Below are positions 1 to 64,000 of a stretch of 64,000 bases of DNA, piece by piece (the first letter of the stretch is position 1; each line of letters starts with the position of its first letter). Position numbers and translations under genes: made by a program. The DNA lies in NCBI RefSeq assembly GCF_019966595.1, contig NZ_JAINFJ010000001.1, positions 124,001-188,000 on the forward strand. The letters are read 5' to 3'. The notes below the pieces were generated by a model, which searched no databases, was not told the DNA's origin, and was given only the letters and a program-made list of their open reading frames with translations. This DNA comes from Oricola indica (GTDB lineage Bacteria; Pseudomonadota; Alphaproteobacteria; Rhizobiales; Rhizobiaceae).

Positions 1-315
1 CTCAGCCGCCATCGTCACCCTGCCCCGGTTCATGGCTATGTGATCAAAGGGAGCTGGCGCTATCTTGAGCATGACTGGATCGCGACCGAAGGCGGCTACG
101 TGTTCGAGCCACCTGGCGACACCCACACATTGGTCGTCGATGAAGACGTCGAGGAGATGATCACGCTCTTCAACGTGAACGGCTGCATGTACTACGTCGA
201 CCCTTGGGGCAAAAACATCGGCTACGAAGATGTCTTCACCAAAATCGACATGTGCCGAGCCCACTACGATTCCATTGGATTGGGCGCGGATTTTGTCGAT
301 CAATTCATCCGTTGA
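1..315 (+). CDS. Cupin protein, 2,4'-dihydroxyacetophenone dioxygenase-like (5' truncated by window edge)
   Basis: The reading frame is open from base 1 and ends at TGA 313-315, so only the C-terminal 104 residues are visible. The start HRHPAPVHGY is the metal-binding strand of a cupin barrel, with His residues before a Pro-Val-His. FEPPGDTHTLV supplies the second cupin motif. The tail pattern (DVFTKIDMCR...HYDSIGLGAD) is typical of the 2,4'-dihydroxyacetophenone dioxygenase family of non-haem iron ring-cleavage cupins. These cleave the C-C bond of hydroxyacetophenones in the characterised member; many homologues have no known substrate. It converges with the GntR gene and may belong to a different transcription unit. 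Family is fairly sure, substrate unknown. Confidence 0.75.
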   Translation, partial: LSRHRHPAPVHGYVIKGSWRYLEHDWIATEGGYVFEPPGDTHTLVVDEDVEEMITLFNVNGCMYYVDPWGKNIGYEDVFTKIDMCRAHYDSIGLGADFVDQFIR

Positions 316-459
316 TGCAAGGCGAACAAACATCGCTTCGCGACAGCTGACGCCGTAAGCGCCGCTGTCGCAGCGGCTTCGGACGTCCGCTCGGTCCACA
401 CGGCCGAGCGGATAAGGAGGGATGCGGCGACGGAGCGGAGGTCCCCTCCGCGGAGGCCG
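316..459. other. Convergent intergenic gap with three inverted repeats
   Basis: No coding potential is recognised between the cupin and gntR stops. Three dyads are visible: GCCGCTG/CAGCGGC at 361-377 with a 3-nt loop, CCGCTCGG/CCGAGCGG at 387-411 with a 9-nt loop, and the palindrome CCTCCGCGGAGG at 445-456. None has a good T-run, so they are possible transcript-end or mRNA-stabilising hairpins for the two converging genes, not classical terminators. Confidence 0.4.
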
Positions 460-1230
460 TCAGCTTTCTTCGAGAGGGATGTCGTAGGAAAGGACGAAAT
501 GTTCCGACGGCGCGGCGGTAATCGTCACCTCCACCGCGCGCTGTTTGTCCGTGAGGTAGACCATCTCGGTCGACATCAGCGGGCTACCGGCAGCGACACC
601 CAACTCGCGCGCTTGCGCTTTGCTTGCCACCTCGGCGCGAGCCGTAACCAGGACTCGCTCGATCCGTATGCTCAGGCAACGTTGCAGGTTTCGGAAAACC
701 AGTTTGTCGGTGAAATCCGACACCTTCATCTTCTCGCCGATGTCAGGCGGGAAAAAGGTGGTGATCAGTGTCTTGATCTGGCCGTCTTTGGACAGGTGGC
801 CGCGCAGACACCAGCCCGCCTCGCCCGGCGCGAGGCCAAAATGCGCCTCTGCCAGCGGACTTTTCTCCAGCGCGTAGGAATTGATAACCAGAACCGTACC
901 GCTGGTCGACGCCACGAGATCTTCCAGCGATTCATACCGCGTTCCGGCCCGCACAGTCGGGCTCTTTGCCGTCACCTTGGCCGGTTTGGCCGAGCGTTTC
1001 TGGATCAATCCGAGGTCTTCCAGCTCGCGAAGAGCCCGTCGCACCGTGATAAGACTCACGCCGAGATGCGCCTCAATCTCCGCTTCCTTGGGCAGGTCGG
1101 TTCCGACCTCGATGTCGCCCCGGACGATCATTCCGCGAATCAGATCAGCCAGCTGCTGATAGAGTGGCCCGTCCTCTCGCGAGAGCTTGTTACGCGGAAA
1201 ACGGTCGATGATTGAAGCGGCGGAGACCAT
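460..1230 (-). CDS. GntR/HutC-family transcriptional regulator (wHTH + UTRA)
   Basis: 256 residues, the usual length for HutC-type GntR regulators. Residues about 20-90 form the winged helix (PLYQQLADLIRGMI, then a helix-turn-helix ending VRRALRELEDLGLI). Residues about 110-250 resemble a UTRA effector domain (VLVTARAEVASKAQARELGV). It lies downstream of and in the same direction as the sugar-type ABC/SMP-30 genes but is separated from them by 169 bp and has its own plausible promoter. It is inferred to repress the ABC operon through the palindrome at 7026-7037, with the transported sugar or its lactone/acid as effector. The effector cannot be read from sequence. Confidence 0.85.
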   Translation of the reverse strand: MVSAASIIDRFPRNKLSREDGPLYQQLADLIRGMIVRGDIEVGTDLPKEAEIEAHLGVSLITVRRALRELEDLGLIQKRSAKPAKVTAKSPTVRAGTRYESLEDLVASTSGTVLVINSYALEKSPLAEAHFGLAPGEAGWCLRGHLSKDGQIKTLITTFFPPDIGEKMKVSDFTDKLVFRNLQRCLSIRIERVLVTARAEVASKAQARELGVAAGSPLMSTEMVYLTDKQRAVEVTITAAPSEHFVLSYDIPLEES

Positions 1231-1265
1231 TCTTTACCTGCTCGGATATCTGAATCTCTTCAGCT

Positions 1266-1294
1266 ATTATCATACTTGCTTGGCTTATGTGTAA
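1266..1294 (-). promoter_or_regulatory. Candidate gntR promoter
   Basis: On the minus strand TTACAC (1294-1289) and GATAAT (1271-1266) are separated by exactly 17 nt, 36 bp upstream of the gntR start. The -10 region reads AGTATGATAAT, which shares the AGTAT and ATAAT elements with the palindromic operator of the ABC operon and would fit weak autoregulation. This is a visual call only. Confidence 0.4.
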
Positions 1295-1399
1295 CCAGCG
1301 CCGCTGTTTTCACACGCAACCTTAGTCGCGCCAGTCGCGTGGGCGTCCGCTCCGGTGCCTCGCATAGGTTCAGGCGAAGCCATGTGCCGATCCGTAGAC

Positions 1400-2284
1400 C
1401 TACCCCTCGAAAGCCGGGAGCGGTAACCCTTTCACGCCGACGTCCAGCGCGAACAGTCCACCCGGACTGGTCTGCCCCTTCAGTTCCTCCATCGGACGCT
1501 TCAGCACCGCGGTCGTGACATAGAGCACGTCCAGGTCCGGCCCGCCGAATTCGCAGCAGGTGGGGAGATCGGTCGGCATGGTGATACTTGCCATCCGGAT
1601 ACCGTCGGGATCGTACCGATCGACCCGGCCTTTGAACGGAATGGTCACCCAGTAACACCCTTCCGCGTCGACCGTGGTGCCATCCGCGATGTCGCCGGGT
1701 TCGGTAAACTCGATGAAGGTCCGCCCGTTTTCGATCTCGCCTGTGGCGGCGTCGAAGTCGTAGACATTCACAACCGGCGTATGGCTGTCCGAGAAATACA
1801 TCCGGGTGCTATCGGGGCTCCAGGCAAGCCCGTTGGAGCAGCCAATGCCATCGATCATCCGGTGCACGGTCAAGTCGGTATCCATCCGGTAAAGCGACCC
1901 GATGAATTCCAGCTCCTTGCCCGGAGCTTCGAACATCGTACCAGACCAAAAGCGCCCCTGACGGTCGGGCTTTCCGTCATTGAACCTTGTGTCGGGAAGA
2001 TGGGATTCGGGGTCGGCGACAGCGGTGAATTCAGCGGTCTCCGGATCGAAGAAATAGAAGCCGGAGCGCATTGTCAGAACAAGCCCGCCGGATTTCCGCA
2101 GGCCTATGCAGCCCGGATATTCGGGTGTCTCCCAACTGTCGGTTCGGCCGCTTGCCGGATTGGTGCGAAAAATGCGCTGTCCCCAAATGTCGATCCACCA
2201 CAGGACAGCCGCGTCGGGATCCCAGATTGTAGCTTCGCCCAACTGCGCGCCCGCGTCGTGGATGCAGGTGATTTCCACCATCAC
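1400..2284 (-). CDS. SMP-30/gluconolactonase/LRE family protein (sugar lactonase)
   Basis: 294 residues, normal for this six-bladed beta-propeller family, which hydrolyses aldonolactones to aldonic acids using a divalent metal. Recognisable metal-site segments are LGEATIWD (Glu17), RFNDGKPDRQGRFW (Asn102/Asp103) and NGLAWSPDSTRMYFSDS near residues 148-164. The first codon is a GTG that overlaps the upstream permease stop (GTGA); an ATG follows immediately, so the true start is 2284 or 2281. As the last gene of the ABC operon it implies that the imported sugar is oxidised to a lactone, although no sugar dehydrogenase is present here. Confidence 0.88.
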   Translation of the reverse strand: MMVEITCIHDAGAQLGEATIWDPDAAVLWWIDIWGQRIFRTNPASGRTDSWETPEYPGCIGLRKSGGLVLTMRSGFYFFDPETAEFTAVADPESHLPDTRFNDGKPDRQGRFWSGTMFEAPGKELEFIGSLYRMDTDLTVHRMIDGIGCSNGLAWSPDSTRMYFSDSHTPVVNVYDFDAATGEIENGRTFIEFTEPGDIADGTTVDAEGCYWVTIPFKGRVDRYDPDGIRMASITMPTDLPTCCEFGGPDLDVLYVTTAVLKRPMEELKGQTSPGGLFALDVGVKGLPLPAFEG

Positions 2285-3264
2285 TTGGCTCCTTGTGTTT
2301 TACGGCGGCCGAACAGAGCCGCCCATGTAGCACTTACGCCATCGCTGCTCAGCGCGACGGTAATCAGGATCACGGCGCCATAGACGACCTGAAGCGCTCC
2401 GCTGGAGAGGTTCAGGGCCGGCAGGAGGCCGGTGAGGATGGTCAGCACCAGCGCGCCCGCGACTGTGCCAACGTAGTGGCCCGTTCCACCGAGGATCGAC
2501 GCCCCGCCGATGGCCGCCGCCGCCACGGAGGTGAAGAGGTACGGGTCGCCCATGCCGAGATAGGCCTGGCCCGAATAGCCAGTCATCAGCATCCCGGCAA
2601 AGGCTGCCGTCATGCCCGAGCCCACATAGGTCAGGATCTTGGTGCGGCGTGTCGGGACACCCGAGAACTCGGCCACGGTCTCATTGCCGCCGAGAGCGTA
2701 GAGGTGACGCCCGAATGACATCTTGGACAAGAGCACCGTCGCTGCCACGCCCAGCACCGCCCAGATCACGACGATCACGGGGACCTGGCCGAGCTGCCCG
2801 ACGGCGAGGAACCGGATGGCGTCGGGCGCGAGCGGTGTCGGCGAGCCGCCCGTAAAGACCAGGATCAGCCCTTGCAGCATCACGTTCGTTGCCAAGGTCA
2901 TGATGATCGCCGGCACTCCGAAATAGGCCACACCGACACCGTTGAACAATCCTATACCACCGCCCAGGGCGAGCATCAGCGGCATGACCCAGAGCAGCGG
3001 CAGGTTCTCGGACGCGCAGAGCATGGTCATCAGGATCGCGGCCGTATTCAGAACCCAGGGGATCGACAGATCGATGCCCGCCCCGATGATGACGAAGGTC
3101 TGGCCCAGCGCCACAATGCCGACGAAGGCGGCGAGAACCAGGGTCGCCCTTATATTGGCCGCGGACAAGAATCCCGGTGAGAAAGCCGCTGTAACGAGGA
3201 GTAGGAGCACCACCGCGCCGTAAGCCAGCAGGACAGCGCGATTGCGGACAAGAAAACCGTTCAT
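2281..3264 (-). CDS. CUT2-type sugar ABC transporter permease (RbsC-like), second
   Basis: 327 residues from ATG 3264, which overlaps the preceding permease stop (ATGA). A longer open frame exists upstream but runs through that gene, so this start is preferred. It is hydrophobic throughout, with the family signatures GQTFVIIGAGIDLSIP near residue 60 and AAIGGASILGGTGHYVGTVAGA near residue 265, as in RbsC/XylH permeases. It pairs with the adjacent permease to form a heterodimeric channel, as in CUT2 systems with two permease genes. Substrate not determinable. Confidence 0.9.
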   Translation of the reverse strand: MNGFLVRNRAVLLAYGAVVLLLLVTAAFSPGFLSAANIRATLVLAAFVGIVALGQTFVIIGAGIDLSIPWVLNTAAILMTMLCASENLPLLWVMPLMLALGGGIGLFNGVGVAYFGVPAIIMTLATNVMLQGLILVFTGGSPTPLAPDAIRFLAVGQLGQVPVIVVIWAVLGVAATVLLSKMSFGRHLYALGGNETVAEFSGVPTRRTKILTYVGSGMTAAFAGMLMTGYSGQAYLGMGDPYLFTSVAAAAIGGASILGGTGHYVGTVAGALVLTILTGLLPALNLSSGALQVVYGAVILITVALSSDGVSATWAALFGRRKTQGAK

Positions 3265-4223
3265 TGCGCTTGCCCTTTCGCGGTCTTCTCTGTCAGCGAA
3301 CTGGTCAGGACCGCGACCAGAAGGATCATGCCCGAGAGCACCGGCTGCCAATGGCTGGAGATGCGCAAGGCGAAGACCAGACTGCCAATCAGGATCAGGA
3401 TGAAGGCACCGACAACCGTGCCCATGAGGCCGCCACGCCCGCCGAAAAGGCTGACCCCACCGATCACCGCCGCGGCAACCGAGGGAAGGATGTAGTCTTT
3501 GCCGATGATGGGCGAGCCTCCCCCTGTCTGCGTCGTCAGGTAAAGCGCGCCGGCAGCGGCAAAAAATCCGGAAAGCCCGTAGGCGGCGATGTCCACCCGC
3601 ATGATCGACACACCGGACAGGAATGCCGATTTCTCGCTCGATCCGGTGGCCCGGATCGTCGTACCCAGCCGAGTGGATTTGAACCAGAACCAAAAGCCGA
3701 TCAGGGCGATCATCATCCAGACCGGCCCGGCGAGACCCAGCAATTCGCTGTAGCCGAATCCGATCCACCAATCGGGAACCGATCCGCCATCGGTCGGCAG
3801 GATGATCATCGCCACTCCGCTGAGAACCGACCATGTCGCCAGTGTCACCAGAAAGGGCTGGAGCTGCAGAGAGTTGATCATGACGCCGTTGGCCGCTCCG
3901 ATCAGGAAGCCAAGTAACAGGATTGCCGAGGACCAAAGGACGATGTTGACGGGATCAGTGCCAAACTGGGTGGCCGCGATCACCGTTCCGAGGCTGACCA
4001 TGCCGCCGACGGAAAGGTCGATGCCGCCGCGAAGGATCACGATTGTCTGTCCAGTGGCAACAAGGATCAGTGTCATTGCCGAGCCGGTCACAAGGTTCAG
4101 CTCGTCTATGGAGAACACGCCGCGCTGCAGCGACGCATACGTCGCCAGAATCGCCACGAGCATGACGCAGGCGGTCAGGAACGGTGCCTTGTCCAGAAGG
4201 TAGTTGCGCAGGCTGGTACTCAT
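3261..4223 (-). CDS. CUT2-type sugar ABC transporter permease (RbsC-like), first
   Basis: 320 residues from ATG 4223, one base after the ATPase stop. It has the family motif GQTIVILRGGIDLSVGGMVS near residue 65 and AAVIGGVSLFGGRGG near residue 255. Multiple transmembrane helices are evident, and the N-terminus (NYLLDKAPFLTACVMLV) leads straight into the first one. It is paralogous to the following permease, and the two overlap by four bases, implying translational coupling and equal stoichiometry. Confidence 0.9.
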   Translation of the reverse strand: MSTSLRNYLLDKAPFLTACVMLVAILATYASLQRGVFSIDELNLVTGSAMTLILVATGQTIVILRGGIDLSVGGMVSLGTVIAATQFGTDPVNIVLWSSAILLLGFLIGAANGVMINSLQLQPFLVTLATWSVLSGVAMIILPTDGGSVPDWWIGFGYSELLGLAGPVWMMIALIGFWFWFKSTRLGTTIRATGSSEKSAFLSGVSIMRVDIAAYGLSGFFAAAGALYLTTQTGGGSPIIGKDYILPSVAAAVIGGVSLFGGRGGLMGTVVGAFILILIGSLVFALRISSHWQPVLSGMILLVAVLTSSLTEKTAKGQAQ

Positions 4224-4224
4224 G

Positions 4225-5724
4225 TCAGGTATCCTTCTCGAGGACGGCAGCGCGCAAAATTGCTTCCTCGGATATCGCGCTGCGGTCCAGCAGTGCCGCG
4301 ACATGGCCGGCGCGCAGAACCATGACACGGTCGCAGACATGGACCAGTTCCGGCATGTCGCTGGAATGAAACAGGATGGCGTAGCCCTGTGCGGCAAGGT
4401 CGCGCATGAGCTGAAAGATCTCGCTCTTGGTGCCCACATCGACACCCCGGGTCGGGTCGTAAAGCAGGAGAACCCGCGCTTCGGTCAGGAGCATCTTGCC
4501 GAAAACCACTTTCTGCTGATTGCCGCCCGAGAGCGTTCCCGCCTCCTGCTCTGGCGTTTCGACCTTGATCGAAAGGAGATCGACCATCTCGCGCACCAGA
4601 GCCGCTTCGCGTTTCGAATCGACAAGACCGCACCACGTCATGCGGCGCTGTACGGAAAGGGTCAGGTTTTCGCGAACACTCATCGAGTTGAGGAGCCCCT
4701 GCCCGCCGCGATCCTCGGGCACGAGCGCGATGCCGTCTCGCCCCGAGAGCGCCTGGTTGGGAGAGTTGAACCGAGCGGCCCGGCCCCAAAGTTCGACCTC
4801 GCCGGTGGACCGACTGGCCCCGAAGAGAGACTGGAACAATTCGCGGTGCCCGTGGCCCTGCAGGCCTCCGACACCCAGAACTTCGCCTTCGCGCAACTCG
4901 AAACCGACGCCGCGCAGACGCGAGCCGCATTCGAGGTTCGAAACCTTCAGCGCGATCCGGCCCGTGGTCGTGTCGTGGCGCTCGGGATAGAGCCGGTCCA
5001 TCTGCCGGCCAATCATTTGCGCCACGATTTCGTCATCGCTGACCTCGTCGGTGACGTGGGTCGCAACGGTTGATCCGTTCCGAAAGATGGTCATGCGGTC
5101 GGCGATCGAACGTACCTCGCCCATACGGTGCGAGATGAAAATGACAAGGAGCCCTTCTTCCGCCAGCTTGCGCGTGAGCTTCAGCAACCACTCCGTTTCT
5201 TTCGCGGGCAGCGCGGACGTTGCTTCGTCCAATATGAGAACACGCGTGGACTTGGCCAATCCCTTGGCAATCTCGACGATTTGTTGTTCCGCCAGAGTCA
5301 GGCGACGCACGTCGCGATCCGCCTGAATAGGTGGAAACTCGTACTTCTCGAACAAATCCAGTGTTTTGCGCCTGAGTTCACGCCTGTCGGCCGCACCCCA
5401 CCAACGGCGAGGCTCACGGCGAAACCAGATATTCTCCTCCACGGTCAGGTCCGGGATCAGCGACAACTCCTGGAAAACCGCCGTGACTCCGGTGGTCTCC
5501 GCATCGTCGGGATTGGCTGGATTGTAGTGAGCGCCGTCGAACAGCACGTCTCCACCATCATGCGCCACCGCACCGGCCAGAATCTGGATGAAAGTCGACT
5601 TGCCGGCTCCGTTTTCGCCGATCAGGGCGTGCACTTCACCCGCCCTTGCCGAAAAGGATGCCTGTTCGAGCGCGACAATGCCGCCATAACGCTTTGTCAG
5701 GCCACTGACTTCGATGAGGTCCAT
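4225..5724 (-). CDS. CUT2 sugar ABC transporter ATP-binding protein (RbsA/XylG-like)
   Basis: 499 residues with two fused nucleotide-binding domains, the normal CUT2 layout. Domain 1 has Walker A GENGAGKST at 36-44 and Walker B LILDEATSAL. Domain 2 is degenerate: its Walker A position reads GLQGHGHREL (no Lys), followed by a good signature LSGGNQQKVV. Its Walker B/D-loop reads LLLYDPTRGVDVG, where most family members have LDEPTRG, so the usual Asp-Glu pair is Tyr-Asp. A degenerate second site is common in CUT2 ATPases, but the Walker B change goes further than usual. The start at 5724 begins exactly at the conserved MDLIEVSGLTKRYGG; the frame is open further upstream but through the hairpin. 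Confidence 0.9.
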   Translation of the reverse strand: MDLIEVSGLTKRYGGIVALEQASFSARAGEVHALIGENGAGKSTFIQILAGAVAHDGGDVLFDGAHYNPANPDDAETTGVTAVFQELSLIPDLTVEENIWFRREPRRWWGAADRRELRRKTLDLFEKYEFPPIQADRDVRRLTLAEQQIVEIAKGLAKSTRVLILDEATSALPAKETEWLLKLTRKLAEEGLLVIFISHRMGEVRSIADRMTIFRNGSTVATHVTDEVSDDEIVAQMIGRQMDRLYPERHDTTTGRIALKVSNLECGSRLRGVGFELREGEVLGVGGLQGHGHRELFQSLFGASRSTGEVELWGRAARFNSPNQALSGRDGIALVPEDRGGQGLLNSMSVRENLTLSVQRRMTWCGLVDSKREAALVREMVDLLSIKVETPEQEAGTLSGGNQQKVVFGKMLLTEARVLLLYDPTRGVDVGTKSEIFQLMRDLAAQGYAILFHSSDMPELVHVCDRVMVLRAGHVAALLDRSAISEEAILRAAVLEKDT

Positions 5725-5758
5725 GGGCACTTCTGCACTGTTGACTGTGGGTGAAAAC

Positions 5759-5791
5759 TCCCTTCCCGGCGTACGAGGCGCCGGGAAGGGA
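5759..5791 (-). terminator. Strong hairpin between sugar-binding-protein gene and ATPase gene
   Basis: A perfect 13-bp stem (TCCCTTCCCGGCG and its complement) with a 7-nt loop, followed on the minus strand by GTTTTC. It lies 14 bp after the binding-protein stop, so it can act as a leaky terminator or 3'-end stabiliser that gives more binding protein than membrane components. Confidence 0.7.
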
Positions 5792-5804
5792 AGCAAGGTG
5801 CCGT

Positions 5805-6875
5805 TCAGTTGGTTCCGGCGGCTTCCTCTGCCGTGATCTCGACCCATTCGGGCGAAATCGGCATGCCAAGCCCGGGCGGCTGGTCGGGAAAGGCGTTAAC
5901 GCCGACTTCCAGCTTCTCCATGGGCTGGTCCGGATGCAACTTCGAGGGCACCGGGTTGTTCGTCAGCATCGGCCCCTTGAAGGTGATCACACGCTCCTCG
6001 GGACGGACGCCGGTATCGAGGATTTCGACCGCCAGCTTGATTGCCTCGGCCGAAAGATAGGCAGGGTTCGACATCAGGATACAGTTGGCCCCCTCGGTCG
6101 TCGCACAGGCCAGCGCCGAAGTGTTGTAGGAACCGCCCACGATTGGCACCAATGGACGCCCGGCGTTCTGAAGCGCCTGAAGCGCGCCTGCGCCATAACC
6201 CTGCGTCAGGATGCCATCGATCTGCGGATTGGCGGCAAGCAGCGCCGCGACACCTGCCTGTTCGGGCCCGAGAGCGTAATCACCATTGAAATAGCCGACA
6301 ATCTCGATGCCGGGATATCCCTCAAGTACACTCTCGAAACCACCCTGCAATTGCGCGGAGATTGGCGCTCCGGCCAAGCCGCGGTCGACGATCACCTTCC
6401 CTTCGCCGCCAATCTGCTCGGCCAGCCATTCGGCGGTCACCTCCGCGATCACATCCCAGTCGGAGGCGAGCGCATAAGCGCAATCCTCTGTCACCACCTG
6501 GTCGAAGCTGATAACCAGAATACCGGCCGCGCAGGCCTTGCGGATGGTCGGGTTCAGACCCTCGGCCGAGGCCGAATCGATCAGGATGGCATCCGGCCGC
6601 GCCCGTATCATGTTGTTCAACGACGTGATCTGCGTCTGAACCGCATTCTCGACGTTCTCGATGCGCAAATTCACCCGGCCAGCCAGTGGCGGCTTGTCAA
6701 TGACGGCCTCGGCCGAGCGCAGCATTTGCTGACGCCAGTCGTTTCCGACGAAGTTGTTCGATAGGAAGATTTCGTAGGTGGGTTCGTCGGCGGCAATTGC
6801 GGACCCCGCGCCGGCAACTCCCAGCATAAGCGCGAGCGCCAGTGCGCCCTGTTTTCGAAAAATAGGCAATAACAT
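5805..6875 (-). CDS. Sugar ABC transporter periplasmic substrate-binding protein (type 1 PBP)
   Basis: 356 residues. The N-terminus (MLLPIFRKQGALALALMLG) is a Sec signal with a probable cleavage after AIA, before ADEPTYE. The mature part has ribose-binding-protein family features: an early NNFVGNDWRQQM segment, ARPDAILIDSASAEGLNPTI, and a hinge region around VIVDRGLAGAPISAQL. The SD GGAGGAGA lies just upstream of the ATG. It is the first gene of the operon, followed by a strong hairpin. The ligand is probably a monosaccharide, polyol or similar; the lactonase suggests an aldose, but this is inference. Confidence 0.9.
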   Translation of the reverse strand: MLLPIFRKQGALALALMLGVAGAGSAIAADEPTYEIFLSNNFVGNDWRQQMLRSAEAVIDKPPLAGRVNLRIENVENAVQTQITSLNNMIRARPDAILIDSASAEGLNPTIRKACAAGILVISFDQVVTEDCAYALASDWDVIAEVTAEWLAEQIGGEGKVIVDRGLAGAPISAQLQGGFESVLEGYPGIEIVGYFNGDYALGPEQAGVAALLAANPQIDGILTQGYGAGALQALQNAGRPLVPIVGGSYNTSALACATTEGANCILMSNPAYLSAEAIKLAVEILDTGVRPEERVITFKGPMLTNNPVPSKLHPDQPMEKLEVGVNAFPDQPPGLGMPISPEWVEITAEEAAGTN

Positions 6876-6894
6876 GGATTCTCCTCCCGATTCC

Positions 6895-6921
6895 GATGTC
6901 GATGTCGATGTCGATGTCGAT
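6895..6921. repeat. Hexanucleotide tandem repeat (GATGTC)x4.5 in the 5' UTR of the binding-protein gene
   Basis: Four complete GATGTC units at 6895-6918 plus GAT. On the transcript this is GACAUC repeated, ending only 7 bp upstream of the SD of the binding-protein gene. A slippage-prone tract here could tune translation by changing 5' UTR length or structure in 6-nt steps. Confidence 0.8.
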
Positions 6922-7023
6922 AAATGCAGTTTCGCCGCGTTGCGCGCAGCGAGAGTCCGGTCCTCCTCAACGTAATCTCAACGTCATGTCACACTCCGGA
7001 TCCGTCCAGAGCGTCCCTTTATG

Positions 7024-7049
7024 ATTATACTAGTATACTCTTATGTCAA
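7024..7049 (-). promoter_or_regulatory. Promoter with overlapping palindromic operator for the sugar ABC operon
   Basis: Minus strand: TTGACA (7049-7044) and a perfect TATAAT (7029-7024) separated by 14 nt. The perfect 12-bp palindrome TATACTAGTATA (7026-7037) overlaps the -10 box, and AGTATACT (7032-7039) is a second overlapping palindrome. An AT-rich GTATAC-type dyad over the -10 is what a GntR-family repressor site should look like. The 14-nt spacer is shorter than the usual 16-18, so the true -35 may be different or the promoter intrinsically weak. Confidence 0.6.
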
Positions 7050-7395
7050 TCTTCTGGATGCCGGACCTTTGGGACAGACGGACACCGCCGAAAGTCGTCC
7101 GAGCCCACCGGCACTTCCGCGCCGACGATCCGCAGTGCTGGGATTTCATGATGATGTGATCATCTGAGGCGAAATCGTGAGGGCTACGATGTTGACGGAG
7201 CCGAAGGGGTTTCTCGGCCAGCAACAGCCCTGCTCTTCCTCAATTCCAGTACGCCAGATCATTTTGAACTTGGTCTTCTGCCGGGAGCATTGGGGCAGCT
7301 CAGCGACGCTCTGCCAATGGAGGCCGAAGTCCGGTCAGGGCAAGCTCAGCTGTTCGCGACGAATTGCTGTCAGACGGAAATTTCGTCGCCTTCAC
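7050..7395. other. Non-coding gap between sugar operon promoter and cardiolipin synthase
   Basis: Together with the promoter and 5' UTR this makes a 520-bp gene-free interval. Short open frames exist on both strands, but I recognise no protein family in them, and none has a convincing start with an SD. It may hold a degraded gene; nothing further is supportable. Confidence 0.4.
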
Positions 7396-8832
7396 CTAGA
7401 GGACAGGGCCAATCGTGGCGATTACATTGTTCCAGATGCGCCGATACGCAGGCCATGCGGCGACCAGACCAAGGGTTACGGGATCCGATTGGAGGATGTA
7501 GTCCTCCTGGCGGTCGCGCACGGCGCGGGTCACGCCCTGATCCTGCAGCAGGATGTTGTTTTCATAGTTCAGATCGAAGCTGCGAATATCGAGGTTCGAT
7601 GATCCGATGAGACACACCTTGCCGTCCAGTGTCAGCGTTTTGGCGTGCAGGAGACCACCTTTGAACTCATGGATCTCGCATCCGGCCGACAGCAGTTTGC
7701 GATAATAGCTCCGGCTCGCAGCCGCGACGATCCAGCTATCGTTCACCTTGGGAAAGATAAGCGTCACCGCCACCCCGCGATGCGCCGCGGAACACAAGGC
7801 TTCGAGCACCGTCGCATCCGGCACGAAATACGGGGTTGATAGCGTCAGACTGTCTCGCGCGCACGAGATGAGGGCAGCAAAGAGCTGAGGCGTGGCACCC
7901 CGGCGCTCGGTTGGACCGTCCCCCATCACCTGCGCGGGAAACCCGTCTTCGACCGGGCTCGCACTCACGGTGAAATCATCGAGCGTGTCGCCGGTTGCCT
8001 GCATCCAGTCGCTGATGAACAGCAATTCGTTCTGCGCGACGATGGCGCCTTCGAACCGCAGCATGATATCGACCCAGGGGGCATATTTGGCTTTGACACG
8101 AAATTCCGGGTCGGCGGAGTTTCGGCTACCGCAATAGGTGATCTTGCTGTCTATGACCGTGATCTTGCGGTGATTGCGCAGATCGATGCGACTCTTCAGC
8201 AGCGTGCGGACCGGATTATCCAGCGGCAGGGCCACAGCCATCTGCACCCCCACATCTTTCATCTGTTGCCAAAGTGGCGACTTGATCAAAGCGCGCGATC
8301 CCAGGCCGTCCGCCATTGCCCGACAGGTGACCCCGCGCTCTGCGGCGCGGATCAAGGCGTGCGCGATGTCCGTTCCGGTCCGGTCGTCCAACCAGATGTA
8401 ATAGAGCACCTGAACATGGCTTTGCGCAGCGTCGATATCCGCGATCAGGCGCGCATTCGTTTCGGCCGCGTCGGCCATCAATTCGGCACGATTTCCGGCA
8501 ACCGGATGGAATCCGTTGATCGAACCCGCATATCGAAACGCCGGCTTGTAGAATGGATCGATCAGTCGTTCTGTATCCTCCGGCGCTCCCATCAGGTGGG
8601 ACGCATGGGCGCGGATCTGATCGAAAATTTCCCTGTGTCGCTTGTCCGCATGGCTCCCAAGGTCGATTTCGCCAAACAAAAAATAGACGACGCTGCCGAT
8701 ATAGGGCAGCACCACCAGAACAACGAACCACGCAAGCCGCGCCTGCGGGGAAAGATCATCCCGCAACAAGATGCGGAATGTGAAAGCGATGATGATCAGC
8801 AAATGAAGGGCGAGCAGCAGCGTCGCCATCAT
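7396..8832 (-). CDS. cls: Cardiolipin synthase (phospholipase D superfamily)
   Basis: 478 residues from ATG 8832 (the frame is open further upstream; this start gives the usual length and has SD GGAGA). Two N-terminal transmembrane helices (LLLALHLLIIIAFTFRIL, then WFVVLVVLPYIGSVVYFLFG) are followed by two PLD HKD motifs: HRKITVID with downstream GSRN, and HAKTLTLD with GSSN. It condenses two phosphatidylglycerols to cardiolipin and glycerol at the inner membrane. Its neighbours MscS, MprF, HdeD-like and bo3 oxidase make an envelope-stress context. Confidence 0.93.
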   Translation of the reverse strand: MMATLLLALHLLIIIAFTFRILLRDDLSPQARLAWFVVLVVLPYIGSVVYFLFGEIDLGSHADKRHREIFDQIRAHASHLMGAPEDTERLIDPFYKPAFRYAGSINGFHPVAGNRAELMADAAETNARLIADIDAAQSHVQVLYYIWLDDRTGTDIAHALIRAAERGVTCRAMADGLGSRALIKSPLWQQMKDVGVQMAVALPLDNPVRTLLKSRIDLRNHRKITVIDSKITYCGSRNSADPEFRVKAKYAPWVDIMLRFEGAIVAQNELLFISDWMQATGDTLDDFTVSASPVEDGFPAQVMGDGPTERRGATPQLFAALISCARDSLTLSTPYFVPDATVLEALCSAAHRGVAVTLIFPKVNDSWIVAAASRSYYRKLLSAGCEIHEFKGGLLHAKTLTLDGKVCLIGSSNLDIRSFDLNYENNILLQDQGVTRAVRDRQEDYILQSDPVTLGLVAAWPAYRRIWNNVIATIGPVL

Positions 8833-9027
8833 GCGGTCTCCGTGAATGCAATCCCGCTCACCATGGGCGGATGATCCGGTATACGTAGCGCAAGAAAGGA
8901 TCGATGGACATGCGCCGCGAAGGTGAGCGACGCCGTCGCCTTCGAGATACACGGCGAGACCGGCTGCGATGCAAGGGGTGCCGCTGTCGCCACGCCCCTC
9001 GCCCGCACCTTGGTCAATATCGCGATC

Positions 9028-10740
9028 CTATCGAAGGAAATTGTCGCGCAGAAGCGAGACGACCTCGCGCGCACGGCCATCGAGTACGGCCTTGACGCCG
9101 AACAGCGTGGTCGAGGCAACCTGACCAGCCTCCACCTTGGGTGGCATGACCAGCTCCATCCGGTTCACGCGCACATCAAGGATGGCCGGACCGTCGGCAG
9201 CGAGCCATTGTGTCATCGCCGCCTCCAGGTCGTTTGCATTCTCGACACTCCAGCCTTGCAGCCCGCAAACCTCGGCCAGCTTTGCGAAATCGGGGTTTTC
9301 CAACCCGGTAAAACTGTCGAGCAAGCCTTCGACCCTCTGCTCCATCTCTACAAAGCCGAGGGAACCGTTGTTGTAGATCAGTATCTTGACCGGCAGTTTC
9401 TCCTGCTTGAGCGTCAGCAGGTCGCCCATCAGCATGGTCATGCCGCCGTCGCCGCTCATCGAGATGATCTGACGGCCGGGATAGGCAGCCGCCACCCCCA
9501 TGGCCTGCGGATAGGCATTGGCCATCGTGCCGTGCAGCAGGCTGGTCAGGAAACGCCTCTTGCCGTTCGCCGTCAGATGGCGCAGCAGCCACACCATGGG
9601 CGATCCGCCATCGGCGGTGAAGACCGCATCCTTAGCCGCCAGACGGTCGAGCGTTCGGGTGACGAATTGCGGGTGGATCAGCGACGGATCGCTTTCCTCG
9701 GCCTCGTCCTCATAGCCTTCGAGGTCCTTCTTCCACCGCTTGCGCGCGGCCTCCAGATGCGAGGTGTCGTCCTTCTGGTCCAGCCGGTCGAGCAGCGCGT
9801 CGATGGTCGGACCGACATCGCCGACAAGGCCCATCCCAACCGGCGCGCGCCGTCCGATATGCGCCGGGTCGCGGTCGACCTGGATGATCTTGTCCGAGCC
9901 CGGATAAAACTGCGTGTAGGCGAAATCCGTGCCCAGGCAGAGCATCACATCGGCCGCGTCCACGGCTTCGACACCCGCCTTGTTGCCCAGGATGCCGATC
10001 ATGCCGACATTGTAGTCATTGTCGGGCTCGATGAATTCCTTCGAGCGGCTGGTGTGGGCGATCGGCGCGGCAAGTTTCCGGGCCAATGCCACAAGCTGGG
10101 GCTTGGCCTCGCGGGCGCCGATCCCGGCATAAAGCGTGACGGTTCCCGCCGAATTGAGCCGCTCGGCGAGCGCGTCGAGCTCTTCGTCGGCGGGACGCAG
10201 GCGCGACTTCGGGCGATGGACGGACCAGGCAAGGTCATCTTTCGTATCTTCCTCGAACATGTCGCCATTGACGATGACGACCGCAACGCCGCCCTTGGTC
10301 AGCGCTGCCTGCGCGGCCTGCACGGTGATGCGGCGCGCCTGATCGGGATGAGAGATATATTCGCAGAACACGCTGTGCTGCTCGTAGATCTTGCGCTGGT
10401 CCACCTCTTGCGGGAATCCCAGCCCGACCTCGGGGCGCGCCACGTCCGAAGCGATGAGAACGACCGGAGCGCCGTTGCGGTGGCTCTCGAAAAGCCCGTT
10501 GACGAAGTGCAGCGATCCCGGTCCACAGGTGCCCGCGCAAACAGCCAGTTCGCCGGTGAAATAGGCCTCGCCGCCCGCAGCCAGCCCGCCCGCTTCTTCG
10601 TGGCGCACATGCACCCAGCGAAGGTCGGACCGGCGCACCGCATCGGTAAAGTGATTGATGGTGTCGCCCACGATGCCCCAGCAGCGCTTTGCGCCTGCCT
10701 CGACAAGGGCGTCCACGACGATATCGGAAACCTTGGTCAT
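9028..10740 (-). CDS. poxB: Thiamine-diphosphate enzyme, PoxB-like pyruvate:quinone oxidoreductase
   Basis: 570 residues, nearly the length of E. coli PoxB (572). The N-terminus has WGIVGDTINH and RHEEAGGLAAG (activating Glu at 48-49), followed by ELAVCAGTCGPGSLHFVNGLF as in PoxB. The central FAD domain includes IIQVDRDPAHIGRR. The ThDP/Mg motif is GDGG...NNGSLGFVEME. The C-terminus (DGRAREVVSLLRDNFLR) resembles the PoxB membrane-binding tail. It would oxidise pyruvate to acetate and CO2 and feed electrons to the quinone pool, which fits the bo3 quinol oxidase operon 9 kb away. Other ThDP oxidases/decarboxylases remain possible. Confidence 0.82.
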   Translation of the reverse strand: MTKVSDIVVDALVEAGAKRCWGIVGDTINHFTDAVRRSDLRWVHVRHEEAGGLAAGGEAYFTGELAVCAGTCGPGSLHFVNGLFESHRNGAPVVLIASDVARPEVGLGFPQEVDQRKIYEQHSVFCEYISHPDQARRITVQAAQAALTKGGVAVVIVNGDMFEEDTKDDLAWSVHRPKSRLRPADEELDALAERLNSAGTVTLYAGIGAREAKPQLVALARKLAAPIAHTSRSKEFIEPDNDYNVGMIGILGNKAGVEAVDAADVMLCLGTDFAYTQFYPGSDKIIQVDRDPAHIGRRAPVGMGLVGDVGPTIDALLDRLDQKDDTSHLEAARKRWKKDLEGYEDEAEESDPSLIHPQFVTRTLDRLAAKDAVFTADGGSPMVWLLRHLTANGKRRFLTSLLHGTMANAYPQAMGVAAAYPGRQIISMSGDGGMTMLMGDLLTLKQEKLPVKILIYNNGSLGFVEMEQRVEGLLDSFTGLENPDFAKLAEVCGLQGWSVENANDLEAAMTQWLAADGPAILDVRVNRMELVMPPKVEAGQVASTTLFGVKAVLDGRAREVVSLLRDNFLR

Positions 10741-10767
10741 CTCTTCTGTCCTTCCAGAATGCTTTGT

Positions 10768-12399
10768 TTATCTCGACCGTGCCCGGGCAAGGTCGATGGC
10801 GGGACGGAAACTCTCCGCCTGCGCCGCGCGCCAGAAATCGGCGTAAATCGTGTCGTCCGGCGCATCGAGAAGCGCACCTTCGGGGAGGAAGGGATGAACC
10901 TGATCCATCGGCACGGCCTTTTCAGGCCCGCTGCGATGCATCAGATGGTGCGGCTCCAACTCGCCGGGATGGTTCAGTCCGGCGGACGCAACGATCTCCA
11001 TCAAGGCATCGACAGTCTTGTCGTGAAACCGGGCAGACCGTTCGCCCTGGACCTCCGGCACCAGACCCCGCTGCCGGCCCGGGTCCTGAGCGGTGACACC
11101 GGTGGGACACGTGCCGAGGTGGCAGCGTTGGGCCTGGATGCAGCCGACCGAAAACATGAAGGCGCGCGCCGCGTTACACCAATCGGCGCCCTGCGCGATG
11201 TTTCGTGCCAGCCCCATGCCGGAATAGACTTTACCGCTGGCCGCCAGCCTGATCCGTGATTTGACACCTGCACCCACGAGTGCGTTGCGCATCAGGATCA
11301 ACCCTTCGGACAGAGGCATACCGACCCAGTCGGACAGTTCGAGCGGCGCCGCGCCCGTACCGCCCTCGCCGCCGTCGACAACGATGAAATCGGGATGGAT
11401 TCCCGTTTCGATGATTGCCTTCATGATGGCGAAAGGTTCGTGCGGCTGCCCGATGCAAAGCTTCAGTCCTACGGGCTTGCCTCCGGACAACTCGCGCATC
11501 TTCGCGGCAAACTCGAGCATCTCGATTGGCGTGGAAAAGGCGGAGTGGCCGCGCGGCGAAAGGCAATCCTGATGGGCGGGAACCTGCCGGATATTTGCGA
11601 TTTCCTCGGTCACCTTGGCGGCGGGTAAAAGGCCCCCATGGCCCGGCTTCGCTCCCTGGCTCAGCTTGATCTCGGTCATCTTGACCTCGTCGCGCTGCGC
11701 GGTTTCGGCGAACTTGCCGGGATCGAAATTGCCGTCCTTGTCGCGTGCTCCGAAATAGCCTGACCCGAGCTCCCACACGATGTCGCCACCGTTTTCGAGG
11801 TGATAGGGCGAGAGCCCTCCTTCCCCCGTATCGTGATAGTATCCGCCCTTTCTGGCGCCCAGGTTCAGGGCGCGTACGGCATTGGCCGAAAGAGCCCCAA
11901 AGCTCATGGCGGATATGTTCAGAACCGACGCCGAGTAAGGCTTGCTGCATTGATCGGAGCCGACATCCACACGAGGTGACTTGACCGGGTCCCTGGTGGG
12001 CGCGATGGAGTGCCCGACCCAGTGATAGGTGTCTTCTTCGGTGTTGCGCTCTGTTCCGAAAGGCTGCGTGTCGGTCTGCCCCTCGGCGCGGGCATGAACA
12101 AGTCGCCGAGCGGCAAGGGAAAAGGGCGTTCCGCCAAGATCGTCCTCGACGATATAGCTGTGAAGATAGGGGCGCAGGTCATAGAACAGCCACCTGATCC
12201 GGCCCGCGACGGGATAATTGCGGGTGATCGTCCAGCGCGACTGAAAGACATCGTAAAGCCCGAGCGCCACGACAAGCGCCATTGCCAGACCGATCCAGAA
12301 CCATCCGAGGGCTAGGGAAACCACAGCCAGGACCGCCGCGACGATCGGCACCACCGCCCGTTTGGACATGTCGAGAAGGCTCATCAGGCTGTTGTTCAT
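10768..12399 (-). CDS. Membrane-anchored FMN-binding glutamate synthase family protein
   Basis: 543 residues from ATG 12399; a further ATG 24 bp upstream is possible. Two N-terminal transmembrane segments (about residues 12-48) precede a GltB central-domain-like TIM barrel. The FMN region reads VVDGGEGGTGAAP, and the iron-sulfur cysteines appear in SVGCIQAQRCHLGTCPTG, spaced as in the 3Fe-4S site of glutamate synthase. There is no glutaminase (amidotransferase) domain, so it is not a complete GOGAT large subunit. Stand-alone proteins of this type are common but functionally unclear. It lies 27 bp upstream of and co-directional with the poxB-like gene, so the two probably share a transcript. 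Confidence 0.85.
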   Translation of the reverse strand: MNNSLMSLLDMSKRAVVPIVAAVLAVVSLALGWFWIGLAMALVVALGLYDVFQSRWTITRNYPVAGRIRWLFYDLRPYLHSYIVEDDLGGTPFSLAARRLVHARAEGQTDTQPFGTERNTEEDTYHWVGHSIAPTRDPVKSPRVDVGSDQCSKPYSASVLNISAMSFGALSANAVRALNLGARKGGYYHDTGEGGLSPYHLENGGDIVWELGSGYFGARDKDGNFDPGKFAETAQRDEVKMTEIKLSQGAKPGHGGLLPAAKVTEEIANIRQVPAHQDCLSPRGHSAFSTPIEMLEFAAKMRELSGGKPVGLKLCIGQPHEPFAIMKAIIETGIHPDFIVVDGGEGGTGAAPLELSDWVGMPLSEGLILMRNALVGAGVKSRIRLAASGKVYSGMGLARNIAQGADWCNAARAFMFSVGCIQAQRCHLGTCPTGVTAQDPGRQRGLVPEVQGERSARFHDKTVDALMEIVASAGLNHPGELEPHHLMHRSGPEKAVPMDQVHPFLPEGALLDAPDDTIYADFWRAAQAESFRPAIDLARARSR

Positions 12400-12438
12400 G
12401 GGGGCTTTATTCCTGTCCTGCAATCAATGCGATAACGC

Positions 12439-12471
12439 CAAGGTCGGCCAAATGATCCAAGGCCGGCCTTG
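12439..12471. other. Stem-loop downstream of mscS
   Basis: CAAGGTCGGCC at 12439-12449 pairs with GGCCGGCCTTG at 12461-12471 (11 bp, one G-T pair, 11-nt loop). Plus-strand sequence after it is T-rich, but both flanking genes are on the minus strand, where no U-tract follows. It is thus a possible stabiliser or Rho-independent signal in antisense orientation. Confidence 0.4.
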
Positions 12472-12490
12472 TTTGAGTTTTTCTGCAATC

Positions 12491-13381
12491 TTACTTTTTT
12501 GTGATGTCCGTGCTCGAGGCGTCGTTTTCGCGCTCCGGCAATTCCTTGATCAGGACATTCTGATAGGCATAGGGAATCTCGATCCCTTCCGCATCGAACC
12601 GTTTCTTCACCGCTTCGAGCACTTCATTCCTGACCCCGGCCGCAACACCGGAATCCGCGCACCACACGCGCAGGCTGAAATCGACGCTCGAGGCGCCCAG
12701 ATTGGTGACCGGACAGCTGACGACTTCTTCAATATCGGAAATTCCCGATGCAATCTCCAGGATCAGCGCGCGCGCGGTATCGATATCGGAATCGTAGCTG
12801 ACCGAGATCGGAATCATCGCCATGGTCCGCAGTTCCCGCGCTGACAGATTGACCATGGTCGCGCTCGATATCGAAGAATTGGAGATGATTACCCGGCGAT
12901 TGTCGTAGGTTTTCAGGATCGTGTAGCCGAGCGACACGTCCTCCACGATGCCGGTTTCCACGCCGGTCGGCGCGCTGATCTGCAATTTGTCGCCGAGCCG
13001 GAACGGGCGATAAAAAATCAGACTGAAGCCCGCCACGAAATTCGACAAGGTCGATTGCGCGGCCAGGCCGAAAACCACCGAAGCAACCGAAACGCTCGCC
13101 AGCAGCGCGGTGGCAAGACGGTCAAGGGCCGGGATCATGTGCGCATAAAGCATGAAGATCAGGATCCAGACGAAGGCGCTCGCGACTTTCGAAAGGAACG
13201 CAATCGCCATGCGGTCGAGGCGATTATCGTGGTCGCGCTCTACGATCACATGGATCATCCGTTTGAGAATGTGTGACAGCAGCAGACCGCCGATCCAGAA
13301 CAACGCCAGGATGATCAGGGCGCCCGACCAAGTGTCGGGACGCAGATGCATCGCCCAGCCCTGCACGATTTCCCGGTTCAT
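12491..13381 (-). CDS. mscS: Small-conductance mechanosensitive channel (MscS family)
   Basis: 296 residues from ATG 13381, chosen for the SD AAGGAGA 8 bp upstream. Three transmembrane helices: residues 19-39, 59-79 and the pore helix region FGLAAQSTLSNFVAGFSLIFYR, which is the MscS TM3 signature. The beta domain follows (FRLGDKLQI, NRRVIISNSSISSATMVN). The channel opens on membrane tension during hypo-osmotic shock and vents solutes, complementing the choline/betaine accumulation genes elsewhere in the window. Confidence 0.92.
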   Translation of the reverse strand: MNREIVQGWAMHLRPDTWSGALIILALFWIGGLLLSHILKRMIHVIVERDHDNRLDRMAIAFLSKVASAFVWILIFMLYAHMIPALDRLATALLASVSVASVVFGLAAQSTLSNFVAGFSLIFYRPFRLGDKLQISAPTGVETGIVEDVSLGYTILKTYDNRRVIISNSSISSATMVNLSARELRTMAMIPISVSYDSDIDTARALILEIASGISDIEEVVSCPVTNLGASSVDFSLRVWCADSGVAAGVRNEVLEAVKKRFDAEGIEIPYAYQNVLIKELPERENDASSTDITKK

Positions 13382-13718
13382 CCATTTCTCCTTGCGCGAT
13401 GAGGGTTTATCCGCGGACACACTACAGCAGCAGGCGCAACCTTCCAGTGCGGTGTGCGCGTCCTTGAGAACAGAGCCATGACATGGCCTTCAGGGCCTCC
13501 GCCAGAGACCTGTCCGCTGAAGGGACGGCTTGGCGGTATCCAGGCATAGACAAGATCAATGCTGCGGGCCCGCCATCTTGGACGGCGGGTTTTCTCGTTT
13601 CCACAGAAGGACTTGGCGAACTTGTCGCACATGTAAGGTTTCCGAAAAGCTGGTGCAGGAGAGCGCGCCTAGATGTTTTTGCAACGACACGAATTGCAGC
13701 ATCCAGGGAACCACCGAC
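13382..13718. other. Divergent intergenic region between mscS and patatin genes
   Basis: 337 bp without a recognisable protein gene. It should hold both promoters and contains a plus-strand terminator-like element (separate entry) that no upstream plus-strand gene accounts for. Confidence 0.5.
13569..13600 (+). terminator. Orphan terminator-like hairpin, possible small RNA end
   Basis: CCCGCC (13569-13574) pairs with GGCGGG (13584-13589) across a 9-nt loop, followed by TTTTCTCGTTT on the plus strand. No protein gene on this strand ends nearby, so it may terminate a small RNA starting within 13400-13560, or attenuate the patatin operon leader. Confidence 0.4.
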
Positions 13719-14840
13719 ATGGCCTCGAAAGAACTGAACGCGCTGGTATTGCAGGGAGGCGGAGCGCTCGGTGCCTATCAGTCCGGCGCATTCGCGGCCC
13801 TGGACGAGGCCGGGTTTTCCTTCGACTGGATCGCAGGCATTTCGATCGGTGCGATCAACGCGGCACTTATCTGCGGAAACCGCAAGGAAGACCGCGTCGC
13901 CGCGCTGGAGACCTTCTGGGACAGGATCACGTCGAACCTGCCGCTATCGGCACCTTTCTGGACACCCGCCGGACGCCGCGCCTTTTCCGAACTCGCCGCG
14001 GCCGAGGTGACGATGGCGGGTGCACCGGGCTTCTTCAGGCCGTGGCCGCCCACCGCGTTCTGGCCGTTCGGTTCCGCGCCGGCCTTGAGCTTCTACGACA
14101 CAGCCCCGCTCGAGACGACGCTGAACGAGCTGGTCGATTTCGACCTTCTCAATGACACGGGACCGCGCCTGTGTGTCGGCTCCACAGACGTCGAGACCGG
14201 GAACTTCAGGTATTTCGACAGCCGCACCACGCGGATCGACGCCCGCCACATCATGGCCAGCGGCGCCCTGCCCCCGGGCTTTCCGCCGGTGGAAATCGAC
14301 GGGCGCTACTACTGGGACGGCGGCCTCGTGTCGAACACCCCTCTGCAATACGTCATGGAACAGGTCGAGGGCGACCAGCCACTGTGTGTGTTCCAGGTCG
14401 ATCTTTTCAATGCGCGGGGCGAACTTCCAAAGGATGTCATCGGCGTACAGCAGCGCGAAAAGGACATCCGCTATTCCAGCCGGACCCGCCTGACCACGGA
14501 TAGGTACCGCCAGTTGCACGCACTGCAAGCCGCGGCCGCGCGACTTGAAGCGAAACTGCCTGACGCGCTGAAGGACGACCCCGATCTGGCACTGCTGCGC
14601 CGGGCCGGCCCGTCCTGCCCGGTCACGCTGGTCCACCTGATCCACCGCAAACAAGGCTTCGAGGGCAGCGGCAAGGACTACGAGTTCTCGCGCCAGTCGA
14701 AGTCCGACCACTGGGCCGCAGGGATCAGGGACGTCACCCGCACACTCTCTCACAAGTCCTGGAAATCACGCCGCGTGGGGGCTGACGGCCTGCACGTCTT
14801 CGATCTCGGAACACCTGAAGACCAAGGAGTCTCAAAATGA
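13719..14840 (+). CDS. Patatin-like phospholipase family protein
   Basis: 373 residues from ATG 13719 (the open frame extends upstream but the conserved domain begins here). It has the oxyanion loop [11 protein letters not shown] at 10-20, the nucleophile elbow GISIG (GXSXG) near residue 42, and the catalytic Asp motif [13 protein letters not shown] near residue 201, giving the Ser-Asp dyad. The C-terminal third, with [11 protein letters not shown], matches the DUF3734 extension seen in patatin proteins of Proteobacteria. Its stop overlaps the acetoacetate decarboxylase start by ATGA, so it is translationally coupled to ketone-body genes. It may be an acyl-ester hydrolase acting on lipid or a PHB-related substrate (inference). 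Confidence 0.9.
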
Positions 14841-15574
14841 ACGCCCATGACCTCGTCGCCAACGCCTTCGCAATGCCGGTCACCAGCCCGTCCTATCCCA
14901 AAGGGCCGTACCGCTTCGTCAATCGCGAATTCCTGACGATCACCTACCGCACCGACATGGACGCCCTGCGCCGGGTCGTGCCCGAACCGCTGCAGGTCAC
15001 CGAGCCGCTGGTGAAGTACGAATTCATCCGCATGCCCGACAGCACCGGTTTCGGCGATTACACCGAAAGCGGCCAGGTGATCCCGGTCACGCTGGATGGC
15101 GTCGCAGGCGGCTACCTCCACTCGATGTTTCTCAACGACGACGCCCCGATCGCCGGAGGCCGCGAAATCTGGGGCTTCCCCAAGAAGCTCGCCGATCCGG
15201 CCCTGAGGGTCGAGAAGGACACGCTGGTCGGCACGCTCGACGTGGGCTCGGTGCGGGTCGCGACCGGCACGATGGGCTACAAGCACCGCGAGCTGGACCA
15301 CGACACCGTGCTGAAGGGCTTCGATGCGCCGAACTTCATGCTCAAGGTCATTCCGCACGTCGATTGCACGCCACGGATCTGCGAACTCGTGCGCTACTAC
15401 ACCAAGGACGTGACGCTGAAAGGCGCCTGGGAAGGCCCGGCGGGCCTTGAGCTGCACCAACACGCGCTGGCCCCGGTGGCCGATCTGCCGGTGTTGGAGG
15501 TCGTATCCGCCGTCCACCTGCTGACCGACCTGACCCTCGGCCTCGGCGAAGTCGTTCACGACTACCTCGCCTGA
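14837..15574 (+). CDS. adc: Acetoacetate decarboxylase
   Basis: 245 residues, the family size. The Schiff-base segment [11 protein letters not shown] places the tandem lysines at 116-117, matching the catalytic Lys/Lys pair (115/116) of the clostridial enzyme. The conserved [14 protein letters not shown] is also present. It converts acetoacetate to acetone and CO2. It sits directly upstream of 3-hydroxybutyrate dehydrogenase, the enzyme producing acetoacetate, so the pair can drain 3-hydroxybutyrate to acetone, or the protein may be a related decarboxylase-like enzyme. Confidence 0.9.
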
Positions 15575-15608
15575 CCCCCAATTCGACCATCGACAAGGAG
15601 ACAAGACC

Positions 15609-16391
15609 ATGAACCTCAAGGACAAAGTCTGCATCATCACCGGCGCCGCAAGCGGCATCGGACACGGTATCGCCAAGCGCTATGTGGCCGACGGCGCGAA
15701 GGTCGTCATCGCCGACCTGAAGCTGGACGCAGCTCAGAAAGCCGCCGACGAATTGACCGCCCAGGGGCCAGGCGAAGCCATGGCCGTCGAGATGGATGTC
15801 ACCGACGAGGCACAGGTCAATGCCGGTGTCGCCAAGGTGGTCGAAAACTGGGGCAAGATCGACGTACTGGTGTCCAACGCCGGGATCCAGATCGTGCACC
15901 CGCTGGAGGATTTTCCCTTCGACCAGTGGAAGAAGCTCCTGGCAATCCATCTCGACGGGGCCTTCCTGACGTCGAAGGCCGTGATGCCGCACATGCAGAA
16001 GGCCGGCTCGGGTTCGATCATCTTCATGGGCTCTGTCCATTCCAAGGAAGCGAGCCCTCTCAAATCCGCCTATGTCACGGCGAAACACGGCCTGCTCGGG
16101 CTCGCCCGCGTCATCTCGAAGGAAGGCGCGAAGCACGGCATCCGCGCCAACGTCATCTGCCCCGGCTTCGTCAAGACGCCGCTGGTGGAAAAGCAGATCC
16201 CCGAGCAGGCGCACGATCTGGGCATCTCCGAGGAGGAGGTCGTCAACAAGATCATGCTGGGCGAGACCGTGGACCAGGAATTCACGACCATCGAGGACGT
16301 GGCCGAGGTCGCCCATGTCTTCGCCGCCTTCCCCACCAACGCGCTCACCGGCCAGTCGCTGGTCGTCAGTCACGGCTGGTACATGAACTGA
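15609..16391 (+). CDS. bdhA: D-3-hydroxybutyrate dehydrogenase (SDR family)
   Basis: 260 residues. It has a Rossmann motif [10 protein letters not shown] at residues 10-19, VSNAGIQ, a catalytic Ser in GSVHS, and YVTAK for the Tyr/Lys pair. The C-terminal [18 protein letters not shown] closely follows bacterial BdhA ends. It interconverts 3-hydroxybutyrate and acetoacetate with NAD. An SD-like AAGGAG lies upstream. It is the third gene of the patatin-adc-bdhA unit and suggests polyhydroxybutyrate turnover. Confidence 0.9.
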
Positions 16392-16478
16392 CCGCCTGAA
16401 CGGCAAAGGGTGGACGGCCTCGATACCTCTCACGACCCGTCCACCCGACACCCACACAACCTTGAAAAGGAGAATACC

Positions 16479-17003
16479 ATGTCAGAACTGATCGTCATCG
16501 GGTACGAAACACCCGAAAAGGCCGAAGAGGCCCGCACCGAACTGATGACCATGACCCGGGAATACCTGGTCGATGTGGCCGACGCGGTCGTCGCCGTGGC
16601 GGACCAAAAAGGCAACGTCAAGCTCAACCAGATGGTCAACATGTGGACCGCCGGGGCCACCGGCGGAGCGTTTTGGGGCTTGCTGATCGGAATGATCTTC
16701 TTCAATCCGCTTCTGGGCGTCGCCGTGGGTGCCGGGGCGGGTGCGCTTTCGGGCGCGCTCACCGATTACGGGATCAATGACGGCTTCATGAAGGACGTGG
16801 CCGGTGTCCTGCAACCGGGTCAGGCCGCGCTGTTCATGATGGTGCGGGCCAATGCGTCCGACAAGGTCATCGAGCGGCTGGGCGAACATGGCGGCCAGGT
16901 GCTGCGCACCAACCTCGACAGAGATGCCGAAAACCATCTGAGGAAGGCCTTCGACGACGCGCACAAGGCCGAGGTCGTCGCATCCGCGCCGGGACAGCAA
17001 TGA
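16479..17003 (+). CDS. DUF1269-domain membrane protein
   Basis: 174 residues from ATG 16479 with SD AAAAGGAGA. Residues 1-50 (MSELIVIGYETPEKAEEART) and a glycine-rich hydrophobic hairpin at about 60-95 (FWGLLIGMIFFNPLLGVAVG) are the DUF1269 hallmarks. The C-terminal half (FMMVRANASDKVIERLGEHG) is soluble. Function unknown; such proteins occur next to small stress-related membrane proteins. It overlaps the next small gene by ATGA. Confidence 0.85.
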   Translation: MSELIVIGYETPEKAEEARTELMTMTREYLVDVADAVVAVADQKGNVKLNQMVNMWTAGATGGAFWGLLIGMIFFNPLLGVAVGAGAGALSGALTDYGINDGFMKDVAGVLQPGQAALFMMVRANASDKVIERLGEHGGQVLRTNLDRDAENHLRKAFDDAHKAEVVASAPGQQ

Positions 17004-17149
17004 CCACGGTCTTCTTCATCCAGCCGCTTCTGGCGCTGATCGCGGGTGTCCTGATCCTGATCGTTCCGAGTATCCTCAACTACGTGATCGCCGCCTATCT
17101 GATCCTTATCGGATTGGCCGGACTGTTCCCGCATTTCCTTGGCGCCTGA
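17000..17149 (+). CDS. DUF3096-type small membrane protein (49 aa)
   Basis: A 49-residue gene whose ATG overlaps the DUF1269 stop. The sequence (MTTVFFIQPLLALIAGVLIL, then IVPSILNYVIAAYLILIGLA) has two hydrophobic helices with a central P..LNY turn, matching the DUF3096 family of tiny inner-membrane proteins. Function unknown. The strict four-base coupling suggests the two products act together. Confidence 0.8.
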   Translation: MTTVFFIQPLLALIAGVLILIVPSILNYVIAAYLILIGLAGLFPHFLGA

Positions 17150-17166
17150 GCGCCGGATCATTTGAC

Positions 17167-17193
17167 TGCGGACCCCTCTGATCGGGGTCCGCA
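17167..17193. other. Hairpin between DUF3096 and HlyD genes
   Basis: A perfect 10-bp stem (TGCGGACCCC and complement) with a 7-nt loop; no U-tract follows. It probably protects the upstream transcript end or separates the DUF pair from the efflux operon. Confidence 0.5.
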
Positions 17194-17214
17194 CCCGTTC
17201 CATCAGGACCCGTC

Positions 17215-18219
17215 ATGAAACATCTCAAGCCGATTATTCTCGTAGTCGCAGTCGTCGCCGTTGGCGGCGGATTGTGGCTGTGGTGGCAGCACGAACGCAT
17301 CCACCCTTCGACAGACGACGCCTATCTCAAGGCCAATGTACTGACCATCGCGCCGCAAGTCGGCGGCAGGATCGAAAAGGTCGCGGTGTCCGAAAACCAG
17401 CACGTGAAGGCAGGCGATCTGCTGTTCCGGATCGAGACCGACGATCTGGAGGCATCGGTCGAGGCCGCACAGGCCGGTTATGAAACCGCTCTGCAGCAAA
17501 CCGGCGCGGCAATCACCGACCTGTCCTCGGTTTCCGCCAAGGTCGATAGCGCACGGGCCGCCCTTACCGATGCGCAGAGCAATTATGATCGGACGGCGAA
17601 GCTGTTCAAGAAGGGCGACGTCGCTCAGGCTGCGCTGGATCAGGCCACCACGACGCGCGATCAGGCCAAGGCTGCGCTCGACACCGCACAAGCCGCGCTC
17701 GCGGCGGCGCGCGAACGCGCCGGAACGCCCGGCGACGACAATCCCACGGTGCGCGCCGCAAAGGCGCAGCTGACCCTCGCGAGGATCAACCTTGCACGGG
17801 CGAAGGTGACGGCCCCGGTGTCGGGCTGGATCGCCAATCTCGACTTGAGGCCGGGCGCGGTGGTCGCTCCCGACAAGCCCCTCTTTTCGCTGGTCGAGGA
17901 CGGGTCATGGTGGATTGATGCGAATTTCAAGGAAACCGACCTTGCACGTCTGCGCCCCGGCCAGCCGGTGAAGATCGGCATCGACATGTATCCGGGCTTG
18001 TCGCTTGACGGAACGGTCGAGAGCCTTGGTGCCGGCTCGGGCGCGGTCTTTTCGCTGCTGCCGCCGCAAAATGCGAGCGGCAACTGGGTCAAGGTCACGC
18101 AGCGCTTTCCGGTCCGCATAGGTCTCGATAGCCTTCCAGACGACCCCGCGATGCAGTTGCGCATCGGCGCAAGCACCAGCGCGACCGTCGACACTTCCGG
18201 CCTGGACAGCGCAAAATGA
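17215..18219 (+). CDS. HlyD/EmrA-family membrane fusion protein
   Basis: 334 residues. An N-terminal anchor (about 6-24) is followed by STDDAYLKANVLTIAPQVGG, a diagnostic EmrA/HlyD segment. A long alpha-helical coiled-coil hairpin (about 80-180, rich in Ala/Gln/Asp) comes next, then the returning lipoyl half with KVTAPVSGWIANLDLRPG and a beta-barrel (WWIDANFKETDLARLRPGQ). It links an inner-membrane MFS pump to an outer-membrane channel. The stop overlaps the MFS gene by ATGA. No TolC gene is in the window. Confidence 0.9.
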   Translation: MKHLKPIILVVAVVAVGGGLWLWWQHERIHPSTDDAYLKANVLTIAPQVGGRIEKVAVSENQHVKAGDLLFRIETDDLEASVEAAQAGYETALQQTGAAITDLSSVSAKVDSARAALTDAQSNYDRTAKLFKKGDVAQAALDQATTTRDQAKAALDTAQAALAAARERAGTPGDDNPTVRAAKAQLTLARINLARAKVTAPVSGWIANLDLRPGAVVAPDKPLFSLVEDGSWWIDANFKETDLARLRPGQPVKIGIDMYPGLSLDGTVESLGAGSGAVFSLLPPQNASGNWVKVTQRFPVRIGLDSLPDDPAMQLRIGASTSATVDTSGLDSAK

Positions 18220-19754
18220 GCGACGCCTCTGCCCCGGGCAATCCAACCCCGGACGCGGTGCGCTGGACCATCGTGCTGGCCGTCGTCCTGACGGCTGTGC
18301 TCGAAGTGCTCGACAGCACCATCGTCAACGTGGCGCTGCCCCAGATCCAGGCCGCCTTCGGCATCACCAACGACCAGACGGTCTGGATCCTCACCAGCTA
18401 CATCGTCGCCTCGGTGGTGGTCATGCCGCTCACCGGCTTTTTTGTTCGCATGATCGGAGGGCGGCGGCTGATCATCTCCGCTATCGTCGGCTTCGCCGCG
18501 TTCTCGGCACTTTGCGGGCTTTCGTGGAGTGTCGAGATCATGGTTGCCTGCCGCCTTGGGCAAGGCATCTTCGGCGCCTTCCTGATCCCCTTGTCGCAGT
18601 CGATCCTCTTCGAAAGCTTCCCGAAAGAGAAACGCGGGCAGGCCATGGCGTTTTTCGGCCTGGGCGTGGTTGTCGCGCCGGTGCTGGGGCCGACACTCGG
18701 TGCGCTGTTGACCGAGTATTTCTCGTGGCGTGCCGTCTTCTACGTGAACCTGCCGATCGCTGCTTTCGCGCTGGCCATGATGTCCGGAGAGCTCAAGTCA
18801 GAGGACACGAAGCGGATCAAGGTGGACTGGGCCGGGCTGGCGCTGATGGTGGGCGCGATAGGCTGCCTTCAACTGATGCTGGACCTGGGAGAAAGCCGCG
18901 ACTGGTTCGCCTCAAGGCTCATCCAGGTGGCTGCGATCACGATGATCGCTTGCGCCGCGACTTTCGTTCTGCGCGGGTGGGGCAAAAAGGACAATATCAT
19001 TGACCTCTCGCTCTTCCGTGACCGCAGCTTTGCCGGGGCGAATATGGCGATCATGGGCTTCGGCGTGGCGATGTTCGGGTCCATCGCGATCCTGCCGCTG
19101 TTTGTACAGGGCCTGCTGGGCTATCCGGTTCTGGATGCGGGATTCCTTTTCATCCCGCGCGGGATCGCGGGAGGCATTTCCATGGTCCTGACCGGTTCGG
19201 TACTGGTCACGCGCTTCGATCCACGAAAAATCCTGTTTGTGGGGCTAATCCTGACGGGATCGGGCAATATCCTTCTGGGCCTTCTCAACCTCAATGCCGG
19301 GTTCTGGGATCTGGCGTGGCCCGGCATCGTCTCGGGCCTTGGCATGGGGCTGTTTTTCGTGCCGATGTCGACCCTAGCCTTCCAGAACATCGGGCCGGAT
19401 CGGCAGGACGAGGCCTCGGGCATCTACGGGGTGACGCGCTCGCTTGGCTCATCGATCGGTATCGCTCTGGTCGGCTGGCAGGTCGCCAGCCGGATGCAGT
19501 ACCACTACGCGACACTGGCCTCGGGTATCACGCCTTTCGACGCGGCTGCCCGATCCTGGCTTGCGCCGCTGAACCTCGACCCGTCCTCGGCCGAGGGCGC
19601 CGCGCAGATCGCCGGGCAGGTCCAGCAACAGGCCAGCCTGCTGGCGTTTCAGGACGCCTTCCTGCTGACCGGGATCGCGGCCTTTCTGATGCTGCCCGTG
19701 GTGCTGATCCTGCAACGGCCGGCCGCGAATGCCGCCCCGGCCATGGCGCACTGA
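18216..19754 (+). CDS. DHA2-family MFS multidrug efflux permease (EmrB-like)
   Basis: 512 residues with a 14-TM hydrophobicity pattern. DHA2 motifs present: LEVLDSTIVNVALPQIQAAF (motif D1) near residues 30-50, the proton-linked motif C GLGVVVAPVLGPTLGALL, and WRAVFYVNLPI. Together with the coupled HlyD protein it forms a two-component drug/proton antiporter. The drug range is unpredictable from sequence. No regulator gene is adjacent. Confidence 0.9.
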   Translation: MSDASAPGNPTPDAVRWTIVLAVVLTAVLEVLDSTIVNVALPQIQAAFGITNDQTVWILTSYIVASVVVMPLTGFFVRMIGGRRLIISAIVGFAAFSALCGLSWSVEIMVACRLGQGIFGAFLIPLSQSILFESFPKEKRGQAMAFFGLGVVVAPVLGPTLGALLTEYFSWRAVFYVNLPIAAFALAMMSGELKSEDTKRIKVDWAGLALMVGAIGCLQLMLDLGESRDWFASRLIQVAAITMIACAATFVLRGWGKKDNIIDLSLFRDRSFAGANMAIMGFGVAMFGSIAILPLFVQGLLGYPVLDAGFLFIPRGIAGGISMVLTGSVLVTRFDPRKILFVGLILTGSGNILLGLLNLNAGFWDLAWPGIVSGLGMGLFFVPMSTLAFQNIGPDRQDEASGIYGVTRSLGSSIGIALVGWQVASRMQYHYATLASGITPFDAAARSWLAPLNLDPSSAEGAAQIAGQVQQQASLLAFQDAFLLTGIAAFLMLPVVLILQRPAANAAPAMAH

Positions 19755-19763
19755 GGGAGCGGG

Positions 19764-20069
19764 CTACATCCGGGTGGCGAGGTTGCCCATGATCCACAGC
19801 GTACCGAACGCCATGATCGCCAGCAGCAGCACGGTGAACAGGATCAGCTGCAGATCCTCGCGTTTCTGACGCGACAGATTGATGTGCAGGAAAAACCGCA
19901 GATGCACGACGATCTGCGCCACGGCGAGGACCGCAATCGTGATCGCCAGCGCCCTGCCCTGCATCAGCCGCCAGTGCACAAGCCCGAAGGGGATGAGGGT
20001 CAGCGTCAGCGCCAGCCCGAAGCCCGCAAGGTAAAGCCGCGCTTCGCTGCGATGGTCGGGATCGGTCAT
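19764..20069 (-). CDS. cyoD: Cytochrome bo3 ubiquinol oxidase subunit IV
   Basis: 101 residues with three transmembrane helices. The segment QIVVHLRFFLHINLSRQKRED is the conserved subunit-IV loop (VHL.FFLHI). Start at 20069, overlapping the cyoC stop by ATGA; the frame is open upstream within cyoC. It is an assembly/stability subunit of the quinol oxidase and the last gene of the operon. No cyoE (haem O synthase) follows in this window. Confidence 0.9.
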   Translation of the reverse strand: MTDPDHRSEARLYLAGFGLALTLTLIPFGLVHWRLMQGRALAITIAVLAVAQIVVHLRFFLHINLSRQKREDLQLILFTVLLLAIMAFGTLWIMGNLATRM

Positions 20070-20695
20070 GGCATCAGCCCTCCGAGATAGACGATGGAGA
20101 AGATCGCGACCCAGATCAGGTCGAGGAAGTGCCAGAAGAGCCCCAGCCTCAGCAATCGCGTCTTGACGACCGGGATCAAACCCAGCACCGCCATCTGCAC
20201 CAGCATCACCACGATCCACAGACAGCCTATGGCCACATGCAGCCCGTGAAGCGGCACAAGGCCCCAGAAGGCCGACCAGAAACCGCTGCGCTGCGGCACC
20301 GCGCCAACCTCGATCATATGCGCGAAGTCGCGCAGCTCCATCACAAGGAATCCGAGACCCAGGAGCAGCGACACGCCAAGCCAGACCGCGATCGCTCTGC
20401 GCCCGTGCTCATGCCGCATCGCCAGCGTGGCGAAGCCGAAGGTCAGGCTGCTGGTGAGCAGGATCATGGTCTGGATAAAAACGCTGCGCAGGTCGAAGGC
20501 ATCGGCCGGACCGGGGCCGCCCGCCATGCCCATCGGGTTGGCGACCGTGAGATAGGAGGCAAAGACCAGCCCGAAGATCACCAGATCGCTCATCAGGAAA
20601 ATCCAGAACCCGAAGACGATCGTTTCCGCCCCTTCATGCGCGGCGCCGTGCCGTGTGCCGAGGTTCAGTCCGGGATGAAGGTTCGGGGTGCTCAT
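20066..20695 (-). CDS. cyoC: Cytochrome bo3 ubiquinol oxidase subunit III
   Basis: 209 residues, five helices. WIFLMSDLVIFGLVFASYL and the FWHFLDLIWVAIFSIVYL end are characteristic of CyoC/CoxC subunits. It overlaps both cyoB and cyoD by four bases. Its N-terminus is hydrophilic and short, as usual. Confidence 0.93.
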   Translation of the reverse strand: MSTPNLHPGLNLGTRHGAAHEGAETIVFGFWIFLMSDLVIFGLVFASYLTVANPMGMAGGPGPADAFDLRSVFIQTMILLTSSLTFGFATLAMRHEHGRRAIAVWLGVSLLLGLGFLVMELRDFAHMIEVGAVPQRSGFWSAFWGLVPLHGLHVAIGCLWIVVMLVQMAVLGLIPVVKTRLLRLGLFWHFLDLIWVAIFSIVYLGGLMP

Positions 20696-22785
20696 TGCGC
20701 AGCCTCCAACCGTCCGGGCTGTTCGAGAACGGCGCGGCCCAAATTGCGTTCATGGGTTTCTTCGAGCCGGTCCACCGCCGGAGCGGCCTCGATCCGTGCA
20801 AGCCAGGCGCGATGTTCCGCGGCGATTTCGGCGGCGGGGATGACATGCCTGGCATTGACACGGAAGGTGCGACCGATCAGGGCGAGGATCATCGCCGCGA
20901 AGGACAAGATCGCCAGCCACCAGATCCAGAAGACCAAAGCCAGCCCCAGCAAGGTCGCGCAGACGCAGACGATCATGCCGATGGCGGTGTTGTCCGGCAT
21001 CTCGATGTCTTCGTACTGGCCCGGGGCTCTATAGGCGCGGCCGTCCGCCTTGGCCTCGGCAAAGTCGTCGCGCGCGCAGACCTGCGGCAGCACCGCGAAA
21101 TTATAGGCAGGTGGCGGAGCCGGGATGGACCACTCCAGCGACCGCCCGTTCCATGGATCGCCAAGCGGTACCGCCAGCTGGTCGCGTTTGCGGATGCTGA
21201 TCCATAGCTGGACTGCAATGCAGCCGAGCGCAGACACGATCAGCGCCGCGCCGAAGAGCGCCAGCCACATCATGGGCTGGAATGCGGGATCGCTGAAGGT
21301 CACCGACCGGCGCGGCATGCCCTGAAGTCCCAGCCAGTAGAGCGGCAGGAAGGTGAACGAAAACCCGGCGATCCATAACAGCGCGGCGGCCCTGCCCCAG
21401 CCTTCGTGCAGGCGAAAGCCGAAGGCCTTGGGAAACCAGTAGTGATACCCCGCCAAGAGCCCGAACAGCACGCCGGGAATGATCACGTTGTGGAAGTGCG
21501 CCACGAGGAACAGCGTATTGTGCACCTGAAAGCTGATCACCGGATTGGCCAGCATGACGCCGGTGAGGCCGCCGACCACGAATAGGTAGAAGAACCCGGT
21601 CGCGTAGATCATCGGCACCGTCATGCGGACCCGTCCGCGAAAGAGGGTCGCCATCCAGTTGTAGACTTTGATGCCGGTGGGCACCGCAATGGCCATCGAG
21701 GCGATGCCGAAGGCGACGTTGATGCTGGCGCTCTGCCCCATGGTGAAGAAGTGATGCAGCCAGACGCAGAAGCTGAGCACTGCGATCGACATGGTTGCAT
21801 AGACCATCGACATGTAGCCGTAGATCCGCTTGCCCGAGAAGGTCGAGATGACTTCGGAGAAAATGCCGTAGCAGGGGATGACCAGCAGATAGACCTCGGG
21901 GTGGCCAAACAACCAGAACAGGTTGACGTAATTCATCATGTTGCCGCCGAGATCATTCGTGAAGAAATGAAAGTCGAGATACCGGTCGGCAGCCAGCATC
22001 AGTGCCGCCACGGTCAGCGGGGGCAGCGCGAAAACCATGATGATCGAGGTGCAGATGACGGTCCAGCAGAAGATCGGCATGCGCAAAAAATCCATACCGG
22101 GCGCGCGTTCCTTGTAAATCGTTACGGCGAAATTGATTCCCGACAGCGTTGTGCCGATGCCTGCAAGGACGATGGCCCAGATCCAGTAGTCCGGCCCGGG
22201 ACCGGGCTGGAAATCCCCGCCGGTGTAAGGCGGGTAATTGGCCCAGCCGCCGGTGGAGAATTCACCCAGCACAAGGGAGATCATCACCAGCGCCGCCCCC
22301 GTCGCCGTCAGGCCGAGGCTGATCTGGTTCATCACCGGGAATGCCATGTCCCGCGCCCCGATCTGGAGCGGCATGACGTAGTTGATCACGCCGGCGATGA
22401 ACGGCATCGCGACGAAGAAGATCATGATGGTGCCGTGGGTGCTGAACAGTTCGGAGAAGTGATCCGGCGCAAGGAAACCGCCATGCAGGCCGAACGCCTG
22501 CTGGGTTCGCATCAGCGCGCCCTCGATGACGCCGCGCGCCAGCATGATCAGCGCCAGTGCGCAGTACATAATGCCGATCCGCTTGTGATCGACGCTCGTC
22601 AGCCAGTCGCGCCAGAGTGGCTTCCAGAGGCGGAACCAGGTCAGAAGGATGACCGCGGCGAGCCCCCCAACGATCACCAGCATTGCTGCCCCCGCCCCGA
22701 TCAACTCGCTGCCGGTCGGGTTCTCGATGGCCCGCCAGATGGACAGGGAGGAGAGGTCGAGACGACCCAGGATCGCGTTGCTCAT
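20692..22785 (-). CDS. cyoB: Cytochrome bo3 ubiquinol oxidase subunit I
   Basis: 697 residues, slightly longer than E. coli CyoB (663), with about 15 helices. Haem/copper ligands are visible: H in LFSTHGTIMIFFVAMPF, the cross-linked His-Tyr region WLFGHPEVYLLVIPCYGIFS, and the double haem ligands in NTLFLVAHFHNVIIPG. SVDHKRIGIMYC starts the catalytic core. It reduces O2 to water with ubiquinol and pumps protons. Positions of the ligands appear intact. Confidence 0.95.
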   Translation of the reverse strand: MSNAILGRLDLSSLSIWRAIENPTGSELIGAGAAMLVIVGGLAAVILLTWFRLWKPLWRDWLTSVDHKRIGIMYCALALIMLARGVIEGALMRTQQAFGLHGGFLAPDHFSELFSTHGTIMIFFVAMPFIAGVINYVMPLQIGARDMAFPVMNQISLGLTATGAALVMISLVLGEFSTGGWANYPPYTGGDFQPGPGPDYWIWAIVLAGIGTTLSGINFAVTIYKERAPGMDFLRMPIFCWTVICTSIIMVFALPPLTVAALMLAADRYLDFHFFTNDLGGNMMNYVNLFWLFGHPEVYLLVIPCYGIFSEVISTFSGKRIYGYMSMVYATMSIAVLSFCVWLHHFFTMGQSASINVAFGIASMAIAVPTGIKVYNWMATLFRGRVRMTVPMIYATGFFYLFVVGGLTGVMLANPVISFQVHNTLFLVAHFHNVIIPGVLFGLLAGYHYWFPKAFGFRLHEGWGRAAALLWIAGFSFTFLPLYWLGLQGMPRRSVTFSDPAFQPMMWLALFGAALIVSALGCIAVQLWISIRKRDQLAVPLGDPWNGRSLEWSIPAPPPAYNFAVLPQVCARDDFAEAKADGRAYRAPGQYEDIEMPDNTAIGMIVCVCATLLGLALVFWIWWLAILSFAAMILALIGRTFRVNARHVIPAAEIAAEHRAWLARIEAAPAVDRLEETHERNLGRAVLEQPGRLEAAQ

Positions 22786-23741
22786 CGGTCTTGCTCCCCT
22801 GTCGCGGCCTGCGGGTCATAGCCGATCGCGCCGGGCTGGGCGGACGGCGGCACGGGCGTTCCATGCATGTAGCGGTGCAGGACGGTCTTGAAGAGATCGT
22901 CCTCGACCGTCGCGAAATGGATGACGCCCGCGGGCAGTGTCTGCGCATCAAGCCGCTTCTGCGCCTCAGCCCCGGTCGAGGCTTCGGCAACCACGGCATA
23001 GCTATCGGAAGTCAGCGGCTGACCACCCGCCCTGACCTTGGCAACCCACGCGTCGAAGGCGGCCTGCGTCATCGCGATGGCCTGAAACTTCTGGGCCGGA
23101 AACCCGGTGCCGTTGAACTGGGTGTTCTCGCCCTCGAAGCGCCCGGGCGCGTCGGCAAGGAGGTGCAGCTTCGTACGCATGCCGGGCATGGCATAGATCT
23201 GCCCCGCCAGCGCCGGGATCATGAAGGACTGCATGACCGTGTCGGTCGTCAGGTCGAGCGCGACAGACGTCTTCTCCGGAATGGCCAGTTCATTGACCGT
23301 GGCGATGCCGAGATCGGGATAGATGAACAGCCATTTCCAGTCGAGGCCAACGACCTCGACGCGAAGCGGCGGATTGTCGGACGCGATGGGCTTATAGGGG
23401 TCGAGCGCGTGGGTGGTGCGATAGAGCTGCGTCGACAGAACCGCCACGATGACCAGCGGCACACCCCACATGAGCACCTCCAGCAGCCAAGACCTGTCCC
23501 AGTCCGGTGTGTAGCGCGCGTTGCGGTTTCGGTACCGGTAGCGCCACAGGAAGACGGGCACGAGCATGAAGACAGGCAGGATCGCGATCATCGTCCAACC
23601 GAGGATCTTGATCAGCTCCGCGCGTTGCGCCGCCGCAATGGGCCCGCCCGGCAACAGGAACGTGTCCTGCGTCCCGCTGCACGCAGAAAGGGCAAGGCAG
23701 CCTGCTAACGAGACAATCCTGGATAGGTGCCGGAATTTCAT
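22782..23741 (-). CDS. cyoA: Cytochrome bo3 ubiquinol oxidase subunit II (lipoprotein)
   Basis: 319 residues from ATG 23741. The lipobox LALSAC places the lipidated Cys at residue 21. Two transmembrane helices (about 48-70 and 90-112, the second including WLLEVLMWGVPLVIVAVLS) are followed by a cupredoxin domain (VVGLDWKWLFIYPDLGIATV). CuA ligands are absent, as expected of a quinol oxidase. The ATG overlaps the stop of the rhomboid-like gene, so the oxidase operon is coupled to the upstream stress genes. Confidence 0.93.
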   Translation of the reverse strand: MKFRHLSRIVSLAGCLALSACSGTQDTFLLPGGPIAAAQRAELIKILGWTMIAILPVFMLVPVFLWRYRYRNRNARYTPDWDRSWLLEVLMWGVPLVIVAVLSTQLYRTTHALDPYKPIASDNPPLRVEVVGLDWKWLFIYPDLGIATVNELAIPEKTSVALDLTTDTVMQSFMIPALAGQIYAMPGMRTKLHLLADAPGRFEGENTQFNGTGFPAQKFQAIAMTQAAFDAWVAKVRAGGQPLTSDSYAVVAEASTGAEAQKRLDAQTLPAGVIHFATVEDDLFKTVLHRYMHGTPVPPSAQPGAIGYDPQAATGEQDR

Positions 23742-24466
23742 CGCTTTTCGTCCTGCTGCCTCGCCTCGGCAGACCTCTCGGAACGCCGTTCGGCGGAGTG
23801 CCAACCTGCTCGACCAAACACAGGCAATTGCTGGACGGTTTCCGGTTCATTGGCAAGGCCAGGGATCCGCGATCCGCAAAGACCGATGCCAAAGCCGATT
23901 ACCACAGCGATGACATGACCCCCGTCCGCAAGCGGATCCGGCGCGATCGCATATTTCGCCGCCACGAAGCCAAGGACAGCGATCAGCCCGAATACACCTT
24001 TCCGCGTTGAGGCGACCAAGACCCCGATCAACCCAAACCCTCCCATAGACATGCCGACATCCGTGACCCCCTTGAGCGCAGCGAGGCCGGGGATCAGGGC
24101 TACGGTGGCCAGCAGGATCACGGTCGCGGTGATATCGATGCCAAAGAACAGCCCGGCGGTGCGCCAACTGCCCCACAGCCATTCCGCGGCACCGATCACG
24201 ATGGCCGCGAAGAGAAGTTGGCGCAGCAACATCGGCAGATCGTGCGAGAGGAAGATGGCGGTGGCAAATCGCAACGGATCGCCGCCGCGGATGGCGTCCA
24301 CGCTAATGCCCCATGTGGCGAGCGCATCGGGATCGATTTGCCCTGAAAACGTCCCGGCAAGCGCATTGGCCACCAGCATCACCGCGAGAAAGGCGAGCGT
24401 GAACGGCAGCCATCGGATCACCTTCGCGCCTGTCCGGGAGGCATGGGTCTCGGATTTGACGTTCAT
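23738..24466 (-). CDS. Rhomboid-like polytopic membrane protein, function uncertain
   Basis: 242 residues with about six transmembrane helices. Rhomboid-like elements: FLSHDLPMLLRQLLFAA...GAAEWLWG at 72-99, a candidate nucleophile in GMSMGGFG (Ser140), and a candidate His184 in DGGHVIAVVIG two helices later. The canonical GXSG is here G-M-S-M, so activity is doubtful. It follows mprF by 12 bp and overlaps cyoA by ATGA. It may be a protease/pseudoprotease associated with MprF or bo3 oxidase; alternatively a generic six-TM protein. The C-terminal 40 residues are hydrophilic and charged. Confidence 0.6.
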   Translation of the reverse strand: MNVKSETHASRTGAKVIRWLPFTLAFLAVMLVANALAGTFSGQIDPDALATWGISVDAIRGGDPLRFATAIFLSHDLPMLLRQLLFAAIVIGAAEWLWGSWRTAGLFFGIDITATVILLATVALIPGLAALKGVTDVGMSMGGFGLIGVLVASTRKGVFGLIAVLGFVAAKYAIAPDPLADGGHVIAVVIGFGIGLCGSRIPGLANEPETVQQLPVFGRAGWHSAERRSERSAEARQQDEKR

Positions 24467-24478
24467 CCGCAGACTTCC

Positions 24479-27151
24479 CTACTTCATCAGGCCGCGAAGC
24501 CCGCCGGAGACCAGCACGTTGACCTCATAGAGGATTCTCGGCGCGGCCAGTCCGCCCGGGCAAGCGAGGTAGTTCGGCGACCAGACCGGGTCGAACTTTT
24601 CCTTGTAGGCCCGCAGCCCCTCGAACCGGTAGAAATGCTCGCCATGCTCGTAGATGAAGCCGCCGATGCGGTTCCACAATGGCGCAAGCTTGCGGTTCTG
24701 GACGCCTGCGAAGGGTGCTGCCCCCAGCGAGGCCCAGCGAAAGCCCGCGGCCGCGCCCCAGAGCATCATTTCGGCAAACAACGCATCCATGGCGAAATGC
24801 GGCGCGTCGGGCAGATAGCGCATGAGATCGAGCGAGAGTTCGTGCCGATTGGCCCCCTGGAACAGATTGGCAAAGGCGACGATCCGGCCCTCTGGATCGC
24901 GCAACACGGCCACGTCGAAATTGCGCATGTAGTCCTCTGTGAAGGCCCCGAGGGAAAAGCCTTTCTCCTCACCCTGTTTGCGCGCGAGCCAGGCATCGGA
25001 GATGGCTCGCAAATCCGGCAGGATCGGGTCCAGCTCGACGCGCGGGATCACCTCGAAGACAAAGCCGTCGCGCCCGGCACGATTGCGCGCCTGCCGTAGA
25101 TCCTTGCGTTTTGATCCATCGAGCGTGAAGCCTTGCAGATTCACCCGCGCGACCTCGCCGATCTTGAGGATCGATAGCCCCAGATCGAGATAGGTCGGCA
25201 GGTAGTCCGGCGATACCGCGTAGAACGCCACCCGCTTGCCGGCCCGATAGGCGCGTTCCCGCAGCGCCCAGATCAGGGCTTCTCCAGCTTTCCTGTCGCC
25301 AACGGGATCGCCATTGGCGATCAACGATGTGCCCGTGTCCGCATAGGCGATGAAGGCGGTTTCATCGTCCGACACAAGGAACTGCTTGTCCCCGGTCAGG
25401 GCAATATTGGCTTCGGTGTCCTCGCTTTGCGCCACCAGCTGTTTCACAACATCGGGGATCTCGCGCGTCTCGCGAACCGCTGGACGGTGGTTGATGAGCG
25501 AGTTGACCACCACCACGACCAGAACGATCGCCATAACCAGGCTGGCCCGCAGAAACCGCGAAGCATCGCCGTTCCAGCTGAACTGCCACCACAGGGCGTT
25601 CCGGTACTCGACATGGTCATAGGCGAAGAACCCGATCCAAAGGATCGCCGCGGCCAGCACGAGGATGCTGAGGATCCACCGTCGATCCAGTCGAAAGAGC
25701 GAAACTTCTTCGGCGCGATAGAAGGCGGGGCGAAGAAGCCCCAATGTCACGAGCGTTGCGGCCATGGACACGGCTTCGACCCAGTCCAGCCCCTTGGCCA
25801 ATGATGCGACAAAACCGACGCCAATAAGCGCCATGGCAAACAGCCACGCGCGGTATAGCTTGCGGTAGAGCCCCGCCGCCACGACGACGAGCAAAGCGCC
25901 CGCGAGGCTTCCGGCAAGATGAGAGGCTTCGATAACGCCCAGCGGAACGACGTCGCGCAGGATATCCAGCCGGCTGCCTTCGGCAGGCAAGTTTCCGGAG
26001 ACCAGCAGGACGATGCCGGCAAGCATGGCGAGCGCTGACGCAAGGATCGGCACCACGGGTTTCAGGGCACGCCAAAGGACACTCGATGTAACCTGAAGCC
26101 GTCCCCTGTTGGCCAGTGCAGCAGCGATGGCGAGGCCGAACGCTGAGACCGCGAATGGGAGGACGGTGTAGATCAGGCGATAGAGCAGCAGCGAGGCCAG
26201 AACATCCGAGCGACCGGAGGCACCGAACCCGGCGATGATGGTCGCTTCGAACGCGCCCAGCCCGCCGGGCGCGTGACTGAGGATCCCGAGCCCGACCGCA
26301 GCAATGAAAACCGTCGCGAACACGGCTATATTCGGCACAAGGTCGGGCGGCATCAGCACATAGAGCGTCAGGGCCGCACCTGAAACGTCGAGGATACCCG
26401 CCAGCGTCAGACCGGCAGCCTGCGCTGCCCCCGGCAGATCGACACTGTATTCGCCCGATTTCACCTGCCTTTTGCCCGAGGCCAACCAGAGCAGATACCC
26501 GCCGAACCCGGCAAGCAGGACAAGTCCAAGCGAGGTCTCGAGCGCAGGTGGAACATTGATGACCGCGCTCAACCCGGCAGGGTGAAGCGCCAGCAGCGCT
26601 CCGAACCCCAGGACCAGCGCGGACACGAAGCCCGACCACGAAATCGCGACAATCGCGGTGATCTTGACCAGATCCAGCCCGAACGCGGAATAGACCCGAT
26701 AGCGAACGGCCGTACCCGTCAGATACGAAACCCCGAGCAAGCCGGATATCGCATAGCCCGCAGCCCCGGCGATCATCGATACCCGCGCGGGCATCCTGCC
26801 CGGAGCGACGGCGCGCATCGCAAGAAAATCGTAGGCTGCGATGCCGACGAAGCTCAGTGCGGTGCAGGCTAGCGCGGCAAGAAGCACAGCCGGTTGCGCT
26901 GCCGCGATGTCGGCTTTCACGTCGACCCACCGCACATGGCTGGCCAGCTTGTGCAGCACGAACACCGCAAGGATGCCGATGATGACGGGAACCGCGATCT
27001 TGACTGCCGGGTGTTCGAACGCGCGGATCACCCGGGACAGTCTTGTCGGCGTCTCGGCGGCGGCCATCGACGCGTTCCTGGCGAAGGGCGATCGCTGGAG
27101 CTCTTCTTTTGCGGAATTTCCGCTGAATTCGCGTCCGGTCTTGGCGTTCAT
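24479..27151 (-). CDS. mprF: MprF-type lysyl/alanyl-phosphatidylglycerol synthase with flippase domain
   Basis: 890 residues from ATG 27151. Residues about 45-540 hold roughly 14 transmembrane helices of the flippase type (LSHAPGGLGAFEATIIAGFG is the characteristic motif). Residues about 570-890 form the cytoplasmic GNAT-like DUF2156 transferase (DETAFIAYADTGTSLIANGDPVGD, FTLDGSKRKDLRQARNRA, SLGAAPFAGVQNRKLAPLWNRIG). It aminoacylates phosphatidylglycerol from Lys- or Ala-tRNA and flips the product, lowering surface charge and helping with acid and cationic-peptide stress. Which amino acid is used cannot be read. It lies 1 bp after the hdeD-like gene. Confidence 0.92.
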   Translation of the reverse strand: MNAKTGREFSGNSAKEELQRSPFARNASMAAAETPTRLSRVIRAFEHPAVKIAVPVIIGILAVFVLHKLASHVRWVDVKADIAAAQPAVLLAALACTALSFVGIAAYDFLAMRAVAPGRMPARVSMIAGAAGYAISGLLGVSYLTGTAVRYRVYSAFGLDLVKITAIVAISWSGFVSALVLGFGALLALHPAGLSAVINVPPALETSLGLVLLAGFGGYLLWLASGKRQVKSGEYSVDLPGAAQAAGLTLAGILDVSGAALTLYVLMPPDLVPNIAVFATVFIAAVGLGILSHAPGGLGAFEATIIAGFGASGRSDVLASLLLYRLIYTVLPFAVSAFGLAIAAALANRGRLQVTSSVLWRALKPVVPILASALAMLAGIVLLVSGNLPAEGSRLDILRDVVPLGVIEASHLAGSLAGALLVVVAAGLYRKLYRAWLFAMALIGVGFVASLAKGLDWVEAVSMAATLVTLGLLRPAFYRAEEVSLFRLDRRWILSILVLAAAILWIGFFAYDHVEYRNALWWQFSWNGDASRFLRASLVMAIVLVVVVVNSLINHRPAVRETREIPDVVKQLVAQSEDTEANIALTGDKQFLVSDDETAFIAYADTGTSLIANGDPVGDRKAGEALIWALRERAYRAGKRVAFYAVSPDYLPTYLDLGLSILKIGEVARVNLQGFTLDGSKRKDLRQARNRAGRDGFVFEVIPRVELDPILPDLRAISDAWLARKQGEEKGFSLGAFTEDYMRNFDVAVLRDPEGRIVAFANLFQGANRHELSLDLMRYLPDAPHFAMDALFAEMMLWGAAAGFRWASLGAAPFAGVQNRKLAPLWNRIGGFIYEHGEHFYRFEGLRAYKEKFDPVWSPNYLACPGGLAAPRILYEVNVLVSGGLRGLMK

Positions 27152-27152
27152 G

Positions 27153-27722
27153 TCAATTCTCGGCCCATGCCGATTTTGACAACATGACAAGAGAAAGGCC
27201 GGTCGAGAGAAAGTTCAAACCCAACATCAGGCCCAGCGTCCAGCTTGCAGTCCAGGGCCAACCAAACAGGATCACGATGCCGGCGACGAAGGAACACAGG
27301 CCGCTGAACACGAGCCACCCCCAGTTTGAGACATGCGCGCTGCTGCGTAGCCCGAAGAGGATGGAGAGAACACCTTCCATCAGGAAAGACAGCATCATCA
27401 GGACGGTTAGCGCAGCGATGCCCGCCAGCGGAAACAGGACAAGTGCGACACCGAGAACAAACAGAAGTCCAAATGCCGCGGCACCGTAGCGCCATTCCGG
27501 CGCGGGCCGAATTGCCCACGAAAACCAGAGGCCGACAGCCCCCCACAGGGTCAGCATCCACGCCACCAGAAGCTCTGCCCCGAAGGTTGCGACGGAAGGC
27601 AGTAGAATGGCGAGCACTCCAAGCACCGCAAGGATGATGCCGACCAGGCCCAAATGTTTGAAGCCTGCCCGACCGGCATCCGGAGGCAACGCGATTTTCA
27701 GATCGTTCGGATGAGTTTGCAT
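27153..27722 (-). CDS. HdeD-family (DUF308) acid-resistance membrane protein
   Basis: 189 residues from ATG 27722 with SD GGAGAAA. Six hydrophobic segments in three paired repeats (GLVGIILAVLGVLAILLPS, ALVLFPLAGIAALTVLMMLS, SGLCSFVAGIVILFGWPW) follow the HdeD/DUF308 pattern. E. coli HdeD supports high-density acid resistance; the biochemical role is unknown. It is the first gene of the hdeD-mprF-rhomboid-cyoABCD unit and is divergent from the two-component system, its likely regulator. Confidence 0.85.
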   Translation of the reverse strand: MQTHPNDLKIALPPDAGRAGFKHLGLVGIILAVLGVLAILLPSVATFGAELLVAWMLTLWGAVGLWFSWAIRPAPEWRYGAAAFGLLFVLGVALVLFPLAGIAALTVLMMLSFLMEGVLSILFGLRSSAHVSNWGWLVFSGLCSFVAGIVILFGWPWTASWTLGLMLGLNFLSTGLSLVMLSKSAWAEN

Positions 27723-27733
27723 TGGTGTTTCTC

Positions 27734-27749
27734 CGTTGCGCCCGCAACG
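27734..27749. promoter_or_regulatory. Inverted repeat in hdeD-like gene leader
   Basis: CGTTGCG-CC-CGCAACG, a 7-2-7 dyad just upstream of the SD of the hdeD-like gene, in the 165-bp divergent region shared with the response-regulator gene. It could be an operator or a translation-controlling hairpin. Confidence 0.35.
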
Positions 27750-27887
27750 TTCCATCGGGCACGAGAAAGCACTACGCGCGCGCCATCGCCCGAAACTCAC
27801 GCGAATCTTACATCCATGCAAAGAACGCCGTTTCGCTGGCACAAGGGGGCAGATTTTCGTTAGATGGCCGCAAGGAGTTGGACGCCG

Positions 27888-28565
27888 ATGAAAATCATTC
27901 TCGCCGAAGACGATGCCAAGATGGCCGACTACATCGTCGCCGGCCTGTCCGAACACGGCCATTCCGTCGATCACGTCGCCGATGGAAGGGACGCGCTCAG
28001 CTATTGCCTCTATAACGACTGCGATCTGGCGATCCTCGACCGCATGCTGCCGGGAATGGACGGGCTGTCGGTGCTGAAGGCGCTCAGGGCCTCGAAGAAA
28101 TCCATCCCGGTTCTTTTCCTGACAGCGCTCGGACAGGTCGATGACCGTGTCGAAGGTCTCGCGGCAGGCAGCGACGACTACCTCACCAAACCGTTCCACT
28201 TCTCCGAACTTGTCGCCCGCATCGATGCGATCGTCCGCCGCAAGACCGAGACATCCGCCGATGCAGTCCTGAAGGTGCACGACCTGACACTCGATCTTCT
28301 GTCACGCACCGCCATGCGCCAGGGCACCGTGATCGAGCTGCACAACAAGGAATTCACCATCCTGGAAATCCTCATGCGCAATGCCGGCCGGGTCGTGACC
28401 CGCACATTGCTGCTGGAGCGGGTGTGGAACTTCAATTTCGAGCCCAACACCACAGTCGTCGAGACGCATATGAGCCGATTGCGCGCCAAGATCGACAAGC
28501 CGTTCGGCACACCGCTGATCCACACGATCCGCAATACAGGGTATTCGATGCATGGACCGCGGTGA
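27888..28565 (+). CDS. OmpR/CopR-family response regulator
   Basis: 225 residues from ATG 27888 (SD AAGGAG). Receiver domain: acidic pair at D8/D9, phospho-acceptor Asp51 in LAILDRMLPGMDG, Thr in LFLTALGQ, Lys in TKPFHFSEL. Winged-helix DNA-binding domain at about 130-222 with NKEFTILEILMRNAGRVV, TVVETHMSRLRAKID and the wing IHTIRNTGYSM. The closest general types are CopR/CusR/PetR-like regulators. It overlaps the kinase gene by 14 bp and is divergent from the hdeD/mprF/cyo unit. Confidence 0.92.
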   Translation: MKIILAEDDAKMADYIVAGLSEHGHSVDHVADGRDALSYCLYNDCDLAILDRMLPGMDGLSVLKALRASKKSIPVLFLTALGQVDDRVEGLAAGSDDYLTKPFHFSELVARIDAIVRRKTETSADAVLKVHDLTLDLLSRTAMRQGTVIELHNKEFTILEILMRNAGRVVTRTLLLERVWNFNFEPNTTVVETHMSRLRAKIDKPFGTPLIHTIRNTGYSMHGPR

Positions 28566-29943
28566 CGTCCTTTCAGGCGCCGCGTTTTCGGCGGTCCTGC
28601 GATCCGCTTTCGCGTTCGTTGTCGTGCTCGTGCTGGGTGGCTGGGCGGCGCTGGTCTATGTCGAGCGCAGCCTCATCGCCGAACTCGGCGACGATGTGCA
28701 GCAGCGCTGGAACATCATCGCTACCGACCACGCGAACGAAGGCAGGAGCCACGTGACCGCGACGATCGAGAAGGTCGCGCGCGTTTCAACGAACGGGCAT
28801 CACGCCGCGGCCCTTTTCGGGCCGGAAGACGATGTCATCGCCGGAAACCTTCTGACACGGCCGGAGGGCCAGGGCCTGCAGGTCGGCCCTTTGGACCATG
28901 CCCTCGCCTCGCCGGACGATATCAGCCATGAATACGTCTATGTTTCCGGCCCGCTGGGTGACGGCGTCCTCGTCATCGGACAACGTCTCGACCTGCTCGA
29001 CCGCACGAAAGTCCTGATCTTCCGAACCCTGGCATTGAGCGGATTCCTTATCGTGCTGACGATGCTGTCGTTCGGGTATTTTCTCAGCAACAAGAGCCTC
29101 CGGCGATTGCGGGACATCGAAACCGCCTTGTCGAAAGCCAGCGACGGGGACATGGCGGCCCGGATTTCCGATGACGGCGGATCGACGCAAATCGACCGGA
29201 TCGCACGGGAGATCAACCTGCATCTGGACCGGCTGTCGCGGATGATCGCCACAACGCGCAACACGGCCGCCGCCACCGCGCACGATCTGAAATCGCCGCT
29301 GGGCCGCGCCTATCTCTCGCTCGGGAAAGCCATGGAGATGGTGGACCGGGACGAAGATCCATCCGAAGCCCTCGCCGACACGCAGGACGAGCTTGAGAAC
29401 ATGCGCGTCATCTTCGAATCGTACCTGCAACTGTCCCGGATCGAAGCAACCGGGGAAGAACATCTGACCGCCCATGTCGATCTGAAAGCCCTGACAGCCG
29501 AATTGACAGAGACCTTCGCCCTGATTGCGGAGGATGAGGACCAGAGCTTGTCGTTCGAGACAGATGCCGGGCAGGACTACGGGGTCACGGGCGACGCCCA
29601 GATGCTGCAGCAGTTGGTGGTAAACCTGCTACAGAACGCGGTCACCCACGGCGCCGCCGGCAACAGGATCGAGGCGAAACTGCGCCGGACGGACGGACAC
29701 ATACGGCTCACGGTGGCCGATACGGGACCCGGAATTCCCGATGACGCGAAGCAGCGCGTTTTCGAACCCTTCCACCGACTCGATCCCAGTCGGACAAAAC
29801 CGGGAAGCGGTTTGGGTCTGGCCCTCGTGCAGGCGATTGTCGAGAAACATGGGGGAAGCGTCACGCTCAAGGACAACCATCCAGGCCTGATCGTCGAGGT
29901 AACCCTGCCGGTCGCTTCAAACCAGCAGTCGTCTGAAACTTGA
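28552..29943 (+). CDS. Sensor histidine kinase (HAMP-HisKA-HATPase)
   Basis: 463 residues. TM1 at about 15-37, a periplasmic sensor of about 115 residues with no recognised fold, TM2 at about 158-178, HAMP at about 180-232, phospho-acceptor His244 in ATAHDLKSPL, and the ATPase N-box NLLQNAVTHGA, G1 DTGPGIPD and G2 PGSGLGLALV. It phosphorylates the preceding regulator. The signal is unknown; the periplasmic domain is rich in acidic and His residues, which could suit pH or metal sensing, but this is speculation. Confidence 0.92.
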   Translation: MDRGDVLSGAAFSAVLRSAFAFVVVLVLGGWAALVYVERSLIAELGDDVQQRWNIIATDHANEGRSHVTATIEKVARVSTNGHHAAALFGPEDDVIAGNLLTRPEGQGLQVGPLDHALASPDDISHEYVYVSGPLGDGVLVIGQRLDLLDRTKVLIFRTLALSGFLIVLTMLSFGYFLSNKSLRRLRDIETALSKASDGDMAARISDDGGSTQIDRIAREINLHLDRLSRMIATTRNTAAATAHDLKSPLGRAYLSLGKAMEMVDRDEDPSEALADTQDELENMRVIFESYLQLSRIEATGEEHLTAHVDLKALTAELTETFALIAEDEDQSLSFETDAGQDYGVTGDAQMLQQLVVNLLQNAVTHGAAGNRIEAKLRRTDGHIRLTVADTGPGIPDDAKQRVFEPFHRLDPSRTKPGSGLGLALVQAIVEKHGGSVTLKDNHPGLIVEVTLPVASNQQSSET

Positions 29944-29988
29944 GACCATTTGCGCGACTGTCGATCGGCACAGGCCCGAAAGCGCGGC

Positions 29989-30435
29989 TCAGCCGTCTCC
30001 CTCGACTTCTTCCTTGAACTTCGTGAAGAACTGGCCAGCCAGCTTGTTGGCTGTGGAACTGATCAGGCGGCTGCCGAGCTGGGCGATCTTGCCGCCGACA
30101 TCGGCTTTCGCCGTGTAGCGCAATATGGTCGCGTCGCCGTCTTCCTCCAGTTCGACGTCCGCGCCGCCCTTGGCGAAACCGGCGACGCCGCCGCTCCCCT
30201 CGCCGGCCAGCGAGAACCGCTCCGGCGCCTGGCTCTTGTCCAGTGTCACCTTGCCGCCGAACTTCGCTTTCACCGGCCCGACCTTCAGCGTCACCTTCGC
30301 TTCCAGTTCGTCATCCGCGTTCTTCTCGAGTTCCTCGCAGCCGGGAATGCAGGCCTTGAGAACCTCCGGATCGTTCAATGCCTCATAGACGCGGTCGCGC
30401 GGGGCTTCGATCCGGATTTCGTCTTTCATTTCCAT
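29989..30435 (-). CDS. CoxG-family (SRPBCC) carbon monoxide dehydrogenase subunit G-like protein
   Basis: 148 residues from ATG 30435. It starts MEMKDEIRIEAPRDRVYEAL, a START/SRPBCC opening, with CIPGCEELEK, VKAKFGGKVTL and a C-terminus with LISSTANKLAGQFFTKFKEE. This is the CoxG pattern; in carboxydotrophs CoxG anchors CO dehydrogenase to the membrane, but many copies occur without cox structural genes, as here. No coxMSL is visible. Monocistronic by appearance. Confidence 0.85.
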   Translation of the reverse strand: MEMKDEIRIEAPRDRVYEALNDPEVLKACIPGCEELEKNADDELEAKVTLKVGPVKAKFGGKVTLDKSQAPERFSLAGEGSGGVAGFAKGGADVELEEDGDATILRYTAKADVGGKIAQLGSRLISSTANKLAGQFFTKFKEEVEGDG

Positions 30436-30673
30436 GGGCTGGTTCCTCGATTTTCCACGGCGGGACCGGCCTTGTAGCACAGTCACCCGCACATGTTTAA
30501 CCACTGAAATCTCCGGCCGGAAAAACAGCGCCTTCCGGCGCACCGGTATTCGTCCCGATTGAGCGCGCGGCCGCTCCGCTGGTGCGATCCGACCGTCATT
30601 TTGCATTCGGCAGAAAACCGGATATGGGCTGGGGCGCATCATTCCGCCGTCCCAACTGCCCGAAACGGATCCC

Positions 30674-31468
30674 ATGACCGACAGCTCCGATCGCCTCGTC
30701 TTTGCCATCGACCTGGCCCGCAGGGCCGCCGAACTCGGCCTTTCGCATTTCCGCTCACTCGACACGCTGACCATCGAAAGCAAGGGTCATCAGGACCTCG
30801 TTTCCAATGCGGACAGGGACGTCGAGACTTTCGTGCGCGGAGAAATAGCCAAGGCCTATCCCGAAGACGGGATCGTCGGCGAAGAGCATGCGCCGGTCGC
30901 CGGCACCAGCGGCCGCGTCTGGGTGATCGACCCGATTGACGGAACCGCGAATTTCGTGCGCGGCATCCCGGCCTGGTGCGTTGTTCTGGCCTGCGCGAAA
31001 GAAGGCGTGACGGAAATCGGCGTGATCTGCGAGCCATGCTCCGGCGAGACATTCTGGGCGGAACGCGGCAAGGGCGCGTTCGTCAACGGCAAGCCGATAC
31101 GCACGACCGCCGCCAGTTCGCTCTCGGAAGGATCCGTGGCGATCGGCTTCGCCGCCGTCCGACAGGAAACGGCACCCGCGATCCAGGCGATCACCGATCT
31201 TCTCGCACAAGGTGGCGTGTTCTTCCGCAATGCGTCAGGCGCGCTGATGCTCGCCTATGTCGCCGGGGGCCGTCTGCTCGGCTATATCGAACAGCACATG
31301 AATTCCTGGGACTGCATCGCCGGCCTGCTGATGATCGAGGAGGCTGGCGGCCGGATCATGCCGACGGACCCGGCCACCGTCGTCACGGAGGGAACCGTCG
31401 TGATCGCAGGCGGAGCGAATGTCTATCCGCATCTGGAAACCATTGCGCGCGACGCCTACGGATTGTGA
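30674..31468 (+). CDS. Inositol monophosphatase family phosphatase
   Basis: 264 residues. Metal-site motifs are GEEHAPV (Glu), DPIDGTANFVRGIPAWC (signature 1) and WDCIAGLLMIEEAGGRI (signature 2). These define Li-sensitive Mg-dependent phosphatases acting on inositol phosphate, histidinol phosphate, fructose-1,6-bisphosphate or PAP. Sequence alone does not separate SuhB-like from HisN-like members. It stands alone on the plus strand and ends 4 bp before the convergent gph. Confidence 0.88.
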   Translation: MTDSSDRLVFAIDLARRAAELGLSHFRSLDTLTIESKGHQDLVSNADRDVETFVRGEIAKAYPEDGIVGEEHAPVAGTSGRVWVIDPIDGTANFVRGIPAWCVVLACAKEGVTEIGVICEPCSGETFWAERGKGAFVNGKPIRTTAASSLSEGSVAIGFAAVRQETAPAIQAITDLLAQGGVFFRNASGALMLAYVAGGRLLGYIEQHMNSWDCIAGLLMIEEAGGRIMPTDPATVVTEGTVVIAGGANVYPHLETIARDAYGL

Positions 31469-31472
31469 CCGG

Positions 31473-32183
31473 TCACACCGGCTCCTTCAAGCGCTCGATC
31501 GCCTGTGGCACCTGCGTTAGATCGTCGATGACGACATCCGCGCCAAGCTCGTCGACGGGCACGGTCGTGTAGCCGCCACGTACCGCGATCGACGCCATCG
31601 GAGCCGCTTTCGCCGCCTCGATGTCGGCCGGGCTGTCGCCGACCATCAGTGCCCTATGCGCGCCAAAACCGAGTAACTCGAGCGCATGTAGCAGCATGTC
31701 CGGCGCCGGCTTGCGCGCGGGGCCGGTATCGCCGCCAACGATCGCGTGGACCGAACCGCCGAGCCCGAAATGCTCAACGATCGTACGCGCAAACCCTTCC
31801 GGCTTGTTGGTGACGACCGCGATCTTCACGCCGGCCCGCGCATAGGCCGTGACCAGCATCTCGGCACCGGGCATCAGCGTGGTTTCGTTTGTGAGGTGCT
31901 TGCCATAGATCCCCATCATGCGATCCGTCATGGCGGAGAGCGTATCGCCTTCGAGTACGATGTCGCGGGCGGCAAAGGCCCTCTCGACCAGTTTGCGCAC
32001 GCCGTTTCCGATCATCATGCGCACCTCGTCGACCGAAAGGGCGTCCTTGCCTTCGGTGGCGAGGAGGTCGTTGACCGCCGCCGCGATGTCCGGCACCGAG
32101 TCGATCAGCGTCCCGTCGAGATCGAACAATACGACCTGCGGCCAGCCGCATCGGTCGCCGCCCTGCGCGAAGTGCGAGCTCAT
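31473..32183 (-). CDS. gph: Phosphoglycolate phosphatase (HAD superfamily)
   Basis: 236 residues from ATG 32183 (SD GGAAGGA; ATGA overlap with the thioredoxin-like gene). HAD motif I FDLDGTLIDS, motif II VVTNKPEGFA, motif III Lys in ARKPAPDML, motif IV VGDSPADIEAA. The cap domain is of Gph type (MMIGNGVRKLVERA). It removes 2-phosphoglycolate. With rpe in the same operon this resembles cbbZ-cbbE pairs of Calvin-cycle operons, though both genes are also general housekeeping functions. Confidence 0.88.
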   Translation of the reverse strand: MSSHFAQGGDRCGWPQVVLFDLDGTLIDSVPDIAAAVNDLLATEGKDALSVDEVRMMIGNGVRKLVERAFAARDIVLEGDTLSAMTDRMMGIYGKHLTNETTLMPGAEMLVTAYARAGVKIAVVTNKPEGFARTIVEHFGLGGSVHAIVGGDTGPARKPAPDMLLHALELLGFGAHRALMVGDSPADIEAAKAAPMASIAVRGGYTTVPVDELGADVVIDDLTQVPQAIERLKEPV

Positions 32184-32737
32184 GCCGTTTCCTTCCACTT
32201 GATCGAACAGCCCATGGACGGGATTTGCTCGCGCGGCCCCTCGCCCGTCTCGGCGACCCCGCGCATTGCCTCGAAAAGATCGCGGCGCAGGTCGGCATCG
32301 CCAGCTTTGTTGCGCGAAGCATCGAGCCGGCCGCGATATTGCAGCTCCATATCACTGTTGAAGCCGAAGAAGTCCGGCGTGCAAACCGCCTCATAGGCCC
32401 GCGCAACGGATTGGTCCTCGTCATGCAGATACGGGAAGGAGAAGGCGTGCACGGCGGCAAAGTCTTTCATCCGCTCAAAGGAATCGGCCGGATAGGCGTC
32501 GGCGTCATTGGAATTGATTGCGACGAAGCCGATACCGAGCGCCTCGAGATCGCGCGCATCGCGCACGACACGGTCGATCACCGCTTTCACATAGGGGCAG
32601 TGATTGCAGATGAAGGCGACCACCAGCCCGTTCGGCCCGGCGCAATCGAAAATCGAGAAGGGTCGGCCTTCCGTGCTCATCAGCCGCGCATCGACGGCCT
32701 TCCAACCAAAATCGCAAATCGGTGGAACCGAGGCCAT
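32180..32737 (-). CDS. Thioredoxin-fold (AhpC/TSA-like) protein with CNHC motif
   Basis: 185 residues. FICNHCPYVKAV carries a CxxC active site near residue 44. The layout (DFGWKAVDARLMSTEGRPFS..., later AVCTPDFFGFNSDMELQYRGRLD) is that of the widespread thioredoxin family protein with a CNHCP motif. The role is probably thiol oxidoreductase/peroxidase-like; the partner is unknown. It sits between rpe (18 bp) and gph (overlap). Confidence 0.85.
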   Translation of the reverse strand: MASVPPICDFGWKAVDARLMSTEGRPFSIFDCAGPNGLVVAFICNHCPYVKAVIDRVVRDARDLEALGIGFVAINSNDADAYPADSFERMKDFAAVHAFSFPYLHDEDQSVARAYEAVCTPDFFGFNSDMELQYRGRLDASRNKAGDADLRRDLFEAMRGVAETGEGPREQIPSMGCSIKWKETA

Positions 32738-32755
32738 TCAAACGCTCCTTGTCCG

Positions 32756-33442
32756 TCAGGCGGCGGCGCGGACCGCACCGTCGGCAGCTTCGCGGATCGC
32801 CTTGATGTTCGCGGCATAAGCCGCCACCTCGCCGCCTTTGAAGACGGCAGATCCGGCCACCAGCACATTGGCGCCGGCGGCAGCGACCAGCGGCGCGGTC
32901 TGTGGCGTCACGCCGCCATCGATCTCGATATCGATCGGCCTGTCGCCGATCATGTCCTTGATCCGCCGGGTCTTCTCGACAACCGACGGTATGAAGGCCT
33001 GCCCGCCAAAACCCGGGTTAACCGTCATCAGCAGGACGAGATCCAGCCGGTCCAGCACATATTCGATCACGTTTTCCGGCGTCGACGGATTGAGCGACAC
33101 GCCGGCCTTCTTGCCCAGATCGCGGATCGCCTGAAGCGACCGGTCCAGATGTTTCGTCGCCTCCGCGTGAACGGTGATAATGTCGCATCCGGCATCGGCG
33201 AACGCGCCTAGAAACGGATCGCAGGGTTCGATCATCAGGTGGCAGTCGAACACCTTGTCGGTCCGGTCGCGCACGGCCTTGATGATCGGCGGACCGAAGG
33301 TGATGTTGGGAACGTAATGCCCGTCCATGACATCGAGATGAATCCAGTCCGCGCCGGCGCGCACGACCGCCTCGATCTCGTCGCCGAGCTTCGAGAAGTC
33401 GGACGAAAGCACCGACGGTGCAATGAGGGTTTTGGATGCCAT
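32756..33442 (-). CDS. rpe: Ribulose-phosphate 3-epimerase
   Basis: 228 residues from ATG 33442. [57 protein letters not shown] and EIDGGVTP give the complete TIM-barrel metal/catalytic set. It interconverts ribulose-5-phosphate and xylulose-5-phosphate in the pentose phosphate or Calvin cycle. It is first in the rpe-trx-gph unit and lies 26 bp downstream of the truncated vWA frame. Confidence 0.95.
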
Positions 33443-33468
33443 GGCGAAGGTCCTCCGATCGGGATTGC

Positions 33469-33681
33469 CTACCTGGTGAGGTTGGCAAAAAGGCTTGGCA
33501 GTTTGTCCGGCAGGCGTTCCACCTGGCGGCTGATTGTATAGTTGTTCAACCCGAATATGCGCGCGACATATCGATCCGCCTCCGGATCCAGTGTCAGGCA
33601 ATAGCTCGATATTCCCAATCGTTGTAACTCGGCCATCGCTTTTTCGCGTCCATCCTCAGATATTGCAGGGCGCGTTCGTCG
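33469..33681 (-). pseudogene. C-terminal remnant of a vWA protein of the NorD/CbbO type
   Basis: An open frame of 70 codons ending TAG at 33471-33469 and bounded upstream by in-frame TAG 33684-33682. From about 33660 it reads [37 protein letters not shown], then [19 protein letters not shown] and LFANLTR. This is the C-terminal end of von Willebrand A activation proteins such as NorD and CbbO (pattern ED.R.A..E.RR.GI..FC.T.D..A..Y....FG ... LP..LP.L...LT). The rest of the gene (about 500 residues or more) is missing, replaced by the alpha/beta hydrolase end at 33694. The only ATG inside is at M9 of this segment. Identification is by recalled family pattern, without alignment. Confidence 0.7.
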
Positions 33682-33693
33682 CTATAGGCCGTT

Positions 33694-34515
33694 TCAGGCA
33701 AACAATGCCCGCGACATCGGTGACGTGCTCGAACGGAGACCGTCGATCACGTCGAAATGATGCCTGTCAGGCTCCTCGACGCACTCGGTCGCCAGGCCTA
33801 GGCCACGCCATACATTGGCGAGCAGTGCATTCTGGCGCACAAACTCCGACCGCTCGCCCGCGCCAACCCAGCAGATAACCGGCACATCGACCACCGGTTC
33901 CAGCAACGCCGGGCTTTCCGCCCTCGCCTCCGCCGCATCCAGCCCGATCGTGTCGTTCAACTGCGTCCGCATCATCGGTCTCAGATCATGCACGCCCGAG
34001 ATCGGCATGACCCGGTCGATACGATCCAGAACAGTGTCCGGAAGGCCTGTTCCGCCACATAGCAACCGGGCGACGATCTGCCCGCCGGCGGAATGCCCCG
34101 CCAGCCGGATCGGCCCGTCGATCCGCGCCGATGCCAAGGCGACCGCGCGCGAAATGGATTGGGCGATCTCGCGGACATGCACCTCGGGACAGAGCGGATA
34201 GGACGGCATGGCCACCGCCCAGCCGCACGCCAACGCGCCCGCTGCAAAATGCGACCATGTCGACTTGTCGAACCGTATCCAGAAACCGCCGTGCACGAAG
34301 ACGAAGAGTCCCCTGGGCGTTTCGTCCGGCATGAACAGGTCCATGGTTTCGCGCGGGTGTTCGCCATAGGCGATGTCCGTGGTCGACTTCTTCGCGGCCA
34401 GTCGCCGAAAGTCTTCCGCCGGCCCGGTCCAGGCATCCGGCCAGCGTTCACCACCGGCGATGTTCGGACCATTGGCGTAGGCGTTATCCCAATCCTCGAC
34501 ACGAAACAAAGTCAT
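33694..34515 (-). CDS. Alpha/beta hydrolase, arylformamidase/esterase-like
   Basis: 273 residues. Oxyanion motif FVHGGFWIRFDK near residues 72-83; nucleophile elbow GHSAGGQIVARLL; a late Asp region VPVICWVGAGERSEFV; and the final His in DRHHFDVID. HGGFW plus GHSAGG is typical of the hormone-sensitive-lipase/arylformamidase (KynB-like) group. It follows livF1 by 13 bp and is the last gene of Liv operon 1, so it probably processes the imported compound, perhaps an N-acyl or ester derivative. Confidence 0.8.
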   Translation of the reverse strand: MTLFRVEDWDNAYANGPNIAGGERWPDAWTGPAEDFRRLAAKKSTTDIAYGEHPRETMDLFMPDETPRGLFVFVHGGFWIRFDKSTWSHFAAGALACGWAVAMPSYPLCPEVHVREIAQSISRAVALASARIDGPIRLAGHSAGGQIVARLLCGGTGLPDTVLDRIDRVMPISGVHDLRPMMRTQLNDTIGLDAAEARAESPALLEPVVDVPVICWVGAGERSEFVRQNALLANVWRGLGLATECVEEPDRHHFDVIDGLRSSTSPMSRALFA

Positions 34516-34528
34516 CGATACGGCCTCC

Positions 34529-35218
34529 TCACACGCCGAGATAGCGGGCGGTCACATCGTGCGTCAGGTCACCGGTCGCACCGGCCCACACGCTCTCACC
34601 CTTTTCCAGAACCACGCAACGGTCGGCGACGGAAGCGAGTTCGCGGATAGACTTGTCAACGACGAGGATCGACAGCCCTGCCGATTTCAGGTCGCGAATC
34701 GCCGCCCAGATTTCTTGCCGCACGACCGGGGCAAGCCCTTCTGTCGCCTCGTCCAGGATTAACAGCCGCGGATTGGTCATCAAAGCGCGGCCGATCGCGA
34801 GCATCTGCTGCTCACCGCCGGAGAGCAGCCCTGCCTTTTGAGACAGACGCTCGCCCAATCGAGGAAACAGCCGCGTCACCGCGGCGATGTCCCATGGTCC
34901 GGATCGCGCTGCAGAAACAAGGTTCTCCTCGACGCTCAGCGGGGCGAAACACCGCCGCCCTTCGGGCACGAGGCCTATCCCCGCGCGCGCGACGCGGTGC
35001 GAAGCCAGCGGGCCGAGGTCCCTGCCCGAAAAGCGGATCGAGCCGTCGCTATGGCGCAGCATGCGCATGATGGTGCGGATGGTCGTCGTCTTGCCCATGC
35101 CGTTGCGCCCCATCAGCGCAACCGCCTCGCCTTCGCCGACCTGAAGATCGACACCGAACAGAGCCTGGGATTCGCCGTAGAAGGCGGTGACGCGGGACAA
35201 TTCCAGGAGCGCGCTCAT
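34529..35218 (-). CDS. livF: Branched-chain-amino-acid-type ABC ATPase (LivF-like), operon 1
   Basis: 229 residues, standard LivF length, ending AYLGV. Walker A GRNGMGKTT, signature LLSGGEQQMLAIGRAL, Walker B LLILDEATEGLAP. The Walker A Met variant (GRNGMGKTT) is common in LivF. It overlaps livG by four bases. Substrate class: branched-chain amino acids, amides, urea or aromatic acids; not decidable here. Confidence 0.92.
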   Translation of the reverse strand: MSALLELSRVTAFYGESQALFGVDLQVGEGEAVALMGRNGMGKTTTIRTIMRMLRHSDGSIRFSGRDLGPLASHRVARAGIGLVPEGRRCFAPLSVEENLVSAARSGPWDIAAVTRLFPRLGERLSQKAGLLSGGEQQMLAIGRALMTNPRLLILDEATEGLAPVVRQEIWAAIRDLKSAGLSILVVDKSIRELASVADRCVVLEKGESVWAGATGDLTHDVTARYLGV

Positions 35219-35964
35219 GCGTCGTCTCCCAGATAAGCGCTCTGCACCTCGGCATTCGCGCGGATTTCATCGACCGTGCCGGTCGCGATGATGCGCCCGT
35301 AAACAAGAACCGAGATCCGGTCGGCCAGCGTGAAGACGGCGTCCATATCGTGTTCCACGAGCAGGATCGGCGCCTCATGGCGCAGGTCGGAAAGGATCGC
35401 GGTCATCTCCTGCGACCCCTCCGGCCCGAGCCCCGCCATCGGTTCATCGAGCAGGAAGACGCGAGGTTCCATCGCCAGCGCCATCGCCAGCTCGAGGCGA
35501 CGCCTTTCGCCATGCGACAGGATCGAAGCCGGTACGTTCTCCCGGCCCGAAAGGCCCACGCGCTCCATGAAAGCGCGTGCCGGCCCGGTCAGCGCCGCAT
35601 CGCCAAGTGCCGGACGAAGGAAACGAAAGGTCGCGCCGCTCGCGCCCTGAACCGCGAGGACGACATTCTGCAGCGCCGTGAATTCCGGTGCGACGGAGGA
35701 AACCTGGAAGGTCCGCGCCAGACCGCGCCGCGCCCGCGCCACCGACCCTTCGCCGGCCAGGTCGCGCCCGGAAAACAGTATGGCGCCGGCATCCGGGTGT
35801 AACTCCCCGCATATCTGCTTGATCAAGGTCGACTTCCCGGCCCCGTTTGGACCGATCAACGCATGAATCTCGCCCGGACGAAGATCGAAATCGATACCGT
35901 CGCTGACCGTGAGCGCGCCGAACCGTTTCGTCAGCTTGCGAATTTCGAGGACCGGATCAGTCAC
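35215..35964 (-). CDS. livG: Liv-type ABC ATPase (LivG-like), operon 1
   Basis: 249 residues. Walker A GPNGAGKST, signature LSHGERRRLELAMAL, Walker B VFLLDEPMAGLGPEGSQEM, all typical of LivG. It overlaps livF by 4 bp and livM by 8 bp. It pairs with LivF to power the LivHM channel. Confidence 0.92.
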   Translation of the reverse strand: MTDPVLEIRKLTKRFGALTVSDGIDFDLRPGEIHALIGPNGAGKSTLIKQICGELHPDAGAILFSGRDLAGEGSVARARRGLARTFQVSSVAPEFTALQNVVLAVQGASGATFRFLRPALGDAALTGPARAFMERVGLSGRENVPASILSHGERRRLELAMALAMEPRVFLLDEPMAGLGPEGSQEMTAILSDLRHEAPILLVEHDMDAVFTLADRISVLVYGRIIATGTVDEIRANAEVQSAYLGDDA

Positions 35965-36937
35965 GATGCGGCCTCCTTGTCAGGACGCCGATCAGCCCGC
36001 CATGGGCGAAGAGCACGACGAGGAGAAGCAGGAGCCCGAGCAGAAACTGCCAGTACTCGCTGACGCTGCCGAGTTCGTGTTCCAGCAGGATGAACAGCGC
36101 CGCGCCTGCTAGAGGCCCGAAATGCCGGCCCACACCACCCAGGATGACGAAGACCATGATCTCGCCCGATGTCTGCCAGGACAACATCGACGGACTGACA
36201 AAGCGGTTCAGATCGGCATAGAGCGCGCCGGCAAGCCCGGTGATCATGCCGGAGATGACGAATGCCACGAGACGCAGGCGATAGGGATCGATCCCGACGG
36301 CGCGCACTCGCTCGACATTCTGCCGGGCGCCTTGCAGCGCAAGGCCGAAGCGCGAGCGCGACAGCACGACAGAAACCAGAACAGCCAGCAGGAAGCAGGC
36401 GAAGGCGACGGCGAAGAATTGCAGCGGATCGAGCGTGTTCAGTCCGGGAAACTTGTCGCGGACATAGATCGGCAACCCGTCCTCGCCGCCATAGGCCGGC
36501 CAGGAGACCGCGAAATAGAAGACCATTTGCGCGAAGGCGAGCGTGATCATGATGAAATAGACGCCGCTCGTGCGCAGGCTGAGCGCGCCGATCACCAGCG
36601 CCGCGATCCCGGAGGCGGCAAGCGCGACCGGCCAGATGATCAGCATCTGCTGCGTGCCACCGATCGCGAAAGGCCATGTCATGAGCGGCGTGTAGCTCTG
36701 CGCGTGGCTGGCGAGGATGCCAGCCGCATAACCGCCGATTCCGAAAAAGGCGGCATGGCCGAATGACACCAGCCCGCCATAGCCAAGCGCGATGTTGAGG
36801 CCGACGCCCGCCATCGCGAAGATCGCCACCTTGGTCGCCAGCGTGATGATGAAGGGCTCGCCTGCCGCTTGGGCTACCAGCGGCACTGCGACGAGGATCG
36901 CGACAAGCGCGGTGTTGACCGTCGTTTCGCGAAACAT
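35957..36937 (-). CDS. livM: Liv-type ABC permease (LivM-like), operon 1
   Basis: 326 residues. LNIALGYGGLVSFGHAAFFGIGGYAAG near residue 46 is the LivM signature. GLALQGARQNVERVRAVGIDPYRLRLVAF is the cytoplasmic coupling loop. About nine helices. Its ATG shares one base with the livH stop. Confidence 0.92.
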   Translation of the reverse strand: MFRETTVNTALVAILVAVPLVAQAAGEPFIITLATKVAIFAMAGVGLNIALGYGGLVSFGHAAFFGIGGYAAGILASHAQSYTPLMTWPFAIGGTQQMLIIWPVALAASGIAALVIGALSLRTSGVYFIMITLAFAQMVFYFAVSWPAYGGEDGLPIYVRDKFPGLNTLDPLQFFAVAFACFLLAVLVSVVLSRSRFGLALQGARQNVERVRAVGIDPYRLRLVAFVISGMITGLAGALYADLNRFVSPSMLSWQTSGEIMVFVILGGVGRHFGPLAGAALFILLEHELGSVSEYWQFLLGLLLLLVVLFAHGGLIGVLTRRPHRD

Positions 36938-37857
36938 CAGGTGCCCGCCCCGTAGAGCCCGCCGGGCCGCACCACGAGCACAAGCGCCATCAGGATGTAA
37001 ATCAGCATGGAGGCCAGCGCCGAACCGACGGCGGTCGCATCCGATGCGTTCATGAAGGCTCCGAAGAAGACCGGAAGAAGGAAACGCCCGAGCGTATCCG
37101 TGATACCGACGAGGAGCGCACCGATGAAGGCGCCCTTGATCGAGCCGATACCGCCGATGACGATGACAACGAAAGCCAGGATCAGCACAGGTTCGCCCAT
37201 GCCGACCTGCACAGACTGGATCGTGCCGACCAGCCCTCCCGCAAAGCCGGCAAGCGCCGCACCGAGCGCGAAAACGGCCGTGTAGAGCAGTTTGATATCG
37301 ACGCCCAGCGCGGCGATCATCTCCCGGTCCGCCTCGCCCGCCCTGATCTGGATTCCCAGCCGCGTCCGGCCAATCAGCAGGAAGAGCAGGATCGCAACGC
37401 CGATGCCGGCAACGATGATGGCCAGCCGGTAGAGCGGATATTGAACCCCGCCCGGCAGCGCCACAGCGCCAGAGAGAATTTCGGGCACATCAAGATAGAG
37501 CGGGAACGAGCCGAACAGCCAGCGCGTGCCTTCGGAGAACATCAGGATCAGCGCGAATGTCGCAAGCACCTGATCGAGGTGATCGCGACGGTAGAGCCTA
37601 CGGATCACGACGATCTCCATGATCGCGCCGGCAAGCGCCGCGGCGACGAGGCTCGCCACGAGACCCAGCCAGAAGGAGCCTGTGGCGGTCGCAACCGCCG
37701 CGCAGGCAAAAGCGCCGACCATGTAGAGGGAACCGTGGGCGAGATTGATCAGCCCCATGACGCCGAAGATCAGCGTCAATCCCGCCGCCATGAGGAAAAG
37801 CATGACGCCGAATTGCAGCCCGTTGAGAGCCTGTTCGATTAAAAGGGCTGCGCTCAC
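36937..37857 (-). CDS. livH: Liv-type ABC permease (LivH-like), operon 1
   Basis: 306 residues. Starts with ALNGLQFGVMLFLMAAGLTLIFGVMG followed by INLAHGSLYMVGAF, the LivH signature. GIQIRAGEADREMIAALGVDI is the coupling loop, and GGIGSIKGAFIGALLVG is near the C-terminus. First membrane gene after the binding protein, separated from it by a hairpin. Confidence 0.92.
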   Translation of the reverse strand: MSAALLIEQALNGLQFGVMLFLMAAGLTLIFGVMGLINLAHGSLYMVGAFACAAVATATGSFWLGLVASLVAAALAGAIMEIVVIRRLYRRDHLDQVLATFALILMFSEGTRWLFGSFPLYLDVPEILSGAVALPGGVQYPLYRLAIIVAGIGVAILLFLLIGRTRLGIQIRAGEADREMIAALGVDIKLLYTAVFALGAALAGFAGGLVGTIQSVQVGMGEPVLILAFVVIVIGGIGSIKGAFIGALLVGITDTLGRFLLPVFFGAFMNASDATAVGSALASMLIYILMALVLVVRPGGLYGAGT

Positions 37858-37889
37858 GGCGACGCCGTCCCGGGGGCTGGAATGCGGTA

Positions 37890-37911
37890 GCGGGCCGGCG
37901 AACCGGCCCGC
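37890..37911 (-). terminator. Hairpin between Liv operon 1 binding-protein gene and livH
   Basis: Perfect 9-bp stem GCGGGCCGG/CCGGCCCGC with a CGAA loop (TTCG on the transcript, an extra-stable tetraloop). There is no U-tract, so it is better viewed as a 3'-stabilising element than a terminator. Confidence 0.6.
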
Positions 37912-37921
37912 GCCATGTCAA

Positions 37922-39061
37922 TCACATCTTGCAGTCGCCGACATAGGCGTTGTCGCGATCGGTCATCGCGGTGGCGACGATCTTGTTGGTCAGGATGTCA
38001 CCTTCCTTGACCACTTCGCGCACATAGATGTCCTGGATCGGATGGTGGTTGGAGGCAAAGGAGAACTTGCCGCGAACCGAGTCGAAATCGGCTTCCTCGA
38101 GCGCTTTCTGGAAGGCATCGGCATCGGAGACGGACGCCTTGTCCAGTGCGGAGAGCATCAGGTTGGCCGTATCGTATCCATAGGATGAATAGACAGAAGG
38201 CAGCCGGCCATATTCGGCCTGGTAGCTTTCCACGAATGCCTTGTTGGCCTCGTTGTCGATGTCCTTCGACCAGTTTGCGGTGTTCTTGACGCCGAGCGCC
38301 GCGTCGCCGACCGCCTGAAGGATGTTCTGGTCGAACGAGAAAGCCGGCCCGATCAACGGCGTGTCGACACCCGACTGAGCGTATTGCTTCATGAAGGCGA
38401 TGCCCATGCCGCCCGGCAGGAAGAAGAATACGCCATCGGCGCCGGAAGCGCGGATCTGTGCGATTTCGGCGGCATAGTCGGTCTGGCCGAGCTGCGTGTA
38501 GATCTCGCCGGCCAGTTCACCGTCATAGAAGCGCTTGAAGCCGGACAGCGAATCCTTGCCCGCCGGATAGTTCGGCGCGAGGATGAACATGTTCTTGTAG
38601 CCGGCTTCCTTGGCATAGGCGCCGGCGGCTTCGTGCAGATTGTCGTTCTGATAGGAAATCGAGAAGTAATGCGCGTCGCATCCCGGACCGGCCAGTTGCG
38701 ACGGAGCGGCGTTGACGGACAGATAGAATTTCCCCTGTGCCACCGCTGCGGGAACGACCGCCATGGCGAGGTTCGACCAGATGATGCCGGTCAGGATATC
38801 GACCTTGTCCGACTGGATCATCTTGTCGGCGAGCTGAACCGCGACATCTGGCTTCTGCTGGTCGTCCTCGATGACGACCTCGACGTCGGAATTGCCGGAA
38901 TTCTTGATCGCCAGCATGAAACCGTCGCGCGCATCGATGCCGAGGCTGGCACCACCGCCCGAAAGGGTCGTGATCATGCCGACCTTGACCGGTTCCGCGT
39001 AGGCGGCCGTCGTCGCCGCCAACATCGCCACTGCGGCCAGTGTGCTCTTTATCATTTTCAT
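37922..39061 (-). CDS. Liv-type ABC substrate-binding protein, operon 1
   Basis: 379 residues. Signal peptide (MKMIKSTLAAVAMLAATTAAYA) then EPVKVGMITTLSGGGASLG, the usual type-1 PBP start of Leu/Ile/Val-family proteins. FILAPNYPAGKDSLSGFKRF and VYSSYGYDTANLMLSALDKA follow family positions. The ligand is unknown; members bind branched-chain amino acids, amides, urea or aromatic compounds. It follows the RAM-domain gene by 56 bp. Confidence 0.9.
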   Translation of the reverse strand: MKMIKSTLAAVAMLAATTAAYAEPVKVGMITTLSGGGASLGIDARDGFMLAIKNSGNSDVEVVIEDDQQKPDVAVQLADKMIQSDKVDILTGIIWSNLAMAVVPAAVAQGKFYLSVNAAPSQLAGPGCDAHYFSISYQNDNLHEAAGAYAKEAGYKNMFILAPNYPAGKDSLSGFKRFYDGELAGEIYTQLGQTDYAAEIAQIRASGADGVFFFLPGGMGIAFMKQYAQSGVDTPLIGPAFSFDQNILQAVGDAALGVKNTANWSKDIDNEANKAFVESYQAEYGRLPSVYSSYGYDTANLMLSALDKASVSDADAFQKALEEADFDSVRGKFSFASNHHPIQDIYVREVVKEGDILTNKIVATAMTDRDNAYVGDCKM

Positions 39062-39093
39062 GTGTTGCCTCCCGGTTGTGATTTGAAGCGGAA

Positions 39094-39118
39094 ACGGCGG
39101 CCCTTGGGGGACCGCCGT
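39094..39118 (-). terminator. Hairpin between RAM-domain gene and binding-protein gene
   Basis: ACGGCGG (39094-39100) pairs with CCGCCGT (39112-39118), with an additional inner CCC/GGG pairing; TTTCC follows on the minus strand. It overlaps the last base of the RAM-domain stop codon and could attenuate or process the transcript. Confidence 0.45.
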
Positions 39119-39354
39119 CAGAACGCCTTGAATGTGAGTGTCGTCAGCGAGCGCGAGATGCCCTCGATGTCGAGAATGTGGTCGTTGATATATTTGCCGA
39201 CATCCTCGTCACTTGGAATGTACAGCTTCATCAGCAGGTCATAGTCGCCGCTTGTCGAATAGAGCTCTGACGCGATCTCGCGCTCATAGACCCTGTCGGC
39301 GACCTCGTAGGCCTTGCCCGGACGACACCGCAACTGAACAAATACGCAATTCAT
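39118..39354 (-). CDS. Stand-alone Lrp/AsnC ligand-binding (RAM) domain protein
   Basis: 78 residues, just one RAM (alpha/beta ferredoxin-like) domain: CVFVQLRCRPGKAYEVADRV, then TSGDYDLLMKLYIPSDEDVG and ILDIEGISRSLTTLTFKAF. The helix-turn-helix of full Lrp regulators is absent, and no ATG with a longer frame lies upstream. Such stand-alone SAM/RAM proteins bind amino acids and oligomerise. As first gene of Liv operon 1 it may sense the imported amino acid and modulate a full-length Lrp partner, or buffer ligand (inference). Confidence 0.85.
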   Translation of the reverse strand: MNCVFVQLRCRPGKAYEVADRVYEREIASELYSTSGDYDLLMKLYIPSDEDVGKYINDHILDIEGISRSLTTLTFKAF

Positions 39355-39441
39355 GGAACGTTCCCCTGACGTGGCCCGGCGCGGACAGGCTGTGCTTGGC
39401 CCTATCCTTGAAGATTGAAATCACAAAAGCAACCGAGAAGT

Positions 39442-39453
39442 TTCAAGCTTGAA
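39442..39453. promoter_or_regulatory. Palindrome upstream of Liv operon 1
   Basis: TTCAAGCTTGAA, a perfect 12-bp dyad about 88 bp upstream of the RAM-domain start. It sits in the only gap that can hold the operon promoter, so it is a candidate operator; nothing identifies the binding protein. Confidence 0.35.
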
Positions 39454-39480
39454 GCATTTTTCCTCGAACGGATTGCCTGC

Positions 39481-40608
39481 CTAGTCGAAGACGATCGACG
39501 GGGCGGACTGCGCCGTCGCGCCGATGCGCTCCTGAACCGTGCGGGCGATATCGCGATAGACCGCCGCATGCGGGCTCTCCGGATCGGAAACGACGATGGG
39601 CGTGCCTGCGTCGGATTTCTCGCGAATATCCATCGTCAGCGGCACCTCGCCGAGGAACGGCACACCCAGACGCTCCGCTTCCTTGCCCGCACCACCATGG
39701 CTGAAGATGTCGTGGCGCGATCCGCAGTCGGGACAGATGAAATAGCTCATGTTCTCGATGATGCCGAGCACCGGAACCTCGACCTTGCGGAACATGTTGA
39801 GGCCCTTGCGGGCGTCGATAAGCGCAAGATCCTGCGGGGTCGAGACGATGACGGCCCCGGCAAGCGGCACATTCTGCGCCATGGTCAGCTGCGCATCGCC
39901 CGTGCCGGGCGGCATGTCGACCACCAGCACGTCGAGTTCGCCCCACTCGACTTCCTTCAACATCTGGTTGAGCGCCGACATCACCATCGGCCCGCGCCAG
40001 ATCATCGGCGTATCCTCTTCAACGAGGAAGCCCATGGACATCACCTTGAGCCCGTAATTCTCCATAGGCTTGAGCGTCCTGCCGTCAACGGTGGTCGGCT
40101 TGCCGGAAATTCCCATCAGGCGCGGCATGGAGGGACCGTAGATATCGGCGTCGAGGATACCGATCTTGAGACCGAGACCGCTCAATGCAAGGGCAAGATT
40201 GACGGCAGTCGTCGACTTGCCGACCCCGCCCTTCCCCGAAGCGACCGCGATGATCGACCGGATGCCCGGAACGCCGGCTGGCTTGCGCAGCCCGCCCTGC
40301 GGCGGCGCCTGTCGCGCCGGCTGTGGCGCAGGTTGCGGCTGCGGATTGGGCGTGCCGGCCTTCTTTGCGGCGGTCAGAACCACGCCGGCCTTCTCGACAC
40401 CGTCGATACCGAGCACCGCCTTCTCGGCGGCTTCGCGCAGCGGTTCGAGTTCTTCGGCCCTTTCGGCGGGAACGGTAATGGAGAAAAAGACTTTCGAACC
40501 GGCGATGACGATCTCGGAGACAAGCCCCAGATCCACGACGTTGCCGTCCAGATCAGGCCCCTTGACCCGCCGCAGTTGCTCCAGAACGTGATCCTTGCTG
40601 ATAGCCAA
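39481..40608 (-). CDS. apbC: Mrp/NBP35 (ApbC) iron-sulfur cluster carrier ATPase
   Basis: 375 residues from a TTG start at 40608, chosen because an SD-like AAGGGGAAG precedes it and no ATG or GTG gives the right length; the next upstream ATG (40740) would overlap choV. Domains: DUF59 at about 1-85 (KDHVLEQLRRVKGPDLDGN), a Pro/Gln-rich linker, then the P-loop domain with the deviant Walker A SGKGGVGKST, and CPDC in SYFICPDCGSRHD for cluster binding. It transfers Fe-S clusters to apoproteins. Monocistronic, unrelated to the neighbouring transporters. Confidence 0.92.
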   Translation of the reverse strand: MAISKDHVLEQLRRVKGPDLDGNVVDLGLVSEIVIAGSKVFFSITVPAERAEELEPLREAAEKAVLGIDGVEKAGVVLTAAKKAGTPNPQPQPAPQPARQAPPQGGLRKPAGVPGIRSIIAVASGKGGVGKSTTAVNLALALSGLGLKIGILDADIYGPSMPRLMGISGKPTTVDGRTLKPMENYGLKVMSMGFLVEEDTPMIWRGPMVMSALNQMLKEVEWGELDVLVVDMPPGTGDAQLTMAQNVPLAGAVIVSTPQDLALIDARKGLNMFRKVEVPVLGIIENMSYFICPDCGSRHDIFSHGGAGKEAERLGVPFLGEVPLTMDIREKSDAGTPIVVSDPESPHAAVYRDIARTVQERIGATAQSAPSIVFD

Positions 40609-40636
40609 AGTCTTCCCCTTCGATTGCGTCTCTCGT

Positions 40637-40657
40637 TCGCAAATAGGCGATTTGCGA
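40637..40657. promoter_or_regulatory. Inverted repeat upstream of apbC
   Basis: TCGCAAA (40637-40643) and TTTGCGA (40651-40657) separated by 7 nt, 28 bp upstream of the TTG start. It is placed where an operator or leader hairpin of apbC would be. No regulator can be named. Confidence 0.35.
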
Positions 40658-40675
40658 TGACGTTCCAATGGGGTG

Positions 40676-40709
40676 GCCGCGGTTGTTGAATCAAAATCGC
40701 AACCGCGGC
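40676..40709 (-). terminator. Hairpin after choV
   Basis: Perfect 10-bp stem GCCGCGGTTG/CAACCGCGGC with a 14-nt AT-rich loop, 5 bp after the choV stop; no U-tract on the minus strand. Probably the 3' end structure of the choWV transcript. Confidence 0.5.
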
Positions 40710-40714
40710 GCGGA

Positions 40715-41749
40715 TCAGGAGACCGTCGGCTTGCCGGCAAGTCCCGCCATGAAGCTCTTCGGCGTGACGATCCCCGCCCGTGTGCCGGACCGGGTCACGA
40801 GCAGCGGTTCGTCGTTCGACAGGAACATGTCCATGATTTCCGCGACGGCCGTGTCATGGGCAACCGAGCGCGCATCTTCCGGCAGATCGCCGTCGATCAT
40901 CACGTCTTCGGCACACAACACGCCAAGCGGATTCATGTGCGCGACGAAATCGGCGACATATTCGTTTGCCGGATTCCGGATAATCTCCTGCGGCGTGCCG
41001 CATTGCACGATGCGTCCGCCTTCCATGATCGCGATCCGTCCGCCCAGCTTGAACGCCTCGTCGAGGTCGTGGCTGACGAATACGATCGTGCGCTTCAGAT
41101 TGGCCTGGAGTTCGAGCAGTTCGTCCTGCAGGCGCGTGCGGATCAGCGGATCGAGTGCCGAGAATGGCTCGTCCATGAGCAGGATCGGCGCTTCCGTGGC
41201 GAATGCCCGCGCAAGCCCGACACGCTGCTGCATGCCGCCCGACAATTCGGAAACCTTGTGATCGGCCCAGTCGCTCAGACCGACGAGATCGAGCTGCGCG
41301 CGCGCCTTCTCCTCGCGTTCGCGCTTTACCATGCCGTCGAGTTCGAGACCGAAAGCGACATTGTCCAGAACATCGCGCCATGGCAGCAGGCCGAATTGCT
41401 GGAACACCATGGCGACGCGGTGAAGCCGCATGTCGCGCAGTGTCGCGGCATTGGCTTCGGTGATGTTGGTCATCCCCTCGCCGTCATTGATCAGCACCGA
41501 GCCGCGCACAACCTTGTTCAGCCCGTTGACCGCCCGAAGAAGCGTGGATTTTCCGGAACCGGAAAGCCCCATCAGCACGAGGATTTCGCCTTCCTCCACC
41601 TCGATGGAACAGTTGTGCACGCCCAGCACCTGACCGGTTTCCTGCTGGATTTCGGCGCGGTCCTTGCCCTCGTCCATCATCGGCAAAGCGGATTTCGGGT
41701 CCGAACCGAAGACGATGCTCACATTGTCGAAAACAACAGCCTTGCTCAT
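40715..41749 (-). CDS. choV: Choline/glycine betaine ABC transporter ATP-binding protein
   Basis: 344 residues from ATG 41749. Walker A GLSGSGKST, signature LSGGMQQRVGLARAF, Walker B ILLMDEPFSALDPLIR. N-terminal insert DEGKDRAEIQQETGQVLGVH and a C-terminal domain (about 270-344) with CBS-like SVAHDTAVAEIMDMFLSNDEPLLV are typical of ProV/ChoV. This type is osmo- or choline-responsive uptake. It overlaps choW by ATGA. Confidence 0.92.
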   Translation of the reverse strand: MSKAVVFDNVSIVFGSDPKSALPMMDEGKDRAEIQQETGQVLGVHNCSIEVEEGEILVLMGLSGSGKSTLLRAVNGLNKVVRGSVLINDGEGMTNITEANAATLRDMRLHRVAMVFQQFGLLPWRDVLDNVAFGLELDGMVKREREEKARAQLDLVGLSDWADHKVSELSGGMQQRVGLARAFATEAPILLMDEPFSALDPLIRTRLQDELLELQANLKRTIVFVSHDLDEAFKLGGRIAIMEGGRIVQCGTPQEIIRNPANEYVADFVAHMNPLGVLCAEDVMIDGDLPEDARSVAHDTAVAEIMDMFLSNDEPLLVTRSGTRAGIVTPKSFMAGLAGKPTVS

Positions 41750-42585
41750 GTCCGGTCCTTTCCGAGATGCAGCATCCGGTCGAGAATGATAGCGACGACG
41801 ACGATGATGAAGCCGCTCTCGAAACCGAGCGCGGTGTTGACCTGGCCGAGCGCGCGCATCACCGGCACGCCGAGACCGTTGGCGCCGACAAGCGCCGCGA
41901 TCACCACCATCGACAGCGACAGCATGATGGTCTGGTTCAGACCCGCCATGATCTGTGGCAGCGCATAGGGCAACTCCACCTTTACCAGCTTCTGCCATCC
42001 CTTGGCACCGAAGGCCTCGGCCGCCTCGAGCAGCGGCGTCGGTGTCGAGGACACGCCAAGATAGGTCAGGCGGATAGGAGCCGGCAGAACGAAGATCACG
42101 GTTGCGAGAAGGCCCGGCACCATGCCGACGCCGAAGAAGACGATCGCCGGGATGAGGTAGACGAAGGTCGGCAGCGTCTGCATCAGGTCGAGCAACGGCT
42201 GGAGGAACTGGTAAAGCCGGGGCCGGTGCGCCGCCGCGATCCCGATCGGAACGCCGATCGCCATGCAGACGAGGCAGGAGGACAGAACCAGCGTCAGGCT
42301 CTCCGTCATCTCCTCCCAATAATCCTGGTTGATGATGAACAGGAAGCCGAGAAAGACGAGCAGGCAGATTTTCCAGCTGCGCTGCAAATACCAGGTGAGC
42401 CCGACGAAAACGGCCACGATGATCAGCGGATGGGGCGACTGAAGAACCCAGAGAATCCCGTCGATCAGGCGTTCCATCCATTCCGCCAGTCCGTCGAAAA
42501 ACCAGGCGCCATGGTGCTGGAGCCAGTCAAACACGGATTTCGCGGTCTTGCCGACCGGAATCTTGTGGTCAGTCAACCATTCCAT
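41746..42585 (-). CDS. choW: Choline/glycine betaine ABC transporter permease
   Basis: 279 residues. Multiple helices with the permease EAA-type loop EAAEAFGAKGWQKLVKVELPYALPQIMAGL, and PLLDLMQTLPTFVYLIPAIVFFGVG, a ProW/ChoW hallmark. It lies downstream of choX but is separated from it by 164 bp holding a terminator and a palindrome, so choWV may also have their own promoter. Confidence 0.92.
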   Translation of the reverse strand: MEWLTDHKIPVGKTAKSVFDWLQHHGAWFFDGLAEWMERLIDGILWVLQSPHPLIIVAVFVGLTWYLQRSWKICLLVFLGFLFIINQDYWEEMTESLTLVLSSCLVCMAIGVPIGIAAAHRPRLYQFLQPLLDLMQTLPTFVYLIPAIVFFGVGMVPGLLATVIFVLPAPIRLTYLGVSSTPTPLLEAAEAFGAKGWQKLVKVELPYALPQIMAGLNQTIMLSLSMVVIAALVGANGLGVPVMRALGQVNTALGFESGFIIVVVAIILDRMLHLGKDRT

Positions 42586-42689
42586 TCAGTACCCCTCCGA
42601 TGTCGCGGCGATCATGTTCCGCGCCAGCCGCAGATGGCGGGCGCGGGCCGATGGTTTTACGCAATGCGTTCGAAATCAATCCGAAGTCT

Positions 42690-42707
42690 CGGGATTCGCG
42701 AATCCCG
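42690..42707. promoter_or_regulatory. Perfect 18-bp palindrome in choX-choW gap
   Basis: CGGGATTCGCGAATCCCG, a perfect palindrome 10 bp beyond the choX terminator on the choW side. It can fold as a 7-bp hairpin with a CGCG loop or serve as a symmetric protein-binding site for choWV expression. Confidence 0.5.
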
Positions 42708-42717
42708 CAATGAAAAA

Positions 42718-42741
42718 GGCCGGGCTTTTTCAAGCCCGGCC
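42718..42741 (-). terminator. Intrinsic terminator after choX
   Basis: Perfect 10-bp stem GGCCGGGCTT/AAGCCCGGCC with a 4-nt loop, followed directly by TTTTT on the minus strand, 8 bp after the choX stop. It is the most convincing Rho-independent terminator among the ABC operons here. Read-through or a second promoter must supply choWV. Confidence 0.85.
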
Positions 42742-42749
42742 CGTTAGTT

Positions 42750-43673
42750 TCAGAGGCCGAAGGCGGACTTCACCGCAGGAAGCCCCGGCTCCCCGTCCTT
42801 GGTCGTCACGCCGTCGAGCCAGCCGTCGAGGACGTCCGGATTTGCCTTCATCCAGGCAAGCGACGCGTCGTCGGCATCCTCGCCATCGTCGAGGATCGCA
42901 CCCATGATCTCGTTTTCCATCGGAAGCGAGAACTTGAGATTGGTCAGGAGCTTGCCGACATTCGGGCATTCCTCGGTGTAGCCCTTGCGGGTCGTGGTGT
43001 AGACCACACCTTCGCCGCCGAAGAAGTCTTCGCCGCCCGGAAGGTATTTCAGGTCGAAATTGGCGTTCATCGGGTGCGGTTCCCAGCCGAGGAACACGAC
43101 AGGCTCTTTCTTGTCATAGGCGCGAGCGACCTGCGCGAGCATGCCCTGCTCCGAGCTTTCGACGATCTCGAAGTCCTTGAGGTCGAACTTGTTCTCCTCG
43201 GTCAGGCTGACCAGGTAGCCATTGCCCTCGTTGCCCGGCTCGATGCCGTAGATCTTTTCGTCGAGTTCGTCGGCGAATTTGTGAATGTCCGCATAGCTCT
43301 TCAGGCCGGCTTCCCATGCATAGGTCGGCGTTGCGAGCGTGTATTTCGTGCCTTCGAGATTGACGGCGACCTGTTCGATTTCGCCACTGTCGAGATACGG
43401 CTTGATCGCGGCGTTCTGCGCCGGAATCCAGTTGCCGAGGAAGACGTCCACATCGTCCTTTTCCAGCGATGCGAAGGTGACCGGAACCGACAGGACCTTA
43501 ACATCGACTTCATAGCCGAGCGCTTCGAGAACCTGCTTGGTGGCCGCCGTCGTGGTGGTGATGTCGGTCCAGCCGACATCCGAGAACACGACCTCGTCGC
43601 ATGCGGCAAGCGCTGTCCCGGAGGATGCGACGAGCGCGATCGCCCCGGTCAATGTGCTTTTCAAAATGCTCAT
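42750..43673 (-). CDS. choX: Choline ABC transporter substrate-binding protein
   Basis: 307 residues. Signal peptide MSILKSTLTGAIALVASSG with cleavage near ALA-ACDEV. The mature protein (VVFSDVGWTDITTTTAATK, VDVFLGNWIPAQ, VVFLGWEPHPMNANFDLKYL) follows the rhizobial ChoX family with aromatic-cage residues. It binds choline with high affinity in the periplasm. It is divergent from betI across a 102-bp region with a BetI-type operator. Confidence 0.92.
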   Translation of the reverse strand: MSILKSTLTGAIALVASSGTALAACDEVVFSDVGWTDITTTTAATKQVLEALGYEVDVKVLSVPVTFASLEKDDVDVFLGNWIPAQNAAIKPYLDSGEIEQVAVNLEGTKYTLATPTYAWEAGLKSYADIHKFADELDEKIYGIEPGNEGNGYLVSLTEENKFDLKDFEIVESSEQGMLAQVARAYDKKEPVVFLGWEPHPMNANFDLKYLPGGEDFFGGEGVVYTTTRKGYTEECPNVGKLLTNLKFSLPMENEIMGAILDDGEDADDASLAWMKANPDVLDGWLDGVTTKDGEPGLPAVKSAFGL

Positions 43674-43715
43674 CTGTTACTCCTGATAGCTGGTGATAAC
43701 TGGCGGTTTTTATTG

Positions 43716-43729
43716 ATTGACGGATCAAT
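43716..43729. promoter_or_regulatory. Putative BetI operator between choX and betI
   Basis: ATTGA-CGGA-TCAAT, a 5-4-5 dyad, preceded by another overlapping ATTGA (43712-43716). The ATTGA-N4-TCAAT architecture agrees with what is recalled of BetI sites in Proteobacteria. It overlaps a TTGACG -35-like element for betI, so binding would block the bet operon and probably also choX. Choline would be the inducer. Confidence 0.65.
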
Positions 43730-43775
43730 TAAAAAACAATTAGGGATGGATGGCAAGTGAGGATTGGAGAGTGCG

Positions 43776-44366
43776 GTGCCCAAGGTCGGTATGGAACCAA
43801 TTCGCAGGGACGCGCTGGTCAGCGCGACCATTGCCGAAATCGGGGCATCTGGTTCGCTTGAGGTGACGGTCAGCGCCATTGCGCGCCGCGCCGGCGTATC
43901 GCCCGCCCTCGCCCATCACTACTTCGGCTCCAAGGAACAGATCTTCCTCGCCGCCATGCGGCGCATCCTGTCGGACTTCGGCTCGGATGTGCAGAACCGG
44001 TTGAAATCGCAGACCGATCCGGTCCAGCGACTGCACGCGATTATCGCCGCCAGTTTCGGACCCGACCAGTTCGACCGCGAGATCGTCGCGGCCTGGCTCG
44101 CCTTCTATGTCCAGGCGCAGAAATCGCCGGAGGCGGCGCGGCTCCTCAGGATTTACGCCCGGCGCCTCGACTCCAATCTCGTCTACAACCTCCGCAAACT
44201 CGTCGATGAGGATACCGCCCGGCGCATCGCCCAGGGCCTGTCGTCCATGATCGACGGCTTCTATATCCGCCACGCTTTGCAAGACCACGTGCCCGATCGC
44301 ATGGGAACCATGCGCCTCGTTTGCGAATATCTCGAGATGTGCCTGAACAGGGAGACGCGAAAGTGA
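43776..44366 (+). CDS. betI: BetI, TetR-family choline-responsive repressor
   Basis: 196 residues from GTG 43776, chosen because the product then begins VPKVGMEPIRRDALV, colinear with known BetI starts (MPKLGMQSIRR type), with GGAG at the right distance. HTH at about 27-50: VSAIARRAGVSPALAHHYFGSKEQIF. C-terminal domain LCEYLEMCLN. It represses bet genes in the absence of choline. Its stop overlaps the betC GTG. Confidence 0.93.
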   Translation: MPKVGMEPIRRDALVSATIAEIGASGSLEVTVSAIARRAGVSPALAHHYFGSKEQIFLAAMRRILSDFGSDVQNRLKSQTDPVQRLHAIIAASFGPDQFDREIVAAWLAFYVQAQKSPEAARLLRIYARRLDSNLVYNLRKLVDEDTARRIAQGLSSMIDGFYIRHALQDHVPDRMGTMRLVCEYLEMCLNRETRK

Positions 44367-45880
44367 CCTCCGCACCGAATATCCTGATCCTGATGGTCGA
44401 CCAGTTGAACGGAACCTTGTTCCCGGACGGTCCCGCCGACTGGCTGCATGTGCCCAATCTGCGCAAGCTGGCGGATCGTTCTGTCCGCTTCGCCAATGCC
44501 TATACCGGCTCTCCGCTCTGCGCGCCCGGCCGCGCCAGCTTCATGGCCGGCCAGTTGCCGCGCCGCACCCGCGTCTATGACAATGCCGCAGAATTCCAGT
44601 CCGACATTCCGACCTATGCGCATCACCTTCGCCGCGCCGGCTACCAGACCTGCCTCTCCGGCAAGATGCATTTCGTCGGTCCCGACCAGTTGCATGGTTT
44701 CGAGGAGCGCCTGACAACCGACGTCTACCCGGCCGACTTCGGCTGGACACCGGACTATCGCAAGCCGGGAGAGCGCATCGACTGGTGGTATCACAACATG
44801 GGCTCGGTCACCGGCGCAGGCGTCGCTGAGATCACCAACCAGCTCGAATATGACGACGAGGTCGCCTATCACGCAACGCGCAAGGTCTATGATCTGGCAC
44901 GCGGGCGTGACGAACGGCCATGGATGCTCACCGTCTCGTTCACACATCCGCACGACCCCTATGTCGCGCGGCGCAAATATTGGGACCTGTACGAGGATTG
45001 CGAACATCTCGACCCGGTCGTCCCGTCGATCCCCTACGAGGAACAGGACGATCACTCGAAGCGGATCTTCGACGCCAATGACTGGCGCAGTTTCACCATC
45101 ACCGACGAGAATATCCGGCGTTCGCGCCGCGCCTATTTCGCCAACATCTCCTATCTCGACGACAAGATCGGCGAAATCCTGGAGGCGCTGGAAACCACGC
45201 ACCAGGCCGACAACACGATCATCCTGTTCGTGTCCGACCATGGCGACATGCTGGGCGAACGCGGCCTCTGGTTCAAGATGAGCTTCTTCGAGGGCTCGTC
45301 GCGCGTGCCGCTGATGATCGCAGCACCCGGCGTCTCGCCGGCCCGCGTTACCGAGCCTGTCAGCACGATGGACGTTACGCCGACCGTCTGCGATCTCGCC
45401 GGCATCGACATTGCCGAAATCATGCCCTGGACGGATGGCGAAACGCTCGTGCCCGCAATGAACGGGACCAAACGCGAAACGCCCGTACGCATCGAATATG
45501 CCGCCGAAGGCTCCTACGCCCCGCTCGTCTGCATCCGCGAAGGCAAGTGGAAATACACCCATTGCGAACTGGACGAGCCACAGCTCTTCGATCTCGAAGC
45601 CGATCCGCATGAATTGACGAACCTCGCGCACGCCCCCGACCATGCCGAAACGGCCTCCGAATTCGCCCGGAAAGCCGGCCGGTTCTGGGACATGGCGGCC
45701 TTCGACGCGGAGGTGCGCCAGAGCCAGGCGCGGCGATGGGTCGTCTATGAGGCCCTGCGCAACGGGGCCTATTATCCCTGGGACTACCAGCCGCTACAAA
45801 AGGCGTCCGAACGCTATATGCGCAATCACATGGACCTGAACGTTCTTGAAGAAAGCCAGCGCTTTCCGCGGGGGGACTGA
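44363..45880 (+). CDS. betC: Choline-sulfatase
   Basis: 505 residues from GTG 44363 (GTGA overlap with betI). Metal site DQLNG near residue 15; sulfatase signature SPLCAPGRASFMAG with the formylglycine precursor Cys (CAPGR where CAPSR is commoner); SDHGDMLGERGLW for the second metal/sulfate site; the C-terminal YMRNHMDLNVLEE matches BetC tails. It hydrolyses choline-O-sulfate to choline and sulfate. It needs a formylglycine-generating enzyme, not in the window. Confidence 0.92.
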   Translation: MTSAPNILILMVDQLNGTLFPDGPADWLHVPNLRKLADRSVRFANAYTGSPLCAPGRASFMAGQLPRRTRVYDNAAEFQSDIPTYAHHLRRAGYQTCLSGKMHFVGPDQLHGFEERLTTDVYPADFGWTPDYRKPGERIDWWYHNMGSVTGAGVAEITNQLEYDDEVAYHATRKVYDLARGRDERPWMLTVSFTHPHDPYVARRKYWDLYEDCEHLDPVVPSIPYEEQDDHSKRIFDANDWRSFTITDENIRRSRRAYFANISYLDDKIGEILEALETTHQADNTIILFVSDHGDMLGERGLWFKMSFFEGSSRVPLMIAAPGVSPARVTEPVSTMDVTPTVCDLAGIDIAEIMPWTDGETLVPAMNGTKRETPVRIEYAAEGSYAPLVCIREGKWKYTHCELDEPQLFDLEADPHELTNLAHAPDHAETASEFARKAGRFWDMAAFDAEVRQSQARRWVVYEALRNGAYYPWDYQPLQKASERYMRNHMDLNVLEESQRFPRGD

Positions 45881-45881
45881 C

Positions 45882-46526
45882 ATGCTGACGGTTTACGGAC
45901 GTGCCACCTCGTCCAATGTACAAACGGTCATGTGGACGATTGCCGAACTTGGCCTCGATTGCGAAAGGCTCGATTACGGCGGTGCCTTCGGCGGCAACGA
46001 CACACCGGAATTCCTCGCAATGAACCCGAACGGCCTGGTGCCGGTCGTCATCGACGGAGACGGACCTCCGCTCTGGGAGAGCCCGGCAGTTCTTCGCTAT
46101 CTCGCAGCCCGGTACGGCGACGAACAATTCTGGCCAGCCGACCCAGCGCTACGCGCGAGCCAGGATATCTGGGCGGAATGGACCAAGACGACCTTTTACC
46201 CGACGCTGATTGGACAGGTCTTCGGGCCTCTCGTCCGCCTGCGACCAGAACAGCGCAATGAGCAACAAATCGGAGCCGGGGTAGAGGGGCTCAAGCCACT
46301 GGCCCGCATGCTGGACAATCGCCTCACCGGCACTGCCTTCATCGGCGGCGATGCGCCATCCTTCGCCGACATGATGACCGGCCACCTTCTGTATCGCTAC
46401 TACACCCTGCCGATCGACCGTGCTGAAACGCCGGCGCTCGATACCTACTATACGCGCCTTCATGCACGCGAGGCTTATCGCCAGCATGTCATGGTATCCT
46501 ACGAATCCCTGAGACCGAGCTCATGA
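45882..46526 (+). CDS. Glutathione S-transferase family protein embedded in the bet operon
   Basis: 214 residues. Thioredoxin-fold N-domain [20 protein letters not shown] with a Ser in the active position; cis-Pro GLVPVV and the glutathione-binding [14 protein letters not shown]; helical C-domain with [13 protein letters not shown] (N-capping box). It starts 1 bp after betC and overlaps betB by ATGA, so it is a true member of the operon. GST is not part of classical betICBA; its role in choline or betaine metabolism is unknown. Possibly aldehyde detoxification. Confidence 0.9.
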
Positions 46527-47986
46527 AATACCAGCCTCCCGCTTCCCATTTCATCGACGGTAATCCGGTTGAAGACACAACTGGCCGCCCGATCGACGTC
46601 ATCTATCCCGCGACCGGCGAAACGATCGCGACCATTCACTCGGCAACCGACACCGTCATAAGTCAGGCGCTCGAAAGCGCCGTGCGAGCGCAAGCCGAAT
46701 GGGCGGCGCGGTCGCCGACCGAGCGCGGCCGCGTGCTGCGCCGCGCCGCCGACATCATGCGCGACCGTAACCGCGAGCTCTCGGAAATCGAGACGCACGA
46801 CACCGGCAAGCCCTTGCAGGAAACGCTTGTCGCCGACGCCATGTCGGGTGCCGACGCGCTGGAATATTTCGGCGGCATTACGCCGACCATTGGTGGCGAG
46901 ACCGTCGAACTGGGCGGTGATTTCGCCTATACCCGCCGCGAACCGCTTGGCGTATGCGTTGGGATCGGTGCGTGGAACTACCCGATCCAGATCGCGTCGT
47001 GGAAGGCTGCGCCTGCGCTCGCCTGTGGCAACGCGATGATCTTCAAGCCATCGGAAATGACGCCGCTGTCGGCCCTGAAACTGGCAGAGATTCTGATCGA
47101 CGCCGGCGCGCCCGCCGGTCTGCTCAACGTCGTCCAGGGCTATGGCGATGTCGGCGCGGCGCTGACGACCGATCCGCGCGTCGCCAAGGTGTCGCTGACG
47201 GGCTCTGTGCCCACCGGCCGCAAGGTCTATGCGAGTGCGGCTGAGGGCTTGCGTCATGTCACCATGGAGCTCGGCGGCAAGTCGCCCCTGATCGTCTTCG
47301 AGGATGCCGATATCGAGAACGCCATCGGCGGCGCGATGCTCGGCAACTTCTATTCGACGGGCCAGATCTGCTCGAACGGGACCCGCGTCTTCGTGCATCG
47401 CGCGATCCGCGACCGCTTCGTTGAACGTCTGGTCGAACGCACCCGCTCGATCGTCATCGGCGATCCGATGGACGAAGCCGTGCAGCTGGGACCGATGGTC
47501 TCGGCCACACAGCGCGAGAAAGTGATGGGTTATGTGGAAACCGGAAAGACCGAAGGCGCGACGCTGGAAATCGGCGGCGGCATTCCCTCCATCCAGGGTT
47601 TCGAGAACGGATACTTCATCGAACCGGCGGTTTTCACCGGCGTCACGGACGACATGACCATCGCGAAAGAGGAAATCTTCGGGCCGGTCATGTCGGTGCT
47701 TGATTTCGAGGACGATGACGAGGTGATCGCGCGCGCCAACGCGACCGAATTCGGCCTTGCTGCGGGCGTCTTCACCGCCAACATGACGCGGGCCCACAAG
47801 GCGGTTGCACGGCTGCTGGCCGGCACCTGCTGGATCAATACCTACAATCTGACGCCTGCCGGCATGCCCTTCGGTGGTGTCAAGGCCTCCGGCTTCGGGC
47901 GCGAGAACGCGGCCGCCGCGATCGACGCCTACAGCCAGGTCAAGAGCGTCTATGTCGGTCTCGAACCGGTCGACAGCCCTTACTGA
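46523..47986 (+). CDS. betB: Betaine aldehyde dehydrogenase
   Basis: 487 residues, the usual BetB length. Catalytic Glu249 (MELGGKSP) and Cys283 ([15 protein letters not shown]); cofactor segment [20 protein letters not shown]; the BetB-typical [29 protein letters not shown]. It oxidises betaine aldehyde to glycine betaine with NAD(P). Overlaps the GST gene. Confidence 0.95.
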
Positions 47987-48001
47987 CGGAACGGGAATGC
48001 C

Positions 48002-49663
48002 ATGGAAGCGGATTACATCATCATCGGCTCCGGCTCGGCCGGTTCGGCCATGGCGTACCGCCTGACCGAGGACGGCAAGCATTCCGTCATCGTCGTCGAG
48101 GCCGGTGGGACGGACGCCGGCCCCTTCATCCAGATGCCGGGCGCCCTCTCCTACCCGATGAACATGAAGCGGTACGACTGGGGATACCAGTCTGAACCGG
48201 AACCGCATCTCGGCGGGCGCAGGCTGGCCACACCGCGCGGCCATGTCATCGGCGGATCGTCCTCGATCAATGGCATGGTCTATGTGCGCGGCCATGCGCG
48301 CGATTACGACCACTGGGCTGAAAGCGGGGCGGCCGGCTGGGCCTATGCCGACGTGCTGCCCTATTTCAAGCGGCTGGAAAACTGGCACGACGGCGGCCAT
48401 GGCGGAGATCCGTCCTGGCGCGGAAAATCCGGCCCTCTGCATGTCACCCGGGGCAAGCGCGACAATCCCCTCTTCCACGCATTCGTCGAGGCTGGCAAGC
48501 AAGCCGGTTTCGAGATCACGCCAGACTACAATGGCGAGAAACAGGAAGGGTTCGGCCCGATGGAGCAGACGGTCTGGAAAGGCCGCCGCTGGTCCACCGC
48601 CAATGCCTATCTGAAGCCGGCACTGAAGCGTCAGAACTGCACGCTCGTGCGCGCCTTCGCGCGGCGAGTGGTCGTCGAGAACGGTCGCGTGACCGGCGTC
48701 GAGATCGAACGCGGTGGACAGGTCGAGACCCTCACCGCGCGCAATGAAGTCATAGTCGCAGCCTCCTCGATCAATACGCCGAAGATCCTGCTGCTGTCGG
48801 GCATCGGTCCTGCAGCGCAATTGGCCGAACACGGCATCGACATGGTCGCCAATCGTCCGGGCGTCGGCGAGAACCTGCAGGACCACCTCGAACTCTATAT
48901 CCAGCAGGCCAGCACCCAGCCGATCACGCTCTACAAATACTGGAACCTGTTCGGCAAGGCATGGGTCGGGGCGCTGTGGCTTCTTACCAAGAACGGACCC
49001 GGTGCGTCCAACCAGTTCGAGAGCGCGGCTTTCCTGCGCTCGAAACCCGGCGTCGACTATCCCGACATCCAGTATCACTTCCTGCCGATCGCTGTGCGCT
49101 ACGATGGCAAGGCGGCGGCGGAAGGTCACGGTTTCCAGGCGCATGTCGGGCCGATGCGCTCACCCTCGCGCGGCAGCGTCACGTTGCGTTCATCGGACCC
49201 CAAGCAACCGCCGAAAATCGTGTTCAACTATATGAGCCATGAACAGGACTGGTCGGATTTCCGTCACTGCATCCGCCTGACACGGGAAGTTTTCGGTCAG
49301 GCGGCGTTCGATCCCTATCGCGGCAAGGAAATCCAGCCTGGGGCATCGCTCCAGTCGGACGAGGAACTGAATGGTTTCATCCGCGAGCACGCGGAAAGCG
49401 CCTATCACCCCTGCGGGACGGCGCGGATGGGCCGGGCGGACGATCCCATGGCGGTGGTCGATCCGGAATGCCGGGTGATCGGCGTCGAGGGCCTGCGGGT
49501 CGCCGACTCCTCGATCTTCCCGCGCATCACCAACGGCAATCTCAACGCGCCATCGATCCTTGTCGGTGAAAAGGCGTCGGACCATATTCTCGGCCGAACG
49601 CCCCTGCCCCCGGAAAATTCCGAACCCTGGATCAATCCGCGCTGGCAGACGTCGGACCGCTGA
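48002..49663 (+). CDS. betA: Choline dehydrogenase (GMC oxidoreductase)
   Basis: 553 residues. FAD-binding [16 protein letters not shown] at 4-19, GMC signature 1 [24 protein letters not shown], signature 2 near [16 protein letters not shown], and the C-terminal catalytic His in [10 protein letters not shown] with NGNLNAPSI. It oxidises choline to betaine aldehyde and passes electrons to the respiratory chain. Last gene of betI-betC-gst-betB-betA. Confidence 0.95.
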
Positions 49664-49684
49664 CGCGGCTCGAACAACTCTGCG

Positions 49685-50158
49685 TCAGGCAGCTTCCATG
49701 TTCTCCTGAACGGTGTCGAACAGTGTCTTCAGGTCAAGGAAGCAGACCATGTCGTCACCGACCGGCACGATGCCGCGGGTCAGCGCCTTTTCTTCCGCGC
49801 TCATCACGTCCGGCACCGGCTGCATTTCTTCCGGCTTGACGGTGACCATGTCGGACACGCTGTCGACCAGGATGCCGACGCCGCGATCGCCCTCGTCGAT
49901 CACGATGATGGCGCTCTGTTCGGTCGGCTGGATCGCAGGCAGACCGAGGCGAAGCGCCATGTCGACCACCGGAATGACCTTGCCGCGCAGATTGATGAAG
50001 CCCAGCACGTAATCCGGAGAATGCGGCAGCGGCGTCGCCTTCTGCCAGACCCGGATTTCCTTTACCGCCATGATATCAAGGCAGAAAACCTGGTCCGAAA
50101 GGCGGAACGAAATGATCTTCAGGATCGGTTCCGACGTGTTCATATTGCTATCTCTCAT
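49685..50158 (-). CDS. cheW: CheW chemotaxis coupling protein
   Basis: 157 residues from ATG 50158, which shares one base with the chemoreceptor stop and has an SD GGGAAGA within it; a later ATG (50143) lacks a good SD. ISFRLSDQVFCLDIMAVKEI, GFINLRGKVIPVVDMALRLGLP and VGILVDSVSDMVTV are the CheW/SH3-like core. It links receptor and CheA. Immediately downstream of an MCP, so the two may be co-regulated. Confidence 0.92.
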   Translation of the reverse strand: MRDSNMNTSEPILKIISFRLSDQVFCLDIMAVKEIRVWQKATPLPHSPDYVLGFINLRGKVIPVVDMALRLGLPAIQPTEQSAIIVIDEGDRGVGILVDSVSDMVTVKPEEMQPVPDVMSAEEKALTRGIVPVGDDMVCFLDLKTLFDTVQENMEAA

Positions 50159-52131
50159 CAAAATTCTTCCCATTCGTCAGGATTGGTAGCGAGGTTGGAC
50201 TTGGCGTTGAACGCCCGCGCAATGTTTCCGACCATCGCCCGCGCAGGCGATGCGACGGTCCGTGCCGCTTCCCCGGCAGGCACAGGCCGCGGGGCGGATG
50301 CGACCTTCGGCTGCCCCCCGAGACGGAAAGTGGCGATCTTGGATTTCATGTCGCCGGCTTCGTCGGAAAGCCTGTGGGTCAGCGCGTTTGTTTCCTCGAC
50401 CATGGCGGCGTTTTTCTGCGTCACCTGATCGAGCTGATTGATCGAGTTGGAAATGTCCTTGATGCCGGTCGATTGCTCGCTCGCGGCCGTGGCGATCGAC
50501 TGGATGCGGTCGTTGACATCATTCACCTTCTCGGAAATTTCCGAAAGCGCCGCACCGGTGCGGTTGACGAGTTCGACGCCGGTGGAAACCTCGCGGCCCG
50601 ACTTTGTAATCAGGTCCTTGATCTCCTTGGCGGCGCCCGCCGAACGCTGCGCGAGTTCGCGCACTTCCTGCGCGACAACGGCAAAGCCCTTGCCCGCCTC
50701 GCCCGCCCGCGCGGCCTCGACACCGGCGTTGAGGGCCAGCAGGTTCGTCTGGAAGGCGATCTCGTCGATCACGTTGATGATGTTGGAGATTTCGCCCGAA
50801 GCCTGCTCGATCTGTCCCATCGCGGACACCGCATCAGCGACGATCTTGCTGGAGGACTCCGTCTCGGCCTTTGTCGAGGCGACCTTTTCGCTGGCCTCAC
50901 GGGCCATCTCGGCCGCGCTGGTGACCGTGGCCGCAATTTCCTCGACAGCGGCGGAGGTCTCTTCGAGCGAAGCCGCCTGCTGTTCGGTGCGCCGCGACAG
51001 CTCGTCAACGGAGCTGCGCATTTCAACCGCGCCGCTTTCGATAACCTCGGTGTTGTCGCGCACGTCCTCGAGCGTCTCGCGAAGCTTCGCGATGGCCGAG
51101 TTGAAGTCCATCCGAATCGTGTCGAGGCTTTCGATGAACGGAGATTCGATGCGCACGGAGAGGTCACCCTCCGCCACACGCTGCAGGCCCTCGCCAAGAC
51201 GGCTGACGACTTCATCGACACGGGCCGCTTCTTCCCGGCGCGTCTCGTCGTTCTGCTGGCGCTCCGTCTCGGTCATCGAGCGGCTCTCCTCGGCCTCCCG
51301 CTCGACGCGCTGCTTGGCGAGCGCGTTCTCGCGGAAGATTTCAAGCGCACGCGCCATCGCACCGATTTCGTTCTTCGCTTCCGTGTGCGGGACTTCGATA
51401 TCCAGTTTGCCCTCGGCCAGCGCCTGTGCCGTCTCCGTCAAACGCGGGATCGGCCGCAGGATCGCACGCGACAGAAACGCCATTGCGATGATGGCGGCGA
51501 CAAGTACGGCAAGCGATGCAATCGCAAGCGCCGACGACATCTCACCTGCCAGGGCCGTGATCACCGACTTCTGCACTCCGGCATAGAGGATGCCCGTGAC
51601 ATCGCCGGACGGCGAGAAGATCGGCTGATAAATGGTGAAATAGGGTGTTCCCAGAATGACCGCCTCGCCGCGGAAGGTCTCGCCCCTGGTGACGACCGGA
51701 TAGACCGCGCCACTCTGACCGAGTTGCGTGCCGACCGCGCGGTTGCCGTCCGGCTTCACGATATTGGTCGTGCGGCGCCAGAAATCTTGGCTTTCCGCGT
51801 CCCAGGCAAAAACCGTCGCCGTTTCGCCGGTCATGCGGCCGACGCTGTCGATCATGTCATGGGTTGCGAAGGATTGCGGGATTTCCTCCATGACGATGCG
51901 GTCGACATTGCCGTCCGCCGCCCAGGTCACTGTCGTCCCCGGAATGTCGCGTTCGGCGATCGTTGCGGCGACGCGGAGGCTCGCATCCTGCCGGTGAACG
52001 GCTTCGCTGGCGATACGATCCGAGACGATCATGTAGACGGCGGCCGATACCGCCAGCAATGAGAGGACGATGATGAAACCGGTCGATGCGGTGACGATAC
52101 GGACAAGGCCGAAACGGGAAAGGAAACTCAT
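50158..52131 (-). CDS. Methyl-accepting chemotaxis protein with Cache-type sensor and C-terminal docking pentapeptide
   Basis: 657 residues from ATG 52131 (SD GAGGAA). TM1 about 10-34; periplasmic sensor about 35-205 of single-Cache type ([39 protein letters not shown]-like end [11 protein letters not shown]); TM2 about 210-230; HAMP; coiled coil; the signaling tip [24 protein letters not shown]; and the last five residues EWEEF, resembling the NWETF-type CheR/CheB tether. The ligand is unknown; sCache_3-type sensors often bind small organic acids. Confidence 0.92.
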
Positions 52132-52459
52132 GAATTCCTCTTGATACACTTCGATGACATGAAGGCAGACCGACGTCTTCGGCAGCGGGCGGGACGAAGT
52201 CCCCGCGTGAATGCGAGCGCCGGAAATGCAGATCAGAGGAATTTGCGGGGTGCCGTTTCCGCGACCTGTAGCGCCAAGCTGACGAAACGACATCATGTCG
52301 ATACATCCCGAAGGATGCCGTGGCGTAAATTGCCCGCCCCACTACGCCGCAGAAACGATAAAATTATCTTAATCGGGATATCCGCAATATCGCCGCCCCA
52401 CCGGGCCAAACCCGGCGGTTTTCAAGGCGACCTGCGACGTAACGTACGCGACGGCATGC
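52132..52459. other. Gene-free gap between chemoreceptor and purU
   Basis: 328 bp with no recognisable gene. It contains a GATAA-AA-TTATC dyad at 52357-52368, possibly in the chemoreceptor promoter, and an 8-bp imperfect hairpin at 52398-52418 (CCGGG/CCCGG core) 42 bp after the purU stop without a U-tract on the purU strand. Confidence 0.45.
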
Positions 52460-53317
52460 CTACTTGGCGAATACCACCGTCTTGTGCCCATTCAGCATCA
52501 CCCGCCGCTCCAGATGCAGCTTGACGGCACGGGCGAGCACGCGGCTTTCGATGTCACGCCCGGTCGCGACGAAATCGTCGGGTGTCATGGCATGAGTGAC
52601 ACGTTCGGTTTCCTGCTCGATGATCGGTCCCTCGTCGAGATCCGGTGTCACGTAGTGAGCGGTCGCGCCGATCAGCTTCACGCCGCGCTCATGTGCCTGA
52701 TGATAGGGCCGCGCGCCCTTGAAGCTCGGCAGGAAGGAATGGTGGATGTTGATCGCCGATCCGAAAAGTCGGTTGGACGTCTCGTTCGACAGGATCTGCA
52801 TGTAGCGCGCCAGAACGACCAGTTCGGCGCCGGTTTCCTTGACCAGTGCGAGCAACTTGCTTTCCTGCTCGGCCTTGTTTTCCTTCGTCACCTTCCAGCA
52901 GTGATAGGGAATGCCCTCGATCTCGGCGGTCTGCCGCGAATCCTCGTGGTTCGACACAATGGCGACGACCTCGGCCGGAAGCCAGCCGACACGGATCTGG
53001 TAGAGAATATGCAGCATTGCATGGTCGGATTTGGAGACCATGACGATGACCTTCGGACGCTCGGCCAGATCCGAGACCGAAACCTTCATGTCGAAGCGTT
53101 GCGAGGTCGGCCGCAAGGCGCGCTCTATCGCCGCAAGATCGACTCCTTCCGGCGCCATGAGGGCGATGCGCAGGAAAAACCGGTTTGTGGTCCGGTCCCA
53201 GAACTGGTTCGATTCGGCGATGTTCGCGCCAGCCGCCGCGAGTTCGGTGGTCACCGCCGCGACGATGCCCGGCCGATCTTCACAGGTCAGCGTGACGACG
53301 AAATGGTGCGCAGACAT
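52460..53317 (-). CDS. purU: Formyltetrahydrofolate deformylase
   Basis: 285 residues. N-terminal ACT domain (VVTLTCEDRPGIVAAVTTEL, about 5-80), then the formyltransferase-fold catalytic domain with INIHHSFLPSFKGARPYHQA (Asn and His of the active site) and VTPDLDEGPIIEQ (Asp). It releases formate from 10-formyl-THF to regenerate free THF. In rhizobia purU often accompanies betaine/sarcosine demethylation genes; here it is 3.6 kb from the bet operon. Confidence 0.95.
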   Translation of the reverse strand: MSAHHFVVTLTCEDRPGIVAAVTTELAAAGANIAESNQFWDRTTNRFFLRIALMAPEGVDLAAIERALRPTSQRFDMKVSVSDLAERPKVIVMVSKSDHAMLHILYQIRVGWLPAEVVAIVSNHEDSRQTAEIEGIPYHCWKVTKENKAEQESKLLALVKETGAELVVLARYMQILSNETSNRLFGSAINIHHSFLPSFKGARPYHQAHERGVKLIGATAHYVTPDLDEGPIIEQETERVTHAMTPDDFVATGRDIESRVLARAVKLHLERRVMLNGHKTVVFAK

Positions 53318-53736
53318 GGCTTCTCACTTTCCGGCTTGCTTGAACTGGCAGCATGCGAAGCGGATTGCTCGCGTGCGAGGCCGATGATCGGATGACGGCA
53401 TTTCCATACGCGTTTCGCGCTCGGATTCGCAAGCGAACCCATTCAACTTTCTTATAATATGAGATGGCCGTCGAGTTTCTGACGTAAAATTACCCGTCTT
53501 TTTTACAATTTTTTCCCAAGTTTTTGCAATGTGAATTGCGCTAGAACCCGTAGACCGCGGCTTTTGAGGAATCCGACGGCAAACGGTTGGTGACATCCGG
53601 CCGGAAAAAGGCTTGAAATAGGCTGACGGGATCGACTGGGAGGTGTTTTCCAAATCCGAATTGAGATTCGGCAGCGCCATGCTCGCCGCGCCTGCAATCG
53701 ATCACCGACTAGAACACCCATAAGAGGAGGATACAC
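53318..53736. other. Divergent intergenic region purU / dctP
   Basis: 419 bp without a protein gene. It is AT-richer than the genes, with several T-runs at 53500-53530 and a TATAATA (53451-53457), and should contain the purU promoter on the minus strand and the TRAP operon promoter on the plus strand. AGAGGAGG immediately before the dctP ATG is a strong SD. No known riboswitch recognised. Confidence 0.5.
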
Positions 53737-54777
53737 ATGAAAACTCTGAAACTGGCGGGTGCTGCCGTACTCGGCGCCGCTATCGCACTTGCGGGCACGT
53801 CCCTGGCATCCGCCTAGGAATTCACCTTCAAGCTTCACCAAATGCTCCCGGCCACGGCGCCGGCACAGACCCGCATGCTCGAGCCCTGGGTAAAGCAGGT
53901 CGAGGAAAACTCCGGCGGTCGCGTGAAGATCGAGATCTACCCGGCGATGACCCTCGGCGGCACCCCGCCCGAACTGGTACAGCAGGCGCGTGACGGCGTG
54001 GTCGATCTCATCTGGACCGTTAACGGCTACACGCCGGGCCAGTTCCCGCGTACCGAGGTCTTCGAACTGCCGGGCGTATTTCTGAACGACATCAAGGCAG
54101 CCAACCTCGCCATGTACGACATGTTCGAGGACAGCCTGAAGGACGACTACAAGGGCCTCGAGGTTATGTGGCTCCACGTCCATGCTGGCCAGGCGATCAT
54201 GTCGGTCGACAAGGAGATCCGTTCTCCCGCGGACACCGAGGGTCTCAAGATCCGTATCCCGAACCGCACCGGCGCGTGGGTGATCGAGGCGCTTGGCGCA
54301 TCGGCGCTTGCGATGCCTGTTCCGGAAGTGCCCAGCGCGCTTTCCAAGAAGGTCGTCGACGCGACACTGCTTCCCTGGGAAATCATCCCGGTGATCAAGG
54401 CTCAGGAGCAGATCGACTACTTCATCGAAGGCCATGACGAGACGCGTTTCGGTACCACCACTTTCCAAGTGTCCATGAACCAGGCACGCTGGAACAGCCT
54501 GCCGGACGACATCAAGAAAGCGTTCCGCGACGCATCGGGCCGCGACTGGTGGGGTAAGGTCGCCGAGGCATGGCGCGCCGGCGACGACTTCGGCATCAAG
54601 ATGGCTACGGATGCGGGCAAGACCCACATCATGCTAACCGAAGAGGAAACGCAGGTGTTTCTCGACACGCTCGTTCCGGTGCAGGAACGCTGGATCGAGG
54701 AAGTCAACGGCAAGGGCATCGACGGCGCCGGTCTCGTGGCCAAGGCCAAGGAACTGATCGCCAAGAACGCCGAATAG
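53737..54777 (+). pseudogene. dctP: TRAP transporter substrate-binding protein (DctP family) interrupted by an in-frame amber codon
   Basis: ATG 53737 with SD AGAGGAGG encodes a complete signal peptide (MKTLKLAGAAVLGAAIALAG, then TSLASA), then TAG at 53815-53817 replaces codon 27. The frame then continues without any further defect for 319 residues: EFTFKLHQMLPATAP, RTEVFELPGVFL, LKIRIPNRTGAWVIEALGAS (the conserved R-I-P ligand region), VSMNQARWNSLPDDIKKAF. CAG (Gln) to TAG is a single transition and gives the common ASA-Q-E cleavage site. An internal ATG (53842) would make a leaderless cytoplasmic protein. So this is a fresh nonsense mutation, a sequencing error, or a read-through site. dctQ and dctM downstream are intact. 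Confidence 0.85.
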
Positions 54778-54784
54778 GAACGAT

Positions 54785-55294
54785 ATGGCATCCAATGTCG
54801 AATCCGGGACGAGGCTTCACAGCCTCGTCCTTCGCTTGTCCACCGGCTGGGCGATCCTCGGAGGATTTGTTCTGCTGGCCGTCGTTGTTTTCAACGTCGC
54901 ATCCGTGGTCGCCGCTGCGGTCATGAACAAGTCGCTGCCGGGCGACTTCGAAATCACGGAACTCGGCGTTGCCATCGCCGCATTCGCTTTCCTTCCCTAC
55001 TGCCAGATCGCCGGGCTCAACGTCACCGCCGACATTTTCACGGCCGCTGCGTCGCGCTTCTGGCTTGCGGTCTTCTCGCTGCTCGGCGCACTGGTGGCCC
55101 TGGGTTTCGGTGGGCTGCTGCTCTGGCGCATGTATTACGGCATGCTCGACCAGCGCACATACGAGACCTCGACGGCAATATTGCAGATACCGCTGTGGTG
55201 GGCATACGGCGCATGCCTGCTCTCGCTTGCCCTGCTGGTTCTCGCCAGCTTCGCATCGGTGGTCAATTCCCTGAACGCCATGGTCAAGGACTAG
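54785..55294 (+). CDS. dctQ: TRAP transporter small permease (DctQ family)
   Basis: 169 residues with four transmembrane helices. GDFEITELGVAIAAFAFLPYCQIAG is the DctQ signature around helix 2, followed by NVTADIFTAAASRFWLAVFS. It starts 7 bp after the dctP stop. It joins DctM to form the Na+-driven permease. Confidence 0.9.
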   Translation: MASNVESGTRLHSLVLRLSTGWAILGGFVLLAVVVFNVASVVAAAVMNKSLPGDFEITELGVAIAAFAFLPYCQIAGLNVTADIFTAAASRFWLAVFSLLGALVALGFGGLLLWRMYYGMLDQRTYETSTAILQIPLWWAYGACLLSLALLVLASFASVVNSLNAMVKD

Positions 55295-55298
55295 CACG

Positions 55299-56654
55299 AT
55301 GGACCCCATCACTCTCGGCGTCACGGGCCTCATCGTTCTCATCGCACTGATTGCGATCCGAATTCCGATCGCCTACGCCATGATCCTTGTCGGCGGCGTC
55401 GGGGTCATGCTCATCAACGGCCCGCTGCTCGTCCTGAGCCAGTTGAAGACGCTCGGCTGGGGCGTGTTCTCCAATTACGGGCTCTCGGTCGTCCCCATGT
55501 TCGTACTGATGGGTGCGCTAGCCTCACGCGCCGGTCTCAGCCAGGCGCTGTTTCGCGGCGCCAATGCATGGCTCGGATGGATGCGCGGCGGCACGGCAAT
55601 GGCCGCCATTGCAGGCTGCGCGGGCTTTGGCGCGGTCTGCGGCTCGTCACTGGCCACCGCGTCCACGATGGGCAAGGTCGCCCTGCCCGAGTTGCGGCGC
55701 TTCAACTATTCCGGCGCCTTGGCAACCGGATCGCTGGCCGCCGGCGGCGTGCTCGGCATCCTGATCCCGCCTTCGGTGGTGTTGATCATCTATGCGCTGA
55801 TCGTCGAAGCGAACATCGTGACCATGTTCGCTGCGGCAATGCTGCCCGGCCTGCTCGCGGTCGTCCTGTTCATCCTGACGATTGCGATCTACGTCGCCAT
55901 CAAGCCGGACGCCGGACCACGTCACACTGGCGTCAATGTCGGCGAGTTCAGGGACGCCACAATCGGACTGATCCCGGTCATGATCATCTTCGGTCTTGTC
56001 CTCGGCGGCATCTATGGCGGCTTCTTCAATCCGACGCCAGCCGCGGCGGTGGGCGTGGCGCTGGTCTGGATCTATGGTATCTTCACGCGCACGATCGGCA
56101 TCCGCGAACTCATGGACTCCCTCAAGGAGACGGCCGGCACGACTGGCATGATCTATCTGATCCTGCTCGGCGCGGAACTGATGAAGATTTTCATGAGCCG
56201 CATCGGCCTGCCGCAGGCAACCGCCGAATGGATGGTCAATTCCGGTTTCGAGCCGATGGTCGTGCTCATCCTGTTGCTCCTGGCTTTGATCCTGCTCGGC
56301 TGCCTGATGGACAGCCTTTCGATGATTCTTCTTGTCATCCCTTTCTTCTGGCCGGTGCTGCTGGAGTTGAATGGCGGCATCTATCAGGGCGCGGAAGGCG
56401 CTGGCTTTGGAATGAGCTCCGAGGAGTTGAAGATATGGTTCGGCATCCTCGCACTCATCGTTGTCGAACTGGGGCTTATTACGCCTCCAGTGGGTATGAA
56501 CGTCTTCGTTATCTCCGCCTTGGCAAAAGACACGCCCATGAGTGAAACTTTTAAGGGTGTTATGCCATTCTTCGCCGCGGAAATGATCCGGGTGGCCATT
56601 CTTCTGGCTTTCCCGGCAATAACGCTCTGGTTGCCACGGCTTCTGAGCGGATAA
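55299..56654 (+). CDS. dctM: TRAP transporter large permease (DctM family)
   Basis: 451 residues, about 12 helices. Signature stretches: GVFSNYGLSVVPMFVLMG, GCAGFGAVCGSSLATASTMGKVALPEL, GSLAAGGVLGILIPPSVVLIIYAL and LITPPVGMNVFVISALAKD. It catalyses Na+-coupled uptake with DctPQ. The closing VISALAKDTPMSETFKGVMPFF is typical. Confidence 0.94.
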   Translation: MDPITLGVTGLIVLIALIAIRIPIAYAMILVGGVGVMLINGPLLVLSQLKTLGWGVFSNYGLSVVPMFVLMGALASRAGLSQALFRGANAWLGWMRGGTAMAAIAGCAGFGAVCGSSLATASTMGKVALPELRRFNYSGALATGSLAAGGVLGILIPPSVVLIIYALIVEANIVTMFAAAMLPGLLAVVLFILTIAIYVAIKPDAGPRHTGVNVGEFRDATIGLIPVMIIFGLVLGGIYGGFFNPTPAAAVGVALVWIYGIFTRTIGIRELMDSLKETAGTTGMIYLILLGAELMKIFMSRIGLPQATAEWMVNSGFEPMVVLILLLLALILLGCLMDSLSMILLVIPFFWPVLLELNGGIYQGAEGAGFGMSSEELKIWFGILALIVVELGLITPPVGMNVFVISALAKDTPMSETFKGVMPFFAAEMIRVAILLAFPAITLWLPRLLSG

Positions 56655-56681
56655 CGAAGAAACAGGACCGAGGTTGAACGA

Positions 56682-58394
56682 ATGAAGCACACTGCTTCGG
56701 GTGACATTACGGCTGGCGGTGCGATTTTCACGCGCCTGAAAGCCCTCGGCGTCGACTACGTCTTCGCCAATTCAGGCACGGATTTTCCACCGATCATCGA
56801 GGGGCTGGCCGAGGCCGCCGCCAAGGATATCGACCTGCCGAAGGCGCTCATTATCCCGCACGAGCACGCGGCGCTCGGCATGGCGCATGGCTACTACCTG
56901 ATGAGCGGCAAGGCGCAGGCCGTCATGCTGCACACCAATGTCGGCCTTTCGAACGGCGCGACCGGTGCCATCAACGCCGCCTGCGAACAGATCCCGATGC
57001 TGCTGATGTCCGGCCGCACGCCGGTGACGGAGGCGGACCGTTTCGGTGCACGGACGGTACCGATCGGCTGGGGTCAGGAAATGCGCGACCAGACCGCTCT
57101 GGTGCGCGAGTCCTGCAAGTGGGACTACGAACTGAAGTTCCCCGAGCAGATCGCCGGCCTGCTCGACCGCGCGCACTCCATCGCCAACTCGACGCCGAAG
57201 GGTCCGGTCTATCTGTCGCTGCCGCGCGAGACATTGTGCGAGCCGACACCTCGCGACGGCCTTGAAGGGCCGACGACGATCCAGCCGGTCACAGGCGCCG
57301 CCAATCCCGCCGATATCGCAACCGCCGCAAAGTGGCTTGCCGAAGCGAAGAACCCGCTCGTCATCGCGCAACGCGGCGCGGGCGACCGCAAGAGCTTCAA
57401 GGCCTTCGCGAAATGGGCGGAGGACTGGGGCATTGCCGTCTGTTCATGGTGGGCGACGCATCTCGCGATCGCGACCGACCATCCCTGCCATGTCGGCGCC
57501 GACCCGGGGCCTTGGATGGAGAAGGCGGATGTCGTCGTGGTGCTCAACTGCATCGCCCCCTGGTGGCCCGACAAGCACAAGCTCAACGAGGGTGCAAAAG
57601 TCATCAATATCGGTCCGGATCCCGTTTTCAGCCGTTTCCCGGTCCGCAATTTCCCCTCCGATCTCACGATTGCGGGTGAAACTTCGTTGACTGTTCCGGC
57701 ACTGATCGACGCCATGGAGGAGCTTCGGCGCGACGACAGCGCGATCGCCGCCCGCCGCCAGCATCTTGCGGCGGCTTCGAAGCATAATCGCGAAACGCTC
57801 GCCGAAAAGGCGACATCGGACACGGCACGCGGCATCACCAAGGCCCATGTCAGCCATTGCCTCGGCGAGGCGCTGGACGGCATCAAGTCGAGCGTCTTTT
57901 CCGAACTCGGGACGTCGCTCGGCACACTGAAACGCACCGACCACAATTCGTGGTTCCAGGAGCCGCACTCCGGCGGCCTCGGATGGAGTTTTCCCGCGGC
58001 GCTGGGCGCCCAGCTTGCCGAACCGGACCGCGTCTGCGTCGCCACGATGGGCGACGGTTCCTACATGTTCTCCAACCCCACGGCCTGCCACCAGATCGCC
58101 GAGGCGCTCGAACTGCCCGTGCTGATCATCATCCTCAACAACGAGGAATGGGGCGCCGTGCGTGCTTCGGTCACCGGCATGTATCCGAGCGGCTTTGCCT
58201 CGCGCGCCAATGAAATGCCGCTGACGGCCCTGAAACCCTCGCCCGACTTCACCAACACCGCTGCAGCCAGCCGCGCGTGGGCGCGCAAGGTCACCGACCC
58301 TGCGGAGCTTCCGAAGGTTCTGGAACAGGCGCTGAAGGTCGTGCGTGAAAACCGGCGCACAGCACTACTCGACGTGCGTGTCCTGCCGGACTGA
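56682..58394 (+). CDS. Thiamine-diphosphate-dependent enzyme (2-oxoacid decarboxylase/acetolactate-synthase-like)
   Basis: 570 residues, last gene of the TRAP operon. Activating Glu61 in IPHEHAALGMAHGYY; PYR-domain LHTNVGLSNGATGAINAA, similar to benzoylformate decarboxylase; central domain with PVYLSLPRE and PVFSRFPVRNF; ThDP/Mg motif GDGS at 457-460 leading to LNNEEWGAV. The substrate is unknown. The convergent operon encodes a benzaldehyde/vanillin-dehydrogenase-like enzyme, so a 2-oxo acid to aldehyde to acid route is suggested. The middle-domain FAD-binding residues were not examined. Confidence 0.8.
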   Translation: MKHTASGDITAGGAIFTRLKALGVDYVFANSGTDFPPIIEGLAEAAAKDIDLPKALIIPHEHAALGMAHGYYLMSGKAQAVMLHTNVGLSNGATGAINAACEQIPMLLMSGRTPVTEADRFGARTVPIGWGQEMRDQTALVRESCKWDYELKFPEQIAGLLDRAHSIANSTPKGPVYLSLPRETLCEPTPRDGLEGPTTIQPVTGAANPADIATAAKWLAEAKNPLVIAQRGAGDRKSFKAFAKWAEDWGIAVCSWWATHLAIATDHPCHVGADPGPWMEKADVVVVLNCIAPWWPDKHKLNEGAKVINIGPDPVFSRFPVRNFPSDLTIAGETSLTVPALIDAMEELRRDDSAIAARRQHLAAASKHNRETLAEKATSDTARGITKAHVSHCLGEALDGIKSSVFSELGTSLGTLKRTDHNSWFQEPHSGGLGWSFPAALGAQLAEPDRVCVATMGDGSYMFSNPTACHQIAEALELPVLIIILNNEEWGAVRASVTGMYPSGFASRANEMPLTALKPSPDFTNTAAASRAWARKVTDPAELPKVLEQALKVVRENRRTALLDVRVLPD

Positions 58395-58409
58395 AACAGC
58401 CAAATAAAA

Positions 58410-58433
58410 AACGCCGGGTCGAAACCCGGCGTT
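58410..58433. terminator. Bidirectional intrinsic terminator between convergent operons
   Basis: Perfect 10-bp stem AACGCCGGGT/ACCCGGCGTT with a CGAA loop, preceded by AAATAAAAA and followed by CTTCAATT. On the minus strand the A-run reads as TTTTTATTT, a good U-tract for the aldehyde dehydrogenase; the plus-strand tail is weaker. It separates two operons that run into each other. Confidence 0.85.
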
Positions 58434-58454
58434 CTTCAATTCGATCCAGCAGCC

Positions 58455-59912
58455 TTAGAAGACCGGCGGGAACGGCCGTCCGCCGCGATCGAGCGTGATC
58501 CAGCGCGTTTCGGTGAATGTCTCCATCGACCACCTGCCGCCATGCTTACCCGAACCGGATGCCTTGAAGCCACCGAACGGGACATGCGGCTCGTCGTTCA
58601 CGGGCGAGCAGTTGACGTGGCAGTTGCCCGTATCGAGACCGTTGACGATCGCAAGCGCCCTTCCCTCGTCCTCGGACATCACGCCGGCCGTCAGGCCGTA
58701 TTCGCTGTCATTGGCGAGCCGCACCGCTTCCTCGTCGCTCGAGACCTTGAAGATCGAGCAGACCGGACCGAATGTTTCTTCCTGGTACATCAGCATGTCC
58801 GGCGTCACATTGGCGAACACCGTCGGGCTGATGAAGCGCCCGTCGATATCGCCACCGGCGAGCACGGTCGCACCCTTGGCCTTGGCGTCGTCGAAATGGC
58901 GCTTGATCCTTTCGGCGGCGCGGTCGTTGATAACCGGGCCGAGGATGTTTTCCTTCTGCGTCGTTTCGCCGACCGTCAGTTTCTTCACGCGCGGAATGAA
59001 CTTCTCGATGAAGTCGTCATAGACATCCTCGTGAACGATCAGGCGTTCGATCGACATGCAGATCTGCCCCTGGTGCATGAACGAACCGAAATTCGCCGCC
59101 TGTACCGCGCGCTCCATGTCCGCATCGTCGCACACGATCATCGAGTTCTTGCCGCCGAGCTCCACGCAGCACTTCTTCAGATGTGCGCCGGCCTTGGCCG
59201 AAACCAGCCGACCGACAGCCGTCGATCCGGTGAACGATATGCCCTTCACCAGCGGGTTCTCGATCAGTTCGTCTCCGACCGCGGCGACGCTTTCGCGCGA
59301 ACAAGTGACGACATTGAGCACGCCCTTCGGCAGGCCGGCTTCCTCGAAAATCTCGGCCCAGAGCAGGCCGCCGATATAGGGCGTGTCCTCTGACGGCTTG
59401 AGCACGATCGTGTTACCGGCGACCAGCGGGAACAGCATGCCGCGACCGGTCAGGATAAGCGGGAAGTTCCAGGGGCTGATCACGGATACGACACCCATCG
59501 GACGCCGGACAGCCATGGACAGCTTTCCGTATTCCGACGGCATGACATCGCCGATCGAGCCGTAATTGGCAGCTGCGGCAGCCGGGAAGAGTTCGGCCGT
59601 GTAGCCGGTCTCGAACATCGCCTTGCCGAACCAGCCACCGCCCTCGGCCATCACCGCCTCGGCGATTTCCTGGCGGCGTTTCTCGAAGATCTCGCCGGCT
59701 TTGATCAGGAGATGCGAACGCTGGTTGAACGGCATGGCCGCCCACTCGGGAAACGCCTCATGCGCCGCCTCGATCGCTTTCCTCGTGTCCTCGACCGAAG
59801 CATCCGGGACATTCGCCCAGATCGATCCATCCGAAGGGTTGTAGTCAGGGAAGGTCTCCGACTTGGTCGTCCAGCCGCCTCCGATATACATTCCATCCAT
59901 TACGCGAGCCAT
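58455..59912 (-). CDS. NAD(P)-dependent aldehyde dehydrogenase, benzaldehyde/vanillin dehydrogenase-like
   Basis: 485 residues from ATG 59912 (SD GGAGA within an upstream ATG-initiated frame that is poorly spaced). Glu251 in CVELGGKNSMIV and Cys285 in FMHQGQICMSIERLIVH are the catalytic pair; SPWNFPLILTGRGMLFPLVAGN is the cofactor strand. The end GSGKHGGRWSMETFTETRWITL is typical of the benzaldehyde, vanillin and salicylaldehyde dehydrogenase branch. It follows livF2 by 31 bp and is the last gene of Liv operon 2. Substrate not provable. Confidence 0.85.
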   Translation of the reverse strand: MARVMDGMYIGGGWTTKSETFPDYNPSDGSIWANVPDASVEDTRKAIEAAHEAFPEWAAMPFNQRSHLLIKAGEIFEKRRQEIAEAVMAEGGGWFGKAMFETGYTAELFPAAAAANYGSIGDVMPSEYGKLSMAVRRPMGVVSVISPWNFPLILTGRGMLFPLVAGNTIVLKPSEDTPYIGGLLWAEIFEEAGLPKGVLNVVTCSRESVAAVGDELIENPLVKGISFTGSTAVGRLVSAKAGAHLKKCCVELGGKNSMIVCDDADMERAVQAANFGSFMHQGQICMSIERLIVHEDVYDDFIEKFIPRVKKLTVGETTQKENILGPVINDRAAERIKRHFDDAKAKGATVLAGGDIDGRFISPTVFANVTPDMLMYQEETFGPVCSIFKVSSDEEAVRLANDSEYGLTAGVMSEDEGRALAIVNGLDTGNCHVNCSPVNDEPHVPFGGFKASGSGKHGGRWSMETFTETRWITLDRGGRPFPPVF

Positions 59913-59943
59913 CTCGTTCTCCATTCCTGGTTTCGTCGAATAA

Positions 59944-61260
59944 TTATCGCATCGCCTTTTCGGCGAGTTTCTCGGCCTTTCGGGCCAATTTTGCAGCTTT
60001 CTTTGCAAGCTTCTTTCGCTTGCCCTTCAGCTTGATCTTCCTGCCGTCGCCGTTGATATCCGGTGATATCGGATTGGCGTCCCGGACGGCGCTCACGTGG
60101 TTCTTCTGGATCGCCTCCGCGCGCCTCACGAAGTCGGCAACCGGAAGGTCGGGCGCGACCGGAGCGGAAACATGAACAGCGCCAGAAGGCGCGGATGGCC
60201 TCGGAGCAGACTGCTTCGAAACCGGGACGGACTGGATCACTACGCGATTGGCTTCGACATACGCACGCTGGCGGCGCACTGCCTTGTCGGCGAAATCCGC
60301 CGCCCGCCTGCTGAGTTCACTGGCCTGGCTGGACATGATGATCGGTTTTCCCCCCGTCTCCAATTGTTGTGCGGCCGGATGACCATGCCCGTTGGCGTGG
60401 CCTTTCGAGCGCTCGCGAAGCGTCACGACATGATTGCGCTGTATGCGTGTCGCGCGCTCCACCAATGTCGCAACGGAGTCGTCCTCTGCGTCATTGAGCA
60501 AACCGATATCGGCGATGTCGTAGCGCGCTGGCGGCATTGTGGGTGCGGATGCCGCACCTCCGAGATACGCCGCCTGAACCGCCGGATCGCGGATCAGTTC
60601 GGCGCCCGTACCCTCGCCCGTGATGTGCCCGTTCTCGATCAGGTATCCACGGTCCGCGATAGCGAGGCTCTGCTTGGCGTTCTGTTCGACCAGAAGGATC
60701 CCGACGCCGGTTTCGCGCACCGCCTTCAGAGACTTGAACAGATCCTTGGTCAGCAAAGGCGACAGGCCGAGCGACGGCTCGTCCAGCATGAGGATAGACG
60801 GATTGGACATCAGCGCGCGGCCGATGGCGACCATCTGCTGCTCGCCGCCGCTCATGGTCCGTGCGATCTGGGAACGGCGTTCGCCAAGGCGCGGAAACAG
60901 TCGCAGGATCTCCTCGCGGCGTTTCGCCTCGTGCTTGCGCGCCTGCGGGCCGTATGCGCCGAGTTGCAGGTTCTCGGCCACTGTCATCTCGCCGAAGATG
61001 CCCCGGCCTTCCGGCACCAGGGCCAGCCCCGCCTCCACGATCCTGTGCGGCTTGGCATTGGTGATCTCTTCGCCATCGACGAGAATTTGCGTACCGCCGC
61101 TCGCGGTCACCAGGCCACCGATGGCTTTCAGAAGCGAACTCTTGCCCGCGCCGTTTGCGCCGAGGATCACACAGATTTCACCCTTCGCGACGCGGATGGA
61201 CACGTTTTCGAGTGCCCGGTGCGCGCCGTAGGAGACGGACAGTCCTCGGACTTCAAGCAT
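59944..61260 (-). CDS. LivF-like ABC ATPase fused to a ~200-residue repeat-bearing C-terminal extension
   Basis: 438 residues; LivF proteins are normally about 235. Residues 1-235 are a complete LivF: Walker A GANGAGKSS (34-42), signature TMSGGEQQMVAIGRAL (135-150), Walker B LMLDEPSLGLSP, ending AYLGG. Residues 236-438 are unlike any ABC module I know: low-complexity linkers plus an 18-residue repeat, LVERATRIQRNHVVTLRE (266-283) and FVRRAEAIQKNHVSAVRD (377-394), 9 of 18 identical; a third RRAADFADKAVRRQR-like segment at 318-332; and a tail from about 404 of K/A repeats (KKLAKKAAKLARKAEK). The extension ends exactly at the stop with no frameshift visible. The livF of operon 1 stops at AYLGV without it. 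Confidence 0.85.
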   Translation of the reverse strand: MLEVRGLSVSYGAHRALENVSIRVAKGEICVILGANGAGKSSLLKAIGGLVTASGGTQILVDGEEITNAKPHRIVEAGLALVPEGRGIFGEMTVAENLQLGAYGPQARKHEAKRREEILRLFPRLGERRSQIARTMSGGEQQMVAIGRALMSNPSILMLDEPSLGLSPLLTKDLFKSLKAVRETGVGILLVEQNAKQSLAIADRGYLIENGHITGEGTGAELIRDPAVQAAYLGGAASAPTMPPARYDIADIGLLNDAEDDSVATLVERATRIQRNHVVTLRERSKGHANGHGHPAAQQLETGGKPIIMSSQASELSRRAADFADKAVRRQRAYVEANRVVIQSVPVSKQSAPRPSAPSGAVHVSAPVAPDLPVADFVRRAEAIQKNHVSAVRDANPISPDINGDGRKIKLKGKRKKLAKKAAKLARKAEKLAEKAMR

Positions 61261-61987
61261 CGTCGGCTCCCAGATATGCCGTGACGACCTCGGGCTGGTT
61301 CAGGACGTCATGCACCGAACCGTCCGCGATTTTCACGCCGCTGGACATCACGACACAGCGGTCGCAGAGCGAGCGGATCGCATCCATGACGTGCTCCACC
61401 ATGATGATCGTACGTCCGTCCTCGCGCAGGTCGCGGATGAGTTCGATGCCGATCTTGAGTTCGCTCGGATTGAGACCGGCGAGCCATTCGTCAAGCAGGA
61501 GAAGACGCGGATTGGATGCCAGCGCCCGCGCCAGTTCAAGCCGCTTTTGGTCGATATAGGTCATCGATCCGGTCGGCGCGGAACCACGCCCGCCGAGACC
61601 GACCCGCTCCAGCAGGACTTCCGCCTCGCGGTAGGCATCGTCGCCCCAGGCGCGAATATGGCCGAACACCGCGCCCGCGATCACATTCTCCACCGCGCTC
61701 AGCGACGGCAGGATGCGCACGAGCTGGAAGGTCCGCGCAACGCCGCGCTGCGAAATCTTGTGCGCCGGCAAGCCGGATATCGCCTCTCCGTCGAGACGGA
61801 TTGTCCCGGACGTCGGTTTCAGCGCGCCGGAGATGAGGTTCATCATGGTCGTCTTGCCGGAGCCGTTCGGCCCGATCAGGCCAATCAGTTCGCTTTGCTT
61901 GACCGTGAAATCGACATCGTTGATGGCGACGAGGCCGCCGAACGCCTTGCGAACCGTCTCGACCGAAAGAAGCGCCCTGCCCGTCAT
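61253..61987 (-). CDS. livG: Liv-type ABC ATPase (LivG-like), operon 2
   Basis: 244 residues. Walker A GPNGSGKTT, signature MTYIDQKRLELARAL (non-canonical LSGG, as usual in LivG), Walker B LLLLDEWLAGLNPSEL, where the Trp after Glu replaces the common Pro. Overlaps livF2 by 8 bp and livM2 by 4 bp. Confidence 0.9.
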   Translation of the reverse strand: MTGRALLSVETVRKAFGGLVAINDVDFTVKQSELIGLIGPNGSGKTTMMNLISGALKPTSGTIRLDGEAISGLPAHKISQRGVARTFQLVRILPSLSAVENVIAGAVFGHIRAWGDDAYREAEVLLERVGLGGRGSAPTGSMTYIDQKRLELARALASNPRLLLLDEWLAGLNPSELKIGIELIRDLREDGRTIIMVEHVMDAIRSLCDRCVVMSSGVKIADGSVHDVLNQPEVVTAYLGADDA

Positions 61988-62952
61988 TCCGCCGCCTCCG
62001 GCACTGGCGCCACCGTGCCCGCCTTGCCGGCACGAGGCTTACGAAAATCCTCGATCAGCCCGATCACGCCGCGCGGCAGGAAGTAGACGATAGCCATGAA
62101 GGCGACGCCGATCAGGAGGCTGGTGTGGTTAGGGAAACTCGACGAGATCCTGTCGAACAGGATCGTGAAGGGAATTACCCCGAGCAACGGCGCCCAAAGC
62201 CGGCCGGTCCCGCCGAGCAGCGCCATGATCACCACCTGGAACGAGATCACCGGATTGAAGGCGGATGGCGGTTCGACATAGGCGAAACGCGGCGCGAGGA
62301 TTGCACCGGTAATGCCGATGAACGCGCCGGAGACCATGAACAGGATGACCTTGGAGCGGGCGACGTCGATGCCGACATGGCGCGCAACCGTCTCGTCATT
62401 GCCGATGATCCGCATGGCAAAACCCAGCCGCGAACGGTTGATCAGCCATCCGGTCGCATAAACGATCGCGGCCAGTGCGAGCAGCATCCAGAAGATGTGC
62501 TTCTCCGTCATGTCCGTGAAGACATAGAGACCGACCGACGTGGTGAAATTGGTCTGCAGCCACGTCACGACCTGGCGCACGAGTTCCGCAAGGCCAAGCG
62601 TGAAGATCACGAAGTACACGCCGGACAAGCGCAGCGTCGCCACCCCGACGAGCCCGGCCAGGATGGCAGCCGCAATGCCCGCGATCGCCAGCAGGAGCGG
62701 GAATGGCAGGCTGTCGATACCCAGCCCAACCGTATAGGTGCCGATCCCGAAAAACGCAGCCGTGGCCAGCGAAATGTAATGCGTTGGTCCGGAAAACAAC
62801 GTCCACGCGGTGCAAAGCACGGCGTACATGGCGATGTTGACCGAGAGCGAGAGGTAATAACCGTCATCGACGAGCGGAATCGCAGCCGCAGCGCCAAAAC
62901 CAAGCAGGGCGAAGGCAGCGACACGCTGTTCCTTTTCGCTGAACCGGGTCAT
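61984..62952 (-). CDS. livM: Liv-type ABC permease (LivM-like), operon 2
   Basis: 322 residues. YISLATAAFFGIGTYTVG near residue 57 is the LivM signature; GFAMRIIGNDETVARHVGIDVARSKVILF is the coupling loop. About nine helices. A 30-residue charged C-terminal tail follows PRGVIGLIEDF. Overlaps livH2 by ATGA. Confidence 0.9.
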   Translation of the reverse strand: MTRFSEKEQRVAAFALLGFGAAAAIPLVDDGYYLSLSVNIAMYAVLCTAWTLFSGPTHYISLATAAFFGIGTYTVGLGIDSLPFPLLLAIAGIAAAILAGLVGVATLRLSGVYFVIFTLGLAELVRQVVTWLQTNFTTSVGLYVFTDMTEKHIFWMLLALAAIVYATGWLINRSRLGFAMRIIGNDETVARHVGIDVARSKVILFMVSGAFIGITGAILAPRFAYVEPPSAFNPVISFQVVIMALLGGTGRLWAPLLGVIPFTILFDRISSSFPNHTSLLIGVAFMAIVYFLPRGVIGLIEDFRKPRAGKAGTVAPVPEAAE

Positions 62953-63815
62953 GCTGTCTGCCTTCCGAAGATACCCTGCGGACGGATCAGCAGCACAATG
63001 ATGAAAAGCGTATAAGTCGCCGCCAGCGTCAGGCCGGGGTCGATCAGGCTTGCAACCGCTGTTTCCGCGAGGCCAAGCAGCAAAGCAGCCAGGACCGCAC
63101 CGCGCACGTCACCCACTCCGCCCATGATCACGATGATCAGCGCCTTCATGGTGAAGATCACGCCCATCGACGAGTTGAAGGTGTAGAAAGTCGACAACAG
63201 CGCGCCACCAGCGGCCGTCAGAGCGCCACCCAGCGCGAAGGCGAAGGCCGAAGCGCGCGGCACATTGATGGCGACAAGGCTCGCGGAAGACGGGCTGACC
63301 GAGACCGCGCGGATCGCCGTGCCGTAACGCGTCCGGTAGAGGAAGAGGTAGAGACCGGCGGCGATCACAACGGCGGCGCCCAGCGCAACGATGCGGTTGA
63401 GCCCGTAATTGGCGCCAAGGATGCGCACCGGCTCGGACAGGAAATTGTAGGAGAAATAGCTGCCGCCGAAGACCAGCAGCATCACGCCCTGCATGATGAA
63501 CATAAGCCCGAAGGTCGCGAGGATGCTGTCGACTTCCAGTTGACCTCGGTTCTTCGCGCGGTCGACCAGCGGCTTCATCGCGTAGACATAGATCAGCCAG
63601 TTGAGCAGGAAGGCCGCCGGCGCGATGATGGCGATGCCGATCACGGGATTGATCGATGCGGCCGTGTAGAGCCAGAACGCGCAGAAACACGCCAGGACGA
63701 GGTTTTCTCCGTTGGCGAGATTCATGATCCGGGCGACGCCGTATTGCAGCGTCAGCCCGAGCGCTATCAGCGCATAGGTGCCTCCCAGCACCGTTCCCGT
63801 GATCAGAATATCCAT
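62949..63815 (-). CDS. livH: Liv-type ABC permease (LivH-like), operon 2
   Basis: 288 residues. GTVLGGTYALIALGLTLQYG and MNLANGENLVLACFCAFWLY are the LivH-type start, with N-G-E in place of the common H-G-E. VIMGGVGDVRGAVLAALLLG near residue 235. The first permease after the binding protein. Confidence 0.9.
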   Translation of the reverse strand: MDILITGTVLGGTYALIALGLTLQYGVARIMNLANGENLVLACFCAFWLYTAASINPVIGIAIIAPAAFLLNWLIYVYAMKPLVDRAKNRGQLEVDSILATFGLMFIMQGVMLLVFGGSYFSYNFLSEPVRILGANYGLNRIVALGAAVVIAAGLYLFLYRTRYGTAIRAVSVSPSSASLVAINVPRASAFAFALGGALTAAGGALLSTFYTFNSSMGVIFTMKALIIVIMGGVGDVRGAVLAALLLGLAETAVASLIDPGLTLAATYTLFIIVLLIRPQGIFGRQTA

Positions 63816-63837
63816 GGCAGAATTCTATTCGTTTTCG

Positions 63838-63861
63838 CCGGTGCGGCGAAGGCCGCACCGG
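63838..63861 (-). terminator. Hairpin between Liv operon 2 binding-protein gene and livH
   Basis: Perfect 10-bp stem CCGGTGCGGC/GCCGCACCGG with a GAAG loop, 21 bp after the binding-protein stop. The minus strand has no U-tract, so it most likely stabilises or partially terminates the binding-protein transcript. Confidence 0.6.
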
Positions 63862-63882
63862 TTTTGTGGTTAAGCGGAATGC

Positions 63883-64000
63883 TTACTTCCAGCCCGACTT
63901 GACGATCGGTTCGGCTTCGCCGCCCGCGCCCTTCGACGCGATGCCCTGGAATGCGCCGTCCTGCCACTGGCCGACGGTCCAGAAGCTGCGGATGACGTTG
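63883..64000 (-). CDS. Liv-type ABC substrate-binding protein, operon 2 (3' end only)
   Basis: Only the final 38 codons and TAA are present; the gene continues beyond the right window edge. It reads NVIRSFWTVGQWQDGAFQGI, then ASKGAGGEAEPIVKSGWK and stop. The WTVGQWQDG...VKSGWK ending is what type-1 Liv-family binding proteins commonly show, and the position upstream of livHMGF supports this. Confidence 0.75.
   Translation of the reverse strand, partial: NVIRSFWTVGQWQDGAFQGIASKGAGGEAEPIVKSGWK

Follow-up and report, generated by a model that had tools for sequence, protein, structure and literature searches.

We found that the LivF-type ATPase of an ABC importer continues into a C-terminal tail of 203 residues and that, among the bacteria examined, such tails occur only where one particular aldehyde dehydrogenase, called ALDHa here, is encoded directly behind livF. 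This restriction suggests that the importer holds ALDHa at its inner mouth. In the reading that we favour, with a probability of about 0.55, the tail is a disordered scaffold resembling that of RNase E and keeps ALDHa at the importer. The usual picture of an ABC importer is a pump that delivers its substrate to the bulk cytoplasm; if the reading is true, an importer subunit with a docking arm for the first catabolic enzyme would couple transport and metabolism physically.

The tailed LivF and its operon

Positions refer to the window, the whole stretch of 64,000 nucleotides that was analysed. The gene order on the minus strand is livH, livM, livG, livF with its tail, and ALDHa:

62949..63815, minus strand: LivH permease (Pfam BPD_transp_2)
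61984..62952, minus strand: LivM permease (Pfam BPD_transp_2)
61253..61987, minus strand: LivG, second importer ATPase, without a tail (sequence similarity, gene order recurring in relatives)
60556..61260, minus strand: LivF nucleotide-binding domain, residues 1-235 (Pfam ABC_tran, 103.2 bits, cut-off 25; 1ji0)
59947..60555, minus strand: C-terminal tail, residues 236-438 (in-frame continuation; related tails elsewhere)
58458..59912, minus strand: aldehyde dehydrogenase ALDHa, putative partner of the tail (Pfam Aldedh, 532.6 bits; stop codon 58455-58457)

The livF open reading frame (61260..59944, minus strand) encodes 438 residues. Its ABC_tran score identifies the first part as an ABC ATPase, and the top solved fold match is 1ji0 (50% identity); the fold matches listed, 50 of 1721, span 224-253 columns, which corresponds to the ATPase part. 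The top-scoring NCBIfam family, LivF (PRK11614), stays below its cut-off (249.9 versus 441 bits), hence the protein is a LivF relative rather than the curated equivalog. LivG, LivM, LivH and a binding protein are encoded together with it. The gene for this binding protein is located just past the window end, and its four solved matches are amino-acid binding proteins only. The genes that come next in this genome, outside the window, are livK, another aldehyde dehydrogenase (ALDHb) and, by eye, a divergent regulator-like gene. The best solved matches of ALDHa include, by their names, 4-hydroxybenzaldehyde, benzaldehyde, salicylaldehyde and vanillin dehydrogenases.

The LivF part closes at AYLGG (residue 235) and the frame runs on to a stop codon at 59946-59944, in agreement with a preliminary description of this DNA, made from the sequence alone, that had reported a normal LivF end followed by about 203 further residues. 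Seven other LivF-like loci of the genome extend 0-23 residues beyond the ATPase match. The tail ends 31 bases before the start of ALDHa at 59912, hence it does not represent ALDHa read in another frame; this start was placed by orthologues, and the longest open frame of the dehydrogenase begins further up, at 60008.

Residues 236-438 alone gave no Pfam match at E ≤ 1, TOBE-like or MalK-like regulatory domains included, and the tail gave no match in a PDB sequence search and just two in NCBIfam, both far under cut-off. The preliminary description had also stated that no such ABC ATPase domain is known. For these three collections that holds; the tail is, however, not unique but belongs to a family of its own, as sequence comparison indicates (see below).

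Association with ALDHa

LivF loci were chosen by similarity to the full protein including the tail, with L143 and L144 found by tail search alone; tailed loci are therefore enriched, while there was no selection for ALDHa. The neighbour sample of 101 loci was reduced to 98 rows by removing two duplicates (L132, L155) and one locus without LivF (L145), and three loci at contig ends (L038, L158, L191) were set aside from the association count. Among the remaining 95 loci, 42 have both the tail and ALDHa directly downstream, 53 have neither, and none has one alone; that is, ALDHa is the next gene in 42/42 tailed and 0/53 tail-less loci. In 41 loci, where the start of ALDHa was set by alignment, the spacing between the two genes is -11 to 293 bases, counted from the livF stop. 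In G129 each of the two genes is at the end of a separate contig, and adjacency was assumed. More distant loci of one set (43 of its 80; L053-L087, L089-L096) were kept outside the tree and the neighbour table, and these have at most 24 residues after LivF. A comparison of the tail with syntenic aldehyde dehydrogenase operons had been proposed in the preliminary description; in the 95 loci the pairing is without exception.

The same correspondence is seen at the genome level. A close LivF (E ≤ 1e-78) is present in 47 of 247 genomes of the family, of which 27 are tailed, two carry a fusion to an aldehyde dehydrogenase (L130, L142) and the other 18 show no more than 11 residues in this place. 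The converse search with ALDHa as query (E ≤ 1e-165) returned 27 of the 247 genomes, the same 27. In the class search (385 genomes), ALDHa was found in four, namely the window's own, G273, G466 and G559, and the same four have a tailed LivF. Candidates were scored per genome, the best seven for LivF and the best six for ALDHa in the family and the best four for both in the class; the order-level sample around G273 consisted of one genome.

ALDHb and a thiamine diphosphate (TPP) enzyme were considered as partners of the tail and rejected, their frequencies being alike in tailed and tail-less loci (26/42 versus 33/53 for ALDHb, 8/42 versus 9/53 for the TPP enzyme). Tail-less LivF genes are followed by ALDHb, by a fused ALDHb or by other genes, including a coniferyl-alcohol-dehydrogenase-like enzyme in L128 and L171. 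Five extra loci from a phylum search, outside the 95, have no true tail (L217 is a run-on) and ALDHb in all five.

In three loci, L045 (Hyphomicrobium sp. CS1BSMeth3), L130 (G084) and L142 (G140), LivF and an ALDHb-type enzyme share one frame of 755-792 residues. This single fused frame replaces the usual two genes, and all three are tail-less relatives.

Repeats and predicted structure of the tail

The tail contains three helical copies of a motif, RAxxIQxxHVxxxR. The copies at residues 266-283 (LVERATRIQRNHVVTLRE) and 377-394 (FVRRAEAIQKNHVSAVRD) agree at 9 of their 18 positions. When the first 165 residues of the tail were shuffled 500 times, the BLOSUM62 score of this pair was never reached (0/500), and one shuffle contained an 18-mer pair with at least 9 identities. 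A motif HMM built without the window copies scores them at 22.7, 3.7 and 11.5 bits. The AlphaFold2 run, with 39 LivF orthologues in the alignment, predicts a firm ATPase followed by four tail helices (pLDDT block means about 75-95) on linkers largely below a pLDDT of 50:

60406..60474, minus strand: tail helix 1, residues 263-285, with motif copy 1 (266-283) (AlphaFold2, motif HMM, shuffles)
60235..60330, minus strand: tail helix 2, residues 311-342, with motif copy 2 (323-340), the module most conserved in the genus (AlphaFold2, alignment)
60076..60141, minus strand: tail helix 3, residues 374-395, with motif copy 3 (377-394) (AlphaFold2, motif HMM, shuffles)
59950..60021, minus strand: Lys/Ala-rich C-terminal helix, residues 414-437 (AlphaFold2; end charge +12)

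The three motif copies thus fall on the first three helices, and the last 40 residues carry a net charge of +12. The features that had been noticed beforehand are borne out: the 18-residue motif present twice exceeds chance by score, the looser third copy corresponds to residues 323-340, and the Lys/Ala-rich C-terminus is real and predicted to be helical. The copy at 323-340 is weak in the window itself (3.7 bits), and its orthologues form the best conserved stretch of the tail among six aligned relatives. When a motif profile was run on 31 genomes, its matches at E ≤ 1 in the window's genome were the three copies of this tail only; the profile and alignment contained the window's own copies. 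The prediction is of a mostly disordered tail in which short structured helical motifs are spaced by linkers.

Three types of tail

Tails in the 27 tailed genomes of the family are 122-398 residues long; the tail of G129 (152 residues) is cut by a contig end. We distinguish three types, whose names were coined in this analysis. Type i, found in the window's genus and its neighbours, has RAxxIQxxHV helices and usually a Lys-rich end. Type ii has an RAxxIQxxHV helix, then PSAFVGRYDPKAGxDPW, LNGSHGLIGHNSAG and a final RAxxIQxxHV helix. Type iii tails have a short helix related to this one (I.DLV..A) and another stretch resembling a helix (L...L.EIE.AA..A), and they often end in a basic VEVYRR. 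This type occurs in six genomes of the window's family, in three from other families of its class, and also on contigs with the labels Marivita, Citreimonas, Planktotalea, Rhodospirillales and others. Profile comparison relates types i and ii with 94% probability, while types iii and ii match weakly, at the motif, with 12.8%. Thirteen type ii tails had no Pfam match, and in Pfam neither these nor the window tail showed a sequence relation to known scaffold families. Among 18 type iii tails, three NCBIfam matches with one member each were rejected as chance-like. The net charge of the tail is positive in 39 of 41 loci; in the window it is +16, and that of ALDHa is -18.

Some tails carry further elements. 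Two type i tails (L143, L144; genomes G003, G005) add EHRRFYVPAGA-like repeats, four and three copies by eye, that are absent from the window tail. In the type ii tails L151-L154, L156, L157 and L159-L165, the stretches PSAFVGRYDPKAGxDPW and GLIGHNSAG are very conserved outside the motif helix and are perhaps separate docking motifs. L022 and L037 (contigs labelled as Oceanospirillaceae and Chromatiales MAGs) have a tailed LivF and ALDHa on contigs binned as Gammaproteobacteria, which reflects either horizontal transfer or misbinning.

Flotillin and an alcohol dehydrogenase in type iii operons

An open comparison of neighbour clusters led to flotillin, a membrane scaffold protein that assembles membrane complexes; out-of-frame shadow ORFs that the comparison also raised were ignored. 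Of the 20 type iii loci, 19 have a flotillin gene behind ALDHa (L018, L020, L025, L027, L030, L032, L037, L039, L052, L088, L167-L170, L173, L174, L192-L194), compared with 0/22 type i/ii loci and 0/53 tail-less loci. The twentieth type iii locus, L022, has only 612 bases of sequence after livF. Pfam assigns flotillin in all five neighbour proteins tested. Between ALDHa and flotillin, at least 11 of the 20 type iii loci have a dehydrogenase gene (at least 40% similarity to the L027 copy), a lower bound because shorter or more diverged copies may be missed; the same dehydrogenase is present in 5/53 tail-less loci. Both copies tested (L027, L192) exceed the NCBI cut-off for coniferyl-alcohol dehydrogenase. 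The flotillin domain (PF15975) has matches in 18 of the 31 genomes searched and none in the window's genome or in 13 of 22 type i/ii genomes, hence the tail does not need flotillin.

A proposed scaffold for ALDHa and other possible roles of the tail

We propose that the tail, disordered for the most part, would act as a scaffold at the cytoplasmic side of the LivKHMGF-type importer, where its short amphipathic helices (RAxxIQxxHVxxxR and relatives) would serve as docking motifs. The docked client would be ALDHa, the enzyme encoded directly behind livF, so that the assembled importer would keep ALDHa at its exit. A reactive aldehyde, imported or made from an imported alcohol, would then be channelled to ALDHa and oxidised before it spreads, as in a transport metabolon. 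The substrate is probably an aromatic aldehyde, given the names of the solved matches of ALDHa and the alcohol dehydrogenase in type iii operons. The preliminary description had left several roles open, namely recruitment of the transporter to a polymer, nucleic acid or partner protein, or regulation of the ATPase; the pairing with ALDHa in 95 loci favours recruitment of a partner protein.

We count in favour of the scaffold the pairing by locus and by genome, the failure of ALDHb and the TPP enzyme to discriminate, the tree pairs described below, the LivF-dehydrogenase fusions and the flotillin operons, together with the helices on low-confidence linkers, the purifying selection, the motif that is confined to this tail in the window's genome and the combination of a basic tail with an acidic ALDHa. 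The weak motif match between types iii and ii and the low identity of tails within one genus count against it. We also modelled the tail of G001 and one ALDHa subunit as a single AlphaFold2 chain (35 alignment rows, all with ALDHa and six with the tail; the tool reports no contacts) and saw no sign of docking. The pLDDT block means in this chain were about 41-70 for the motif helices and 75-78 for the Lys-rich helix, versus about 75-95 in the LivF chain. The result counts against docking to a monomer, but as a test it is weak, since alignments and organisms differ and a single subunit was used. Aldehyde dehydrogenases of this kind are usually oligomers.

The higher confidence of the tail helices in the LivF chain, fair to high and above that in the ALDHa chain, would also fit a tail whose helices fold back on LivF or LivG, or pair with another tail, and so regulate ATP hydrolysis or cluster importers. 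C-terminal regulatory extensions are known on importer ATPases such as MalK, TOBE being such a regulatory domain. However, this explanation leaves the restriction of the tail to operons with ALDHa unaccounted for, as operons that are similar in other respects work with tail-less LivF from that clade; moreover, no known domain in Pfam matches the window tail or the type ii tails, and the listed fold matches cover the ATPase only. We regard it as unlikely.

Alternatively, the basic end and the Arg-rich helices might attach to a negatively charged partner, be it membrane lipid, RNA or DNA, and position the importer in this way, the tie to ALDHa being indirect. The charge of the last 40 residues and the KKRKKHKEA-like ends seen by eye in 11 of the 13 aligned type ii tails are in line with this, and PMC11964227 describes a membrane helix and RNA-binding motifs in the disordered domain of RNase E. 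Yet type iii tails whose ends are acidic (L025, L168, L169) or neutral (L037, L052, L173) keep the ALDHa link, and we consider such a role distinctly unlikely.

Possible shared inheritance of tail and ALDHa

Tail and ALDHa might also have joined the operon once and been kept or lost together through replacement of the operon end, with no interaction between them. We compared their distribution with a LivF tree built by a quick method from the ATPase part only (98 rows; 24 of 95 inner branches starred as well supported, 40 drawn open). Tail and ALDHa need six changes each on this tree. On starred branches there are three independent pairs, and tail and ALDHa differ together in 3/3 (p = 0.25), a number of pairs too small for significance to be attainable. 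With so few pairs, operon inheritance could make much of the association, and shared ancestry is a partial rival to the scaffold. As the whole explanation it is highly improbable in our view: the three tail types have diverged almost beyond recognition and yet the ALDHa link persists, a tail that shares no role with ALDHa should somewhere have been lost with ALDHa retained, and L127, L128 and L171, nested in the tailed clade, lack both the tail and ALDHa.

Conservation of the tail

A tail-only search of 61 genomes found related in-frame tails in four of the five other genomes of the genus and in one genome of another genus. A further match, in G055 (E 0.004), has two internal stops, and the stretch fetched for it (L145) has no LivF-like row, so it was dropped. 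Within the genus, identity over aligned residues is just 37-51% for tails and 80-91% for the ATPase part. The dN/dS ratios (10 pairs) are 0.21-0.45 for tails, rough values because the dS of the tails is high (1.2-2.3), 0.07-0.13 for the ATPase and 0.04-0.08 for ALDHa. By these ratios, the tail is under purifying selection.

A stop-codon loss or frameshift artefact is contradicted by these ratios, by the related in-frame tails of many genomes, by the conserved motifs and by the gap between the tail and the next gene, so that a functionless run-on frame is hardly credible here, even though one exists in G825 (L217:6353-8095, minus strand), where a LivF frame without a stop runs out of frame across the ALDHb gene. 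The preliminary description had named orthologues that stop after AYLGG, together with an unconserved extra frame, as grounds for dismissing the tail. Orthologues stopping near AYLGG do exist, and in the loci examined their operons lack ALDHa; where the tail is present, it is conserved.

Relation to known systems

RNase E consists of a conserved catalytic N-terminal part and a disordered C-terminal part of variable length and sequence, and short linear motifs of the latter, some of them helical, bind partners that include the metabolic enzyme enolase, according to PMC11964227. LivF is predicted to share this plan, with a conserved catalytic N-terminal part and a variable disordered C-terminal part bearing short motifs. 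It differs in that no sequence relation was found, that the host is an importer ATPase and that the partner is deduced from gene order. The complete ATPase domain and the LivKHMGF gene order are as in LivF/LivG of the branched-chain amino acid type. In contrast, where the operon has no ALDHa, the LivF relatives examined extend no more than about 25 residues past AYLGG, the exceptions being the three ALDHb fusions and the out-of-frame run-on of L217.

The type iii operons recall flotillin (SPFH) microdomains by the flotillin gene behind ALDHa, but the genome of the window has no match to this domain. Microcompartment encapsulation peptides, a short amphipathic helix with a flexible linker, gather enzymes that are often aldehyde dehydrogenases. 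The tail has the same helix-and-linker form; unlike these peptides, its motif is repeated and sits on a transporter. Microcompartment targeting was rejected on 0 matches to BMC shell proteins (PF00936) in the window's genome; of the 14 known genomes in the control search, two gave matches, those of E. coli and Synechococcus elongatus.

In the open-access library searched, which has few subscription papers, we recognised no description of such a tail or operon. The ATPase and the scaffold principle are known, and their combination is new as far as we recognise. More broadly, an importer ATPase with a fast-evolving disordered arm that collects a dedicated catabolic enzyme, and so deals with toxic aldehydes at the membrane, may be a new kind of transport metabolon, built in one lineage with flotillin and a coniferyl-alcohol-dehydrogenase-like enzyme, while in sister operons a fusion of LivF with an aldehyde dehydrogenase would serve this purpose; we give this wider picture a little less than an even chance. 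Study could start from the pairing of tail and ALDHa, from the fusions or from the flotillin operons, and the motif could serve as a tag that places enzymes at a transporter.

A TPP-dependent enzyme converges on ALDHa (56682-58394, plus strand; NF006203, 670.9 bits versus a cut-off of 456), and a relative of it lies near 17 of the 95 LivF loci. Upstream of the enzyme, at 53842-56654 (plus strand), are genes that by eye resemble those of a TRAP transporter.
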